From an uncultured Saprospiraceae bacterium (GTDB lineage: Bacteria > Bacteroidota > Bacteroidia > Chitinophagales > Saprospiraceae): a DNA stretch of 37,640 bases. Position numbers and translations under genes: made by a program. Numbering within the stretch: position 1 is the first letter of the stretch; every line of letters begins with the position of its first letter. The notes under the pieces are model-generated. The model had not been told where the DNA came from, searched no databases, and was given only the letters and a program-made list of their open reading frames with translations. The DNA lies in NCBI GenBank assembly GCA_937921555.1, contig CAKZUV010000193.1:1-37640 (forward strand). Reading direction: 5' to 3'. This document shows, piece by piece, positions 1 to 37,640 of this stretch.

Positions 1-8
1 GGTATGTA

Positions 9-146
9 AGAGCATGTTTAAATTTCTATTGCCTGATAACCAACGCTTTGTGAACCTGACTTCCTAAAAAAGAACTCATTATTTTTTAGTTCCTCAGAAC
101 CACATATCATTGATTATCATTCTAAAATAAATTTTAAACAAGCTCT
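9..146. repeat. MITE-like element with terminal inverted repeats
   Basis: The ends AGAGCATGTTTAAA (9-22) and TTTAAACAAGCTCT (133-146) are inverted copies with one mismatch, and weaker similarity continues inward. No protein is encoded; the interior holds a short hairpin around 70-92. The end sequence resembles the 26-bp repeat at 18414 and 37606, so this is probably a short non-autonomous element of the same family. No clear target duplication is visible. It ends ten bases before the murI start codon, so it may supply the murI upstream region. Confidence 0.5.
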
Positions 147-155
147 AAGTTTAAT

Positions 156-974
156 TTGAACTTGACAAAAACGCCTCATAAAAAACAACCTATCGGAGTC
201 TTCGACTCTGGCATTGGCGGCCTTACGGTCGCCAATGCTATTAATAGGTACCTGCCCAACGAAGAAATTATCTATTTCGGTGATACCGCGCACCTTCCTT
301 ATGGTGACAAGTCTGCGGATGCTATTCGTTATTATTGTTTAAAAATTGTGAAATTTTTGTTGGAGCGGGATTGCAAGATGATTGTGATCGCGTGTAATTC
401 TGCTTCCTCGGCTGCCTACGATACGCTGGTTGATTTCTTTCCCGGAGAAGCCATTTTTGTCAATGTGGTAGATCCTCTGGTAACCGGCGTAATTGAAAAA
501 TCCTACAAAAAAATAGGAATTATTGCTACTAAAGCAACGATTCGTTCTGATGTGTACCAGCGAAAATTACGGGAGCAACAATCAAATCTGGAGGTGGCAG
601 CACTGGAAACACCGCTCCTGGTGCCCATGATTGAAGAAGGATATTTTGACAACAACATCAGTCAGGTAATCATTGAAAACTATCTTTCCAATGAGCAATT
701 TAAAGGGATAGAAGCCCTGTTATTAGCCTGCACCCATTACCCGCTGATCCGTTCGGATATTGAAGATTATCTTGGAAAAGCGGTCGATGTGCTCGATTCT
801 ACCTTATTTACCGTCAGGGATATAGAAAATAAACTCCGTAAGCGGGACTTACTGAATGATCATAAAGAAAAGGATCATCAATTTTACGTTTCTGATTTTA
901 CCCAGTCTTTCGAAGAAACAACCCGTCTGTTTTATAATGAACACCTGCAACTGGATCACTACTCTATCTGGTAA
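156..974 (+). CDS. murI: Glutamate racemase
   Basis: Cytosolic enzyme interconverting L- and D-glutamate, supplying D-Glu for peptidoglycan. The N-terminal GVFDSGIGGLTV motif carries the conserved Asp17-Ser18. Both catalytic cysteines of the Asp/Glu racemase family are present, Cys80 in IACNSAS and Cys192 in LACTHYPL. The 272-residue length is normal for the family. The start is the TTG at 156, and a second TTG at 162 is equally possible; the first strongly conserved residues begin near residue 12, so either start gives a full domain. It lies just after a MITE-like repeat, with no gene upstream inside the window. The family assignment is secure; only the start is uncertain. Confidence 0.95.
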   Translation: MNLTKTPHKKQPIGVFDSGIGGLTVANAINRYLPNEEIIYFGDTAHLPYGDKSADAIRYYCLKIVKFLLERDCKMIVIACNSASSAAYDTLVDFFPGEAIFVNVVDPLVTGVIEKSYKKIGIIATKATIRSDVYQRKLREQQSNLEVAALETPLLVPMIEEGYFDNNISQVIIENYLSNEQFKGIEALLLACTHYPLIRSDIEDYLGKAVDVLDSTLFTVRDIENKLRKRDLLNDHKEKDHQFYVSDFTQSFEETTRLFYNEHLQLDHYSIW

Positions 975-1109
975 TTATTCGACTTAATTATTTTGAATAC
1001 GTATTTATGTTCATAATTGAGACATATTTTACGATTAAAGAAGCAAACAGTGGAATGAGATCGTTATAGTTTTTATCTTGGTGCTTTTTCCGATATTTAC
1101 GATCCTTTT

Positions 1110-2189
1110 ATGTTTACACAAATTCATTACCCACGTGCGATGTCAGGCGAGACACTGGACCAGTATCTGGAACAGGGTTGGTTTAGAATGGGACAAATGA
1201 TTTTTACCTGTCAGTTTTTATGTTTTCACGGAGCGTTATACACCGCACTCTGGGTACGATTGAGTTTACCTGAATTTAAATTCAGAAAGGGGCAGCGCAA
1301 GTTGATGAATCATAATGGCCGAAAATTTAAGGTCTTTAGCCGGGAGGCTGTCTTCGACGAAGAGAAAGAAGCGTTGTACCAAAAACATAAAAAAAGATTT
1401 GAAGGATATATCGCCGGATCGCTCGTAGAATCTCTGTTCGGGGAGTCTTCCCGGGATATTTACAATACCTGGGAGATTTGCATCTACGACGGAGAACAAC
1501 TGATCGGAGCCAGCTTTTTTGACGTTGGAGACGAAACGATTGCCAGTATCATGGGGTTATTTGATCCGGCATACCGTTCGGATAGCTTGGGCTATTACAC
1601 GATGTTATTAGAAATTGAGTGGGCAATGAAAATGGATAAAGTGTTTTATTATCCCGGTTACGTAGTACCTGGTTATGGACGATTTGATTATAAATTGAGA
1701 ATCGGGGAAGTAACCTATTTTGATATTTTTAAAAAAGACTGGTACGCGTACAATGATATTTCAGAAAGGGATTTTATTTCAGAAATTCTAAAAGAAAAAC
1801 TGTACACTTTACGAAGTGAACTGGAACAGTACAGTATCCACAGCGAGGTTATTCTTTATCCGCTTTACGACCGTAATTTAGTAGGCGAGGATCAGGAAAA
1901 TTTTGTGCATTATCCCATGTTTTTATCGTGTTATCACCATAAATCTAACCATCGGTTTTTGATCATTGAATATGATCTACATGATAAAATTTTCCGGATA
2001 AGCCGGGCCAGAAAATACGAAGACTCGCTGTCTTATTTGTCCTATATTATTTTTGAAGGATACGATGAAAAAACCAGCTTTTTAGAATTTTTAATTAAAG
2101 AAGAAACGCTGCTGGAAACTAATGCGATACCCAAGTTGATCGCAGCGATTGAAAAACATGATAATGTGATTCGTGGCAACAGTTTCTGA
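1110..2189 (+). CDS. ATE-like aminoacyl-tRNA--protein transferase (GNAT fold)
   Basis: Resembles arginyl-tRNA--protein transferase (ATE/Bpt), which adds an amino acid from tRNA to protein N-termini in the N-degron pathway. Residues about 85-200 match the ATE C-terminal domain: a YQKHKKRFEGY segment, IGASFFDV, then the signature running from FDPAYRSDSLGYYTML to YPGYVVPGYGRFDYKLR. The N-terminal region (15-70) has the layout of the bacterial Bpt N-domain, but the Cys clusters known in classical ATEs are not preserved; only isolated cysteines at 34 and 38 remain. The C-terminal 150 residues are not recognisable to me. It stands alone, about 135 bp after murI and 27 bp before mtaB, on the same strand. 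Family membership is fairly secure; the amino acid transferred and the substrates are unknown. Confidence 0.75.
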   Translation: MFTQIHYPRAMSGETLDQYLEQGWFRMGQMIFTCQFLCFHGALYTALWVRLSLPEFKFRKGQRKLMNHNGRKFKVFSREAVFDEEKEALYQKHKKRFEGYIAGSLVESLFGESSRDIYNTWEICIYDGEQLIGASFFDVGDETIASIMGLFDPAYRSDSLGYYTMLLEIEWAMKMDKVFYYPGYVVPGYGRFDYKLRIGEVTYFDIFKKDWYAYNDISERDFISEILKEKLYTLRSELEQYSIHSEVILYPLYDRNLVGEDQENFVHYPMFLSCYHHKSNHRFLIIEYDLHDKIFRISRARKYEDSLSYLSYIIFEGYDEKTSFLEFLIKEETLLETNAIPKLIAAIEKHDNVIRGNSF

Positions 2190-2204
2190 TCTCGCAAAAT
2201 TCCG

Positions 2205-2212
2205 TAATTTTG
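2205..2212 (+). promoter_or_regulatory. Bacteroidota -7 box of mtaB
   Basis: TAATTTTG matches the Bacteroidota TAnnTTTG consensus exactly and ends four bases before the mtaB ATG at 2217. No good -33 TTTG is visible. If used, the transcript would be leaderless or nearly so. Confidence 0.5.
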
Positions 2213-2216
2213 TACC

Positions 2217-3566
2217 ATGGCAACACCAAAATCTGTCGCATTTTATACCCTGGGTTGTAAACTCAACTATTCCGAAACCTCGGCAATTGGCCGTAGTTTT
2301 GAAGATAAAGGCTACCGCGAAGTCAAATTTGACGAAGGAGCAGATATTTATGTAATCAATACTTGTTCTGTGACCGACTTTGCGGATCGTAAGTGCCGTA
2401 AAGTAGTCCGGCAGGCATTACGTGCCGCGCCACAGGCGTTCGTGGTGGTCATCGGTTGTTACGCACAGCTGAAACCAGAAGAAATTGCCGAAATTCCGGG
2501 CGTTGATTTAGTACTGGGCGCCGCCGAAAAATTCAGAATTCTGGATTTTATTGACGATCTCAGTAAAGCGCCTGGCAAAGGAATGGTAGCCGCTGGTAAA
2601 GTAACTGAAGCCAAAGATTTTATCAATGCTTTTTCATTCGGAGATCGTACCCGTTCTTTCTTAAAAGTACAGGATGGTTGTAATTATAAATGTTCTTTCT
2701 GCACGATTCCACAAGCCCGGGGCAAGAGTCGCAGCAATACGGTAGATAGTGTGGTCGCCAATGCAAAAGAAATCGCAGAAAGAGGTGTAAAAGAAATTGT
2801 ACTGACGGGTGTCAATATCGGGGATTTTGGGAATGGTACCGAAGTAATCGAAGGCGTAAAACCTAAAAAAGAAGCGCTGTTTATTGATCTGATCAAAGCA
2901 CTCGATCAGGTCAGCGGAATTGACCGTTTCCGGATATCTTCGATTGAACCCAATCTTTGCACGGATGAGATTATTCGCTTTGTCGCCAACTCGGAGCGAT
3001 TTGTTCCGCACTTTCACATGCCATTGCAATCGGGAAGTAACAAGATATTAAAGGCCATGCGCCGGCGTTACGACCGCGAACTTTATCAAAAAAGAGTAAA
3101 AGAAATACGCAGCGTGATGCCACATTGTTGTATTGGCGTGGATGTGATTGTTGGATTTCCGGGAGAAACAGAAGCGGACTTTTTAGAAACGTACGAATTT
3201 TTAAATCAACTGGATATTTCTTATCTCCACGTTTTTACTTATTCGGAACGCGCTAATACGCCTGCTGCCGAAATGGATCATCCGGTGCCCGTCGCAGAAC
3301 GTCGTCGCCGGAATGAGATGCTCCGGATTTTATCAGAAAAAAAGCGACAACAATTTTACCGTCAATACCAGGGGCAATTCCGGGAAGTACTTTTTGAGGT
3401 ACATAAAAATTCGGAATTAATGAGTGGTTTTACCGATAATTATATCAAGATAGAAGCACCCTTTCAGGCTGAAATGATTAACCAGGTGGGTACTGTTCAA
3501 CTGATGAACATTACCGAACAAGGTCATCTCTCCGCCAACGTGATGGAAATACCGGCTATCGGATAA
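2217..3566 (+). CDS. mtaB: tRNA t6A37 methylthiotransferase MtaB
   Basis: Radical SAM enzyme that converts t6A37 to ms2t6A37 in tRNAs reading ANN codons. The N-terminal UPF0004 domain supplies three cluster cysteines: Cys14 (TLGCKLN, the MtaB/YqeV-type variant), Cys50 (INTCSVT) and Cys81 (IGCYAQ). The radical SAM motif CxxxCxxC is at Cys155, Cys159 and Cys162 in GCNYKCSFC. GVDVIVGFPGET and the TYSERANTPA stretch are typical of the MiaB/MtaB group, and a TRAM-like RNA-binding domain occupies about the last 65 residues. The length of 449 residues is typical. The ATG at 2217 places the TLGCKLN motif at its usual distance from the N-terminus. It is preceded by a perfect -7 box only four bases upstream. 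Confidence 0.95.
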   Translation: MATPKSVAFYTLGCKLNYSETSAIGRSFEDKGYREVKFDEGADIYVINTCSVTDFADRKCRKVVRQALRAAPQAFVVVIGCYAQLKPEEIAEIPGVDLVLGAAEKFRILDFIDDLSKAPGKGMVAAGKVTEAKDFINAFSFGDRTRSFLKVQDGCNYKCSFCTIPQARGKSRSNTVDSVVANAKEIAERGVKEIVLTGVNIGDFGNGTEVIEGVKPKKEALFIDLIKALDQVSGIDRFRISSIEPNLCTDEIIRFVANSERFVPHFHMPLQSGSNKILKAMRRRYDRELYQKRVKEIRSVMPHCCIGVDVIVGFPGETEADFLETYEFLNQLDISYLHVFTYSERANTPAAEMDHPVPVAERRRRNEMLRILSEKKRQQFYRQYQGQFREVLFEVHKNSELMSGFTDNYIKIEAPFQAEMINQVGTVQLMNITEQGHLSANVMEIPAIG

Positions 3567-3679
3567 TTGAATTCAGAATAGTCTTTTGACAAAAAATAAT
3601 ACTACCGAACCATTATCCCAATGGACAAGCGCTAAAGACGAAAATTTCACTCGTCTACATTTTTAAACAAACAATACAG

Positions 3680-4894
3680 ATGTACCCTGACCTCTCCTAT
3701 TTTTTCCACGATTTATTAGGAACTGCTCCTGATAACGGACTTTCTATTATCAAAACTTTTGGCTTTTTCCTGGTACTTGCCTTTCTGACGGCTGCCTTTC
3801 TGCTGATGATGGAGCTGCGGCGAAAGGAAGCAGAAGGATTATTAGAATCAAGAATTATCGAGGAAATGAAAGGGAAGCCTGCCAGCCCTTTTGAAATTAT
3901 CAGCAATGCCGTACTGGGATTTATTCTGGGTTTTAAGTTTATTTACATTGTTCAGAATTTTGAAGATTTTAAGATTGATCCGGCGGGTATTATTTTTTCC
4001 GGTAAGGGCAGCTGGATCGGAGGAATTATCTTTTGTGGACTTTTTGCCGCCTTTAAATGGTACGAAAAAAACCGGGCTAAACTGGACCCGCCACAAATTG
4101 CCCGGATAAAAATCAGACCGTACGAACGGATTGGAGATATTACCATGGTTGCAGCGATCAGTGGCGTTTTGGGTGCAAAATTATTTGCCATGCTGGAAGA
4201 CCTGGATCTGGTCTTTAACGGTGGACTGACTTTTGGACAATGGGCTTCGTCGCTTTTTTCTGGTAGTGGAATGGCAATTTATGGTGGACTGATCGGAGGC
4301 TTTGTAGTGACCTATTTCTATGTTAAAAAAATCGGACTTAAACCTATTCACGTCATGGACGCAGTCGCGCCGGCACTGATGGTTTCTTACGCTGTGGGTA
4401 GAATGGGCTGTCATTTTTCGGGAGATGGTGACTGGGGCGACCCGATTAAACTGGTTGAAAACGGACAACTCATCTACGAATATACCAAACCCGCCATCAT
4501 CGGATTTCTGCCTGACTGGGTATGGGCGTACGACTACCCGCACAATGTGATCGACGCCGGTGTCCGTATGGAAGACTGTACTTTCCGCTATTGTAATAAA
4601 CTTCCGGTACCCGTATTTTCTACGCCGATTTATGAAATAGTCATGGCCGGAACGCTTGGTGCTATCCTCTGGGGAATCAGAAAAAGAATTGTTATTCCCG
4701 GAATGCTCTTCTTTATTTATCTCATCATGAACGGCGTAGAACGCTTCACCATTGAACAGATCAGAGTCAACGAAGAATATGATATTCTTGGTGCTTCCCT
4801 CACACAGGCAGAGATTATTGCGCTGAGTTTAGTGTTGATTGGAATTATTGGTTGTGGTGTGTTATGGAAAAAAGGTAAAGGCAAAATTGTTTAA
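3680..4894 (+). CDS. lgt: Prolipoprotein diacylglyceryl transferase (Lgt family)
   Basis: Inner-membrane enzyme family that transfers diacylglycerol from phosphatidylglycerol to the lipobox cysteine of prolipoproteins. Several hydrophobic segments are visible (about 24-44, 75-92, 112-125, 155-172, 200-216 and three near the C-terminus). The Lgt hallmark region is present as YGGLIGG (201-207) followed by GRMGCHFSGDGDWG (240-253), where the classical signature is GRxGNFxN. The C-terminal catalytic-type segment is ERFTIEQIRVN. At 404 residues it is longer than E. coli Lgt (about 290), with extra sequence after the signature (260-320). The Cys-His-Phe-Ser-Gly-Asp-Gly variant recurs in Bacteroidota homologues as far as I recall. 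Window lipoproteins (DUF4197, perhaps DctP) would be substrates. It converges on the glycosyltransferase gene with only 8 bp between stops. Confidence 0.82.
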   Translation: MYPDLSYFFHDLLGTAPDNGLSIIKTFGFFLVLAFLTAAFLLMMELRRKEAEGLLESRIIEEMKGKPASPFEIISNAVLGFILGFKFIYIVQNFEDFKIDPAGIIFSGKGSWIGGIIFCGLFAAFKWYEKNRAKLDPPQIARIKIRPYERIGDITMVAAISGVLGAKLFAMLEDLDLVFNGGLTFGQWASSLFSGSGMAIYGGLIGGFVVTYFYVKKIGLKPIHVMDAVAPALMVSYAVGRMGCHFSGDGDWGDPIKLVENGQLIYEYTKPAIIGFLPDWVWAYDYPHNVIDAGVRMEDCTFRYCNKLPVPVFSTPIYEIVMAGTLGAILWGIRKRIVIPGMLFFIYLIMNGVERFTIEQIRVNEEYDILGASLTQAEIIALSLVLIGIIGCGVLWKKGKGKIV

Positions 4895-4902
4895 TAATGC
4901 AT

Positions 4903-6042
4903 TTAGTGACGATTATCTTCTGATGCTGTCTTTTTTAAAATAGCATAAGTCGCTTCCGCCGCCCGATCCCAGCTGAAATTTTCCCGTTGAATGATTCCGG
5001 ACGCGATCAGCTTTTTTCGTAACGATTTATCTTCATAAATTTTTTGCATGGCCAAAACAATTTCGCCCACCGAAAGCGGATTTACCAGCAAAGCGGCATC
5101 GCCCGCCACCTCCGGCATTGCACTCACACTGGAAGTGATGACCGGCACCTCTGCGTACATCGCCTCTAAAATCGGTAATCCAAAACCTTCAAACAACGAA
5201 ACGTAGACCATGGCCAGCGCCGATCCCAACAAAAACGGTAAATCTTCTTCGGGAATAAATCCTAAAAAGGTAATCTCTGATTTGAAAACAGACTGTTCGT
5301 AAATTCGTTGTACCGTATCATTTTGCCAGGCCAGCCTGCCGCCGATTAATAATTTTACCTCGCTTCCCGTAGTTTGTTTAAATAAATTAAAAGCCAGAAT
5401 CAAGCGTTCCAGGTTCTTACGGGGATGCACCGCGCCGAGATAGAAAAAGTATTTACATCCCCGGCTGTACTTTGTGCGTGTCGCCTGTTTTTGTGCTTTT
5501 TTTATTTTTAAAAAACCGTCCCGGTTGCCATTATGTACGACCGATATTTTTTGGGAAGGTATTTTATATTGTTGAATAATATCTTCTTTGGTTGCGTGGG
5601 AAACGCTGATGACCTGATCTGCTTTTTTTAAATATTTGGGTACATAATGATGGTAATATTTTCTAACTAAAAAAGGAATTTCATTCGGATAATGAATATG
5701 CGCCAAATCGTGCGTCACCATGACTGTGGGACACTTTAAATTTAAACTGGCGTAACCATCAGGTGAATAAAAAACGTCCGGCTGGTGTTTCTTCAGCGCA
5801 CGCGGCAACGATTGCTCAAACCATAAATACCACAAAAAGGGATGACGGGAAGGAGGCGAAATAACCAACGGAGTCACATTTTTACCAAAAATAAATTGGT
5901 CATCATAAGGCCGGTCAAAACAAAAAATAAACGCATCTTCCGGATGCTGTGCGACCATGCGTTGGACGATTTCGTACGTAACGCGGCCGATTCCTTCGAG
6001 CCGGTCTTTTAATAATAATCGGGTATTGATGGCGATTTTCAT
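4903..6042 (-). CDS. Glycosyltransferase family 4 (group 1)
   Basis: GT-B fold retaining glycosyltransferase of the GT4 type, probably cytosolic and membrane-associated, acting on cell-surface polysaccharide or lipid-linked sugars. The N-terminal acceptor domain starts with MKIAINTRLL and a glycine-rich EGIGRVTYE loop. The C-terminal donor domain shows FFYLGAVHPRKNLERLI, the LGFIPEEDL segment, and the GT4 E-x7-E signature in FEGFGLPILEAM followed by VPVITS. The length of 379 residues is normal. Its start overlaps the end of the LpxD-like gene by four bases (ATGA), so the two are translationally coupled and probably work on the same envelope glycan or lipid A-related pathway. The sugar and acceptor cannot be told from sequence. 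Confidence 0.88.
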   Translation of the reverse strand: MKIAINTRLLLKDRLEGIGRVTYEIVQRMVAQHPEDAFIFCFDRPYDDQFIFGKNVTPLVISPPSRHPFLWYLWFEQSLPRALKKHQPDVFYSPDGYASLNLKCPTVMVTHDLAHIHYPNEIPFLVRKYYHHYVPKYLKKADQVISVSHATKEDIIQQYKIPSQKISVVHNGNRDGFLKIKKAQKQATRTKYSRGCKYFFYLGAVHPRKNLERLILAFNLFKQTTGSEVKLLIGGRLAWQNDTVQRIYEQSVFKSEITFLGFIPEEDLPFLLGSALAMVYVSLFEGFGLPILEAMYAEVPVITSSVSAMPEVAGDAALLVNPLSVGEIVLAMQKIYEDKSLRKKLIASGIIQRENFSWDRAAEATYAILKKTASEDNRH

Positions 6043-6974
6043 TCTTCTTCCATGCGTTTCATAAATTCGGGGAGCTGACGGAGTGCCGCCAGTTTTTTAT
6101 GATGTTGCCGCAGGGGTTCAGCGGGAATACCAAAATAGGTTTTGCCGCCCGGTAGTGATTTGGAAACCCCCGATTTAGCGGCAATCACTGCTCCCCGGCC
6201 AATCACCAGATTTTGGGCAATCCCCACTTGTCCGTAACAAATCACCTCGCTTTCTAAAATCGTTTTTCCACCAATCCCCACCTGAGCGGCCAGCAGGCAA
6301 TTTTCTCCGATGACCGCCCCGTGTCCGATGTGCACCTGTCCGTCCAGTTTTGACCCCTGACCAATTACGGTATCTCCCGATACGCCCCGGCAGATCGTGC
6401 AAGCTGGTCCGATATCTACGCGGTCCTGGATTATTACACGGCCACCTGTTTGCCATTTTTTGTAATGATCGAGTTTCTTTTTAAAATAAAAAGCTTCCGC
6501 ACCAATCACGCTTCCCGATTGAATAGTAACGTGGCTGCCGATGATGGCCGGCCCTTTGATGGTCACGTTTGCCTGTACGTACGTATAGGCGCCGATGGAT
6601 ACCTGCGGGCCAATCACGACGTTGGGTTCGAGGATCGCCGAAGGATGAATTTGGGCGGTCCCGTCAATGGTGGCGGAAAGATAGCGGGTGGGCGCATATT
6701 TTTTGACGATACTATTGTAAACTTCGAACGGCTGGTCGCAAATCAGTAATGCTTTTCCTGGTGGACAATCTACTGTTTCATTCAGAATGATGATGGTCGC
6801 CGCGGAATCCAGGGACTTTTTGAAATACTTGGGATGGTCAGAAAAAGTGATGTCTCCTGGCTGGACTTTGTGAATTTCATTGATGCCAGCAGCTATTAAT
6901 TCGGCGTTACCAATCAGCGTAGCACCGTACTGTCGGGCAAGTTCAACGATGGGGATAGGCGCGGGAAATTTCAT
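6039..6974 (-). CDS. LpxD-like UDP-3-O-acylglucosamine N-acyltransferase
   Basis: Left-handed beta-helix acyltransferase of the LpxD group, which N-acylates UDP-3-O-acyl-glucosamine in lipid A synthesis. Residues 1-95 form an LpxD-like uridine-binding N-domain (the segment IHKVQPGDITFSDHPKYFKK is typical). Residues 105-280 are hexapeptide repeats, with His218 in VHIGHGAVIGEN matching the catalytic His region of LpxD. At 311 residues it is shorter than E. coli LpxD (about 340), with a short C-terminal extension. Many Bacteroidota carry a second LpxD-like protein beside the true lpxD, so this may be an accessory paralogue rather than the essential enzyme; no lpxA, lpxB or fabZ lies nearby. It is coupled by a 4-bp overlap to the following glycosyltransferase. 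Confidence 0.82.
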   Translation of the reverse strand: MKFPAPIPIVELARQYGATLIGNAELIAAGINEIHKVQPGDITFSDHPKYFKKSLDSAATIIILNETVDCPPGKALLICDQPFEVYNSIVKKYAPTRYLSATIDGTAQIHPSAILEPNVVIGPQVSIGAYTYVQANVTIKGPAIIGSHVTIQSGSVIGAEAFYFKKKLDHYKKWQTGGRVIIQDRVDIGPACTICRGVSGDTVIGQGSKLDGQVHIGHGAVIGENCLLAAQVGIGGKTILESEVICYGQVGIAQNLVIGRGAVIAAKSGVSKSLPGGKTYFGIPAEPLRQHHKKLAALRQLPEFMKRMEEE

Positions 6975-7012
6975 CTGTGGTTATATGATTTGAATTTTTT
7001 TGTAAACTGGTT

Positions 7013-7666
7013 TTAAAAAATATTTTTGCCAAAAACTTCCAGAAAAGGATCTCTGGCCATGATGGTATAAAAAAATAAGGCACCTATCCAGCCGTGATAA
7101 ATTCCCATTACCAATAAATTTTTTCCTCTGAAATATAAGGTAGTGTAAACAATCGCCAGAAAGAAAGTGGCGACTACCAGTATCGTAAACGGAAAATGAA
7201 CCACGGCAAATAAAATAGCCGTCAATAAAACAATTACGGACGTTGGTAATTTTGTCCGGTCATTATCTTTCATATTTCTCGCAAAAATTCCGATCATAAT
7301 AAACTGCTGAATAATTCCCCAAACCGGATAAATCAATAAAATAGGAATGATATTCAGATTCAGAATATTGGTATTCATTTTATTTCCGATAATCAAAAAA
7401 GCAACAGAAAAAAGAATTGCCAGTGGTAATAATCCGAAAAATGTATTTTTAAAGTTATTAAAATTTAAACCCCAGTAATTTAAAATGGTTGGAATTTCTT
7501 TTTTACGACGAAAGATATAGAGGATCCAGAAAATACAGGCAGTTGCGATGTACGGAAATCGAAACTCCAGAATATCCATAAAAATAAATTTCCCCAGACC
7601 GGTAACGAGTACCGCTATAATTTCAAAATTCCGCCGCGCATTAGAGATGACTATTTTTTCTTCCAA
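7013..7666 (-). CDS. CPBP-like integral membrane protein, degenerate motif 1
   Basis: Polytopic membrane protein of 217 residues with about six hydrophobic segments. It has the outline of the CPBP (Abi/CAAX protease) family: motif 2 FxxxH is present as FAVVH (153-157) and motif 3 starts at His191 in YHGWIGAL. The first motif, EExxxR, is replaced by Gln120-Gln121 with Ile at the Arg position, in IIQQFIMIG. Since the paired glutamates and Arg are thought to be essential for proteolysis, it is either non-catalytic or belongs to a QQ subgroup with another role. The gene is AT-rich and lies 37 bp after polA on the same strand, followed 38 bp later by the LpxD-like gene. No bacteriocin or lantibiotic genes are nearby, so no immunity role is suggested. 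Confidence 0.6.
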   Translation of the reverse strand: MEEKIVISNARRNFEIIAVLVTGLGKFIFMDILEFRFPYIATACIFWILYIFRRKKEIPTILNYWGLNFNNFKNTFFGLLPLAILFSVAFLIIGNKMNTNILNLNIIPILLIYPVWGIIQQFIMIGIFARNMKDNDRTKLPTSVIVLLTAILFAVVHFPFTILVVATFFLAIVYTTLYFRGKNLLVMGIYHGWIGALFFYTIMARDPFLEVFGKNIF

Positions 7667-7703
7667 AATAAAATTCGTTTAAATAAATTCTAAACTTCCG
7701 ATT

Positions 7704-10514
7704 CTAGTGCGCCTCCAACCAGTTATTGCCAGTATCGATTCCTACCAGTATAGGTACTTTCAATTGTGGCATTGCGTTTTTCATCAGGTCTTCGATAATG
7801 GGTGTAACTTTTTTTAGTTCTTTTTTCGGAACATCGAATACCAGTTCATCGTGGACCTGCATGATCATTTTGGTTTTAAAATTACCTTCATTCAGCGCGC
7901 GGTGAATATTAATCATCGCCACCTTGATCATATCCGCCGCCGTTCCCTGAATGGGCGTATTGATGGCGATCCGTTCGGAGTTGCTGCGTTCGAGTCCGTT
8001 GCGGGCGTTGATGTCCCGGAGATAACGACGTCTTCCCATGAGCGTCAGTACGTAGCCATGCTCACGGGCAAACTCTACGGTTTCGGTCATGTATTTTTTT
8101 AAACCTTTATATTGCTTAAAATAATTTTCGATGAGCAGGGTCGCTTCCTTTCGGGGAATACTAAGCTGCTTGGATAAATTGGTGGCTCCGGCGCCGTAGA
8201 TGATGGCAAAGTTGACCGTTTTTGCAGCCCGTCTTTCGTCCGGCGTCACTTCGTCCAGTTTTTTATCAAATACGCCGGCGGCGGTTGCCTGGTGAATATC
8301 GTGGCCATTGACAAAGGCATCCAGCATGGCCTCATCCTGACTGATTTCGGCGATCAGCCGCAGCTCAATCTGGGAGTAATCGGCGGCCAGCAAGACGTGA
8401 TTTTCGTCCCGGGGTTCAAACGCTTTCCGGATTTTCCGGCCCGCTTCGTCGCGGATCGGGATGTTTTGTAAGTTTGGATTATCAGAACTAAGTCTCCCCG
8501 TCGCAGCCCTTGCCTGGTTGAACGAACTGTGAATACGGCCCGTTTTGGGATTGATCAATTTGGGTAATGCGTCGACGTAGGTAGATTTTAGTTTAGCCAG
8601 TTTACGGTAGTCCAGAATCATTCTGGGAATATCAAATTTTTCAGCGAGTTCGGACAGCTTTTCTTCGTTGGTAGAATATTGTCCGGAGGCGGTTTTTTTC
8701 CAGCGGTACGGTAAATTGAGTTTGTCAAATAATACTTCTCCTACCTGTTTTGGTGAAGCAATGTTAAAATTAACACCTGCTTCTTCAAAAATCTTTTTTT
8801 CTTTGGTGTGAATATACGTTGCCAGTTCAACCGAGTATTCTTTTAGAAAATCGGCGTTGACCCGGACACCTTCGTATTCAATGTCGGCGAGTACTTTAAT
8901 CAGTGGAATTTCGAGTTCGTGGTAAAGTTTATCCGCTTCAATTTCATTTAGTAATTTTTGTAGAGGCGCTTTTAATTGCAGCGTAATGTCTGCATCTTCG
9001 GCCGCGTAGTCCGTTACTTTTTCTACCTCAATATCCCGCATGGACAACTGGTTTTTTCCCTTCTTCCCGATGAGTGATTCGATGGGCACCATTCTGTATT
9101 TCAGATATGTTTCTGATAAATAACTTAAATTATGGCGGTGATCCGGTTCGCAGAGATAGTGGGCAATCATCGTATCAAAGAGCGGTGTATTGATTTCTAC
9201 TCCGTACCATTTCATCATCAGAATATCAAACTTCAGATTCTGTCCGACAATTTCAATCTTATCGTTTTCGAGAACGGGTTTGAACGCTTCGGTAATTTTC
9301 AATCCTTCCGTTCGGTCCGAGGGGACAGGGACGTAATATCCCGTTCCGGCTTTGGCTGAAAAAGCCATTCCGACCAGCTCCGCAACGTTGGGATCGACGC
9401 CCGTGGTTTCGGTATCAAAACAAACTACTTTTTCTTTTAGTAAATCTGCGACTAAATTTTTACGAGCCTCCGGCGTATTGACGAGGACGTATTTTTGTTT
9501 TGTATTTTCCAGATTATTTTCTGCGACGGAATGGGAAGAAAGCTGGGCGGAAAAATTGGTTCTGCCCGAGTGTCCCACCGGATTTCCGAATAAATCTTTC
9601 TGAACGTTATCCGCTTTGCCGGCTTCGATATCTTCGGGTTTGCTGCTGTGTCCGAGGATAGAGTTGGAAATACTTCTGAATTCCAGTTCTTTAAAAACGC
9701 TGGACAGTGCCTCGCGGTCAAAAGGAGAAATAATATAATCGTCCGCATCAAATTGAATATCGACATTGACATCAATGGTTGCCAGTTTTTTCGATAAGAG
9801 GCCCTGCTCCGCAAATTCGATGACTTTTTCTTTTTGTTTGCCCTTTAGTTGATCCGCATTTTCAATTAAGCCTTCTACGGAATCAAATTGCTTCAGGAGT
9901 TTGACGGCAGTTTTGGCTCCGATACCCGGAATACCCGGAATATTGTCAACGGCATCTCCCTGTAGTCCCAGAATATCAATCACCTGATCTACCCTGGCGA
10001 TATCCCATTTTTTTAAAATTTCGGGAACCCCCATGACTTCTACTTCTCCACCTTTACGACCCGGTTTATAAAAATAGATATTATCCGAAACCAACTGAGC
10101 GTAATCCTTATCGGAGGTCATCATGAAAACGGTAAATCCCTCTTTTTCTGCCTGTTTGGCGATGGTACCAATCACATCGTCCGCCTCAAATCCCTCTTTG
10201 GTGATAATCGGAATTTTGAAGGCATTCAGAATTTGGTGAATATAGGGAAAAGCGAGGGCGATATCCTCTGGTTGTGCTTCCCGGTTGGCCTTGTATTCCG
10301 GATACATTTCGTTACGAAAAGTCGGGCCGCTCAGATCAAAAGCGACGGCGATATGGGTAGGGCTTTGATTTTTAATGACATCCCATAGGAGACGGGTGAA
10401 ACCGGAAATAGCGGAAACATTGAGTCCTTTGGAGTTGATGAGTGGACGCTGAATAAAGGCGAAATGCGCACGGTAGACGAGCGCGTGGCCGTCCAGTAAA
10501 AAGAGTTTTTTCAT
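7704..10514 (-). CDS. polA: DNA polymerase I
   Basis: DNA repair and Okazaki-fragment-processing polymerase of 936 residues. The 5' nuclease domain occupies about 1-290 (starting MKKLFLLDGHALVYRAHFAF, with EADDVIGT and the DAVDNIPGIPGIG helix-hairpin-helix region). The 3'-5' exonuclease domain (about 345-530) appears active: FDTETTG with Asp and Glu near 366-368, GQNLKFD, and YAAEDADITLQ. The polymerase domain (about 560-936) has motif A LAADYSQIELRL near 708, the O-helix region RRAAKTVNFAIIYG, and motif C QVHDELVF near 888. I chose the ATG at 10514 because the family begins with this hydrophobic strand; an in-frame ATG at 10544 would add ten unconserved residues. It has no close upstream gene on its strand; the CPBP-like gene follows 37 bp downstream. 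Confidence 0.97.
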   Translation of the reverse strand: MKKLFLLDGHALVYRAHFAFIQRPLINSKGLNVSAISGFTRLLWDVIKNQSPTHIAVAFDLSGPTFRNEMYPEYKANREAQPEDIALAFPYIHQILNAFKIPIITKEGFEADDVIGTIAKQAEKEGFTVFMMTSDKDYAQLVSDNIYFYKPGRKGGEVEVMGVPEILKKWDIARVDQVIDILGLQGDAVDNIPGIPGIGAKTAVKLLKQFDSVEGLIENADQLKGKQKEKVIEFAEQGLLSKKLATIDVNVDIQFDADDYIISPFDREALSSVFKELEFRSISNSILGHSSKPEDIEAGKADNVQKDLFGNPVGHSGRTNFSAQLSSHSVAENNLENTKQKYVLVNTPEARKNLVADLLKEKVVCFDTETTGVDPNVAELVGMAFSAKAGTGYYVPVPSDRTEGLKITEAFKPVLENDKIEIVGQNLKFDILMMKWYGVEINTPLFDTMIAHYLCEPDHRHNLSYLSETYLKYRMVPIESLIGKKGKNQLSMRDIEVEKVTDYAAEDADITLQLKAPLQKLLNEIEADKLYHELEIPLIKVLADIEYEGVRVNADFLKEYSVELATYIHTKEKKIFEEAGVNFNIASPKQVGEVLFDKLNLPYRWKKTASGQYSTNEEKLSELAEKFDIPRMILDYRKLAKLKSTYVDALPKLINPKTGRIHSSFNQARAATGRLSSDNPNLQNIPIRDEAGRKIRKAFEPRDENHVLLAADYSQIELRLIAEISQDEAMLDAFVNGHDIHQATAAGVFDKKLDEVTPDERRAAKTVNFAIIYGAGATNLSKQLSIPRKEATLLIENYFKQYKGLKKYMTETVEFAREHGYVLTLMGRRRYLRDINARNGLERSNSERIAINTPIQGTAADMIKVAMINIHRALNEGNFKTKMIMQVHDELVFDVPKKELKKVTPIIEDLMKNAMPQLKVPILVGIDTGNNWLEAH

Positions 10515-10552
10515 GGTTGTTAATTGAGGTGGGAAATTAAGCAAAATTTAAA

Positions 10553-10590
10553 TAAAAAAAGTCCGTCTCGGCGATTAGCCAGGACGGACC
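10553..10590 (-). terminator. Rho-independent terminator of the DUF3078 gene
   Basis: Read on the minus strand, GGTCCGTC and GACGGACT pair (10583-10590 with 10560-10567), helped by an inner GGC/GCC pairing, and are followed by a run of U. It lies about 45 bp after the DUF3078 stop and before the polA start. Confidence 0.8.
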
Positions 10591-10635
10591 TTTTATTTTT
10601 TCCAACCTCAGTAAGGTCAGTTCTAATTTTTATAC

Positions 10636-11616
10636 TTAGAGTGTATAAGTTAAACCAAGCGTGTAGAAGGTCTGTAAATCTTCAAATTCGAATTCCGCAT
10701 CACGAAGTCCAAAAGTGAAACCTACTCCGACTCCTTTCCAAACCTGGAAAGAGAAAGTGTTCAACCATGTGTACTCAAATAATCCAGCCATACGAGTTGG
10801 ATTATCTACATCAAGGACACCGAATTTGTCATTGTTAACTACTTCACTTTCATCACTTGAGTAAGGGATAAAAGAGGTCAGAGTAGAAGACCAGGCAATT
10901 TTATTTCCCAGGAAGGTAAAGCTATCCTGGTAATCTGCACGAATCTTTGCTCCGATAGAACCAGAAGAAGTAACAGGTGATCCAGGAGCAGACCAGGCGA
11001 TGTGGTAGTTCAATGGGTGAATCACTACAACCAAGTTGGTGATCGGCTTCCAGGTAACACCAACTCCAATGTCAAAAGTACCAGGCTCCAGGAAGTTACC
11101 TAAAGAGGTATTTAGTTCTCCTAAAGCAGAGATAGCGATCTTATCAGTTAGCTTATAACCAGCTAAAGAAGAAACATTCAGAAGGTCAACAGTTCCATTA
11201 TCGAATAAATCTCCTCCATCAGCGTCCCCAATTTCCACTTTTTGCCAAGCTTTATTGATAATGAGTTTGTTGTTCCAGAAATACTTTTCAGCTTCCCGGT
11301 TCGCGAAACCAGTTACACCAATAGCCAATGCCTGAGAAGTTGCAGTTGGGTTTGGATTAGCAGTCCATTGGTTAGATCCACCAAAGTTGAGACCAACGAC
11401 ACCCGTTAGACCAGTCATCCAGCCAGAGAGCATATTAATTTTTTTCTGCAGGGCATCCAATTCTGCCTGAGTAGCATCAATAGTTGCTTTACTAGCATCA
11501 ATAGTTGCAGCCAGTTGCGCCTTTTGCGCTTTCATCTCTTCTAAAGTCATGTCCTGAGCGGAAGCGAATCCGAAGGTCAGAACTGTAAGGGTAAGTAAAA
11601 ACAGTTTTTTCATCAT
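10636..11616 (-). CDS. DUF3078-type outer-membrane beta-barrel protein
   Basis: Predicted outer-membrane protein of 326 residues. The signal peptide is MMKKLFLLTLTVLTFGFASA with cleavage before QDM. Residues 25-65 form a periplasmic coiled-coil-like helix rich in Ala, Lys and Gln (KAQKAQLAATIDASKATIDA). The rest alternates short amphipathic strands and ends YTLGLTYTL with a terminal aromatic/hydrophobic pattern, as in outer-membrane barrels. The overall pattern fits the Bacteroidota DUF3078 family, whose function is unknown. The codon set (GGT, AAC, TTC, ACC) is more biased than in neighbours, which suggests high expression. It has its own terminator and a 170-bp upstream gap, so it is likely monocistronic. 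Family call is from recall of the pattern, not a search. Confidence 0.75.
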   Translation of the reverse strand: MMKKLFLLTLTVLTFGFASAQDMTLEEMKAQKAQLAATIDASKATIDATQAELDALQKKINMLSGWMTGLTGVVGLNFGGSNQWTANPNPTATSQALAIGVTGFANREAEKYFWNNKLIINKAWQKVEIGDADGGDLFDNGTVDLLNVSSLAGYKLTDKIAISALGELNTSLGNFLEPGTFDIGVGVTWKPITNLVVVIHPLNYHIAWSAPGSPVTSSGSIGAKIRADYQDSFTFLGNKIAWSSTLTSFIPYSSDESEVVNNDKFGVLDVDNPTRMAGLFEYTWLNTFSFQVWKGVGVGFTFGLRDAEFEFEDLQTFYTLGLTYTL

Positions 11617-11785
11617 TTTTAAATTTTGATTTTAAAATAAGTTTTAGTGTTATAAAATATGGTTAATTAATTATTTGTGAATAAATTAGAAGCATTACCA
11701 GATAATCTGTTATCGGGTAAAATAATTGATTGTAAAATAAAGTATGTTGTAAATGGGACTAACTAAATGAGCTTACATAAGTTCA

Positions 11786-12607
11786 TTATTCGTTGTGAAT
11801 TTCGAGGTTTTCAGTGGAAAGTTTTTTGAGGGGGATGAATATTTTTCGGTTGTTGGATTGAATTGTTAATGAATTACTATCCATATCGATGACTTCTCCG
11901 GTTACGCCGTCAATGGTAATATTATCGCCAATATTTACTTTGTCTTTGGAATAAAATGAAGCTAAAAAATTGGCCATCATGTCCCGCGAAGCAATGCCGT
12001 ATCCAAGTGCGAAAGCGAAAACGCCACCGGCCAGTAACATAGAAAGATTTGACATGATAAAATCTGTTTCAATTCCAGCCTGTCCCATGGCACTTACCAG
12101 TGCGGTTAGAAAGATAAACCAAAAAACAAATCCACCAATCATTTTTGCGGATGGAATACCCAAAGATTGACAAACCGTGGTAATCATATCTTTAATGAAA
12201 TCCGCGATAAAAATCCCGATCATCAGAACAATACCCGCTACCAGGATTCTGGGAATAAAGCCAATAATATCTGAGATTAAATCTGAAATAGCCTCCATGC
12301 TGAGCACGTCAGCGGCTGCAACTATAGAGAGCAATAAAATAAAATAGTATAGAATTTTAGCGAATACGGTGCTGGGAATAATTTTGATGTTGGTCTTCTG
12401 TACCAAATCAATGGAGTTTAATTTTTCTGCGGCTTCGTCCAGTGGTGTTTTGACCAACAATTTACGAACGACCCCTGCAATAATTTTCGCAAGAATCCAA
12501 CCGAGAATCAGAATTATTAACGCAAGGGCAATCTTTGGTAGAACCTGAATAAAATCGGCCAGCATTTGCTGAAGCATCCCAGCGGGAGAGTTATTAAGTA
12601 AATACAT
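11786..12607 (-). CDS. Small-conductance mechanosensitive channel-like (MscS) membrane protein
   Basis: Inner-membrane protein of 273 residues with hydrophobic helices at about 25-47, 83-101, 115-137, 157-175 and 184-206. The last helix, rich in Gly/Ala (LLAGGVFAFALGYGIASRDM), resembles the conserved pore-type helix of MscS relatives. It is followed by a short beta domain (GDNITIDGVTGEVIDMDSNS, 227-246) like the MscS beta domain. The large cytoplasmic C-terminal domain of MscS is missing, so this belongs to the compact 'conserved TM helix' group. It follows the ECF sigma factor and the 95-aa gene on the same strand, about 49 bp after the latter. That suggests an envelope- or osmotic-stress regulon, an inference only. 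Confidence 0.8.
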   Translation of the reverse strand: MYLLNNSPAGMLQQMLADFIQVLPKIALALIILILGWILAKIIAGVVRKLLVKTPLDEAAEKLNSIDLVQKTNIKIIPSTVFAKILYYFILLLSIVAAADVLSMEAISDLISDIIGFIPRILVAGIVLMIGIFIADFIKDMITTVCQSLGIPSAKMIGGFVFWFIFLTALVSAMGQAGIETDFIMSNLSMLLAGGVFAFALGYGIASRDMMANFLASFYSKDKVNIGDNITIDGVTGEVIDMDSNSLTIQSNNRKIFIPLKKLSTENLEIHNE

Positions 12608-12656
12608 AGTGATTGTTTTTTGGCACGTGTAGTATCACAGTGCAGGGGTTTTAGTT

Positions 12657-12944
12657 TTAATTTGCCCGGCCGCCTGGCTCAATGGTATTATCATTATCAA
12701 AATTACCTTCCCGTAAATCTTTTATCTCTTCTGATTCTTCCGCAGGAAGATCAGATCCGCCGAATAAAGCAGAAATCATCCCGAGTGCTTTGGATAAATA
12801 TAGTTCCAGCACATTTCCAATAAAACCGATATTACGGGCAGTACCCATTACGTTACGTTCTAGCTGTGGAGAGGGCTTTGGTGCCTGTTCTGCTTCTATT
12901 TCTGCTAGTTTCTTAAAATTGTTGTTACTATCTGCTGATGCCAT
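12657..12944 (-). CDS. 95-residue hypothetical protein between sigma factor and channel
   Basis: I do not recognise a family. The start ATG at 12944 lies ten bases after the sigma factor stop, so the two are almost certainly cotranscribed. Residues 1-32 are polar and charged. Residues 36-62 contain a Gly/Ile/Leu-rich stretch (NIGFIGNVLELYLSKALGMI) that could be a membrane-associated amphipathic helix. The C-terminal 30 residues are strongly acidic (PAEESEEIKDLREGNFDNDN). The second gene of an ECF operon is often its anti-sigma factor, so this could be a minimal regulator, but no zinc-binding or FecR-like anti-sigma motif is seen. Confidence 0.6.
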   Translation of the reverse strand: MASADSNNNFKKLAEIEAEQAPKPSPQLERNVMGTARNIGFIGNVLELYLSKALGMISALFGGSDLPAEESEEIKDLREGNFDNDNTIEPGGRAN

Positions 12945-12954
12945 GACCAGATTA

Positions 12955-13563
12955 TTAATTTAGGTTATTCGGAAATATATCCCGGTAAACATTTTGTGCT
13001 TTATGTTTAGCCCTTTTAATTTTCATCTTGATTGCACTCTCTGATTTATCCAGTACGCCCGCTATTTCTCTGATGGACATATCATCCTGATACTTCATCA
13101 GCAGGATAGCCTTATCACCAGTTGGAATGAGCTCAAGCACTTTTTTTAATTTTGCAACTTCCATTTCCAGCAGCTCGCTGTCTGGTATGTCATCGACAAT
13201 GTCCGGAGGATTTTCCATCTCATCCGAAAAAAGAGCTTTGCTCTTTTTTCGTTTCCGTAGAAAATCAATGCAAAAGTTATAAGTAATTGAATAAACCCAA
13301 GTTGAAAACTTTGAGCGTTCACTAAATTTTGCCAGGTTTAAAAATATTTTAGTGAAAATCTCCTGCGTAGCATCCTGTGCTAGTGCTTCATCTTTTAGCA
13401 GTGAAATACACTTGCTAAAAACCTTAGTTGAATATCTTTGATAGAGTATTCCAAAATAGTCAGAACGCTGCGTTTTCAAATACAATTTGATAACTTCACT
13501 ATCTGTCTTTTTTGAGTGTGGACTCTTCGCCGACTTACCGCGAAATGAAGATGGGGTTTTCAC
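12955..13563 (-). CDS. ECF-type RNA polymerase sigma factor
   Basis: Sigma-70 family factor of 202 residues. Region 2 is visible at about 40-100 (DATQEIFTKIFLNLAKF, then FSTWVYSITYNFCIDFLRKR, the -10-recognising helix). Region 4 is at about 140-190 (the helix-turn-helix MSIREIAGVLDKSESAIKMK then IKRAKHKAQ). Regions 1 and 3 are absent, as in ECF factors. The first 25 residues are basic and Ser/Lys-rich, an N-terminal extension of unknown role. It heads a minus-strand cluster with the 95-aa gene and the MscS-like channel. A perfect -7 box lies 45 bp upstream, and a terminator hairpin with a separate promoter lies further upstream, so expression may have an extra control layer. Confidence 0.92.
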   Translation of the reverse strand: MKTPSSFRGKSAKSPHSKKTDSEVIKLYLKTQRSDYFGILYQRYSTKVFSKCISLLKDEALAQDATQEIFTKIFLNLAKFSERSKFSTWVYSITYNFCIDFLRKRKKSKALFSDEMENPPDIVDDIPDSELLEMEVAKLKKVLELIPTGDKAILLMKYQDDMSIREIAGVLDKSESAIKMKIKRAKHKAQNVYRDIFPNNLN

Positions 13564-13607
13564 CTATTTTTTAAATTTTCCTGTCTAAATTATTATAGTA
13601 ATCACCG

Positions 13608-13615
13608 CAAAAGTA
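13608..13615 (-). promoter_or_regulatory. -7 box of the ECF sigma gene
   Basis: On the minus strand TACTTTTG matches TAnnTTTG exactly, 45 bp before the sigma start codon. The -33 region is not a good match. Its position downstream of the terminator at 13689-13722 would give the sigma gene its own transcript. Confidence 0.45.
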
Positions 13616-13688
13616 ATCATCTTAAATTAACAGTACGACTTTTAGACGGTTTAAATATGGAAAAGACACCATTCTGAGAGATATTCCC

Positions 13689-13722
13689 AAAAAAAAGAGG
13701 TACCATCTAAAAGATGTACCTC
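13689..13722 (-). terminator. Rho-independent terminator upstream of the sigma gene
   Basis: On the minus strand GAGGTACATCT pairs with AGATGGTACCTC (one-base bulge, short loop) and is followed by eight U. On the plus strand no U tract follows, so it acts only on minus-strand transcripts. No gene precedes it within 350 bp on that strand. Confidence 0.75.
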
Positions 13723-13814
13723 TGCCCTAACCAAATAAAACCAAATTATATTCTTTACATCGGGCTAATGCTATTTTATTTTGAATATTATTGTTTGTGT
13801 TAAAAATACAATAA
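13689..13814 (-). ncRNA. Candidate small RNA or terminated leader, about 125 nt
   Basis: A full consensus promoter (13820-13852) and an intrinsic terminator (13689-13722) bracket about 125 bases on the minus strand. The stretch has no usable reading frame: its only ATG is followed at once by TAA. It could be an independent small RNA or an attenuated leader of the ECF sigma gene that lies 126 bp beyond the terminator. No known RNA family is recognised. Confidence 0.45.
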
Positions 13815-13819
13815 CACCA

Positions 13820-13852
13820 CAAATTTAAGCTATTTTCATTGAAATAGACAAA
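13820..13852 (-). promoter_or_regulatory. Consensus Bacteroidota promoter
   Basis: On the minus strand TTTG (13849-13852) and TAAATTTG (13820-13827) are separated by 21 bases, matching the TTTG-n(17-23)-TAnnTTTG pattern completely. It is the best promoter match I found in the window, yet it does not sit in front of a coding gene. The surrounding 540-bp gap (13564-14103) otherwise holds only AT-rich sequence and a near-consensus TATCTTTC at 14061 before the peptidase gene. Confidence 0.55.
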
Positions 13853-14103
13853 CGATCCACAAAATTTTATTTCTCATTTTTTGTTATTTTCAGTATTAAA
13901 GAATGGTAGTTGATATATTATTCAGAATAATGAAATTTCTTCAAAACTTTGTGTGGTGGAGACAATAACTGCCAAATATTTTTCTGATTTGAAGAAATTA
14001 AAAAATTTTCCTCCTCGAAGATTTTTTTTTATTTTTTAACATTTATCATCGCTTTATCTCTATCTTTCGACCTTATTTTTAGTTTTTTTAAAAAAATAAA
14101 ATA

Positions 14104-15489
14104 ATGTGCTTATCCCGCTTTTTAATTTGTGGCCTCTTCCTGCTTTGTTTCTTCTCCAATCTGAAAAGTCAGGAAACAGACGATGCTATTTTTATCAAAA
14201 ACATATACAATAAAGTGCTGCAAGATGGCAGTGCTTACCAATGGCTCAACCATCTGACTACTCAGATCGGCGGACGACTATCCGGTTCTCCACAGGCAGC
14301 CGAGGCAGTAGATTATACCCGGGCGATGCTGGATTCTCTGGGCCTGGACTCCGTCTGGCTGCAACCTTGCGAAGTGCCCCACTGGGTCAGAGGCGAAAAA
14401 GAAGAAGTTCATATCCTAATCCCGGCGGCAAACATTAACCTGCCGGCCCTCGCTCTCGGAAATTCCGTAGCAACTCCTCCCAGCGGAATTACCGCCGAAA
14501 TCATCGAAGTTCGCTCGCTTGACGAAGTAGAAAAACTGGGGGCTAAAAACATAAAAGGTAAAATTGTTTTTTTCAATCGTCCCATGGACCCGACCCAGAT
14601 CCGGACTTTCAATGCTTACGGTGGTGCCGTGGATCAACGGGTCAACGGGCCTTCCGAGGCCGCCCGCTATGGTGCCGTAGCGACCCTGGTCCGGTCCATG
14701 ACCACACTCCACGATGACCACCCGCATACCGGGGTAATGGTCAATAAAGAGGGAATCAATAAAATTCCCGCCGTTGCGATCAGCACCAACGCCGCTGAGA
14801 TGCTCCACAAAATGCTGCTGGAAAAAAAGGTGACCATTTATATGAAAACAAATTGTCAGACGCTGGATCCCGTACAATCCTACAACGTAATCGGAGAAAT
14901 AAAAGGAAGTACCTATCCGGATGAAATTATTCTGGTAGGCGGACACCTCGATTCCTGGGATGTCGGACAGGGCGCCCACGACGACGGCGCGGGTTGTGTG
15001 CACGCAATGGAAGTTATCCGTACCCTCAAAGAATTGAACTACCAGCCAAAACGTACTTTGCGTTGTGTTCTTTTTATGAACGAAGAAAATGGACTGGCCG
15101 GCGGACTGGCTTACGCGGAGGCAGCCAACAAAAAAGGAGAAATGCACCTGGCTGCCGTCGAATCGGACGCGGGTGGCTTTACGCCCCGAGGATTTAGCTG
15201 TGACGCAGAAAATGAAGTTTTTGCTGATCTTTATTTAAAATTGCAGCAATGGTTACCTTTGCTGGAACCTTACGGGCTGATGCTGACCAAAGGTGGATCG
15301 GGAGCAGACATTTCCCCACTGAAAAGCCAGCGGGGATTATTGGTTGGTTTCCGGCCGGACTCTCAGCGGTATTTTGATTACCATCATACGGCCACGGATA
15401 CTTTTGAGGCGGTCAATCAGCGAGAACTCGAACTGGGCGCCGCCTCCATTACGGCTCTTATTTATTTAATTGATAAACATGGATTATGA
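14104..15489 (+). CDS. M28 family zinc peptidase (carboxypeptidase Q-like)
   Basis: Secreted or periplasmic metallopeptidase of 461 residues. The signal peptide is about residues 1-22 (hydrophobic core FLICGLFLLCFFS, cleavage near SQE). A PA-type insert occupies about 130-250. The catalytic domain has the M28 zinc ligands: His281 and Asp293 (GGHLDSWDVGQGAHDDGAG), Glu327 as general base and Glu328 as ligand (FMNEENG), Asp355 (ESDAGGF) and His428 (YHHTATDT). The overall arrangement is closest to the plasma glutamate carboxypeptidase/carboxypeptidase Q group, which releases residues from short peptides. Its stop overlaps the hpt start (ATGA), so the two form an operon. Upstream, TATCTTTC at 14061 is a near-consensus -7 box. 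Confidence 0.9.
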   Translation: MCLSRFLICGLFLLCFFSNLKSQETDDAIFIKNIYNKVLQDGSAYQWLNHLTTQIGGRLSGSPQAAEAVDYTRAMLDSLGLDSVWLQPCEVPHWVRGEKEEVHILIPAANINLPALALGNSVATPPSGITAEIIEVRSLDEVEKLGAKNIKGKIVFFNRPMDPTQIRTFNAYGGAVDQRVNGPSEAARYGAVATLVRSMTTLHDDHPHTGVMVNKEGINKIPAVAISTNAAEMLHKMLLEKKVTIYMKTNCQTLDPVQSYNVIGEIKGSTYPDEIILVGGHLDSWDVGQGAHDDGAGCVHAMEVIRTLKELNYQPKRTLRCVLFMNEENGLAGGLAYAEAANKKGEMHLAAVESDAGGFTPRGFSCDAENEVFADLYLKLQQWLPLLEPYGLMLTKGGSGADISPLKSQRGLLVGFRPDSQRYFDYHHTATDTFEAVNQRELELGAASITALIYLIDKHGL

Positions 15490-16025
15490 AAGAAGTAACG
15501 GTACACGACAAAGTTTTTGAATTATACATCTCTGCCGAAAAAATTCAGGCAAGGGTGGACGAAATAGGAAAGGCTATTTCGGAGGAATTCAGAGGTAGAA
15601 ATCCGCTTTTTGTGAGTATTCTCAATGGTTCTTTCGTTTTTACGGCAGATATTATGCGGGCCTGTGAGATGGATTGTGAAGTTTCTTTTGTCAAACTTTC
15701 ATCTTATCAAGGAACCGAGACAACGGGAAAGATAAAGACCCTGATCGGACTGGACAGCAACATTGCGGGCCGGGAAGTGATTATTCTGGAAGATATCGTG
15801 GATACGGGAAATACCCTGACGCATTTTCTGGAAATTCTGGATACTTACGATCCCAAATCGGTCACGCTGGTTTCTCTGCTGACCAAACCCGAAGTTTTGA
15901 AAGACCGGGTCAAAGTAGATCAAATCGGTTTTGAGATACCCAATAAATTTGTGGTGGGTTACGGGCTGGATTACGACGGTCTGGCGCGAAACTTGAAGGA
16001 CATTTATCAGCTGAAAGGCGGATAA
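15486..16025 (+). CDS. hpt: Hypoxanthine phosphoribosyltransferase
   Basis: Purine salvage enzyme making IMP (and probably GMP) from hypoxanthine/guanine and PRPP in the cytosol. The 179-residue length is typical. The PRPP-binding motif VIILEDIVDTGNTL (98-111) carries the Glu102-Asp103 pair and the phosphate-binding loop DTGNT. Other family landmarks are SILNGSFVFTADI (44-56, the P-loop-like Gly-Ser segment), KLSSYQGTETTGK and the base-binding region FVVGYGLDYDGLARNL. It overlaps the preceding M28 peptidase gene by four bases, so it is translationally coupled to it; the functional link (peptide and purine scavenging) is only a guess. tRNA-Gln follows 93 bp downstream. Confidence 0.95.
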   Translation: MKEVTVHDKVFELYISAEKIQARVDEIGKAISEEFRGRNPLFVSILNGSFVFTADIMRACEMDCEVSFVKLSSYQGTETTGKIKTLIGLDSNIAGREVIILEDIVDTGNTLTHFLEILDTYDPKSVTLVSLLTKPEVLKDRVKVDQIGFEIPNKFVVGYGLDYDGLARNLKDIYQLKGG

Positions 16026-16092
16026 CTCAGATAAGCGTCATTTTTAGGGAAAAAAACTAATTGTGGAACTTTCCTTTATAGAGAAAATGTTA

Positions 16093-16100
16093 TATCTTTG
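16093..16100 (+). promoter_or_regulatory. -7 box of the tRNA-Gln gene
   Basis: TATCTTTG matches TAnnTTTG exactly and ends 18 bases before the mature 5' end of the tRNA. No clear TTTG is seen at the -33 distance. Confidence 0.55.
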
Positions 16101-16118
16101 TTCCGCTTTCAAAAGCAT

Positions 16119-16189
16119 TGACCCATAGTGTAATGGTAACACTACTGTTTTTGGTGCAGTCATTCAAGGTTCGAGTCCTTGTGGGTCAA
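16119..16189 (+). tRNA. tRNA-Gln (anticodon TTG)
   Basis: The cloverleaf folds by eye over 71 bases. The acceptor TGACCCA pairs with TGGGTCA, with discriminator A. The D stem is GTGT/ACAC. The anticodon stem is ACTGT/GCAGT with loop TTTTGGT, giving anticodon TTG. The T stem is CAAGG/CCTTG with loop TTCGAGT. CCA is not encoded. A strong terminator follows at once. Confidence 0.96.
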
Positions 16190-16190
16190 C

Positions 16191-16221
16191 AAAAAGGCGC
16201 TTCTCACGAAGCGCTTTTTTT
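16191..16221 (+). terminator. Rho-independent terminator of tRNA-Gln
   Basis: GCGCTTC (16197-16203) pairs with GAAGCGC (16208-16214), extended by A/T pairs, and is followed by seven T. It starts two bases after the tRNA. Confidence 0.9.
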
Positions 16222-16274
16222 GTTGGTGGCAAAAATTTAATGCAACATTCCTTACCTTGCCGCAAACTCCCGGT

Positions 16275-18359
16275 ATGTCCAACAAAAAGGTCGCTTATCT
16301 TATCCTTATTGCTCATTTTCTGATCGTGCTGTTGTATCACGGTGTCGGTTATCTGGGGCATTTTGGGTTTGACGATCTGGTATACGCAAAACTGGCGCAC
16401 GGACTCAACCACGGGGTAACCGACTTTTCTGACCATTTTAGTTTCCGGTTTCCGCTCATCTGGGGAACCGCCTTGTCTTACCGAATATTCGGCGTGGGTG
16501 ATCTGGCTTCGGCCGTCCCGTCTTTTATAATTACCGGATTGATTTTGTGGATCGTATTTAAAATACTTTTTCCTTACGGAAACCGTACCCTGCTGATCGG
16601 ATTATCGCTAGCCTGTTTTTCCCAATGGATGATTTTTTATTCGGATAAAATAATGCCCGATATTTATGTTGCTCTTTCAGTAATTGCCAGTCTCTATTTT
16701 ATTTACAAAGAAAAGTTTATTGCCCATAAAAAGCAGCCGATCATCAATGGATGCTTGCTATCGTGTTCGTTTCTTTTTGGATTTATGGCCAAGGGAACAA
16801 TCATTTTATTTGTTCCGGTTTTGGTCATACTGTTCCTGGCTGATTTTTTCAGAAAAAGACAATTTAAATTCTGGCTGGCGGCTGCGATTTGTATGGCCGT
16901 TCTGGTGGCCGGATATTCGGGGTATATATGGTATCTGACCGGTGAGCCGTTTGCCCGGGTTTCGGTGATTGCGAAAAACAGTTACCTGAACTTTTGCAGC
17001 TACGACCAACAATCGACCACGGTTTTGCTGAAAAGAATCGGGTACCAGTTTTTTGAATTGATTTTCATTAACAATATGCTGACCGGATACGTGTTTCTAC
17101 TGGGATTTTTATTCAGAAAAAATATTTTGCAGAATTTTAGGATGGAAACGCCCTTTTCTTTTTTCTATACCGTTGCGATCCTGTTATTGTTATCGGCGAA
17201 TTTTATGACCATCTCTTTTTCTGATTATGTACCGATGTGTCTGGACATCCGGCACTATCTGTTTATTCCGCCGGTGATGGCAATACCCGCTGCCATTATA
17301 ATTGAAAAATTTATTTCAAATAAAGAGGGTGCTACCGGTATTTTGACAATTGCATTTTTGCTGACTATACTCAGTTATGGAAAACCGGAATTGATTTTCT
17401 GGACACAGTATTTTCCGTTGTTCGGACTATTCTTTCTCTGGATTTTTATAAAAAACAAAAAACACCATAAACTCTTCATAGGACTTTTAATAATAACGTT
17501 ATTGCTGCCCGCTATCCGGGCGGTCAAATATGCCCGCAGCATTCATTTTCGAACTCAACGGGAAATGCTGAAAAAAGAAATTTTTGAATCCTACGATGCT
17601 GCTTACATTATCACCAATCCGGCACAAGCCAATCTGGGAAATTATTACAATGTTTTTGGAGATGGCGGAGATTTTACTTTTTTGCCTTACGGTCAATATG
17701 ATGCTGATACGTTGGACGACCGTAAAAAATTATTGCTAATCAATTGGTATCCTCGCTTTCTCAGCAATATCAGTTATGAGCGTTTACCTTATTATGTGCG
17801 CAATATTGATTCTGAAAATAAATTGTTATACGATTACGAAAGTCTGGGTATTTATCTGTATGAACTAAATAAAATTACATTGCCAGATATTTCCGGAAAT
17901 TTATTGTTAAAAAGTAAGCAAGGATTTGAATCGGATACCCCGGTTTACTGGCAGGAGAATCTTCAACGGCGAACAACTTCCATCAAACATCACGGAAACC
18001 ACGCAGAACAATTAGCGGAATACTCCAGCACGTTTATTGTTTCAATGAAAAATTTTATAAATAAAAATCCGGCACAATTGAGTATCCGTGCCGAAGCCTT
18101 CACCTACTGGACGCAAGCCACCTCCGCCCAACTGGTCATTTCCATTGAAGACAAAAACGGGAAAAATTATTTCTGGAAAGGAAAAGATATTCAATCTTCG
18201 ATACAGGCGTATTCCAATTGGTGGCCCGTTGATTTTACCGTTGAGGTGTCGCTGAAAGATATTCCTCCGGAGGCATTTTTAAAAGTTTTCCTCTGGAATA
18301 AAGAAACGTCAGAAGGCTATCTGGATGATTTTTCGCTAGAAATCCGGAGTTTTGAATAA
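16275..18359 (+). CDS. GT39/ArnT-type membrane glycosyltransferase
   Basis: Integral membrane protein of 694 residues that looks like a GT-C fold glycosyltransferase using a polyprenyl-phosphate sugar. After a first membrane helix (6-22) comes the acidic loop FGFDDLVYAKLAHG with Asp33-Asp34, the usual catalytic position in the PMT/ArnT superfamily. About ten further hydrophobic helices run to residue 430. Residues 430-694 are soluble; the last 150 look like a beta-rich carbohydrate-binding-type module (FIVSMKNFINKNPAQLSIRA and FTVEVSLKDIPPEAFLKVFL). The frame is open upstream through the tRNA terminator; I placed the start at the ATG at 16275 because it leads directly into the first helix. 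Sugar donor and acceptor are unknown. Confidence 0.8.
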   Translation: MSNKKVAYLILIAHFLIVLLYHGVGYLGHFGFDDLVYAKLAHGLNHGVTDFSDHFSFRFPLIWGTALSYRIFGVGDLASAVPSFIITGLILWIVFKILFPYGNRTLLIGLSLACFSQWMIFYSDKIMPDIYVALSVIASLYFIYKEKFIAHKKQPIINGCLLSCSFLFGFMAKGTIILFVPVLVILFLADFFRKRQFKFWLAAAICMAVLVAGYSGYIWYLTGEPFARVSVIAKNSYLNFCSYDQQSTTVLLKRIGYQFFELIFINNMLTGYVFLLGFLFRKNILQNFRMETPFSFFYTVAILLLLSANFMTISFSDYVPMCLDIRHYLFIPPVMAIPAAIIIEKFISNKEGATGILTIAFLLTILSYGKPELIFWTQYFPLFGLFFLWIFIKNKKHHKLFIGLLIITLLLPAIRAVKYARSIHFRTQREMLKKEIFESYDAAYIITNPAQANLGNYYNVFGDGGDFTFLPYGQYDADTLDDRKKLLLINWYPRFLSNISYERLPYYVRNIDSENKLLYDYESLGIYLYELNKITLPDISGNLLLKSKQGFESDTPVYWQENLQRRTTSIKHHGNHAEQLAEYSSTFIVSMKNFINKNPAQLSIRAEAFTYWTQATSAQLVISIEDKNGKNYFWKGKDIQSSIQAYSNWWPVDFTVEVSLKDIPPEAFLKVFLWNKETSEGYLDDFSLEIRSFE

Positions 18360-18413
18360 TGCGCAGTCTTTATCAGAATGTACCTAATTACCTTATTTTA
18401 CGTCGAAAAGACG

Positions 18414-18439
18414 AATTAATGGAAGTTTAGACAAGCTCT
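18414..18439 (+). repeat. Dispersed 26-bp repeat, copy A
   Basis: AATTAATGGAAGTTTAGACA then AGCTCT is the exact reverse complement of 37606-37631. It lies in the gap between the GT39 gene and the DUF4197 gene, just after a small CGTC/GACG hairpin. Degenerate forms bound the element at 9-146. Confidence 0.85.
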
Positions 18440-18467
18440 TATCATCTTTAAATCAAAAATTCATAAC

Positions 18468-19160
18468 ATGAAAAAGATACTTATTCCTTTGCTCACGCTC
18501 ACCATGCTGCTTTCCTCGTGCAGCACCCTGAATAATCTGGGCATTGCGCCAACTGCCCTGGAATCTATTCAAGCAGTCAAGGCACTGATGGATGGCAGCT
18601 CTTTCCGGGCCATCAAAGCCTTGCAGACTATGAATGCTGCCGGTGGTATAGAAGGCCTGTTGCCCGAAGAAATAGCCCCTGTCCTCAACACGCTGAAAAC
18701 ATTGGGGGTTGGCAAAGAAGTAGATAAAATTACCAGTCAGATCAATGGTATTTCCAAAATGGTGGCGGGTGAAAGTGCCGGTATTATGAAAGACGCCATC
18801 AGTTCTATCAAAATTACCGACGCGGTCGGGGTCGTACTTGGAGCAGAAGATGCCGCTACGATGTTATTAAAAAATGCGATGTACGGCAGCGTCAAAAAGA
18901 GATACAGCGAACGACTCGACACCGAGCTGGGAAAAACAGAAGTCCCTCAGTACTGGCCGATGGCGACGGGCGCTTATAATCTTTTTGCAAAAAATAAAGT
19001 GGACAATGACCTATCTGGATTTCTGGCCGAGCGGGCAGTAGACGCTTTATTTCTGACAATGGGAACAAAGGAAAAACAACTTCGGGAAGATCCAGCAAAA
19101 CTACAAAACGCGGTGGTCACCAAAGTCTTTGATTATTATAAAAAGAAAGGAAGTCGATAA
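18468..19160 (+). CDS. DUF4197 family lipoprotein
   Basis: Predicted lipoprotein of 230 residues. The signal peptide has the lipobox LLSSC with Cys18 as the lipidated residue. The mature part is helical and fits DUF4197: an AIKALQTMNAAGGIEG region, DAVGVVLGAEDAATMLLKN near 120-138 and the conserved end DLSGFLAERAVDALFLTMGT followed by EKQLREDPAKLQNAVVTKVF. The function of the family is unknown; it is widespread in Proteobacteria and Bacteroidota. It stands alone: a dispersed repeat lies upstream and a bidirectional terminator downstream, shared with the convergent HEAT-like gene. Confidence 0.82.
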   Translation: MKKILIPLLTLTMLLSSCSTLNNLGIAPTALESIQAVKALMDGSSFRAIKALQTMNAAGGIEGLLPEEIAPVLNTLKTLGVGKEVDKITSQINGISKMVAGESAGIMKDAISSIKITDAVGVVLGAEDAATMLLKNAMYGSVKKRYSERLDTELGKTEVPQYWPMATGAYNLFAKNKVDNDLSGFLAERAVDALFLTMGTKEKQLREDPAKLQNAVVTKVFDYYKKKGSR

Positions 19161-19186
19161 GGTATTTACGGTTTCTACTGTAATAG

Positions 19187-19227
19187 AAAAGAGTCATTCA
19201 CTGTATTTTGGTGAATGACTCTTTTTT
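19187..19227. terminator. Bidirectional terminator
   Basis: GAGTCATTCA (19191-19200) pairs perfectly with TGAATGACTC (19212-19221), flanked by A4 on the left and T6 on the right. It serves both the DUF4197 gene and the convergent HEAT-like gene. Confidence 0.9.
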
Positions 19228-19765
19228 AATTTTTCAGGCGCTGCTGTTGTTTGCGGAGCTTAGCCAGAATTTTCTTTCCCCGGCTTTTAAATCCTGCCGA
19301 TCCGTGTGGCAGATGATCTTCGAGCACCATGATTAATTCGTTTCCTAATTCGGGTTCCAGCTGACAGATTTTATATAAGACGCCCATCGAGAAAGCCCGT
19401 ATGGCAACCGCTTCCTGCGGATCATCGAGATAGTTAAAACAAATTTCGGCGGCCATCCCCATCAGCTCCTCCGGCAAATCAAAATGTTTATCAAAAAGCC
19501 GAACCGTATTCCGTTTGATGGCATCGTGAATCTCTGGTTTGCGAAGATTTTCCAGTAAACTTTTCAGATGTTTTTTAATCAGTTGGGGATGACGATCCGC
19601 CGCGTGTCCCACTGCCATCGCCGCCCGTTGGGTAACCCGGTATTCATCCGCCAGAAAAAGCTCCATCAAGTCATCAAAACGCTTTTGGTTACTGCCAACA
19701 TAATTGACGATTTTCAGCGTATTGGCCTTGGAATGTTCCACTAATAAGGTAGCCCGAATATCCAT
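19226..19765 (-). CDS. HEAT/armadillo-like helical repeat protein
   Basis: A 179-residue all-helical protein without signal peptide or membrane segment. Several helix pairs resemble HEAT-like repeats: RFDDLMELFLADEYRVTQRA then AMAVGHAADRHP, IKKHLKSLLENLRKPEIHDA then IKRNTVRLFDK, and EEAV-like pairs around FNYLDDPQEAVAIRAFSMGV. The C-terminus is basic (RGKKILAKLRKQQQRLKN). Such proteins usually act as binding scaffolds; no catalytic residues are recognisable and I cannot name the partner. It is transcribed from the AT-rich gap after the NdpA gene, toward the shared terminator. Confidence 0.65.
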   Translation of the reverse strand: MDIRATLLVEHSKANTLKIVNYVGSNQKRFDDLMELFLADEYRVTQRAAMAVGHAADRHPQLIKKHLKSLLENLRKPEIHDAIKRNTVRLFDKHFDLPEELMGMAAEICFNYLDDPQEAVAIRAFSMGVLYKICQLEPELGNELIMVLEDHLPHGSAGFKSRGKKILAKLRKQQQRLKN

Positions 19766-19833
19766 GATGAAGCGTGGTTGGTTAACGAAAAGAAATATCT
19801 ATTCCCGGACCGTTTGGAGAATGAATGGTTTTA

Positions 19834-19900
19834 TAATAAATAATGAATAATGTCTCTACTTTCGTATTCACGTTAGAAGGGCATTATTAATTATTCATTA
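19834..19900. repeat. AT-rich imperfect inverted repeat
   Basis: TAATAAATAATGAATAATG (19834-19852) and CATTATTAATTATTCATTA (19882-19900) are inverted with few mismatches, and CATTATTCATT follows again. It fills most of the gap between the NdpA and HEAT-like genes. Similar ATnATGAATAT words recur in the 33.4-kb element. Confidence 0.55.
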
Positions 19901-19920
19901 ACCCCATTATTCATTACCTG

Positions 19921-20964
19921 CTAAGGCAGTTCCTCGTTAAAGAAAATTTTATAACAATACATTCCTTTATCTTCGTCGTAGTACCGTTCGACGAATTGCC
20001 GGCTGGACTCCGGGTTAAAAACATCCAGTTTTATCTGAATGCCCGTGTCTAGTTTGATAGTACTTTTAAAAGCGCGGGAAGCAGCTTTGGTAGCCGCTTT
20101 TGAAATGTTGAAACCGTTGGTTTTTTCTGGAATGTACGTTTCATGGTAAGCTTGAAATTCTCTGGCTGCATCGGGTTCGGGAATGACCGTCTTGGTAAAA
20201 TCCTCCAGATCAAAAACTTCATTGCTTGTAAAGTAGTCAACGGAGTTTGCCAAAAATTTAATCTGTTCTCCCCGGTCGGCACCCGCCGCGACCACTTCTT
20301 CCGAAAAGCCATTACACAACTGCAGATAATTCCGGGTATGGAAATTTTCATTTTTTACATAATCCAGTCCCAGAAAATTATGGTACCAATAGGCGGCATC
20401 ATACTGATTGTTGTCCACGTGCAATACCCGGTATCCGCTGTCCATGGCCGTATTTAAAATCAGACAACCCTTATCCAGTTTGTTAATATTGACGCCCTTT
20501 TGTTTTTTAATAGCCAGCATATCTCCGTCGGGACGCACCTGAAAAAACTGACTCTTTTCTTCCGTTTTAAAAATACCCAAAGCGGAAACGGTTTCGTCCA
20601 GAACTACGATTCCATCAATAAAAACGACGTACACTTCTCCGGTTTTGATACTGGGATGCGTTGATTGCCGGTACAGATGTTCCAGGATATTGACCGACTC
20701 GGTGAGCAGCGCGTCCCGGTCGGAGAAGATCGTCTTTGCGAAATTATTCATTTCGTTAAGATTGACATCTTCCGTGTGTACGAACCGGTGCAAATTATCC
20801 ACCTGGCGCTTCATGGGTTTTAGAAAAAAATTGTGGAGTAACTCACGGGTAGCTTCGTCCAGATCATAAAGCGCAGGAGAAATAAAATTCCGGGTAGCCC
20901 GGTGTTTATTACCGACTCGGTGGATGGCGATTTCTCCCAGTTCGGCGTTGGCAAAATTAATCAT
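19921..20964 (-). CDS. Nucleoid-associated protein, NdpA/YejK family
   Basis: A 347-residue protein matching the 37-kDa nucleoid-associated protein family (E. coli YejK). Typical features are the start with a short strand and IAIHRVGNK, the motif GEVYVVFIDGIVVLDETVSA near 118-137 followed by ALGIFKTEEK, and DKGCLILNTAMDSGYRVLHV then DNNQYDAAYWYHNFLGLDYV. I chose the ATG at 20964, which begins MINFANAELGEIAIHR; an in-frame ATG at 21030 would add a hydrophobic 22-residue leader that is not expected for a cytosolic nucleoid protein and would crowd the divergent TRAP gene. The role in Bacteroidota is not established. Confidence 0.82.
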   Translation of the reverse strand: MINFANAELGEIAIHRVGNKHRATRNFISPALYDLDEATRELLHNFFLKPMKRQVDNLHRFVHTEDVNLNEMNNFAKTIFSDRDALLTESVNILEHLYRQSTHPSIKTGEVYVVFIDGIVVLDETVSALGIFKTEEKSQFFQVRPDGDMLAIKKQKGVNINKLDKGCLILNTAMDSGYRVLHVDNNQYDAAYWYHNFLGLDYVKNENFHTRNYLQLCNGFSEEVVAAGADRGEQIKFLANSVDYFTSNEVFDLEDFTKTVIPEPDAAREFQAYHETYIPEKTNGFNISKAATKAASRAFKSTIKLDTGIQIKLDVFNPESSRQFVERYYDEDKGMYCYKIFFNEELP

Positions 20965-21088
20965 AGTATAATATGGTTGGTAAAAACCCGCAAATAATAC
21001 GGTCAATGAAAAGAAAAGCAAGATACGCAAATGTGTTGATTTTTCTCAACGGTTATAAAATAATTGGTGATTTTTGTATCTTCCCTCC

Positions 21089-21616
21089 GTGAAAAAAATA
21101 ATAGGAATAATTGATCAGATAAACGAAGCCGTTGGTAAGGCCGTATCGTGGCTGACCTTGTTGCTGGTTTTAGTTGTCTGCCTGGAAGTAGTACGGCGGA
21201 CCTTTTTTAATACCACCAGCGTGTGGAGTATGGAATTACAGTGGCATATCTTTTCGCTGATTTTTTTGTTGGGTGCCGGATACGCGCTCAAGCATGATCG
21301 CCACGTAAGGGTGGATTTATTTTATACCAATTTCAGTAAACGCGATCAGGCCTGGGTAAATTTATTCGGTAGTATTTTACTGCTCGTACCCTGGTTGCTG
21401 CTGACAATCTATTTTAGTTTTTACTACGCCGTGGATTCCTGGCAACTGGGAGAAGGATCGCCCGATCCCGGAGGATTGCCCGCCCGGTACCTGATTAAAT
21501 TTGCCGTTCCGGTTGGTCTGTCTTTTTTGTTGTTACAGGCTATTTCAATAATACTGTCTTCGCTACTCACCCTGAAAGAAACGGCGCCGGAGACGTCTTT
21601 CGGCAATTTTAAATAG
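21089..21616 (+). CDS. dctQ: TRAP transporter small permease, DctQ family
   Basis: Small membrane subunit of a tripartite ATP-independent periplasmic (TRAP) importer. The 175 residues hold four membrane helices, the family arrangement: about 17-37, 50-70, 90-112 and 134-155. Family landmarks are VVCLEVVRRTFFNTTSVWSM and the loop LGAGYALKHDRHVRVDLFY. A frame-open TTG at 21074 exists, but GTG at 21089 (VKKIIGIIDQ) is the more natural start; a near -7 box TATCTTCC lies just upstream. dctM follows 26 bp later. The substrate is most often a carboxylate or keto acid, but it is not determined by this subunit. Confidence 0.88.
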   Translation: MKKIIGIIDQINEAVGKAVSWLTLLLVLVVCLEVVRRTFFNTTSVWSMELQWHIFSLIFLLGAGYALKHDRHVRVDLFYTNFSKRDQAWVNLFGSILLLVPWLLLTIYFSFYYAVDSWQLGEGSPDPGGLPARYLIKFAVPVGLSFLLLQAISIILSSLLTLKETAPETSFGNFK

Positions 21617-21642
21617 ATACTTACGAAATAACCATCTAGCTC

Positions 21643-22944
21643 TTGGAAATAATCGCCCTCATTCTTTTTCTTAGTATTTTTCTGCTCATCTTGTACGGTT
21701 ACCCGGTAGCCTTTACCCTGGGAGGAATCTCTACCTTATATGCTATTTGTTTTTTGGAACCTTCCAGCTTTTCCGCGCTGCCGCTCCGTATCATGGGCGT
21801 GATGAATAACTACGTATTACTGGCCGTACCACTTTTTGTTTTTATGGGAATCATGCTGGAAAAATCCGGATTGGCAGAAAGCCTGCTGGAAACCATGGCG
21901 ATGCTGTTCGGTACCTTGAAAGGAGGACTGGCCATCTCCGTCGTAATCGTAGGAACCTTACTGGCTGCTTCTACCGGAATCGTGGGAGCTACCGTCGTGA
22001 CGATGGGACTGATCAGTTTGCCTACTATGCTACGGCGTGGATATCGCCCGGAACTGGCTACGGGGACTATTGCCTCCTCCGGAACATTGGGTCAGATTAT
22101 TCCACCGTCTATCGTTCTGGTTTTATTGGGAAGTGTTTTAAATGTATCAGTCGGAGATCTTTTTAAAGCTGCGTTGATTCCCGGATTATTATTGGTTTTC
22201 AGCTATATCGCTTATATTTTGATTCGTGCTCATCTCCGTCCGGAAGAAGCCCCCGGTATTCCTCGCGAGGAAATCGCTGCATTCAAAGGAAAAGGATTTG
22301 GGATGCGGGTGCTCAAAGCATTTGTCCTGCCGCTGTTGCTTATCGTGGCAGTTCTGGGTTCAATTTTGAAAGGTATTGCTTCCCCGACCGAGGCCGCGGG
22401 AGTTGGTGCGATGGGCGCTATGATATTGACTATCTTTCAGGGTAAATTTACATTGGAGGTACTAAAATCCGTCATGCGGGAAACGACCCACCTGACTTGT
22501 ATGGTTTTTATAATTCTTTTGGGAGCTACCGTTTTTTCCTTTGTTTTCAGAGAAGTAGGAGGAGATCGTTATCTGATTGAGATGATCGAAAATTCCAGCT
22601 TATCCGCTACTGCATTTTTATTACTGGTTATGGCGATCATCTTTGTTGCCGGATTTTTTATTGACTTTATAGAAATCATCTTTATTATCGTTCCAGTGGT
22701 TGTTCCGGTATTTTTGGCCTACGAAGTAGATTTAATCTGGGTAGGAATTTTAATTGCGCTGAATCTCCAAACCTCTTTTTTATCTCCCCCTTTCGGATTT
22801 GCGCTTTTCTATCTCAAAGGAGTTGCACCTCCGGAAGTAACGACCAGTCAGATATACCGGGGCATTGTTCCGTTTGTCTACATTCAATTGGTGTTTCTGA
22901 TCTTGATAATGGTCTTTCCGCAGATCGTTTTTTTGTTATTCTAA
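21643..22944 (+). CDS. dctM: TRAP transporter large permease, DctM family
   Basis: The 433-residue transport subunit of the TRAP importer, driven by a sodium or proton gradient, with about twelve membrane segments. Recognisable parts are YGYPVAFTLGGIS, VPLFVFMGIMLEKSGLAESL, the conserved STGIVGATVVTMGLISLPTM with a following GTIASSGTLGQIIPPSIVLV, LKGIASPTEAAGVGAMGAM, and near the C-terminus LQTSFLSPPFGFALFYLKGV. The only start that avoids the in-frame TAG just upstream is TTG at 21643. It is cotranscribed with dctQ. The binding protein gene dctP is not adjacent but lies at 31157-32284 on the other strand. Confidence 0.95.
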   Translation: MEIIALILFLSIFLLILYGYPVAFTLGGISTLYAICFLEPSSFSALPLRIMGVMNNYVLLAVPLFVFMGIMLEKSGLAESLLETMAMLFGTLKGGLAISVVIVGTLLAASTGIVGATVVTMGLISLPTMLRRGYRPELATGTIASSGTLGQIIPPSIVLVLLGSVLNVSVGDLFKAALIPGLLLVFSYIAYILIRAHLRPEEAPGIPREEIAAFKGKGFGMRVLKAFVLPLLLIVAVLGSILKGIASPTEAAGVGAMGAMILTIFQGKFTLEVLKSVMRETTHLTCMVFIILLGATVFSFVFREVGGDRYLIEMIENSSLSATAFLLLVMAIIFVAGFFIDFIEIIFIIVPVVVPVFLAYEVDLIWVGILIALNLQTSFLSPPFGFALFYLKGVAPPEVTTSQIYRGIVPFVYIQLVFLILIMVFPQIVFLLF

Positions 22945-23220
22945 ACACGTTGAAATACATCTCTAAACCTGAATTTTATGTGTAATTTCTTCGTTCTAAA
23001 GCGTGATTTTATGTGTGAATCTTCTGTTTTTTGTCCAAAAAACAGGAAAAGACATCATTTTTTAATAATAATAAAACATTTTGTTTTTATTTAAAATGTT
23101 GATAATCAGCAGGTTAGATAAATTGTGAAAAAAACATTTTATTAATTTGCTAATTTTATCCTTTCCTATCCCCGTAAATAGCGTAGTTTTGTGCTATTAT
23201 TAATTTAAAATTGACCTATT
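22945..23220 (+). other. AT-rich leader region before the 59-residue gene
   Basis: No gene is seen in this gap. It holds a near-perfect hairpin CTGTTTTTTG/CAAAAAACAG (23024-23045), a second inverted pair AACATTTT/AAAATGTT (23075-23100), and two related words GAATTTTATGTGTAATTTCTTC (split at about 22973) and GATTTTATGTGTGAATCTTC near 23004. None has a U tract typical of a terminator for dctM. Confidence 0.4.
23184..23191 (+). promoter_or_regulatory. -7 box of the 59-residue gene
   Basis: TAGTTTTG fits TAnnTTTG and lies 29 bases before the ATG at 23221. The -33 element is not clear. Confidence 0.5.
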
Positions 23221-23400
23221 ATGGCTAAAGAAAAATTAAGTTTTTACGATGTAAAAACAAAAGCAAAATTCGAAACTGCAGAGTTTGAAGTAAGAGAGAA
23301 AAACGGAAGATTTTACGCAGTTGCTAAGTCTCAGGCAGAAGGTGCAACGCACGAATGCTGGAGAGTACTATCTAAAGTAGATGCTGCCAAATTCGGATAG
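23221..23400 (+). CDS. Small 59-residue hypothetical protein
   Basis: Short reading frame starting MAKEKLSFYDVKTKAKFET and ending VDAAKFG, followed within 50 bases by a strong terminator and preceded by a -7 box, so it is a complete single-gene transcript. The protein is basic and soluble, with a beta-like middle (FEVREKNGRFYAVAKSQAEG) and a single Cys beside His and Trp (THECWRV). It has no signal or membrane segment. The strongly biased codons (AAA, GTA, GCA, GGT) suggest high expression. I do not recognise a named family; a small conserved Bacteroidota protein of chromatin-, RNA- or stress-related type is possible but unsupported. Confidence 0.75.
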   Translation: MAKEKLSFYDVKTKAKFETAEFEVREKNGRFYAVAKSQAEGATHECWRVLSKVDAAKFG

Positions 23401-23449
23401 TAAATACACGGTCTTAAAAAATTAAGATAACCGGTATTTATATACCGTG

Positions 23450-23480
23450 AAAGGTCATCCACTTCGGGTGACCTTTTTTT
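23450..23480 (+). terminator. Rho-independent terminator of the 59-residue gene
   Basis: AAAGGTCATCC pairs with GGGTGACCTTT across a five-base loop (one G-T pair) and is followed by a T run, about 50 bases after the stop codon. Confidence 0.9.
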
Positions 23481-23982
23481 ATTGCCGGGAACTTTCCTCT
23501 GGAAATATTTGTATTTCTGTTGGTATCGTTATACCGCTTGAAGACATATACGTCTTCATCCATTAAATTTAAATCCTGATCATGTTAGTCAGAATATTAT
23601 TTAATCCTTTCAAAATGGTTTTTTGCCCATTGCTGCTAAGCTACTTAGCGCAGAGGTAAAACCGGGTCGCCAACACTATCCTGCTGTTGGTGCAACTTCT
23701 GCATTTCTTTGAAGTTGTTTAAGAATTCCAAAAGCAGCCGAGAGTTAGAGAAAATTATTCAACTCTAGCCTCTTTTTTGAGTGAATAGCCGCGCTATTGA
23801 CGAGAAAAAAGGCGACGAGTTGGAGGGTTTTATCAGCTCGTAGGCAATTTGGGAGTTTTTAAACAACTTCTTTATACACTTTTAATTAATTACTTTTCAC
23901 TCGTTTTATTACAAAACGCAGTGGCGGAGTTCGTAATCGCATAACCCGGTGGTGATTCTTTTTTAGAATATTTAAATAAAGA
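23481..23982. other. Hairpin-rich 500-bp spacer before the EF-G paralogue
   Basis: No convincing gene is present. At least seven stem-loops can be drawn: GGTAT/ATACC (23522-23535), TGAAGAC/GTCTTCA (23539-23558), GCTAAG/CTTAGC (23635-23649), CCAACA/TGTTGG (23670-23690), CAACTTC/GAAGTTG (23693-23717), AGAGTT/AACTCT (23741-23766) and a long one at 23768-23813. A 25-codon frame at 23582-23659 is discussed as a finding. The region could be a structured RNA, a long regulatory leader or a decayed mobile element. Confidence 0.45.
23711..23870. repeat. 160-bp imperfect palindromic segment
   Basis: GAAGTTGTTTAA (23711-23722) and TTAAACAACTTC (23859-23870) are exact inverted copies, and similarity continues inward to about 23 bp with few mismatches. 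Inside are two further nested stem-loops (23741-23766 and 23768-23813). It has the form of a small folded element. Confidence 0.55.
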
Positions 23983-26088
23983 ATGATGAAAGTCAGAAAA
24001 TTGCAATTCATAAGAAATATAGGAATCGCTGCACACATTGATGCCGGCAAAACCACGTTGACCGAAAGAATTTTATTCTTCACCGGAAAATCCCACCGTA
24101 TTGGTGAAACCCATCTTGGCAATAGTCAGATGGATACGATGAAACAGGAGATCGAAAAGGGAATTACCATTAGTTCGGCGGCTACGCAGGCCAGCTGGGA
24201 ATATCTGGGAAAACCCATAACGATGAACATCATCGATACACCAGGACACGTGGATTTTACCATCGAAGTAGAGCGTTGTTTACGGGTGCTCGACGGGGCC
24301 GTTGCCTTATTTGATGCGGTAGATGGCGTCGAATCTCAAACGGAAACCGTCTGGCAACAGGCACAGCGTTATGAAGTACCGGCTATCGGTTTTGTTAATA
24401 AAATGGACAAACCGGGAGCCGACTTCAGCAACGTAGTCCGCCACATACGGGAACGACTCGGAGCGAATGCGGTTGGTTTACAATTGCCCATTTTTACAGA
24501 CAACGAATTTGTCGGAGTCGTAGACTTGTTAACCAACGAAGCGCTTTACTGGTCCGAAGAAGGAGTCGTGGAAGTACGGGAAATCCCTGCGAATTTACTG
24601 GATACCGTTGCGGAAGCCCGTAATGAGATGATGGAGATGCTTGCTGAATTTGATGACCAATTATTAGCGGCTTATTTTGATCATCCCGAACAAGTTACGC
24701 AACAGTTACTGTCCACGGTAATCCGTCGTTTGGTGCTGTCACGAAAGATAGTCCCTGTTTTGATGGGCGCTGCGTATAAGAACAAGGGAATTCAACCTTT
24801 ACTCGACGCCGTAGCTGCTTATCTGCCTTCGCCGGCTGACCGGAAAGAAGTCACCGGAACCAATCCGGATACAGATGCGACAGAAACCAGAAAGGCCGAT
24901 CCGGAAGGACCCGTGTCTGCCCTGGTTTTTAAGATTGCGCTGGATGAGCAAAACCGAAAACTCTGCTTTTTCAGAGTTTATTCGGGTACTTTGAAAGCAG
25001 GTGATACAATTCTCAATACCCGAACCGGAAAGACGGAACGGATAGGCAGATTGTACCAGATGCACGCCAATAAGCGAACGGAAATCAGTGAGGTAATGGC
25101 TGGGGAAATTGCCGCCACGGTAGGTCTGAAAACCTTCCGCACGGGGGATACCCTTTCGGACGTTACCCATCCGGTGGAACTGGAAAATTTATTTATTCCA
25201 AAGCCGGTTATTAGCATGGCCATTGAGCCGAAGCGAAATGATCAGCTGGCTAAATTGGGTGAATTACTCGGACGCTTGCGGATGGAAGATCCCAGTTTTA
25301 CGGTCAAAGTAGATCACGAAACGGGACAGACGATCCTGCTGGGAATGGGTGAATTACATCTGGAGGTCATGCGCTCCCGGATTGAGAATGATTTCGGAAT
25401 TGAAATAACCACTGGTGCCCCTCAGGTGGCTTATCAGGAAGCGTTTACCGAAACGGTAAGACACCGCGAACGCCTGAAAAAGCAAGGGGGCGGACCTGGT
25501 TTATTTGCCGAAATCGAAGTAATTCTGGGACCCGCTGACGCCGAATTTCTGGAAAATATTCCGGAGGATGACACGACCGAAAAACTGCAATTTGTCAATC
25601 AGATTGTGGGAGGTAGTATTCCAAAAGAATTTATTCCTTCGGTAGAAGCAGGTTTTCGGAAGATGATGCAGCAAGGCCCCATCGCTGGTTATCCGGTGTC
25701 CAACCTAAAGGTGGTACTGGTGGATGGTAGTACCCACTCGAACGATTCGAAGCCGCTGGCTTTTGAGCTTTGTGCGATGGATGCCTTACGGGCAGCTACG
25801 GGTCAACTGAAGCCGGAATTACTGGAGCCCGTCATGCGGGTAGAAGTAAGTACGCCGGAAGAATACGTAGGTGCGGTTATCGGTGGCTTGAATCGCCGCC
25901 GGGCTGTGATACAGTTACAGGAAAAAGTAGCCAGTCGCGTACAGGTAGTTGCGACGGTACCTCTGGCAGAAATGTTTGGGTACGTCAATCAGCTGCGAGG
26001 GGTTAGCGCCGGAATGGCGAGTTATTCCATGAAAATGGAAGGCTACGCGCCGGCACCCGCGTCCGTCAAAGCGGCCGTGACGGGTTAG
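23983..26088 (+). CDS. Elongation factor G paralogue
   Basis: Translational GTPase of 701 residues with all EF-G domains. G1 is AHIDAGKTT (17-25), G3 is DTPGHVDF (85-92), G4 is NKMD (139-142). Domain II starts near 310, and domains IV-V run from about 480, with FVNQIVGGSIPKEFIPSVEA and VPLAEMFGYVNQLRG. It differs from housekeeping FusA: switch I reads SQMDTMKQEIEKGITISSAA instead of the usual [20 protein letters not shown] type, the domain IV segment is KKQGGGPGLFAEI, and the tip loop reads DGSTHSNDSKPLAF. It is not beside rpsL, rpsG or tuf. It is therefore more likely a second EF-G (special translation, recycling or stress) than the main fusA, though I cannot exclude the latter. A terminator follows. 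Confidence 0.85.
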   Translation: MMKVRKLQFIRNIGIAAHIDAGKTTLTERILFFTGKSHRIGETHLGNSQMDTMKQEIEKGITISSAATQASWEYLGKPITMNIIDTPGHVDFTIEVERCLRVLDGAVALFDAVDGVESQTETVWQQAQRYEVPAIGFVNKMDKPGADFSNVVRHIRERLGANAVGLQLPIFTDNEFVGVVDLLTNEALYWSEEGVVEVREIPANLLDTVAEARNEMMEMLAEFDDQLLAAYFDHPEQVTQQLLSTVIRRLVLSRKIVPVLMGAAYKNKGIQPLLDAVAAYLPSPADRKEVTGTNPDTDATETRKADPEGPVSALVFKIALDEQNRKLCFFRVYSGTLKAGDTILNTRTGKTERIGRLYQMHANKRTEISEVMAGEIAATVGLKTFRTGDTLSDVTHPVELENLFIPKPVISMAIEPKRNDQLAKLGELLGRLRMEDPSFTVKVDHETGQTILLGMGELHLEVMRSRIENDFGIEITTGAPQVAYQEAFTETVRHRERLKKQGGGPGLFAEIEVILGPADAEFLENIPEDDTTEKLQFVNQIVGGSIPKEFIPSVEAGFRKMMQQGPIAGYPVSNLKVVLVDGSTHSNDSKPLAFELCAMDALRAATGQLKPELLEPVMRVEVSTPEEYVGAVIGGLNRRRAVIQLQEKVASRVQVVATVPLAEMFGYVNQLRGVSAGMASYSMKMEGYAPAPASVKAAVTG

Positions 26089-26104
26089 ATTTGATGAAAT
26101 AGCG

Positions 26105-26147
26105 ACCCCGGATTTTGGATAACCCAGAATTCGGGGTTTCTTTTTTT
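26105..26147 (+). terminator. Rho-independent terminator of the EF-G paralogue
   Basis: ACCCCGGATT (26105-26114) pairs with AATTCGGGGT (26128-26137), with one G-T pair, and is followed by a T-rich tract, 17 bases after the stop codon. Confidence 0.88.
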
Positions 26148-26371
26148 GTAGTGAGTCCTGGATTCTCTGCTTTTGTCAATGGGTCTTTTCTTTAAATTTT
26201 CTTTAAATATTATACAATTTCATGAAATGATTGGAACAATAATTGCCATCTATTTTTAAAGGTAATCTCATGTTCTCCTGGTTTAGAATGTTTTTTTACC
26301 GCTTCGCTTTAAATTTACCTTCTATTAGGTTTTACCCTGAAAAGACTGGTTTGTTACTTAAGAATAGTCAG

Positions 26372-29300
26372 ATGAATAAAGCTTATAGCTCATTTTTACC
26401 GTTATTGATTCTGTCAATATTGGTATTTTTCAATTCTAATACCCATACTTTCAGGAGTGAAGTGGCGACTTCGACCCTTGCTGCAGATTTAAGTTTAACA
26501 AAGGCAGTATCCAACCCAGCTCCTCTTGCAGGACAAGATTTCACCTACACCTTACAGTACAGTTGTTCTGGGACAACAGACGATTGTAGTGGCACTTTTA
26601 TAACCGACCCCCTCCCATCTGAGGTAGAATTTGTTAGTGTTTCAGGATCAGCTCATACCATCAATGAGTCGTACGATCCGCTTACCCATACCGTTACATT
26701 TAATTTTATAGGGACCATGCCTGCCGGAACTACCGGTGAAGTACAAATTGAGGTTCGGTTTCCCAATGGTGAAACGGCAAATGGTACCGTGGCTACTAAC
26801 ACAGCAACGATTGACGCAACGAATGCTGTTGCGCAAAATAGTAATCCGGTTGCTGCTACTGCAGTTGCCAGCGATAATTCACAGGTAGAAAAAAGCCTTG
26901 AAGCAGGAACCGTATTAGACGAAAATACAGCCTATTTTGTTGAATTTTGTAATCCACAGCTTGGCGCTGCTACTTCTACTGGATCACTTACCGCAACTAA
27001 TATTACCATAATAGATACCTTACCGACAGGGACTAACTATGTTTACTCAGATGCTGGCGGGGTATATGATGCGTCAAGCCATACGGTAACCTGGACCAGA
27101 GATACCATCAAGCCAGATGAGTGTCGGTATTTTACCGTGGTTTTGGTATATCCCAGTGCTTCGTTTTCTCTTGGCCAGGTAGTTACCAATACGGCATCCT
27201 ATGCTTATACACCCATAGGAGAATCTGAGGTTAGTGGAGTAACATCAGTAAGTAGTACTGTTAATAACCCCACCCTAGACATAGGAACTGAAAAATCCGT
27301 TTCTCAGAATAGCTTTTATCCTGGTGCTTCGGGTACTTTTTATATGAATTGGTGGAATAACTCAAATGTCTCCCTTGATAGTTTTTATCTGGAAGATAGC
27401 ATTCCTGCCGGAATAGAAATTACAGATATTGGACTTGGTGCTCATTATTATAATATTCCAGCAAATATTGATTTGTATATTAAATATCAAACTAATTTAA
27501 ACACTACCTGGACGACTACCCCCGGATCGCCCCACATTAACTGGGCGGGAGAAAATGGGTTACAAGAGGATGTATCCACGTTTGGATTAGCAGCCGGAGA
27601 ATATATTACTTTAATCAGATGGGAGTTTGGTCCTGATGCAATGCCAATATCATCAGGAGGATATTATGATGTAGAGTTGGATTTCAATGTTATGATGAAC
27701 GCCACTGATGGGACTTATACCAATTGTTATACGGCGGGTTATCAAGGGGGAAGTATTAATACTTCGGGTTCAAATAATTGTGTTGATTATAACATATTAC
27801 CGACGGTAAGTGGTGCGAATTTAAATCCAGTTAAATCCAGACTCGGTGGAGTTTTAAGTCCTGGTGATACAGAAACATTTAACCTGGCAGTTCGGAATGA
27901 ATGGGGAGCAGGCGATTCTCTTGAGAATCCAGTAGTATATGACTTATTACCAGAGGGACTTACTTATCAGGCTGGAAGCTGGTTTTTACCGCCCTGGGGT
28001 AATACATCGGGTTATCCAGCTCCGGTTTTTACCTATACAGCAGATTATAATGGAACAGGGAGAGAACTTTTAAAATGGGAATGGACAGGTGGGAATGGGA
28101 TAAAAATTCCTCCTGGCGACAGGGTTGTTGTTAGTTTTAACACGACTATTCCAAACGTTGTTTCTAGTGGTACCCCTTCGTTTTATAATAGATTTTGGGT
28201 TGATGCAAATAATATCGGTGCTTGTTCAGCCCTGGATGAACCGGATATTTATGATTTGGATGGAGATGGAGACCTTACGGAAACTTTTTGTGGTGATGAA
28301 AGAGCAGTTGATATTATAGAATTAGTTTCTTTAGAATCTGAAAAATTAGTGAAAGGACAGTTAGATTCTACCTGGACAAAATACCCAAACATAGGAAGTA
28401 CATTGCCCGGCGGAATTGCTGATTATCAATTGATCGTACGCAATAAAGGAACGGTTGATATGACGGATATTATTGTGATTGATCTATTACCTGCACCAGA
28501 TGATAGCAGTGTGGTTACCTTGGTTAACCGGGATTCTCGGTGGCGGCCTAATCTGGTAGGAGAAGTTGTCGCTCCTGCTGGCGTAACTGTTTATTACAGT
28601 ACTGAAAATAATCCATGTAGAAGTACAGAAGGAATTGTTTCCAGTGGCCCGGTTGGCTGTGATATACCTAACTGGACAACTACCCTTCCTACTGATATTA
28701 CCTCTGTCCAATCCTTGAAATTTGATTTTGGAACTACTATTTTAGAACCAGGTGATTCGATTTTTTTAGAATGGCCAATGAGAGCGCCTGTAGGTGTTTT
28801 AAATTCGATTGGAGCAGTTCCCGATTCTATTGCCTGGAATTCATTTGGATATATTACAAGTCGTGCAGACAATGGAACGACCTTGCCGCCCGGAGAACCA
28901 ATTAAGGTTGGGATGGAAGTTAACGAGCAAATCCCTGGAGTTTACGGAGATTTTGTCTGGAATGATACGAATGAAAATGGGATACAAGATGGTGGTGAAT
29001 CTGGAATTGATAATATTAGAGTGGACCTTTATAAAGATAATGGAGATGGCATTCAGAATATCCTGCAGGATACCTTTGTTAATTTTACCGTAACCGCCGA
29101 TGGAGGGTATTATTTATTTCCTTTCTTACCAACAGGAGACTACTATGCTGTTTTTTACAATTCAGAAAATTATCAAATAACAACCGCCAACCAGGGAGGA
29201 GATACGACGATTGATTCTGACGGACTACCGGTAATAAATAATGATTCTATTGTTGCAAAAATGCCGATTACAAACATAGGTGAATTTGAATTAGACTATT

Positions 29301-31150
29301 CCTGGGATCTTGGATTAATCGGCCCTGGCTCCGCTGCCTCCTTAGGAGGATATGCCTGGACGGATATTAGTCAGGATGGTATTCAAAATGAGCCAGAAAG
29401 TGCTGGACTAAATAATGTTGTTATAAATCTTTATGATAATTCGGCACCAGGAGTTGTATACGCAACAACGACTACTCAATCTGATCTTGAAGGAAATCCG
29501 GGATATTACTTTTTCAATAACGTGCCAGCGGGAGATTATTATCTTGGAAGTGTTTTGCCTGATATTTCATATAGTTATACCACGCAAGGGCCTTCGGTAC
29601 CTAATGATCCAAATGATTCTGATTTTGGTAATAATAATGCAACGGGTGTATTTAATTTATCAAATGGTGATTTTGAGAATAATTGGGATGTTGGATTTAT
29701 TTATGATCCCTGTGTCATTGGGACAGATAGTGATGGAGATGGAATCATTGACTTATGTGATCTGGATGATGATAATGATGGGATTCCCGATGCAGATGAA
29801 TGTCTATCAATTGAATTAGGTAATGTATTAAGTTTTGAATCTGCTAATAACTACACTGGAAACCCACCAGGACCTGGATCTCCTGTAAACTACCTTACAG
29901 GAGTTGACGGAATATCCCTTTATAAATATGGTAATAATGATGCGACTGAATTAAATTTTGTAGGTTGGAACCGCCCTGGTGACAGATCAGTTGATTGGAC
30001 AGAAGGACAATATATTTTAAGCAGTAATGACAGGGCTCATGCAGAAACACCTGCAATGATTCTCCCAAGTCCTGCCGGAGGAGGCTTTGGTATTTTTTCG
30101 ACAAATGAAGAGGCTATAAGTCAGGATATTCCAGTTGAGATTGGAAAAGAGTATGCGGTAGAACTTTGGTTGGGAATACTGCCTAATTATCATGATAATA
30201 ACAAAGATGTTGACGAAACTCCAGGTATTGACTCCGATGCTGGTCAGCTGAATATATACGGGGGGAATATAGAAATAGGTACCATTGCCGGAGGTGCTGT
30301 ACCTGCAGGATATACAAGTACCGGAACTCAAATCGATCCTTCTGGTAATCCGTCTACTGTGTATCCTTATTATTCGTATGATATTTTAACTGACTTTCCT
30401 GTCACTTACACAAGTGCAGATTTTCCTTCTAACCTGCCAGCCTATGATCCCAGTGAAGTATATACGACTTACCCAACACTCGACCCTCATTGGTTTCAAA
30501 TAAGAATAGAATTTGTTGCGACGGCAACAACAGCAACAATACAACTTAAAGCAGATAATGGAAATTGGAGTGTTTTTACCGTTGATGAAGTCAGGTTAAT
30601 ATATGATATGGAAGGTTGCGATATTGATAATGATGGAATAGAAAATCACCTGGATTTAGATTCAGATAATGATGGAATATTAGATCTGGTAGAAGCAGGA
30701 CACGGTGCAACGGATGCTAACAATGACGGCGTCATTGACGGAACTCCAGGTTTATTTGGTGCAAACGGATTATTTGATGGACTGGAAACAACACCTGATA
30801 GCGACATCCTTAATTATAGCATAGCGGATAGTGAAACAGCACCTGATGGAATCTACGATCCGTATGAAACAGACTCAGATGGTGACGGCTGCTTCGATAC
30901 AGAGGAAGAAGGGATTACCGATCCTGATGCGGATGGAATCGCTGGAACAGGTGTCCCTACAGTGGATACCAGTGGATTAATTACTACCATCACCTATACC
31001 TCACCTATCAACAATACTTGGCAAAACCCCTTGATTGGGCCTTGTCTGTCAGAAATTTGTGGTGATGGAATTGATAATGATGGTGATGGATTTATAGATA
31101 CGTTCGACTCTGAGTGTTGTGGTGCCCAGGCTCCCGTTTTATCTAAATAA
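26372..31150 (+). CDS. Giant secreted surface protein (DUF11, SdrD-B, thrombospondin-3)
   Basis: A 1592-residue secreted adhesin-like protein. A signal peptide follows the ATG at 26372 ([20 protein letters not shown]); the frame is open from TTG 26243 and ATG 26270, which would add up to 43 residues. In order: about five DUF11-type beta modules (about 35-850, e.g. [37 protein letters not shown]), two SdrD-B-like modules (near 855 and 990, [20 protein letters not shown] and [20 protein letters not shown]), Asp-rich thrombospondin-3 calcium repeats (near 1118, 1414 and 1490), an intervening 260-residue jelly-roll-like domain, and a final [20 protein letters not shown]. No type IX secretion C-terminal domain follows, and the stop lies 6 bp from the convergent dctP stop, so the 3' end is probably lost. 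It is clearly more AT-rich than its neighbours. Confidence 0.85.
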
Positions 31151-31156
31151 AGTCTA

Positions 31157-32284
31157 CTATATCTGTAAATCATTATAATATACTTTCTCCGATAATTTAC
31201 TCCAGCTCGCAGCCTGCTGTCTGAATTTTTGATAAGCATCGAATACCTTCCGGCTGAACGCATCCTGACTGGCCAGTTCTTCGGTAATCTCTTCGGTATA
31301 AGTTCTTAATTGATCTAAAATCTCCGGATTGAATTTTCGGATATCTACCTTTTCTTCGTTGATTAGTTTATCCAGATAAATACCGTTTTTAGCCTCAAAT
31401 TCAGAAAGCGTCCATAAGTTCATACGGGCTGCAGCCGTCCGTACGATGGCTTGCAAATCGGCTGGTAATTCCTCCATTTTATTTTTATTAATAATAATTT
31501 CCAGCGCAGTTCCCGCTTCGTGCCAGCCGGGAGAATAGTAATATTTAGCGATTTGATAAAATCCCATTTTATAATCATGATAAGGACCAATCCATTCCGT
31601 GGCGTCAATCGTTCCTTTTTCGAGACCCGTGTATAATTCGCTTCCTGCCATCAAAACGGGAGATCCTCCTGCTCGTTTCAACACCTTTCCACCCAGTCCC
31701 GGCATCCGCATTTTCAAACCTTTAAAATCCCCGAGCGTATTAATCTCCCGGTTAAACCAGCCACCCATCTGCACGCCGGTATTACCACCCAGCATCGGTA
31801 CGAGTCCATAATCCGCGTAGAGCGATTCCCACAATTGCAGACCACCACCATTGTCAATCCAGGCGTTGAGTTGCTGCGCGTTCATACCAAAAGGAACCGA
31901 GGCAAAAAACTGTGCGGAAGGAATTTTTCCCGCCCAGTAATAAGCGGCTCCCGAACCCATATCGGCGGCTCCGGTACGCACTGCATCAAAAACTTCAAGC
32001 GGAGGAACCAGTTCTCCACCTCCAAAAACCTTAATATCCAATCTCCCGCCGGACATCTCCCGGACCCAGTTGGCAAAATAGGTACAACCTTCTCCCAGGA
32101 CCGGAAAATTAGGAGGCCACGTGGTGACCAGTTTCCACTGAAATTTTTTATCTGTAATAATATTTGGACCGGAGGCCGTATTTTGCGCGATATTAGTGGG
32201 TCCGCAACCACGGATTAAAAAGGGAAGCGAAATCGTTCCGAGGGCTGCCCCCTTCAGAAAGTTTTTTCTGGTTAACTTAGCCAT
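31157..32284 (-). CDS. dctP: TRAP transporter substrate-binding protein, DctP family
   Basis: Periplasmic solute receptor of 375 residues delivering substrate to the TRAP permease, probably dctQM at 21-23 kb. The N-terminus MAKLTRKNFLKGAALGTISL is a near-Tat signal (RK instead of RR), ending LIRGC with Cys27 as a possible lipidation site. The mature part shows DctP landmarks: WKLVTTWPPNFPVLGEGCTY, GGELVPPLEVFDAVRTGAAD, ALGMK-like LKMRMPGLGGKVLKRAGGSP, ELYTGLEKGTIDATEWIGPY and a C-terminal helical region. The conserved Arg that binds a substrate carboxylate probably lies in LKMRMPG. The start at 32284 was chosen over ATG 32341 because the latter would prefix the Tat motif and run into the divergent gene. 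Only 18 bp separate it from the divergent MoxR start. Confidence 0.9.
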   Translation of the reverse strand: MAKLTRKNFLKGAALGTISLPFLIRGCGPTNIAQNTASGPNIITDKKFQWKLVTTWPPNFPVLGEGCTYFANWVREMSGGRLDIKVFGGGELVPPLEVFDAVRTGAADMGSGAAYYWAGKIPSAQFFASVPFGMNAQQLNAWIDNGGGLQLWESLYADYGLVPMLGGNTGVQMGGWFNREINTLGDFKGLKMRMPGLGGKVLKRAGGSPVLMAGSELYTGLEKGTIDATEWIGPYHDYKMGFYQIAKYYYSPGWHEAGTALEIIINKNKMEELPADLQAIVRTAAARMNLWTLSEFEAKNGIYLDKLINEEKVDIRKFNPEILDQLRTYTEEITEELASQDAFSRKVFDAYQKFRQQAASWSKLSEKVYYNDLQI

Positions 32285-32302
32285 AATTTTAAAATATATT
32301 TT

Positions 32303-33400
32303 ATGCCTAAAAATAAGAAAAATACCGCGCTCCGTCCGCACGCTGAAGATGCGTACGCCGCAGAACTGAAAGCGCTTGCCAAAAATGATGATCGTTTTCG
32401 ACCGACCAACTGGAATTTGTCTCCCTGGGCGGTGATCACGTATCTGATGGGCGGAACGCTGGACGATGGAACGGTCATCGAACCCAAATACTACGGCAAC
32501 CGACGTATCATGGAAGTGGCCGTAGCAACGTTAGCTACTGATCGTGCGCTTATGCTGATCGGTATTCCCGGTACGGCAAAAACCTGGGTGAGTGAACATC
32601 TGGCTGCTGCGATCAGTGGAGATTCAAAATTACTGGTGCAGGGAACGGCGGGACTGACTGAGGAAGCCATGCGATACGGCTGGAATTATGCCCGCTTGAT
32701 TGCGGAGGGTCCATCCGAAAAGGCACTGGTAGCGAGTCCCATTATGACGGCAATGGAAAACGGAAAAATTGCCCGGATTGAAGAACTGACGCGGATTCCG
32801 TCGGAAGTGCAGGATACGTTGATTACTATTCTTTCTGAAAAAATATTACCCGTTCCGGAGATCGGAATGGAAGTGCAGGGCAATCGTGGCTTTAATGTAA
32901 TTGCTACGGCCAATGACCGGGATAAAGGCGTGAATGAATTGTCGAGTGCCTTGCGTCGTCGTTTTAATACGGTGGTCATGCCGCTGCCAGCAACCCTGGA
33001 AGAGGAAGTAAAGATCGTAAAAACCCGGGTACACCAAATTGCCGACCGGCTGGAATTACCGGCCTCGGCCGCTCCGGTTAAAGAGATTCAAAGACTGGTT
33101 ACCATCTTCCGGGAACTGCGTTCCGGCAAAACGGAAGATGGTCGTACGAAAATAAAATCTCCGACCAGCACCCTGAGCACCGCAGAAGCTATTTCGGTCA
33201 TTAATTCCGGTCAGTCGCTCGCCGCTCATTTTGGTGATGGAGATTTAAAAGCCGCAGATTTGGCCGCAGGCATCACGGGAGCGATTGTAAAAGATCCGGT
33301 CCAGGATCAGGTGGTTTGGCAGGAATATCTGGAAACAGTGGTTAAGGACCGGAAAGATTGGAAGGATTTGTACCGGGCGTTTATGGACATAAACGAGTAA
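32303..33400 (+). CDS. MoxR-type AAA+ ATPase
   Basis: AAA+ ATPase of 365 residues in the MoxR/YehL-like group, chaperone-type ATPases that normally work with a von Willebrand A protein. Walker A is GIPGTAKT (87-94). The Walker B position reads KIARIEELTRIPSEVQDTLI (155-174), with Glu160-Glu161 where most AAA+ proteins have Asp-Glu. Sensor 1 is NVIATAND (198-205) and the arginine-finger region is SALRRRFN (215-222). The N-terminal 80 residues (FRPTNWNLSPWAVITYLMGG) are typical of this subgroup. Such genes usually sit in an operon with VWA and helical partner genes, but here none follows: a palindromic element and then an OmpA gene come next. The start lies 18 bp from the divergent dctP start. 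Confidence 0.87.
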   Translation: MPKNKKNTALRPHAEDAYAAELKALAKNDDRFRPTNWNLSPWAVITYLMGGTLDDGTVIEPKYYGNRRIMEVAVATLATDRALMLIGIPGTAKTWVSEHLAAAISGDSKLLVQGTAGLTEEAMRYGWNYARLIAEGPSEKALVASPIMTAMENGKIARIEELTRIPSEVQDTLITILSEKILPVPEIGMEVQGNRGFNVIATANDRDKGVNELSSALRRRFNTVVMPLPATLEEEVKIVKTRVHQIADRLELPASAAPVKEIQRLVTIFRELRSGKTEDGRTKIKSPTSTLSTAEAISVINSGQSLAAHFGDGDLKAADLAAGITGAIVKDPVQDQVVWQEYLETVVKDRKDWKDLYRAFMDINE

Positions 33401-33706
33401 TGCGAATCAAGGGCTAAATCATTCATAATGTTGCTCAATTGCAGGAGAACTAACACGCTGTTAGAAAATAATGAATATCGAATATCGACTAATGAAGATT
33501 GAATTTTCCTGTGACGGGAAAACTTTTATTCACCATAAATATCATGATTTATCACGTATAGGTTTCTTTCAAAATAAGAAATCTGTTTTACGATAAAGGG
33601 GTTTCAATCAATATTCATGATTGGATATTCACGATTCAATATTCTAAGACAAAATTGAATAAGAAGATTACGCTACATGATTTACTTTTTAGCTCTTGAT
33701 TCGCAT
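33400..33706. repeat. About 307-bp palindromic element
   Basis: The ends ATGCGAATCAAGGGCT (33400-33415) and AGCTCTTGATTCGCAT (33691-33706) are inverted with one mismatch. Inner arms also pair: TTAGAAAATAATGAATATCG near 33461-33480 with CGATTCAATATTCTAA near 33632, and further to about 33502/33605. No protein is encoded. It begins on the last base of the MoxR stop codon. The remaining gap to 33960 holds a promoter and a CCTCCCCTGAGACTCCCTCC-rich leader. Confidence 0.7.
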
Positions 33707-33825
33707 GAGTAACTAACGTCTATTTAACCGATTAACATTTTTATAAAAAAATCAAAATACAAGAAGTGAAAAAATGAGTTGGCGCTTCTTATGTTACTGA
33801 TCCCTTATCCGATGTTCAATCCTCC

Positions 33826-33856
33826 TTGCTATTCGTCAGCATAATATTTATATTTG
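33826..33856 (+). promoter_or_regulatory. Promoter of the PD40-OmpA gene
   Basis: TTG (33826-33828) and TATATTTG (33849-33856) are 20 bases apart and match the Bacteroidota pattern. This gives a leader of about 100 bases, with an unusual C-rich stretch at 33890-33922. Confidence 0.5.
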
Positions 33857-33960
33857 TTTTTAACGAATATTTACAATGAAATTTTAATCCTCCCCTGAGA
33901 CTCCCTCCGCTCGGTCCCCCGGTTTATTACCATTTTTTATTTTAACCAAGACCGTACAAG

Positions 33961-35502
33961 ATGAGGAATCTACTCCTGCTATGCCTGTGGGCATACGCAT
34001 CCGCCGTATTCGGCCAGGATTTTATTTTAAAAAAATTGGATCCATCGATCAATACCAGTGGTTTCGACGAAATTGCCCCCTGTATCAGCAGCGATGGTCA
34101 GCGTTTGTTTTATACCCGCGTGGGTTATCCTGACTTTGATCAGACTTTGGTAGAGTCCGGACAAGATCTTTCCGTTGTCTTACCAAAAGCAGCATACGAC
34201 CAGCGACTGCGCGCAATCTATACGATGCTGGGAGACCGTCCCGGCGGAAAATTATACGAATCTGATTTCAATCAGGATATCTGGGAAGCCCGTTGGGACG
34301 GAGATAGTTTTTTGGCAGATCGTCATCCCGAATATCCGTTGAATAATGCTCTGCCGAACAGCGTTAGTTCTTTCGGCCCAAACGATCAGACCCTGATTCT
34401 GATCAACCAGTTCGTGGAGGGCGGAGGCATGGCGAAAGGATTTTCTACGGTACATCAAAAGAAGGACGGTACCTGGAATTTTCCCGAGTCAATGCCAATC
34501 AATAATTATCATAATTCCGGCGAAGACGTCAATCTTACGATGAGTGGGGACGGGCAAGTAATTATTCTTTCGATGGAACGGGAAGATGGTATGGGACAAA
34601 GTGATCTGTATATCAGTTTTAAACAAACCAACGGAAACTGGACCCGTCCCGAAAATATGGGCAGCGGTGTAAATTCTCCGTGGAGAGAAACGACCCCACA
34701 TTTAAGTACGGACGGACGTTCCCTTTATTTTGCCTCCAATCGGGGTTACACAACGAGTGGCGGCAGCGATATCTACATCCAGGAAAGAACCGGCATCGAC
34801 TGGAAAAACTGGTCGGCACCCCGGAAGTTTAAAGCGCCCATCAATTCGGATGCGCACGACAGTCATCCCTATTTTAATGTTGCCACCGGACATCTCTATT
34901 TTAGTTCTACCAGAGACGGGAGCAGTGATATTTTTATGATTCAAATCAGTGCGCCGGCAAAAAAAACGGTTTTGGCAGCTTCCGCAAAACTGGTTGCGCC
35001 GGCAAAAAAAATAGTGGTTTCAGCGTCTCAGAAAACAGCGCATCAAAAGAAAAACGAGCAATTAAAATTAATGGCTGCTGCCCATCCAGTTATAAAAACA
35101 CCCGCAACAATTGGAGAAAAAATAGCCCTGAAACCCATATTATTCCGGCAATCCACCGCGGATATTTTATCTAAATCTTATTTTGAAATCGAAAGAGTCG
35201 CCGATTATTTGCGTCGTCATCCTTTTATAAAAGTCAGGATTGCCGGTCATACGGACAATCAGGGAGACAGAGATCAACTGTATGGTTTATCGCGGGATCG
35301 TGCGTTGGAGGTAATGCGCTCTTTGGCTAAAATTGGAAATATTGACCCGTACAGAATGGAGGCCGTAGGACACGGGGGAGACTTGCCGGTAGCGAGTAAT
35401 CAAACCGAAAAGGGACGCAGGAAAAACCGTCGGGTGGAAATTGAAATAATCGAAACTGATATTTCAGCCAAAGAGGAGGAGATAAAAGTCGGGATCAGGT
35501 AA
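33961..35502 (+). CDS. PD40 beta-propeller plus OmpA-like peptidoglycan-binding protein
   Basis: Secreted envelope protein of 513 residues. The signal peptide is MRNLLLLCLWAYASAVFG with cleavage near GQD. Residues about 25-330 contain PD40/WD40-like blades with the recurring pattern SxDGxxLYFxS (PCISSDGQRLFYTR, LSTDGRSLYFASNRGYTTSG then GSDIYI, and TGHLYFSSTRDGSSDIFM). An Ala/Lys-rich linker (330-390, APAKKTVLAASAKLVAPAKK) leads to an OmpA C-terminal domain (about 395-500) with RIAGHTDNQGDRDQLYGLSR and GRRKNRRVEIEI, which binds peptidoglycan. The layout resembles the PorE-type protein of the type IX secretion system but lacks the TPR part, so a role in that system is only suggested. It has its own promoter and ends before tatA. 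Confidence 0.88.
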   Translation: MRNLLLLCLWAYASAVFGQDFILKKLDPSINTSGFDEIAPCISSDGQRLFYTRVGYPDFDQTLVESGQDLSVVLPKAAYDQRLRAIYTMLGDRPGGKLYESDFNQDIWEARWDGDSFLADRHPEYPLNNALPNSVSSFGPNDQTLILINQFVEGGGMAKGFSTVHQKKDGTWNFPESMPINNYHNSGEDVNLTMSGDGQVIILSMEREDGMGQSDLYISFKQTNGNWTRPENMGSGVNSPWRETTPHLSTDGRSLYFASNRGYTTSGGSDIYIQERTGIDWKNWSAPRKFKAPINSDAHDSHPYFNVATGHLYFSSTRDGSSDIFMIQISAPAKKTVLAASAKLVAPAKKIVVSASQKTAHQKKNEQLKLMAAAHPVIKTPATIGEKIALKPILFRQSTADILSKSYFEIERVADYLRRHPFIKVRIAGHTDNQGDRDQLYGLSRDRALEVMRSLAKIGNIDPYRMEAVGHGGDLPVASNQTEKGRRKNRRVEIEIIETDISAKEEEIKVGIR

Positions 35503-35562
35503 AAACAAGTGATTTGGAAGGTTAAACACGTACCAAAATAATAAAGTGGCGACTAAAATTGT

Positions 35563-35570
35563 TATATTTG
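35563..35570 (+). promoter_or_regulatory. -7 box of tatA
   Basis: TATATTTG matches TAnnTTTG and lies about 66 bases before the tatA ATG. No clear -33 TTTG is seen. Confidence 0.5.
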
Positions 35571-35635
35571 TTCTGGTACTTTAGAAAACTAAAGGGTACC
35601 TTTTAGATCATTTACATCTCTAAAAACAAGTGAAT

Positions 35636-35860
35636 ATGAATATATTATTATTTGCACTTCCTGGCGGTCCCGAACTGATTATCATCTTATTCGTGGTTCT
35701 TTTACTTTTTGGAGGTAAAAAAATTCCGGAATTAATGCGGGGTATGGGAAAAGGAATTAAAGAGTTTAATAATGCCAAGGCATCTATCGAAACAGAAATA
35801 AAGGAAGGAATGAAAGAGGCGGATAAGAAGAAAATCGAAGACAGCCGTAAAGCAGAATAA
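35636..35860 (+). CDS. tatA: Sec-independent protein translocase subunit TatA
   Basis: Small pore-forming subunit of the twin-arginine translocase, 74 residues from the ATG at 35636 (a GTG at 35630 would add two residues). A short N-terminal helix ([20 protein letters not shown]) is followed by the hinge GGKKIPELM, where the family has FGxxKLPEL. An amphipathic helix ([13 protein letters not shown]) and a charged acidic-basic tail complete it. TatA and TatE/TatB types are hard to separate; the short tail favours TatA. No tatC is in the window. Its likely cargo here is the DctP receptor with its near-Tat signal. A bidirectional terminator follows, shared with ompH. Confidence 0.92.
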
Positions 35861-35885
35861 CCCGAAAAAATTAAATTTTAAACCT

Positions 35886-35925
35886 AAAAAAGCTGTCCTG
35901 AAAAATTTTTCAGGACAGCTTTTTT
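35886..35925. terminator. Bidirectional terminator, perfect 40-bp palindrome
   Basis: AAAAAAGCTGTCCTGAAAAA (35886-35905) is followed directly by its exact reverse complement to 35925. It works on both strands, for tatA and for the convergent OmpH gene. Confidence 0.93.
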
Positions 35926-35953
35926 AATGGTAAGTTTATGGATTTTCTTCAGG

Positions 35954-36466
35954 TTACAAACCTAATTTAGCCTTGACGAGTGGTAAAACATCCGTTGCAT
36001 CTTCCGCAAATAATACCACATTGAAGGCACCAGAGTCAAAAATCATGGTAAAACCATTTTCTTTTCCTACTGCCTGTACGGCGATATCTGCCTTTTCGTA
36101 AATCGGCTTCAGCAATGCTTCCCGCTTCTTAACAACATCTTCTTCACCTTTGGCCCGTGCAGCGTATAATTCCTGCTCTTCGGCTGCTAGTTTTTCCTGT
36201 TCAATTTTCGCCTGAGCTGGCGCTAAATCTGGAAAACGCTTCTGCAAATCAGCTATTTTCGCCTGAAAAGCAGTTACCTTATTCTGTAAAATCTTTTCCT
36301 GCTGTTCCCGGTAAGCCTGTAATTCGGCTTCTGCTGCTTTGGATTCGGGCATCATACTGAGTACAAGACCACTATTTAAATGTCCAAACTTCTGGGCCAG
36401 TCCTTCGGTAGTACTAAATAATGCTAACGTTAGCATCAATATTCCAATCTTAAATATTCCTTTCAT
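35954..36466 (-). CDS. OmpH/Skp family periplasmic chaperone
   Basis: Periplasmic chaperone of 170 residues that would escort outer-membrane proteins. The signal peptide is MKGIFKIGILMLTLALFSTT with cleavage after GLA. The mature start QKFGHLNSGLVLSMMPESKA is the family's N-terminal strand, normally [KR]xxYVnsqxilxxxPE. A long coiled-coil arm follows (about 45-120, rich in Glu, Lys, Gln and Ala: EAELQAYREQQEKILQNKVT). It ends with a return strand, the DSGAFNVVLFAEDATDVLP segment and VKAKLGL. It has its own -7 box and shares a terminator with tatA. Bacteroidota often carry two or more such genes in tandem near bamA; this one is solitary. Confidence 0.92.
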   Translation of the reverse strand: MKGIFKIGILMLTLALFSTTEGLAQKFGHLNSGLVLSMMPESKAAEAELQAYREQQEKILQNKVTAFQAKIADLQKRFPDLAPAQAKIEQEKLAAEEQELYAARAKGEEDVVKKREALLKPIYEKADIAVQAVGKENGFTMIFDSGAFNVVLFAEDATDVLPLVKAKLGL

Positions 36467-36541
36467 TTTTTAATTTTTTAAACTGAAGCAATTTTCAGTA
36501 ATGAGAAAATCAGGAGTACAAGTCTCCCGATTATTAGACTG

Positions 36542-36549
36542 CAAAAGTA
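36542..36549 (-). promoter_or_regulatory. -7 box of the OmpH/Skp gene
   Basis: On the minus strand TACTTTTG matches TAnnTTTG exactly, about 76 bases before the start codon at 36466. The -33 region is not a clear match. Confidence 0.5.
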
Positions 36550-36746
36550 CTAGCATGTCGTCAGATTACGTAATTTTTAACAGAACCTTATTAATATTTA
36601 CCCTTGATATGGTAGGAAAAATGACCAAAATGCTAATTTGCAACAACTAATTTTTTAAAATCACGCTTTTAGGAGTATAATATTTCGTAATATCTTACTA
36701 TATTTAGCACTGATAACTAACTTATTTAAACTTAAAAGAAGAAACT

Positions 36747-37529
36747 ATGGGATTTTTCGATTTTCTAAAGGGCCTGTTTGGTTCGGTTAAAGACTCTGCT
36801 GGTGATGTTGCCTCTGGCGCAAAAGGTTTAGCGGGCGATGCATTGGATAAAGCGGGTGACGCCGCAGGTGGTTTAAAAGATCTTGCGGGTGATGCATTGG
36901 ATAAAGCAGGAGACGCCGCAGGTGGTTTAAAAGATCTGGCAGGTGATGCGGTAGATGGCGCCAAGGATTTAGCGGGCGATGCATTGGACAAAGCAGGTGA
37001 TGCAGTGAACGCGGTTAAAGATAAAGTGGGTGATGTGGTAGATGGTGCCAAGGATTTGGCAGAAGGCGCGATGGACAAGGCGGGCGATGCGGTAAACGCA
37101 GTTAAAGATAAAGCGGGTGACGCGGTAGATGGCGCCAAAGACATGGCGAGTGGTGCGATGGACAAAGCGGGCGATGCGGTAAATTCGGTCAAGGATGCTG
37201 CGGGCGACGCGGTAGATGGTGCCAAAGATATGGCGAGCGGCGCGATGGACAAAGCGGGCGATGCGGTAAATTCGGTCAAGGATGCTGCGGGTGACGCGGT
37301 AGATGGTGCCAAAGATATGGCGAGCGGTGCGATGGACAAAGCGGGTGATGCGGTAAATTCAGTCAAAGATGCTGCGGGTGACGCGGTAGATGGCGCCAAA
37401 GACATGGCGAGCGGCGCGATGGACAAAGCGGGCGATGCGGTCAATTCGGCCAAAGATGCTGCGGGCGACGCGGTAGATGGTGCCAAAGACGCTGCGTCAG
37501 ATTTAGAAGATGAAATAAAAAACAGCTAA
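36747..37529 (+). CDS. LEA-like repeat protein of 260 residues
   Basis: Low-complexity amphipathic helical protein. The N-terminus MGFFDFLKGLFGSVKDSAGD could be membrane-binding. The rest is made of near-identical units of 29 residues such as GAKDMASGAMDKAGDAVNSV then KDAAGDAVD. Each unit is built from shorter 11-residue-like blocks with K/D pairs and Ala/Gly, like group 3 late embryogenesis abundant proteins. Such proteins protect cells against desiccation or osmotic stress; here that is an inference from composition. There is no signal peptide. A long frame on the opposite strand is a by-product of the repeat. It is monocistronic with a strong terminator. Confidence 0.75.
   Translation: MGFFDFLKGLFGSVKDSAGDVASGAKGLAGDALDKAGDAAGGLKDLAGDALDKAGDAAGGLKDLAGDAVDGAKDLAGDALDKAGDAVNAVKDKVGDVVDGAKDLAEGAMDKAGDAVNAVKDKAGDAVDGAKDMASGAMDKAGDAVNSVKDAAGDAVDGAKDMASGAMDKAGDAVNSVKDAAGDAVDGAKDMASGAMDKAGDAVNSVKDAAGDAVDGAKDMASGAMDKAGDAVNSAKDAAGDAVDGAKDAASDLEDEIKNS
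36951..37496 (+). repeat. Tandem 87-bp repeat array in the LEA-like gene
   Basis: Copies begin with GTAGATGGxGCCAA at 36951, 37038, 37125, 37212, 37299 and 37386, with a partial seventh at 37473. The period is exactly 87 bases (29 codons). The later copies are most alike and differ mainly at third positions, which suggests recent expansion or gene conversion. Confidence 0.9.
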
Positions 37530-37569
37530 TATTTTTAATTTATTAGAATGACTAACAGTCGTTCCACGG

Positions 37570-37605
37570 GCCAGTTTGTAATATTATATTACAAACTGGC
37601 TTTTT
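37570..37605 (+). terminator. Rho-independent terminator of the LEA-like gene
   Basis: GCCAGTTTGTAAT (37570-37582) pairs perfectly with ATTACAAACTGGC (37588-37600), followed by five T. The dispersed repeat starts on the next base. Confidence 0.92.
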
Positions 37606-37631
37606 AGAGCTTGTCTAAACTTCCATTAATT
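37606..37631 (-). repeat. Dispersed 26-bp repeat, copy B
   Basis: AGAGCTTGTCTAAACTTCCA then TTAATT is the exact reverse complement of copy A at 18414-18439. It begins right after a terminator and ends nine bases before the edge of the window. Confidence 0.85.
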
Positions 37632-37640
37632 GGCTACAAT

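Follow-up and report, generated by a model that had tools for sequence, protein, structure and literature searches.

Positions 13689–13852 (minus strand) of the 37,640-nucleotide Saprospiraceae DNA analysed here (the window) carry a promoter-terminator pair that most probably makes up the gene of a small regulatory RNA and does not resemble a leader that would control the adjacent sigma factor gene. With moderate confidence we read it as an independent gene whose product is a trans-acting small RNA (RNA A) that would pair with mRNAs, perhaps aided by an RRM protein. Its promoter, its nearly invariant 23-nt core and its intrinsic terminator, with a leader of variable sequence between promoter and core, are conserved together, in most cases next to genes for an M28 peptidase or a phosphoribosyltransferase.

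Organization of the RNA A locus

The features of the locus and its flanks, with the basis for each, are:

13849..13852, minus strand: -33 element TTTG of the RNA A promoter (sequence; genus comparison)
13820..13827, minus strand: -7 element TAAATTTG of the RNA A promoter (sequence; conservation)
13797..13817, minus strand: operator-like dyad GTGTTA-N9-TAACAC at the predicted start (sequence)
13689..13813, minus strand: predicted small RNA A, ~125 nt (start placed from the -7 box)
13724..13746, minus strand: open core ATTTGGTTTTATTTGGTTAGGGC, 23 nt, candidate seed or protein site (conservation)
13697..13722, minus strand: terminator hairpin GAGGTACATCTTTTAGATGGTACCTC with one bulged G (folding; covariation)
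13689..13696, minus strand: U8 tract of the terminator, T8 in DNA (sequence)
13608..13615, minus strand: TACTTTTG, the sigma gene's own -7 box (sequence; 7/7 genus loci)
12955..13563, minus strand: ECF sigma factor gene, a neighbour outside the RNA (Pfam Sigma70_r2, Sigma70_r4_2)
14104..15489, plus strand: divergent M28 peptidase gene, conserved upstream neighbour (Pfam Peptidase_M28)
15486..16025, plus strand: phosphoribosyltransferase gene adjoining M28, which we take to be hpt (Pfam Pribosyltran)

The promoter is present as the initial annotation described it, with TTTG separated by 21 bases from TAAATTTG (minus strand, 13852–13820), and we take it to be of the Bacteroidota type. Among seven loci of the genus, the TTG of the -33 element and the T that follows it are identical in all seven, and the TA and TTTG of the -7 box are invariant with a variable middle pair (AA, AG or GA). 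More broadly, 75 of 107 loci among the matches listed have TAnnTTTG at 25–110 nt 5′ of the core, compared with a mean of 8.7 and a maximum of 16 in shuffles. The description of this promoter as the best match in the window needs qualifying: the exact match is real, but the two strands together contain three exact TTTG-N19..21-TAnnTTTG matches, the others (at 37340 and 37253) having the form TTTG-N19-TAnnTTTG and being near-identical to each other. We note that these two, within 37230–37340 on the minus strand, read TTTG-N19-TATCTTTG, are 87 bases apart, and are perhaps intragenic repeats.

The dyad at the predicted start suggests a regulated promoter, and a putative regulator bound there may switch RNA A. 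Dyads related to TTGTAATTGTATTTTTTACAA (five or fewer mismatches) are found upstream in 29 of 107 loci among the matches listed (shuffles: mean 0.94, maximum 3). Its forms can be written TTGTAA/GTGTTA-N9-TTACAA/TAACAC, and by eye the -7 box precedes the dyad in some genera and follows it in others.

The leader between TAAATTTG and the core is AT-rich, and the core begins ~67 nt past the predicted RNA start, immediately 5′ of the hairpin. The proposed terminator with eight U is present (hairpin 13722–13697, T8 at 13696–13689), and both the core sequence and the run of eight T are the same in 7/7 genus loci. A simple terminator scan did not include the hairpin in its list, presumably because of the bulge, and folding reveals it. 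As had been claimed, the ~125 bases lack a reading frame: the RNA A region is overlapped by no ORF of at least 60 aa, and when the limit is lowered to 20 aa, none on the minus strand is contained entirely in the stretch from the predicted start to the terminator. A TTG frame of 31 aa (13822–13727) would begin ahead of the RNA start, and three minus-strand frames of 22–29 aa cross or pass beyond the terminator. Since the invariant columns of the alignment described below include all codon positions, we consider RNA A to be non-coding.

Conservation of RNA A

A search with a 261-base query matches six genus members at 80–84% identity and, in many other genera, short blocks around the core at 79–98% identity. 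In an alignment (A1) of 26 of 27 loci (L003 was omitted as near-identical to L002) there are 30 invariant columns, 19 of them inside the core; the leader varies between genera, the core hardly. The terminator stem is paired in 95.0% of cells versus 88.7% in shuffles, and 12 cells are changed on both sides versus 2.4. Slid registers of the stem pair far worse (35–64% of cells), although the register slid by -3 is higher in one of the five measures (5 pairs with a double change versus 4). RNA A thus has two features of trans-encoded sRNAs, a promoter of its own, by sequence, and an intrinsic terminator conserved by compensatory change.

Of 150 family genomes searched with a covariance model of core plus hairpin (R1), 101 have a match with E<=0.01 and 86 one at the stricter E<=1e-6, and RNA A occurs in 77 of the 112 genera sampled; this model and the family B model R2 (below) match their own alignment members by construction, and loci from different searches overlap in genomes. 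From a phylum draw of 395 genomes 15 match R1, strongly in three of the six family members listed, with 12 other matches being weak (28–40.5 bits). A pattern scan of named genomes places RNA A, among the matches listed, in Saprospiraceae, Lewinella, Neolewinella, Phaeodactylibacter, Flavilitoribacter and Haliscomenobacteraceae; the few matches elsewhere (Photobacterium, Psychrobacter and Bacteroidales) are without a terminator and look like chance matches inside genes. Inheritance of RNA A would be vertical, and the core its working part.

The named loci (at least 118) were chosen by the exact core pattern, so that core identity among them is by construction, and because of this preselection our conservation claims rest on the query search, the RNA A alignment, the R1 search and the letters outside the pattern. 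Among these letters, GAGGT of the hairpin is conserved at 0.91–0.99 in 110 rows among the matches listed. Six of 118 named loci (L078, L082, L083, L113, L176 and L189) were dropped as chance or as not family A, leaving 112, which were further reduced by removing duplicates and short flanks before the counts were made. A tally of 60 of 60 genomes matching at E<=1 was set aside as mostly AT-rich chance. Overall, a covariance-model check in relatives, as the initial annotation had proposed, finds core and hairpin kept; the promoter box is likewise conserved, and all three are kept also where the sigma gene is absent. We also note that core positions 9 and 22 are linked in the 110 A rows among the matches listed (U9 with C22 in 92, C9 with U22 in 16, and two exceptions), which could represent one ancestral double change.

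Twenty regions of weak or lower-scoring R1 matches were inspected, together with 20 regions of second matches in the same genomes. The first set contains six diverged orthologs beside M28 (L194, L198, L199, L201, L202 and L203), one locus truncated by a contig end (L200), and one that sits a few bases past the end of an ORF (L191). None of the second set has M28 or hpt neighbours. The best second matches (L230, 63.6 bits; L211, 52.0; L212, 50.2; L213, 47.8; L214, 46.2) retain the core with differing hairpins, and by eye TAnnTTTG is upstream of L211 and L230; many of the weakest matches are probably chance. Searches with the core pattern at two mismatches gave forward and reversed counts per genome of similar size, so this pattern alone is no proof of extra copies.

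A second RNA family

A second family (B) was discovered through a string recurring in the reversed-pattern control. Its 26-nt core is TTGTTTTCA[T/A]TTGGTTTTTTGGGGTT, and most copies have a terminator of the CAGGG type after it. With two or fewer mismatches the core is present in 86 of 120 family genomes, with none for the reversed control, and the family spans 82 of the 112 genera sampled. Alignment A4 consists of 24 B sequences that we selected; the B stem is paired in 91.0% of cells versus 80.7% in shuffles, with 13 double-changed cells versus 2.8. Many of the B loci inspected lie between two genes: a divergent one, presumably radA (one such neighbour has Pfam matches to KaiC-type ATPase, zinc ribbon and Lon_C-like domains), and a small convergent one that encodes a dksA/traR zinc finger. 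Other copies are located elsewhere, and tandem copies are present in four genomes (G108, G092, G107 and G028). The covariance model of family B (R2) matched 17 family genomes in an order draw of 149, with two further family genomes listed without a match, two weak matches outside the family, and 110 of the 149 genomes not being listed; of 296 genomes drawn from the phylum, six in the family have an R2 match, as do two others at 33–34 bits. One of the two weak matches of the order draw, at a contig end (L329 in G638, from another family of the order, f12, 40.9 bits), looks like a genuine B-like RNA, and is the only convincing one outside the family among the matches listed.

The genome from which the window derives (G000) has a single A and four B matches (on contigs C16, C50, C28 and C4), the latter with E values of 1.3e-13 to 1.1e-5 and four different hairpins. 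One of the B copies is at C16:46858–46934 (L291, L305), and another (L313, C50:10083–10150) precedes a gene for an MgtE-type transporter, with which it shares its strand. A further one (L317, C4:5631–5692) comprises the B core, hairpin and T run and ends ~15 bases short of where a lipid A acyltransferase gene (Pfam Lip_A_acyltrans) starts, and it could act as the leader of this gene. In another genome, G029, a 10-base unit resembling TTTTGGTTTA forms short tandem arrays on contigs C2, C122, C156 and C160.

Both A and B contain TTGKTTTYATTTGGTT and have a G-rich end immediately ahead of the terminator; their terminator stems differ. In 874 kb of named loci, ATTTGGTT precedes none of 198 other terminator-like hairpins, which speaks against a general terminator motif and suggests that the shared core is under selection and the hairpin is replaceable.

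Potential pairing partners and RNA-binding proteins

The mRNA sites with which RNA A would pair are probably close to translation starts. Complementing the B core, or the C-variant of A, gives AACCAA-AUG-AAA, which could serve as a translation start. The B-core complement has 246 matches in 100 family genomes versus 87 for the reversed control, and about 100 of the 246 are B itself (there are 100 B matches in the same genomes). Forty ATG-bearing sites were picked by eye among the matches listed and two further loci added; seven of these 42 meet a loose gene-start criterion, four of them with open frames of more than 200 aa. By eye, three of the sites are clearly and about four possibly additional B-like RNAs, and the remaining sites look like chance. 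The search gives little backing to start-codon targets for B, most of the 42 sites not being gene starts. The mean duplex energy at starts, less the mean inside genes, gives no signal for A (0.95 versus 1.02 +/- 0.28 kcal/mol with 25 shuffled cores) and a weak one for B (0.17 versus 0.87 +/- 0.28 kcal/mol), with shuffles that preserved base composition only. Because B and the C-variant of A have a motif exactly antisense to AACCAA-AUG-AAA, we offer start-codon masking as part of a decidedly tentative proposal, that A, B and their copies constitute a lineage-specific, Hfq-free sRNA system of Saprospiraceae with the hardly changing motif UUUYAUUUGGUU, a G-rich end and interchangeable terminators, which may mask the AUGs of a class of A-rich leaders. 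If the RNAs act by pairing, targets shared by A and B would carry AACCAAAU close to the start codon.

No Hfq match over the cut-off is present in the 150 family genomes, the window's genome having no match; there is one sub-threshold match (G147), and the search registers Hfq in 5 of 14 control genomes. RRM_1 proteins are encoded in 129 of the 150, including the window's genome, and in 2 of the 14 controls, Bacteroides ihuae among them. As no Hfq was detected over the cut-off in the family, pairing by RNA A is perhaps assisted by an RRM-type RNA-binding protein, and binding of A or B by such proteins is putative. RNA A (E<=1e-6) is present in 9 of 20 listed RRM-negative genomes (one further RRM-negative genome is absent from this list) versus at most 77 of 129 RRM-positive genomes, and a dependence of A on RRM proteins is thus not established. 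In one genome (G034, contig C38; L303) an RRM protein gene lies ~370 bases upstream of a B RNA on the same strand; among the loci examined this is the only RRM gene near an RNA, the other four rows being RRM loci themselves.

Relationship to known small RNAs

On the sequence evidence we take A and B to be real small RNA families that are not represented in the Rfam copy used, in which neither has a match at the gathering threshold and relaxed matches are far below gathering scores, with none relevant. Among the matches listed in searches of open-licence PMC papers, none is on Saprospiraceae small RNAs; the functional small-RNA work on the phylum that these searches showed is on Bacteroides. 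Hfq-dependent enterobacterial sRNAs have an open seed, a terminator hairpin and a U tail at the 3′ end, and RNA A shares the open core, hairpin and 3′ U tail, but in family genomes that are without Hfq over the cut-off.

The closest analogues are the FopS and GibS sRNAs of Bacteroides, and A and B plausibly work like them. As described, FopS of Bacteroides thetaiotaomicron comprises paralogous sRNAs that share a conserved single-stranded stretch at the 5′ end, have canonical Bacteroides promoters and a Rho-independent terminator, are bound by the RRM protein RbpB and repress susC-like mRNAs, in hosts without classical sRNA chaperones and with RRM proteins (PMC11697453). GibS of the same species is described as a largely unfolded trans-encoded RNA of ~145 nt, with its own promoter, a highly conserved open seed, seeds in its 5′ part, an intrinsic terminator and known mRNA targets (PMC7366714), and FopS and GibS act with RbpB near translation starts (PMC11697453, PMC7366714). 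The one A and four B copies of the window's genome, with an open conserved stretch and different intrinsic terminators, resemble the FopS arrangement as described, and RNA A resembles the description of GibS in its open conserved core, intrinsic terminator and own promoter. However, the conserved stretch of A and B is directly before the terminator, in contrast to the 5′ end in the FopS account and the 5′ seeds reported for GibS, and the Saprospiraceae RNAs belong to another lineage and form two sequence classes. FopS is deposited in Rfam according to its paper (PMC11697453), and the comparison by sequence, which gave no Rfam match, assumes on that statement that the FopS model is in the copy used. 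Because of the lack of an Rfam match and the different location of the conserved stretch, we do not assign A and B to FopS. The near-constancy of the A and B cores across genera provides an entry point to the protein that holds them, their pairing partners and their intolerance to change, and the presence of RNA A in named strains (Neolewinella, Phaeodactylibacter and Flavilitoribacter) makes it a concrete one.

Neighbouring genes and alternative explanations

The next gene in the direction of transcription does encode an ECF sigma factor, as its Pfam matches confirm, and the -7 box of its own that it was said to have is found after the terminator at 13615–13608. It had been proposed that either a stand-alone small RNA is made or read-through of the terminator controls the sigma factor, the latter making RNA A a terminator-attenuated leader. 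Transcription attenuator leaders have a promoter, a short RNA and an intrinsic terminator before a gene, and the locus shares this layout, with the sigma gene on the same strand, starting ~125 nt past the T run and following RNA A throughout the genus. However, in loci among the matches listed with at least 700 bases downstream, a sigma homolog follows in 21 of 102 and is absent from 81, so that the gene that would be regulated is not conserved; the sigma gene has its own box in all seven genus loci, and the one fold computed shows no evident antiterminator alternative. The upstream side is different, with M28 divergent in 78 and hpt in 6 of the 99 loci among the matches listed with at least 700 bases (84 of 99 together; neither in 15). 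Retention of M28 or hpt with frequent absence of the sigma gene argues that RNA A is a stand-alone gene, which by this pattern is tied to its hpt/M28 flank and persists where the sigma gene is missing, and its promoter, core and terminator are found family-wide. Exact TAnnTTTG precedes the sigma frame in 6 of 22 sigma-bearing loci among the matches listed, five of them genus members, and outside the genus it lies between terminator and sigma frame in one of 17 listed (L183). With 16 of these 17 lacking it, a separate sigma promoter is supported for the genus only, and elsewhere the terminator may be read through into the sigma gene. As a general function, read-through control of the sigma factor is unsupported, and we consider a sigma leader very improbable.

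A different role for the core, which seems rather unlikely, is as a protein-binding site, with the RNA sequestering, for example, an RRM protein through AUUUGGUU units in the manner of a sponge. This octamer occurs twice in the RNA A core at 10-nt spacing, part of the motif is common to A and B while the remainder differs, RRM proteins are common, and one RRM gene is upstream of a B copy. But the first unit is lost or altered in L200, L201, L202 and L194, the G-rich part after the AUUUGGUU unit is conserved too, an RRM gene near an RNA is confined to that one locus among those examined, and A is present in some genomes where no RRM protein was detected. That the core is instead a DNA element beside the terminator (a binding site or insertion target) would fit a conserved DNA block near a promoter region, but is highly improbable given stems that covary as RNA in both A and B, a strand-specific order of promoter, leader, core, hairpin and T run, and the retention of core, hairpin and T run in most copies inspected elsewhere. 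A functionless chance pairing of promoter and terminator might be entertained in an AT-rich region where the simple scan counts about as many promoters and terminators as in shuffles, or fewer, and where the stability of the whole-RNA fold is not unusual (z -1.17), but conservation across the family places the pair beyond chance and reduces this explanation to a negligible one. We therefore return to a trans-acting small RNA as the preferred reading of the locus.

In many sigma-bearing relatives a 95-aa protein without a Pfam match (12657–12944, minus strand, in the window) is encoded between the sigma gene and an MscS-type channel gene, and the gene order in these relatives is sigma, 95-aa protein, channel, DUF3078 protein and polA.
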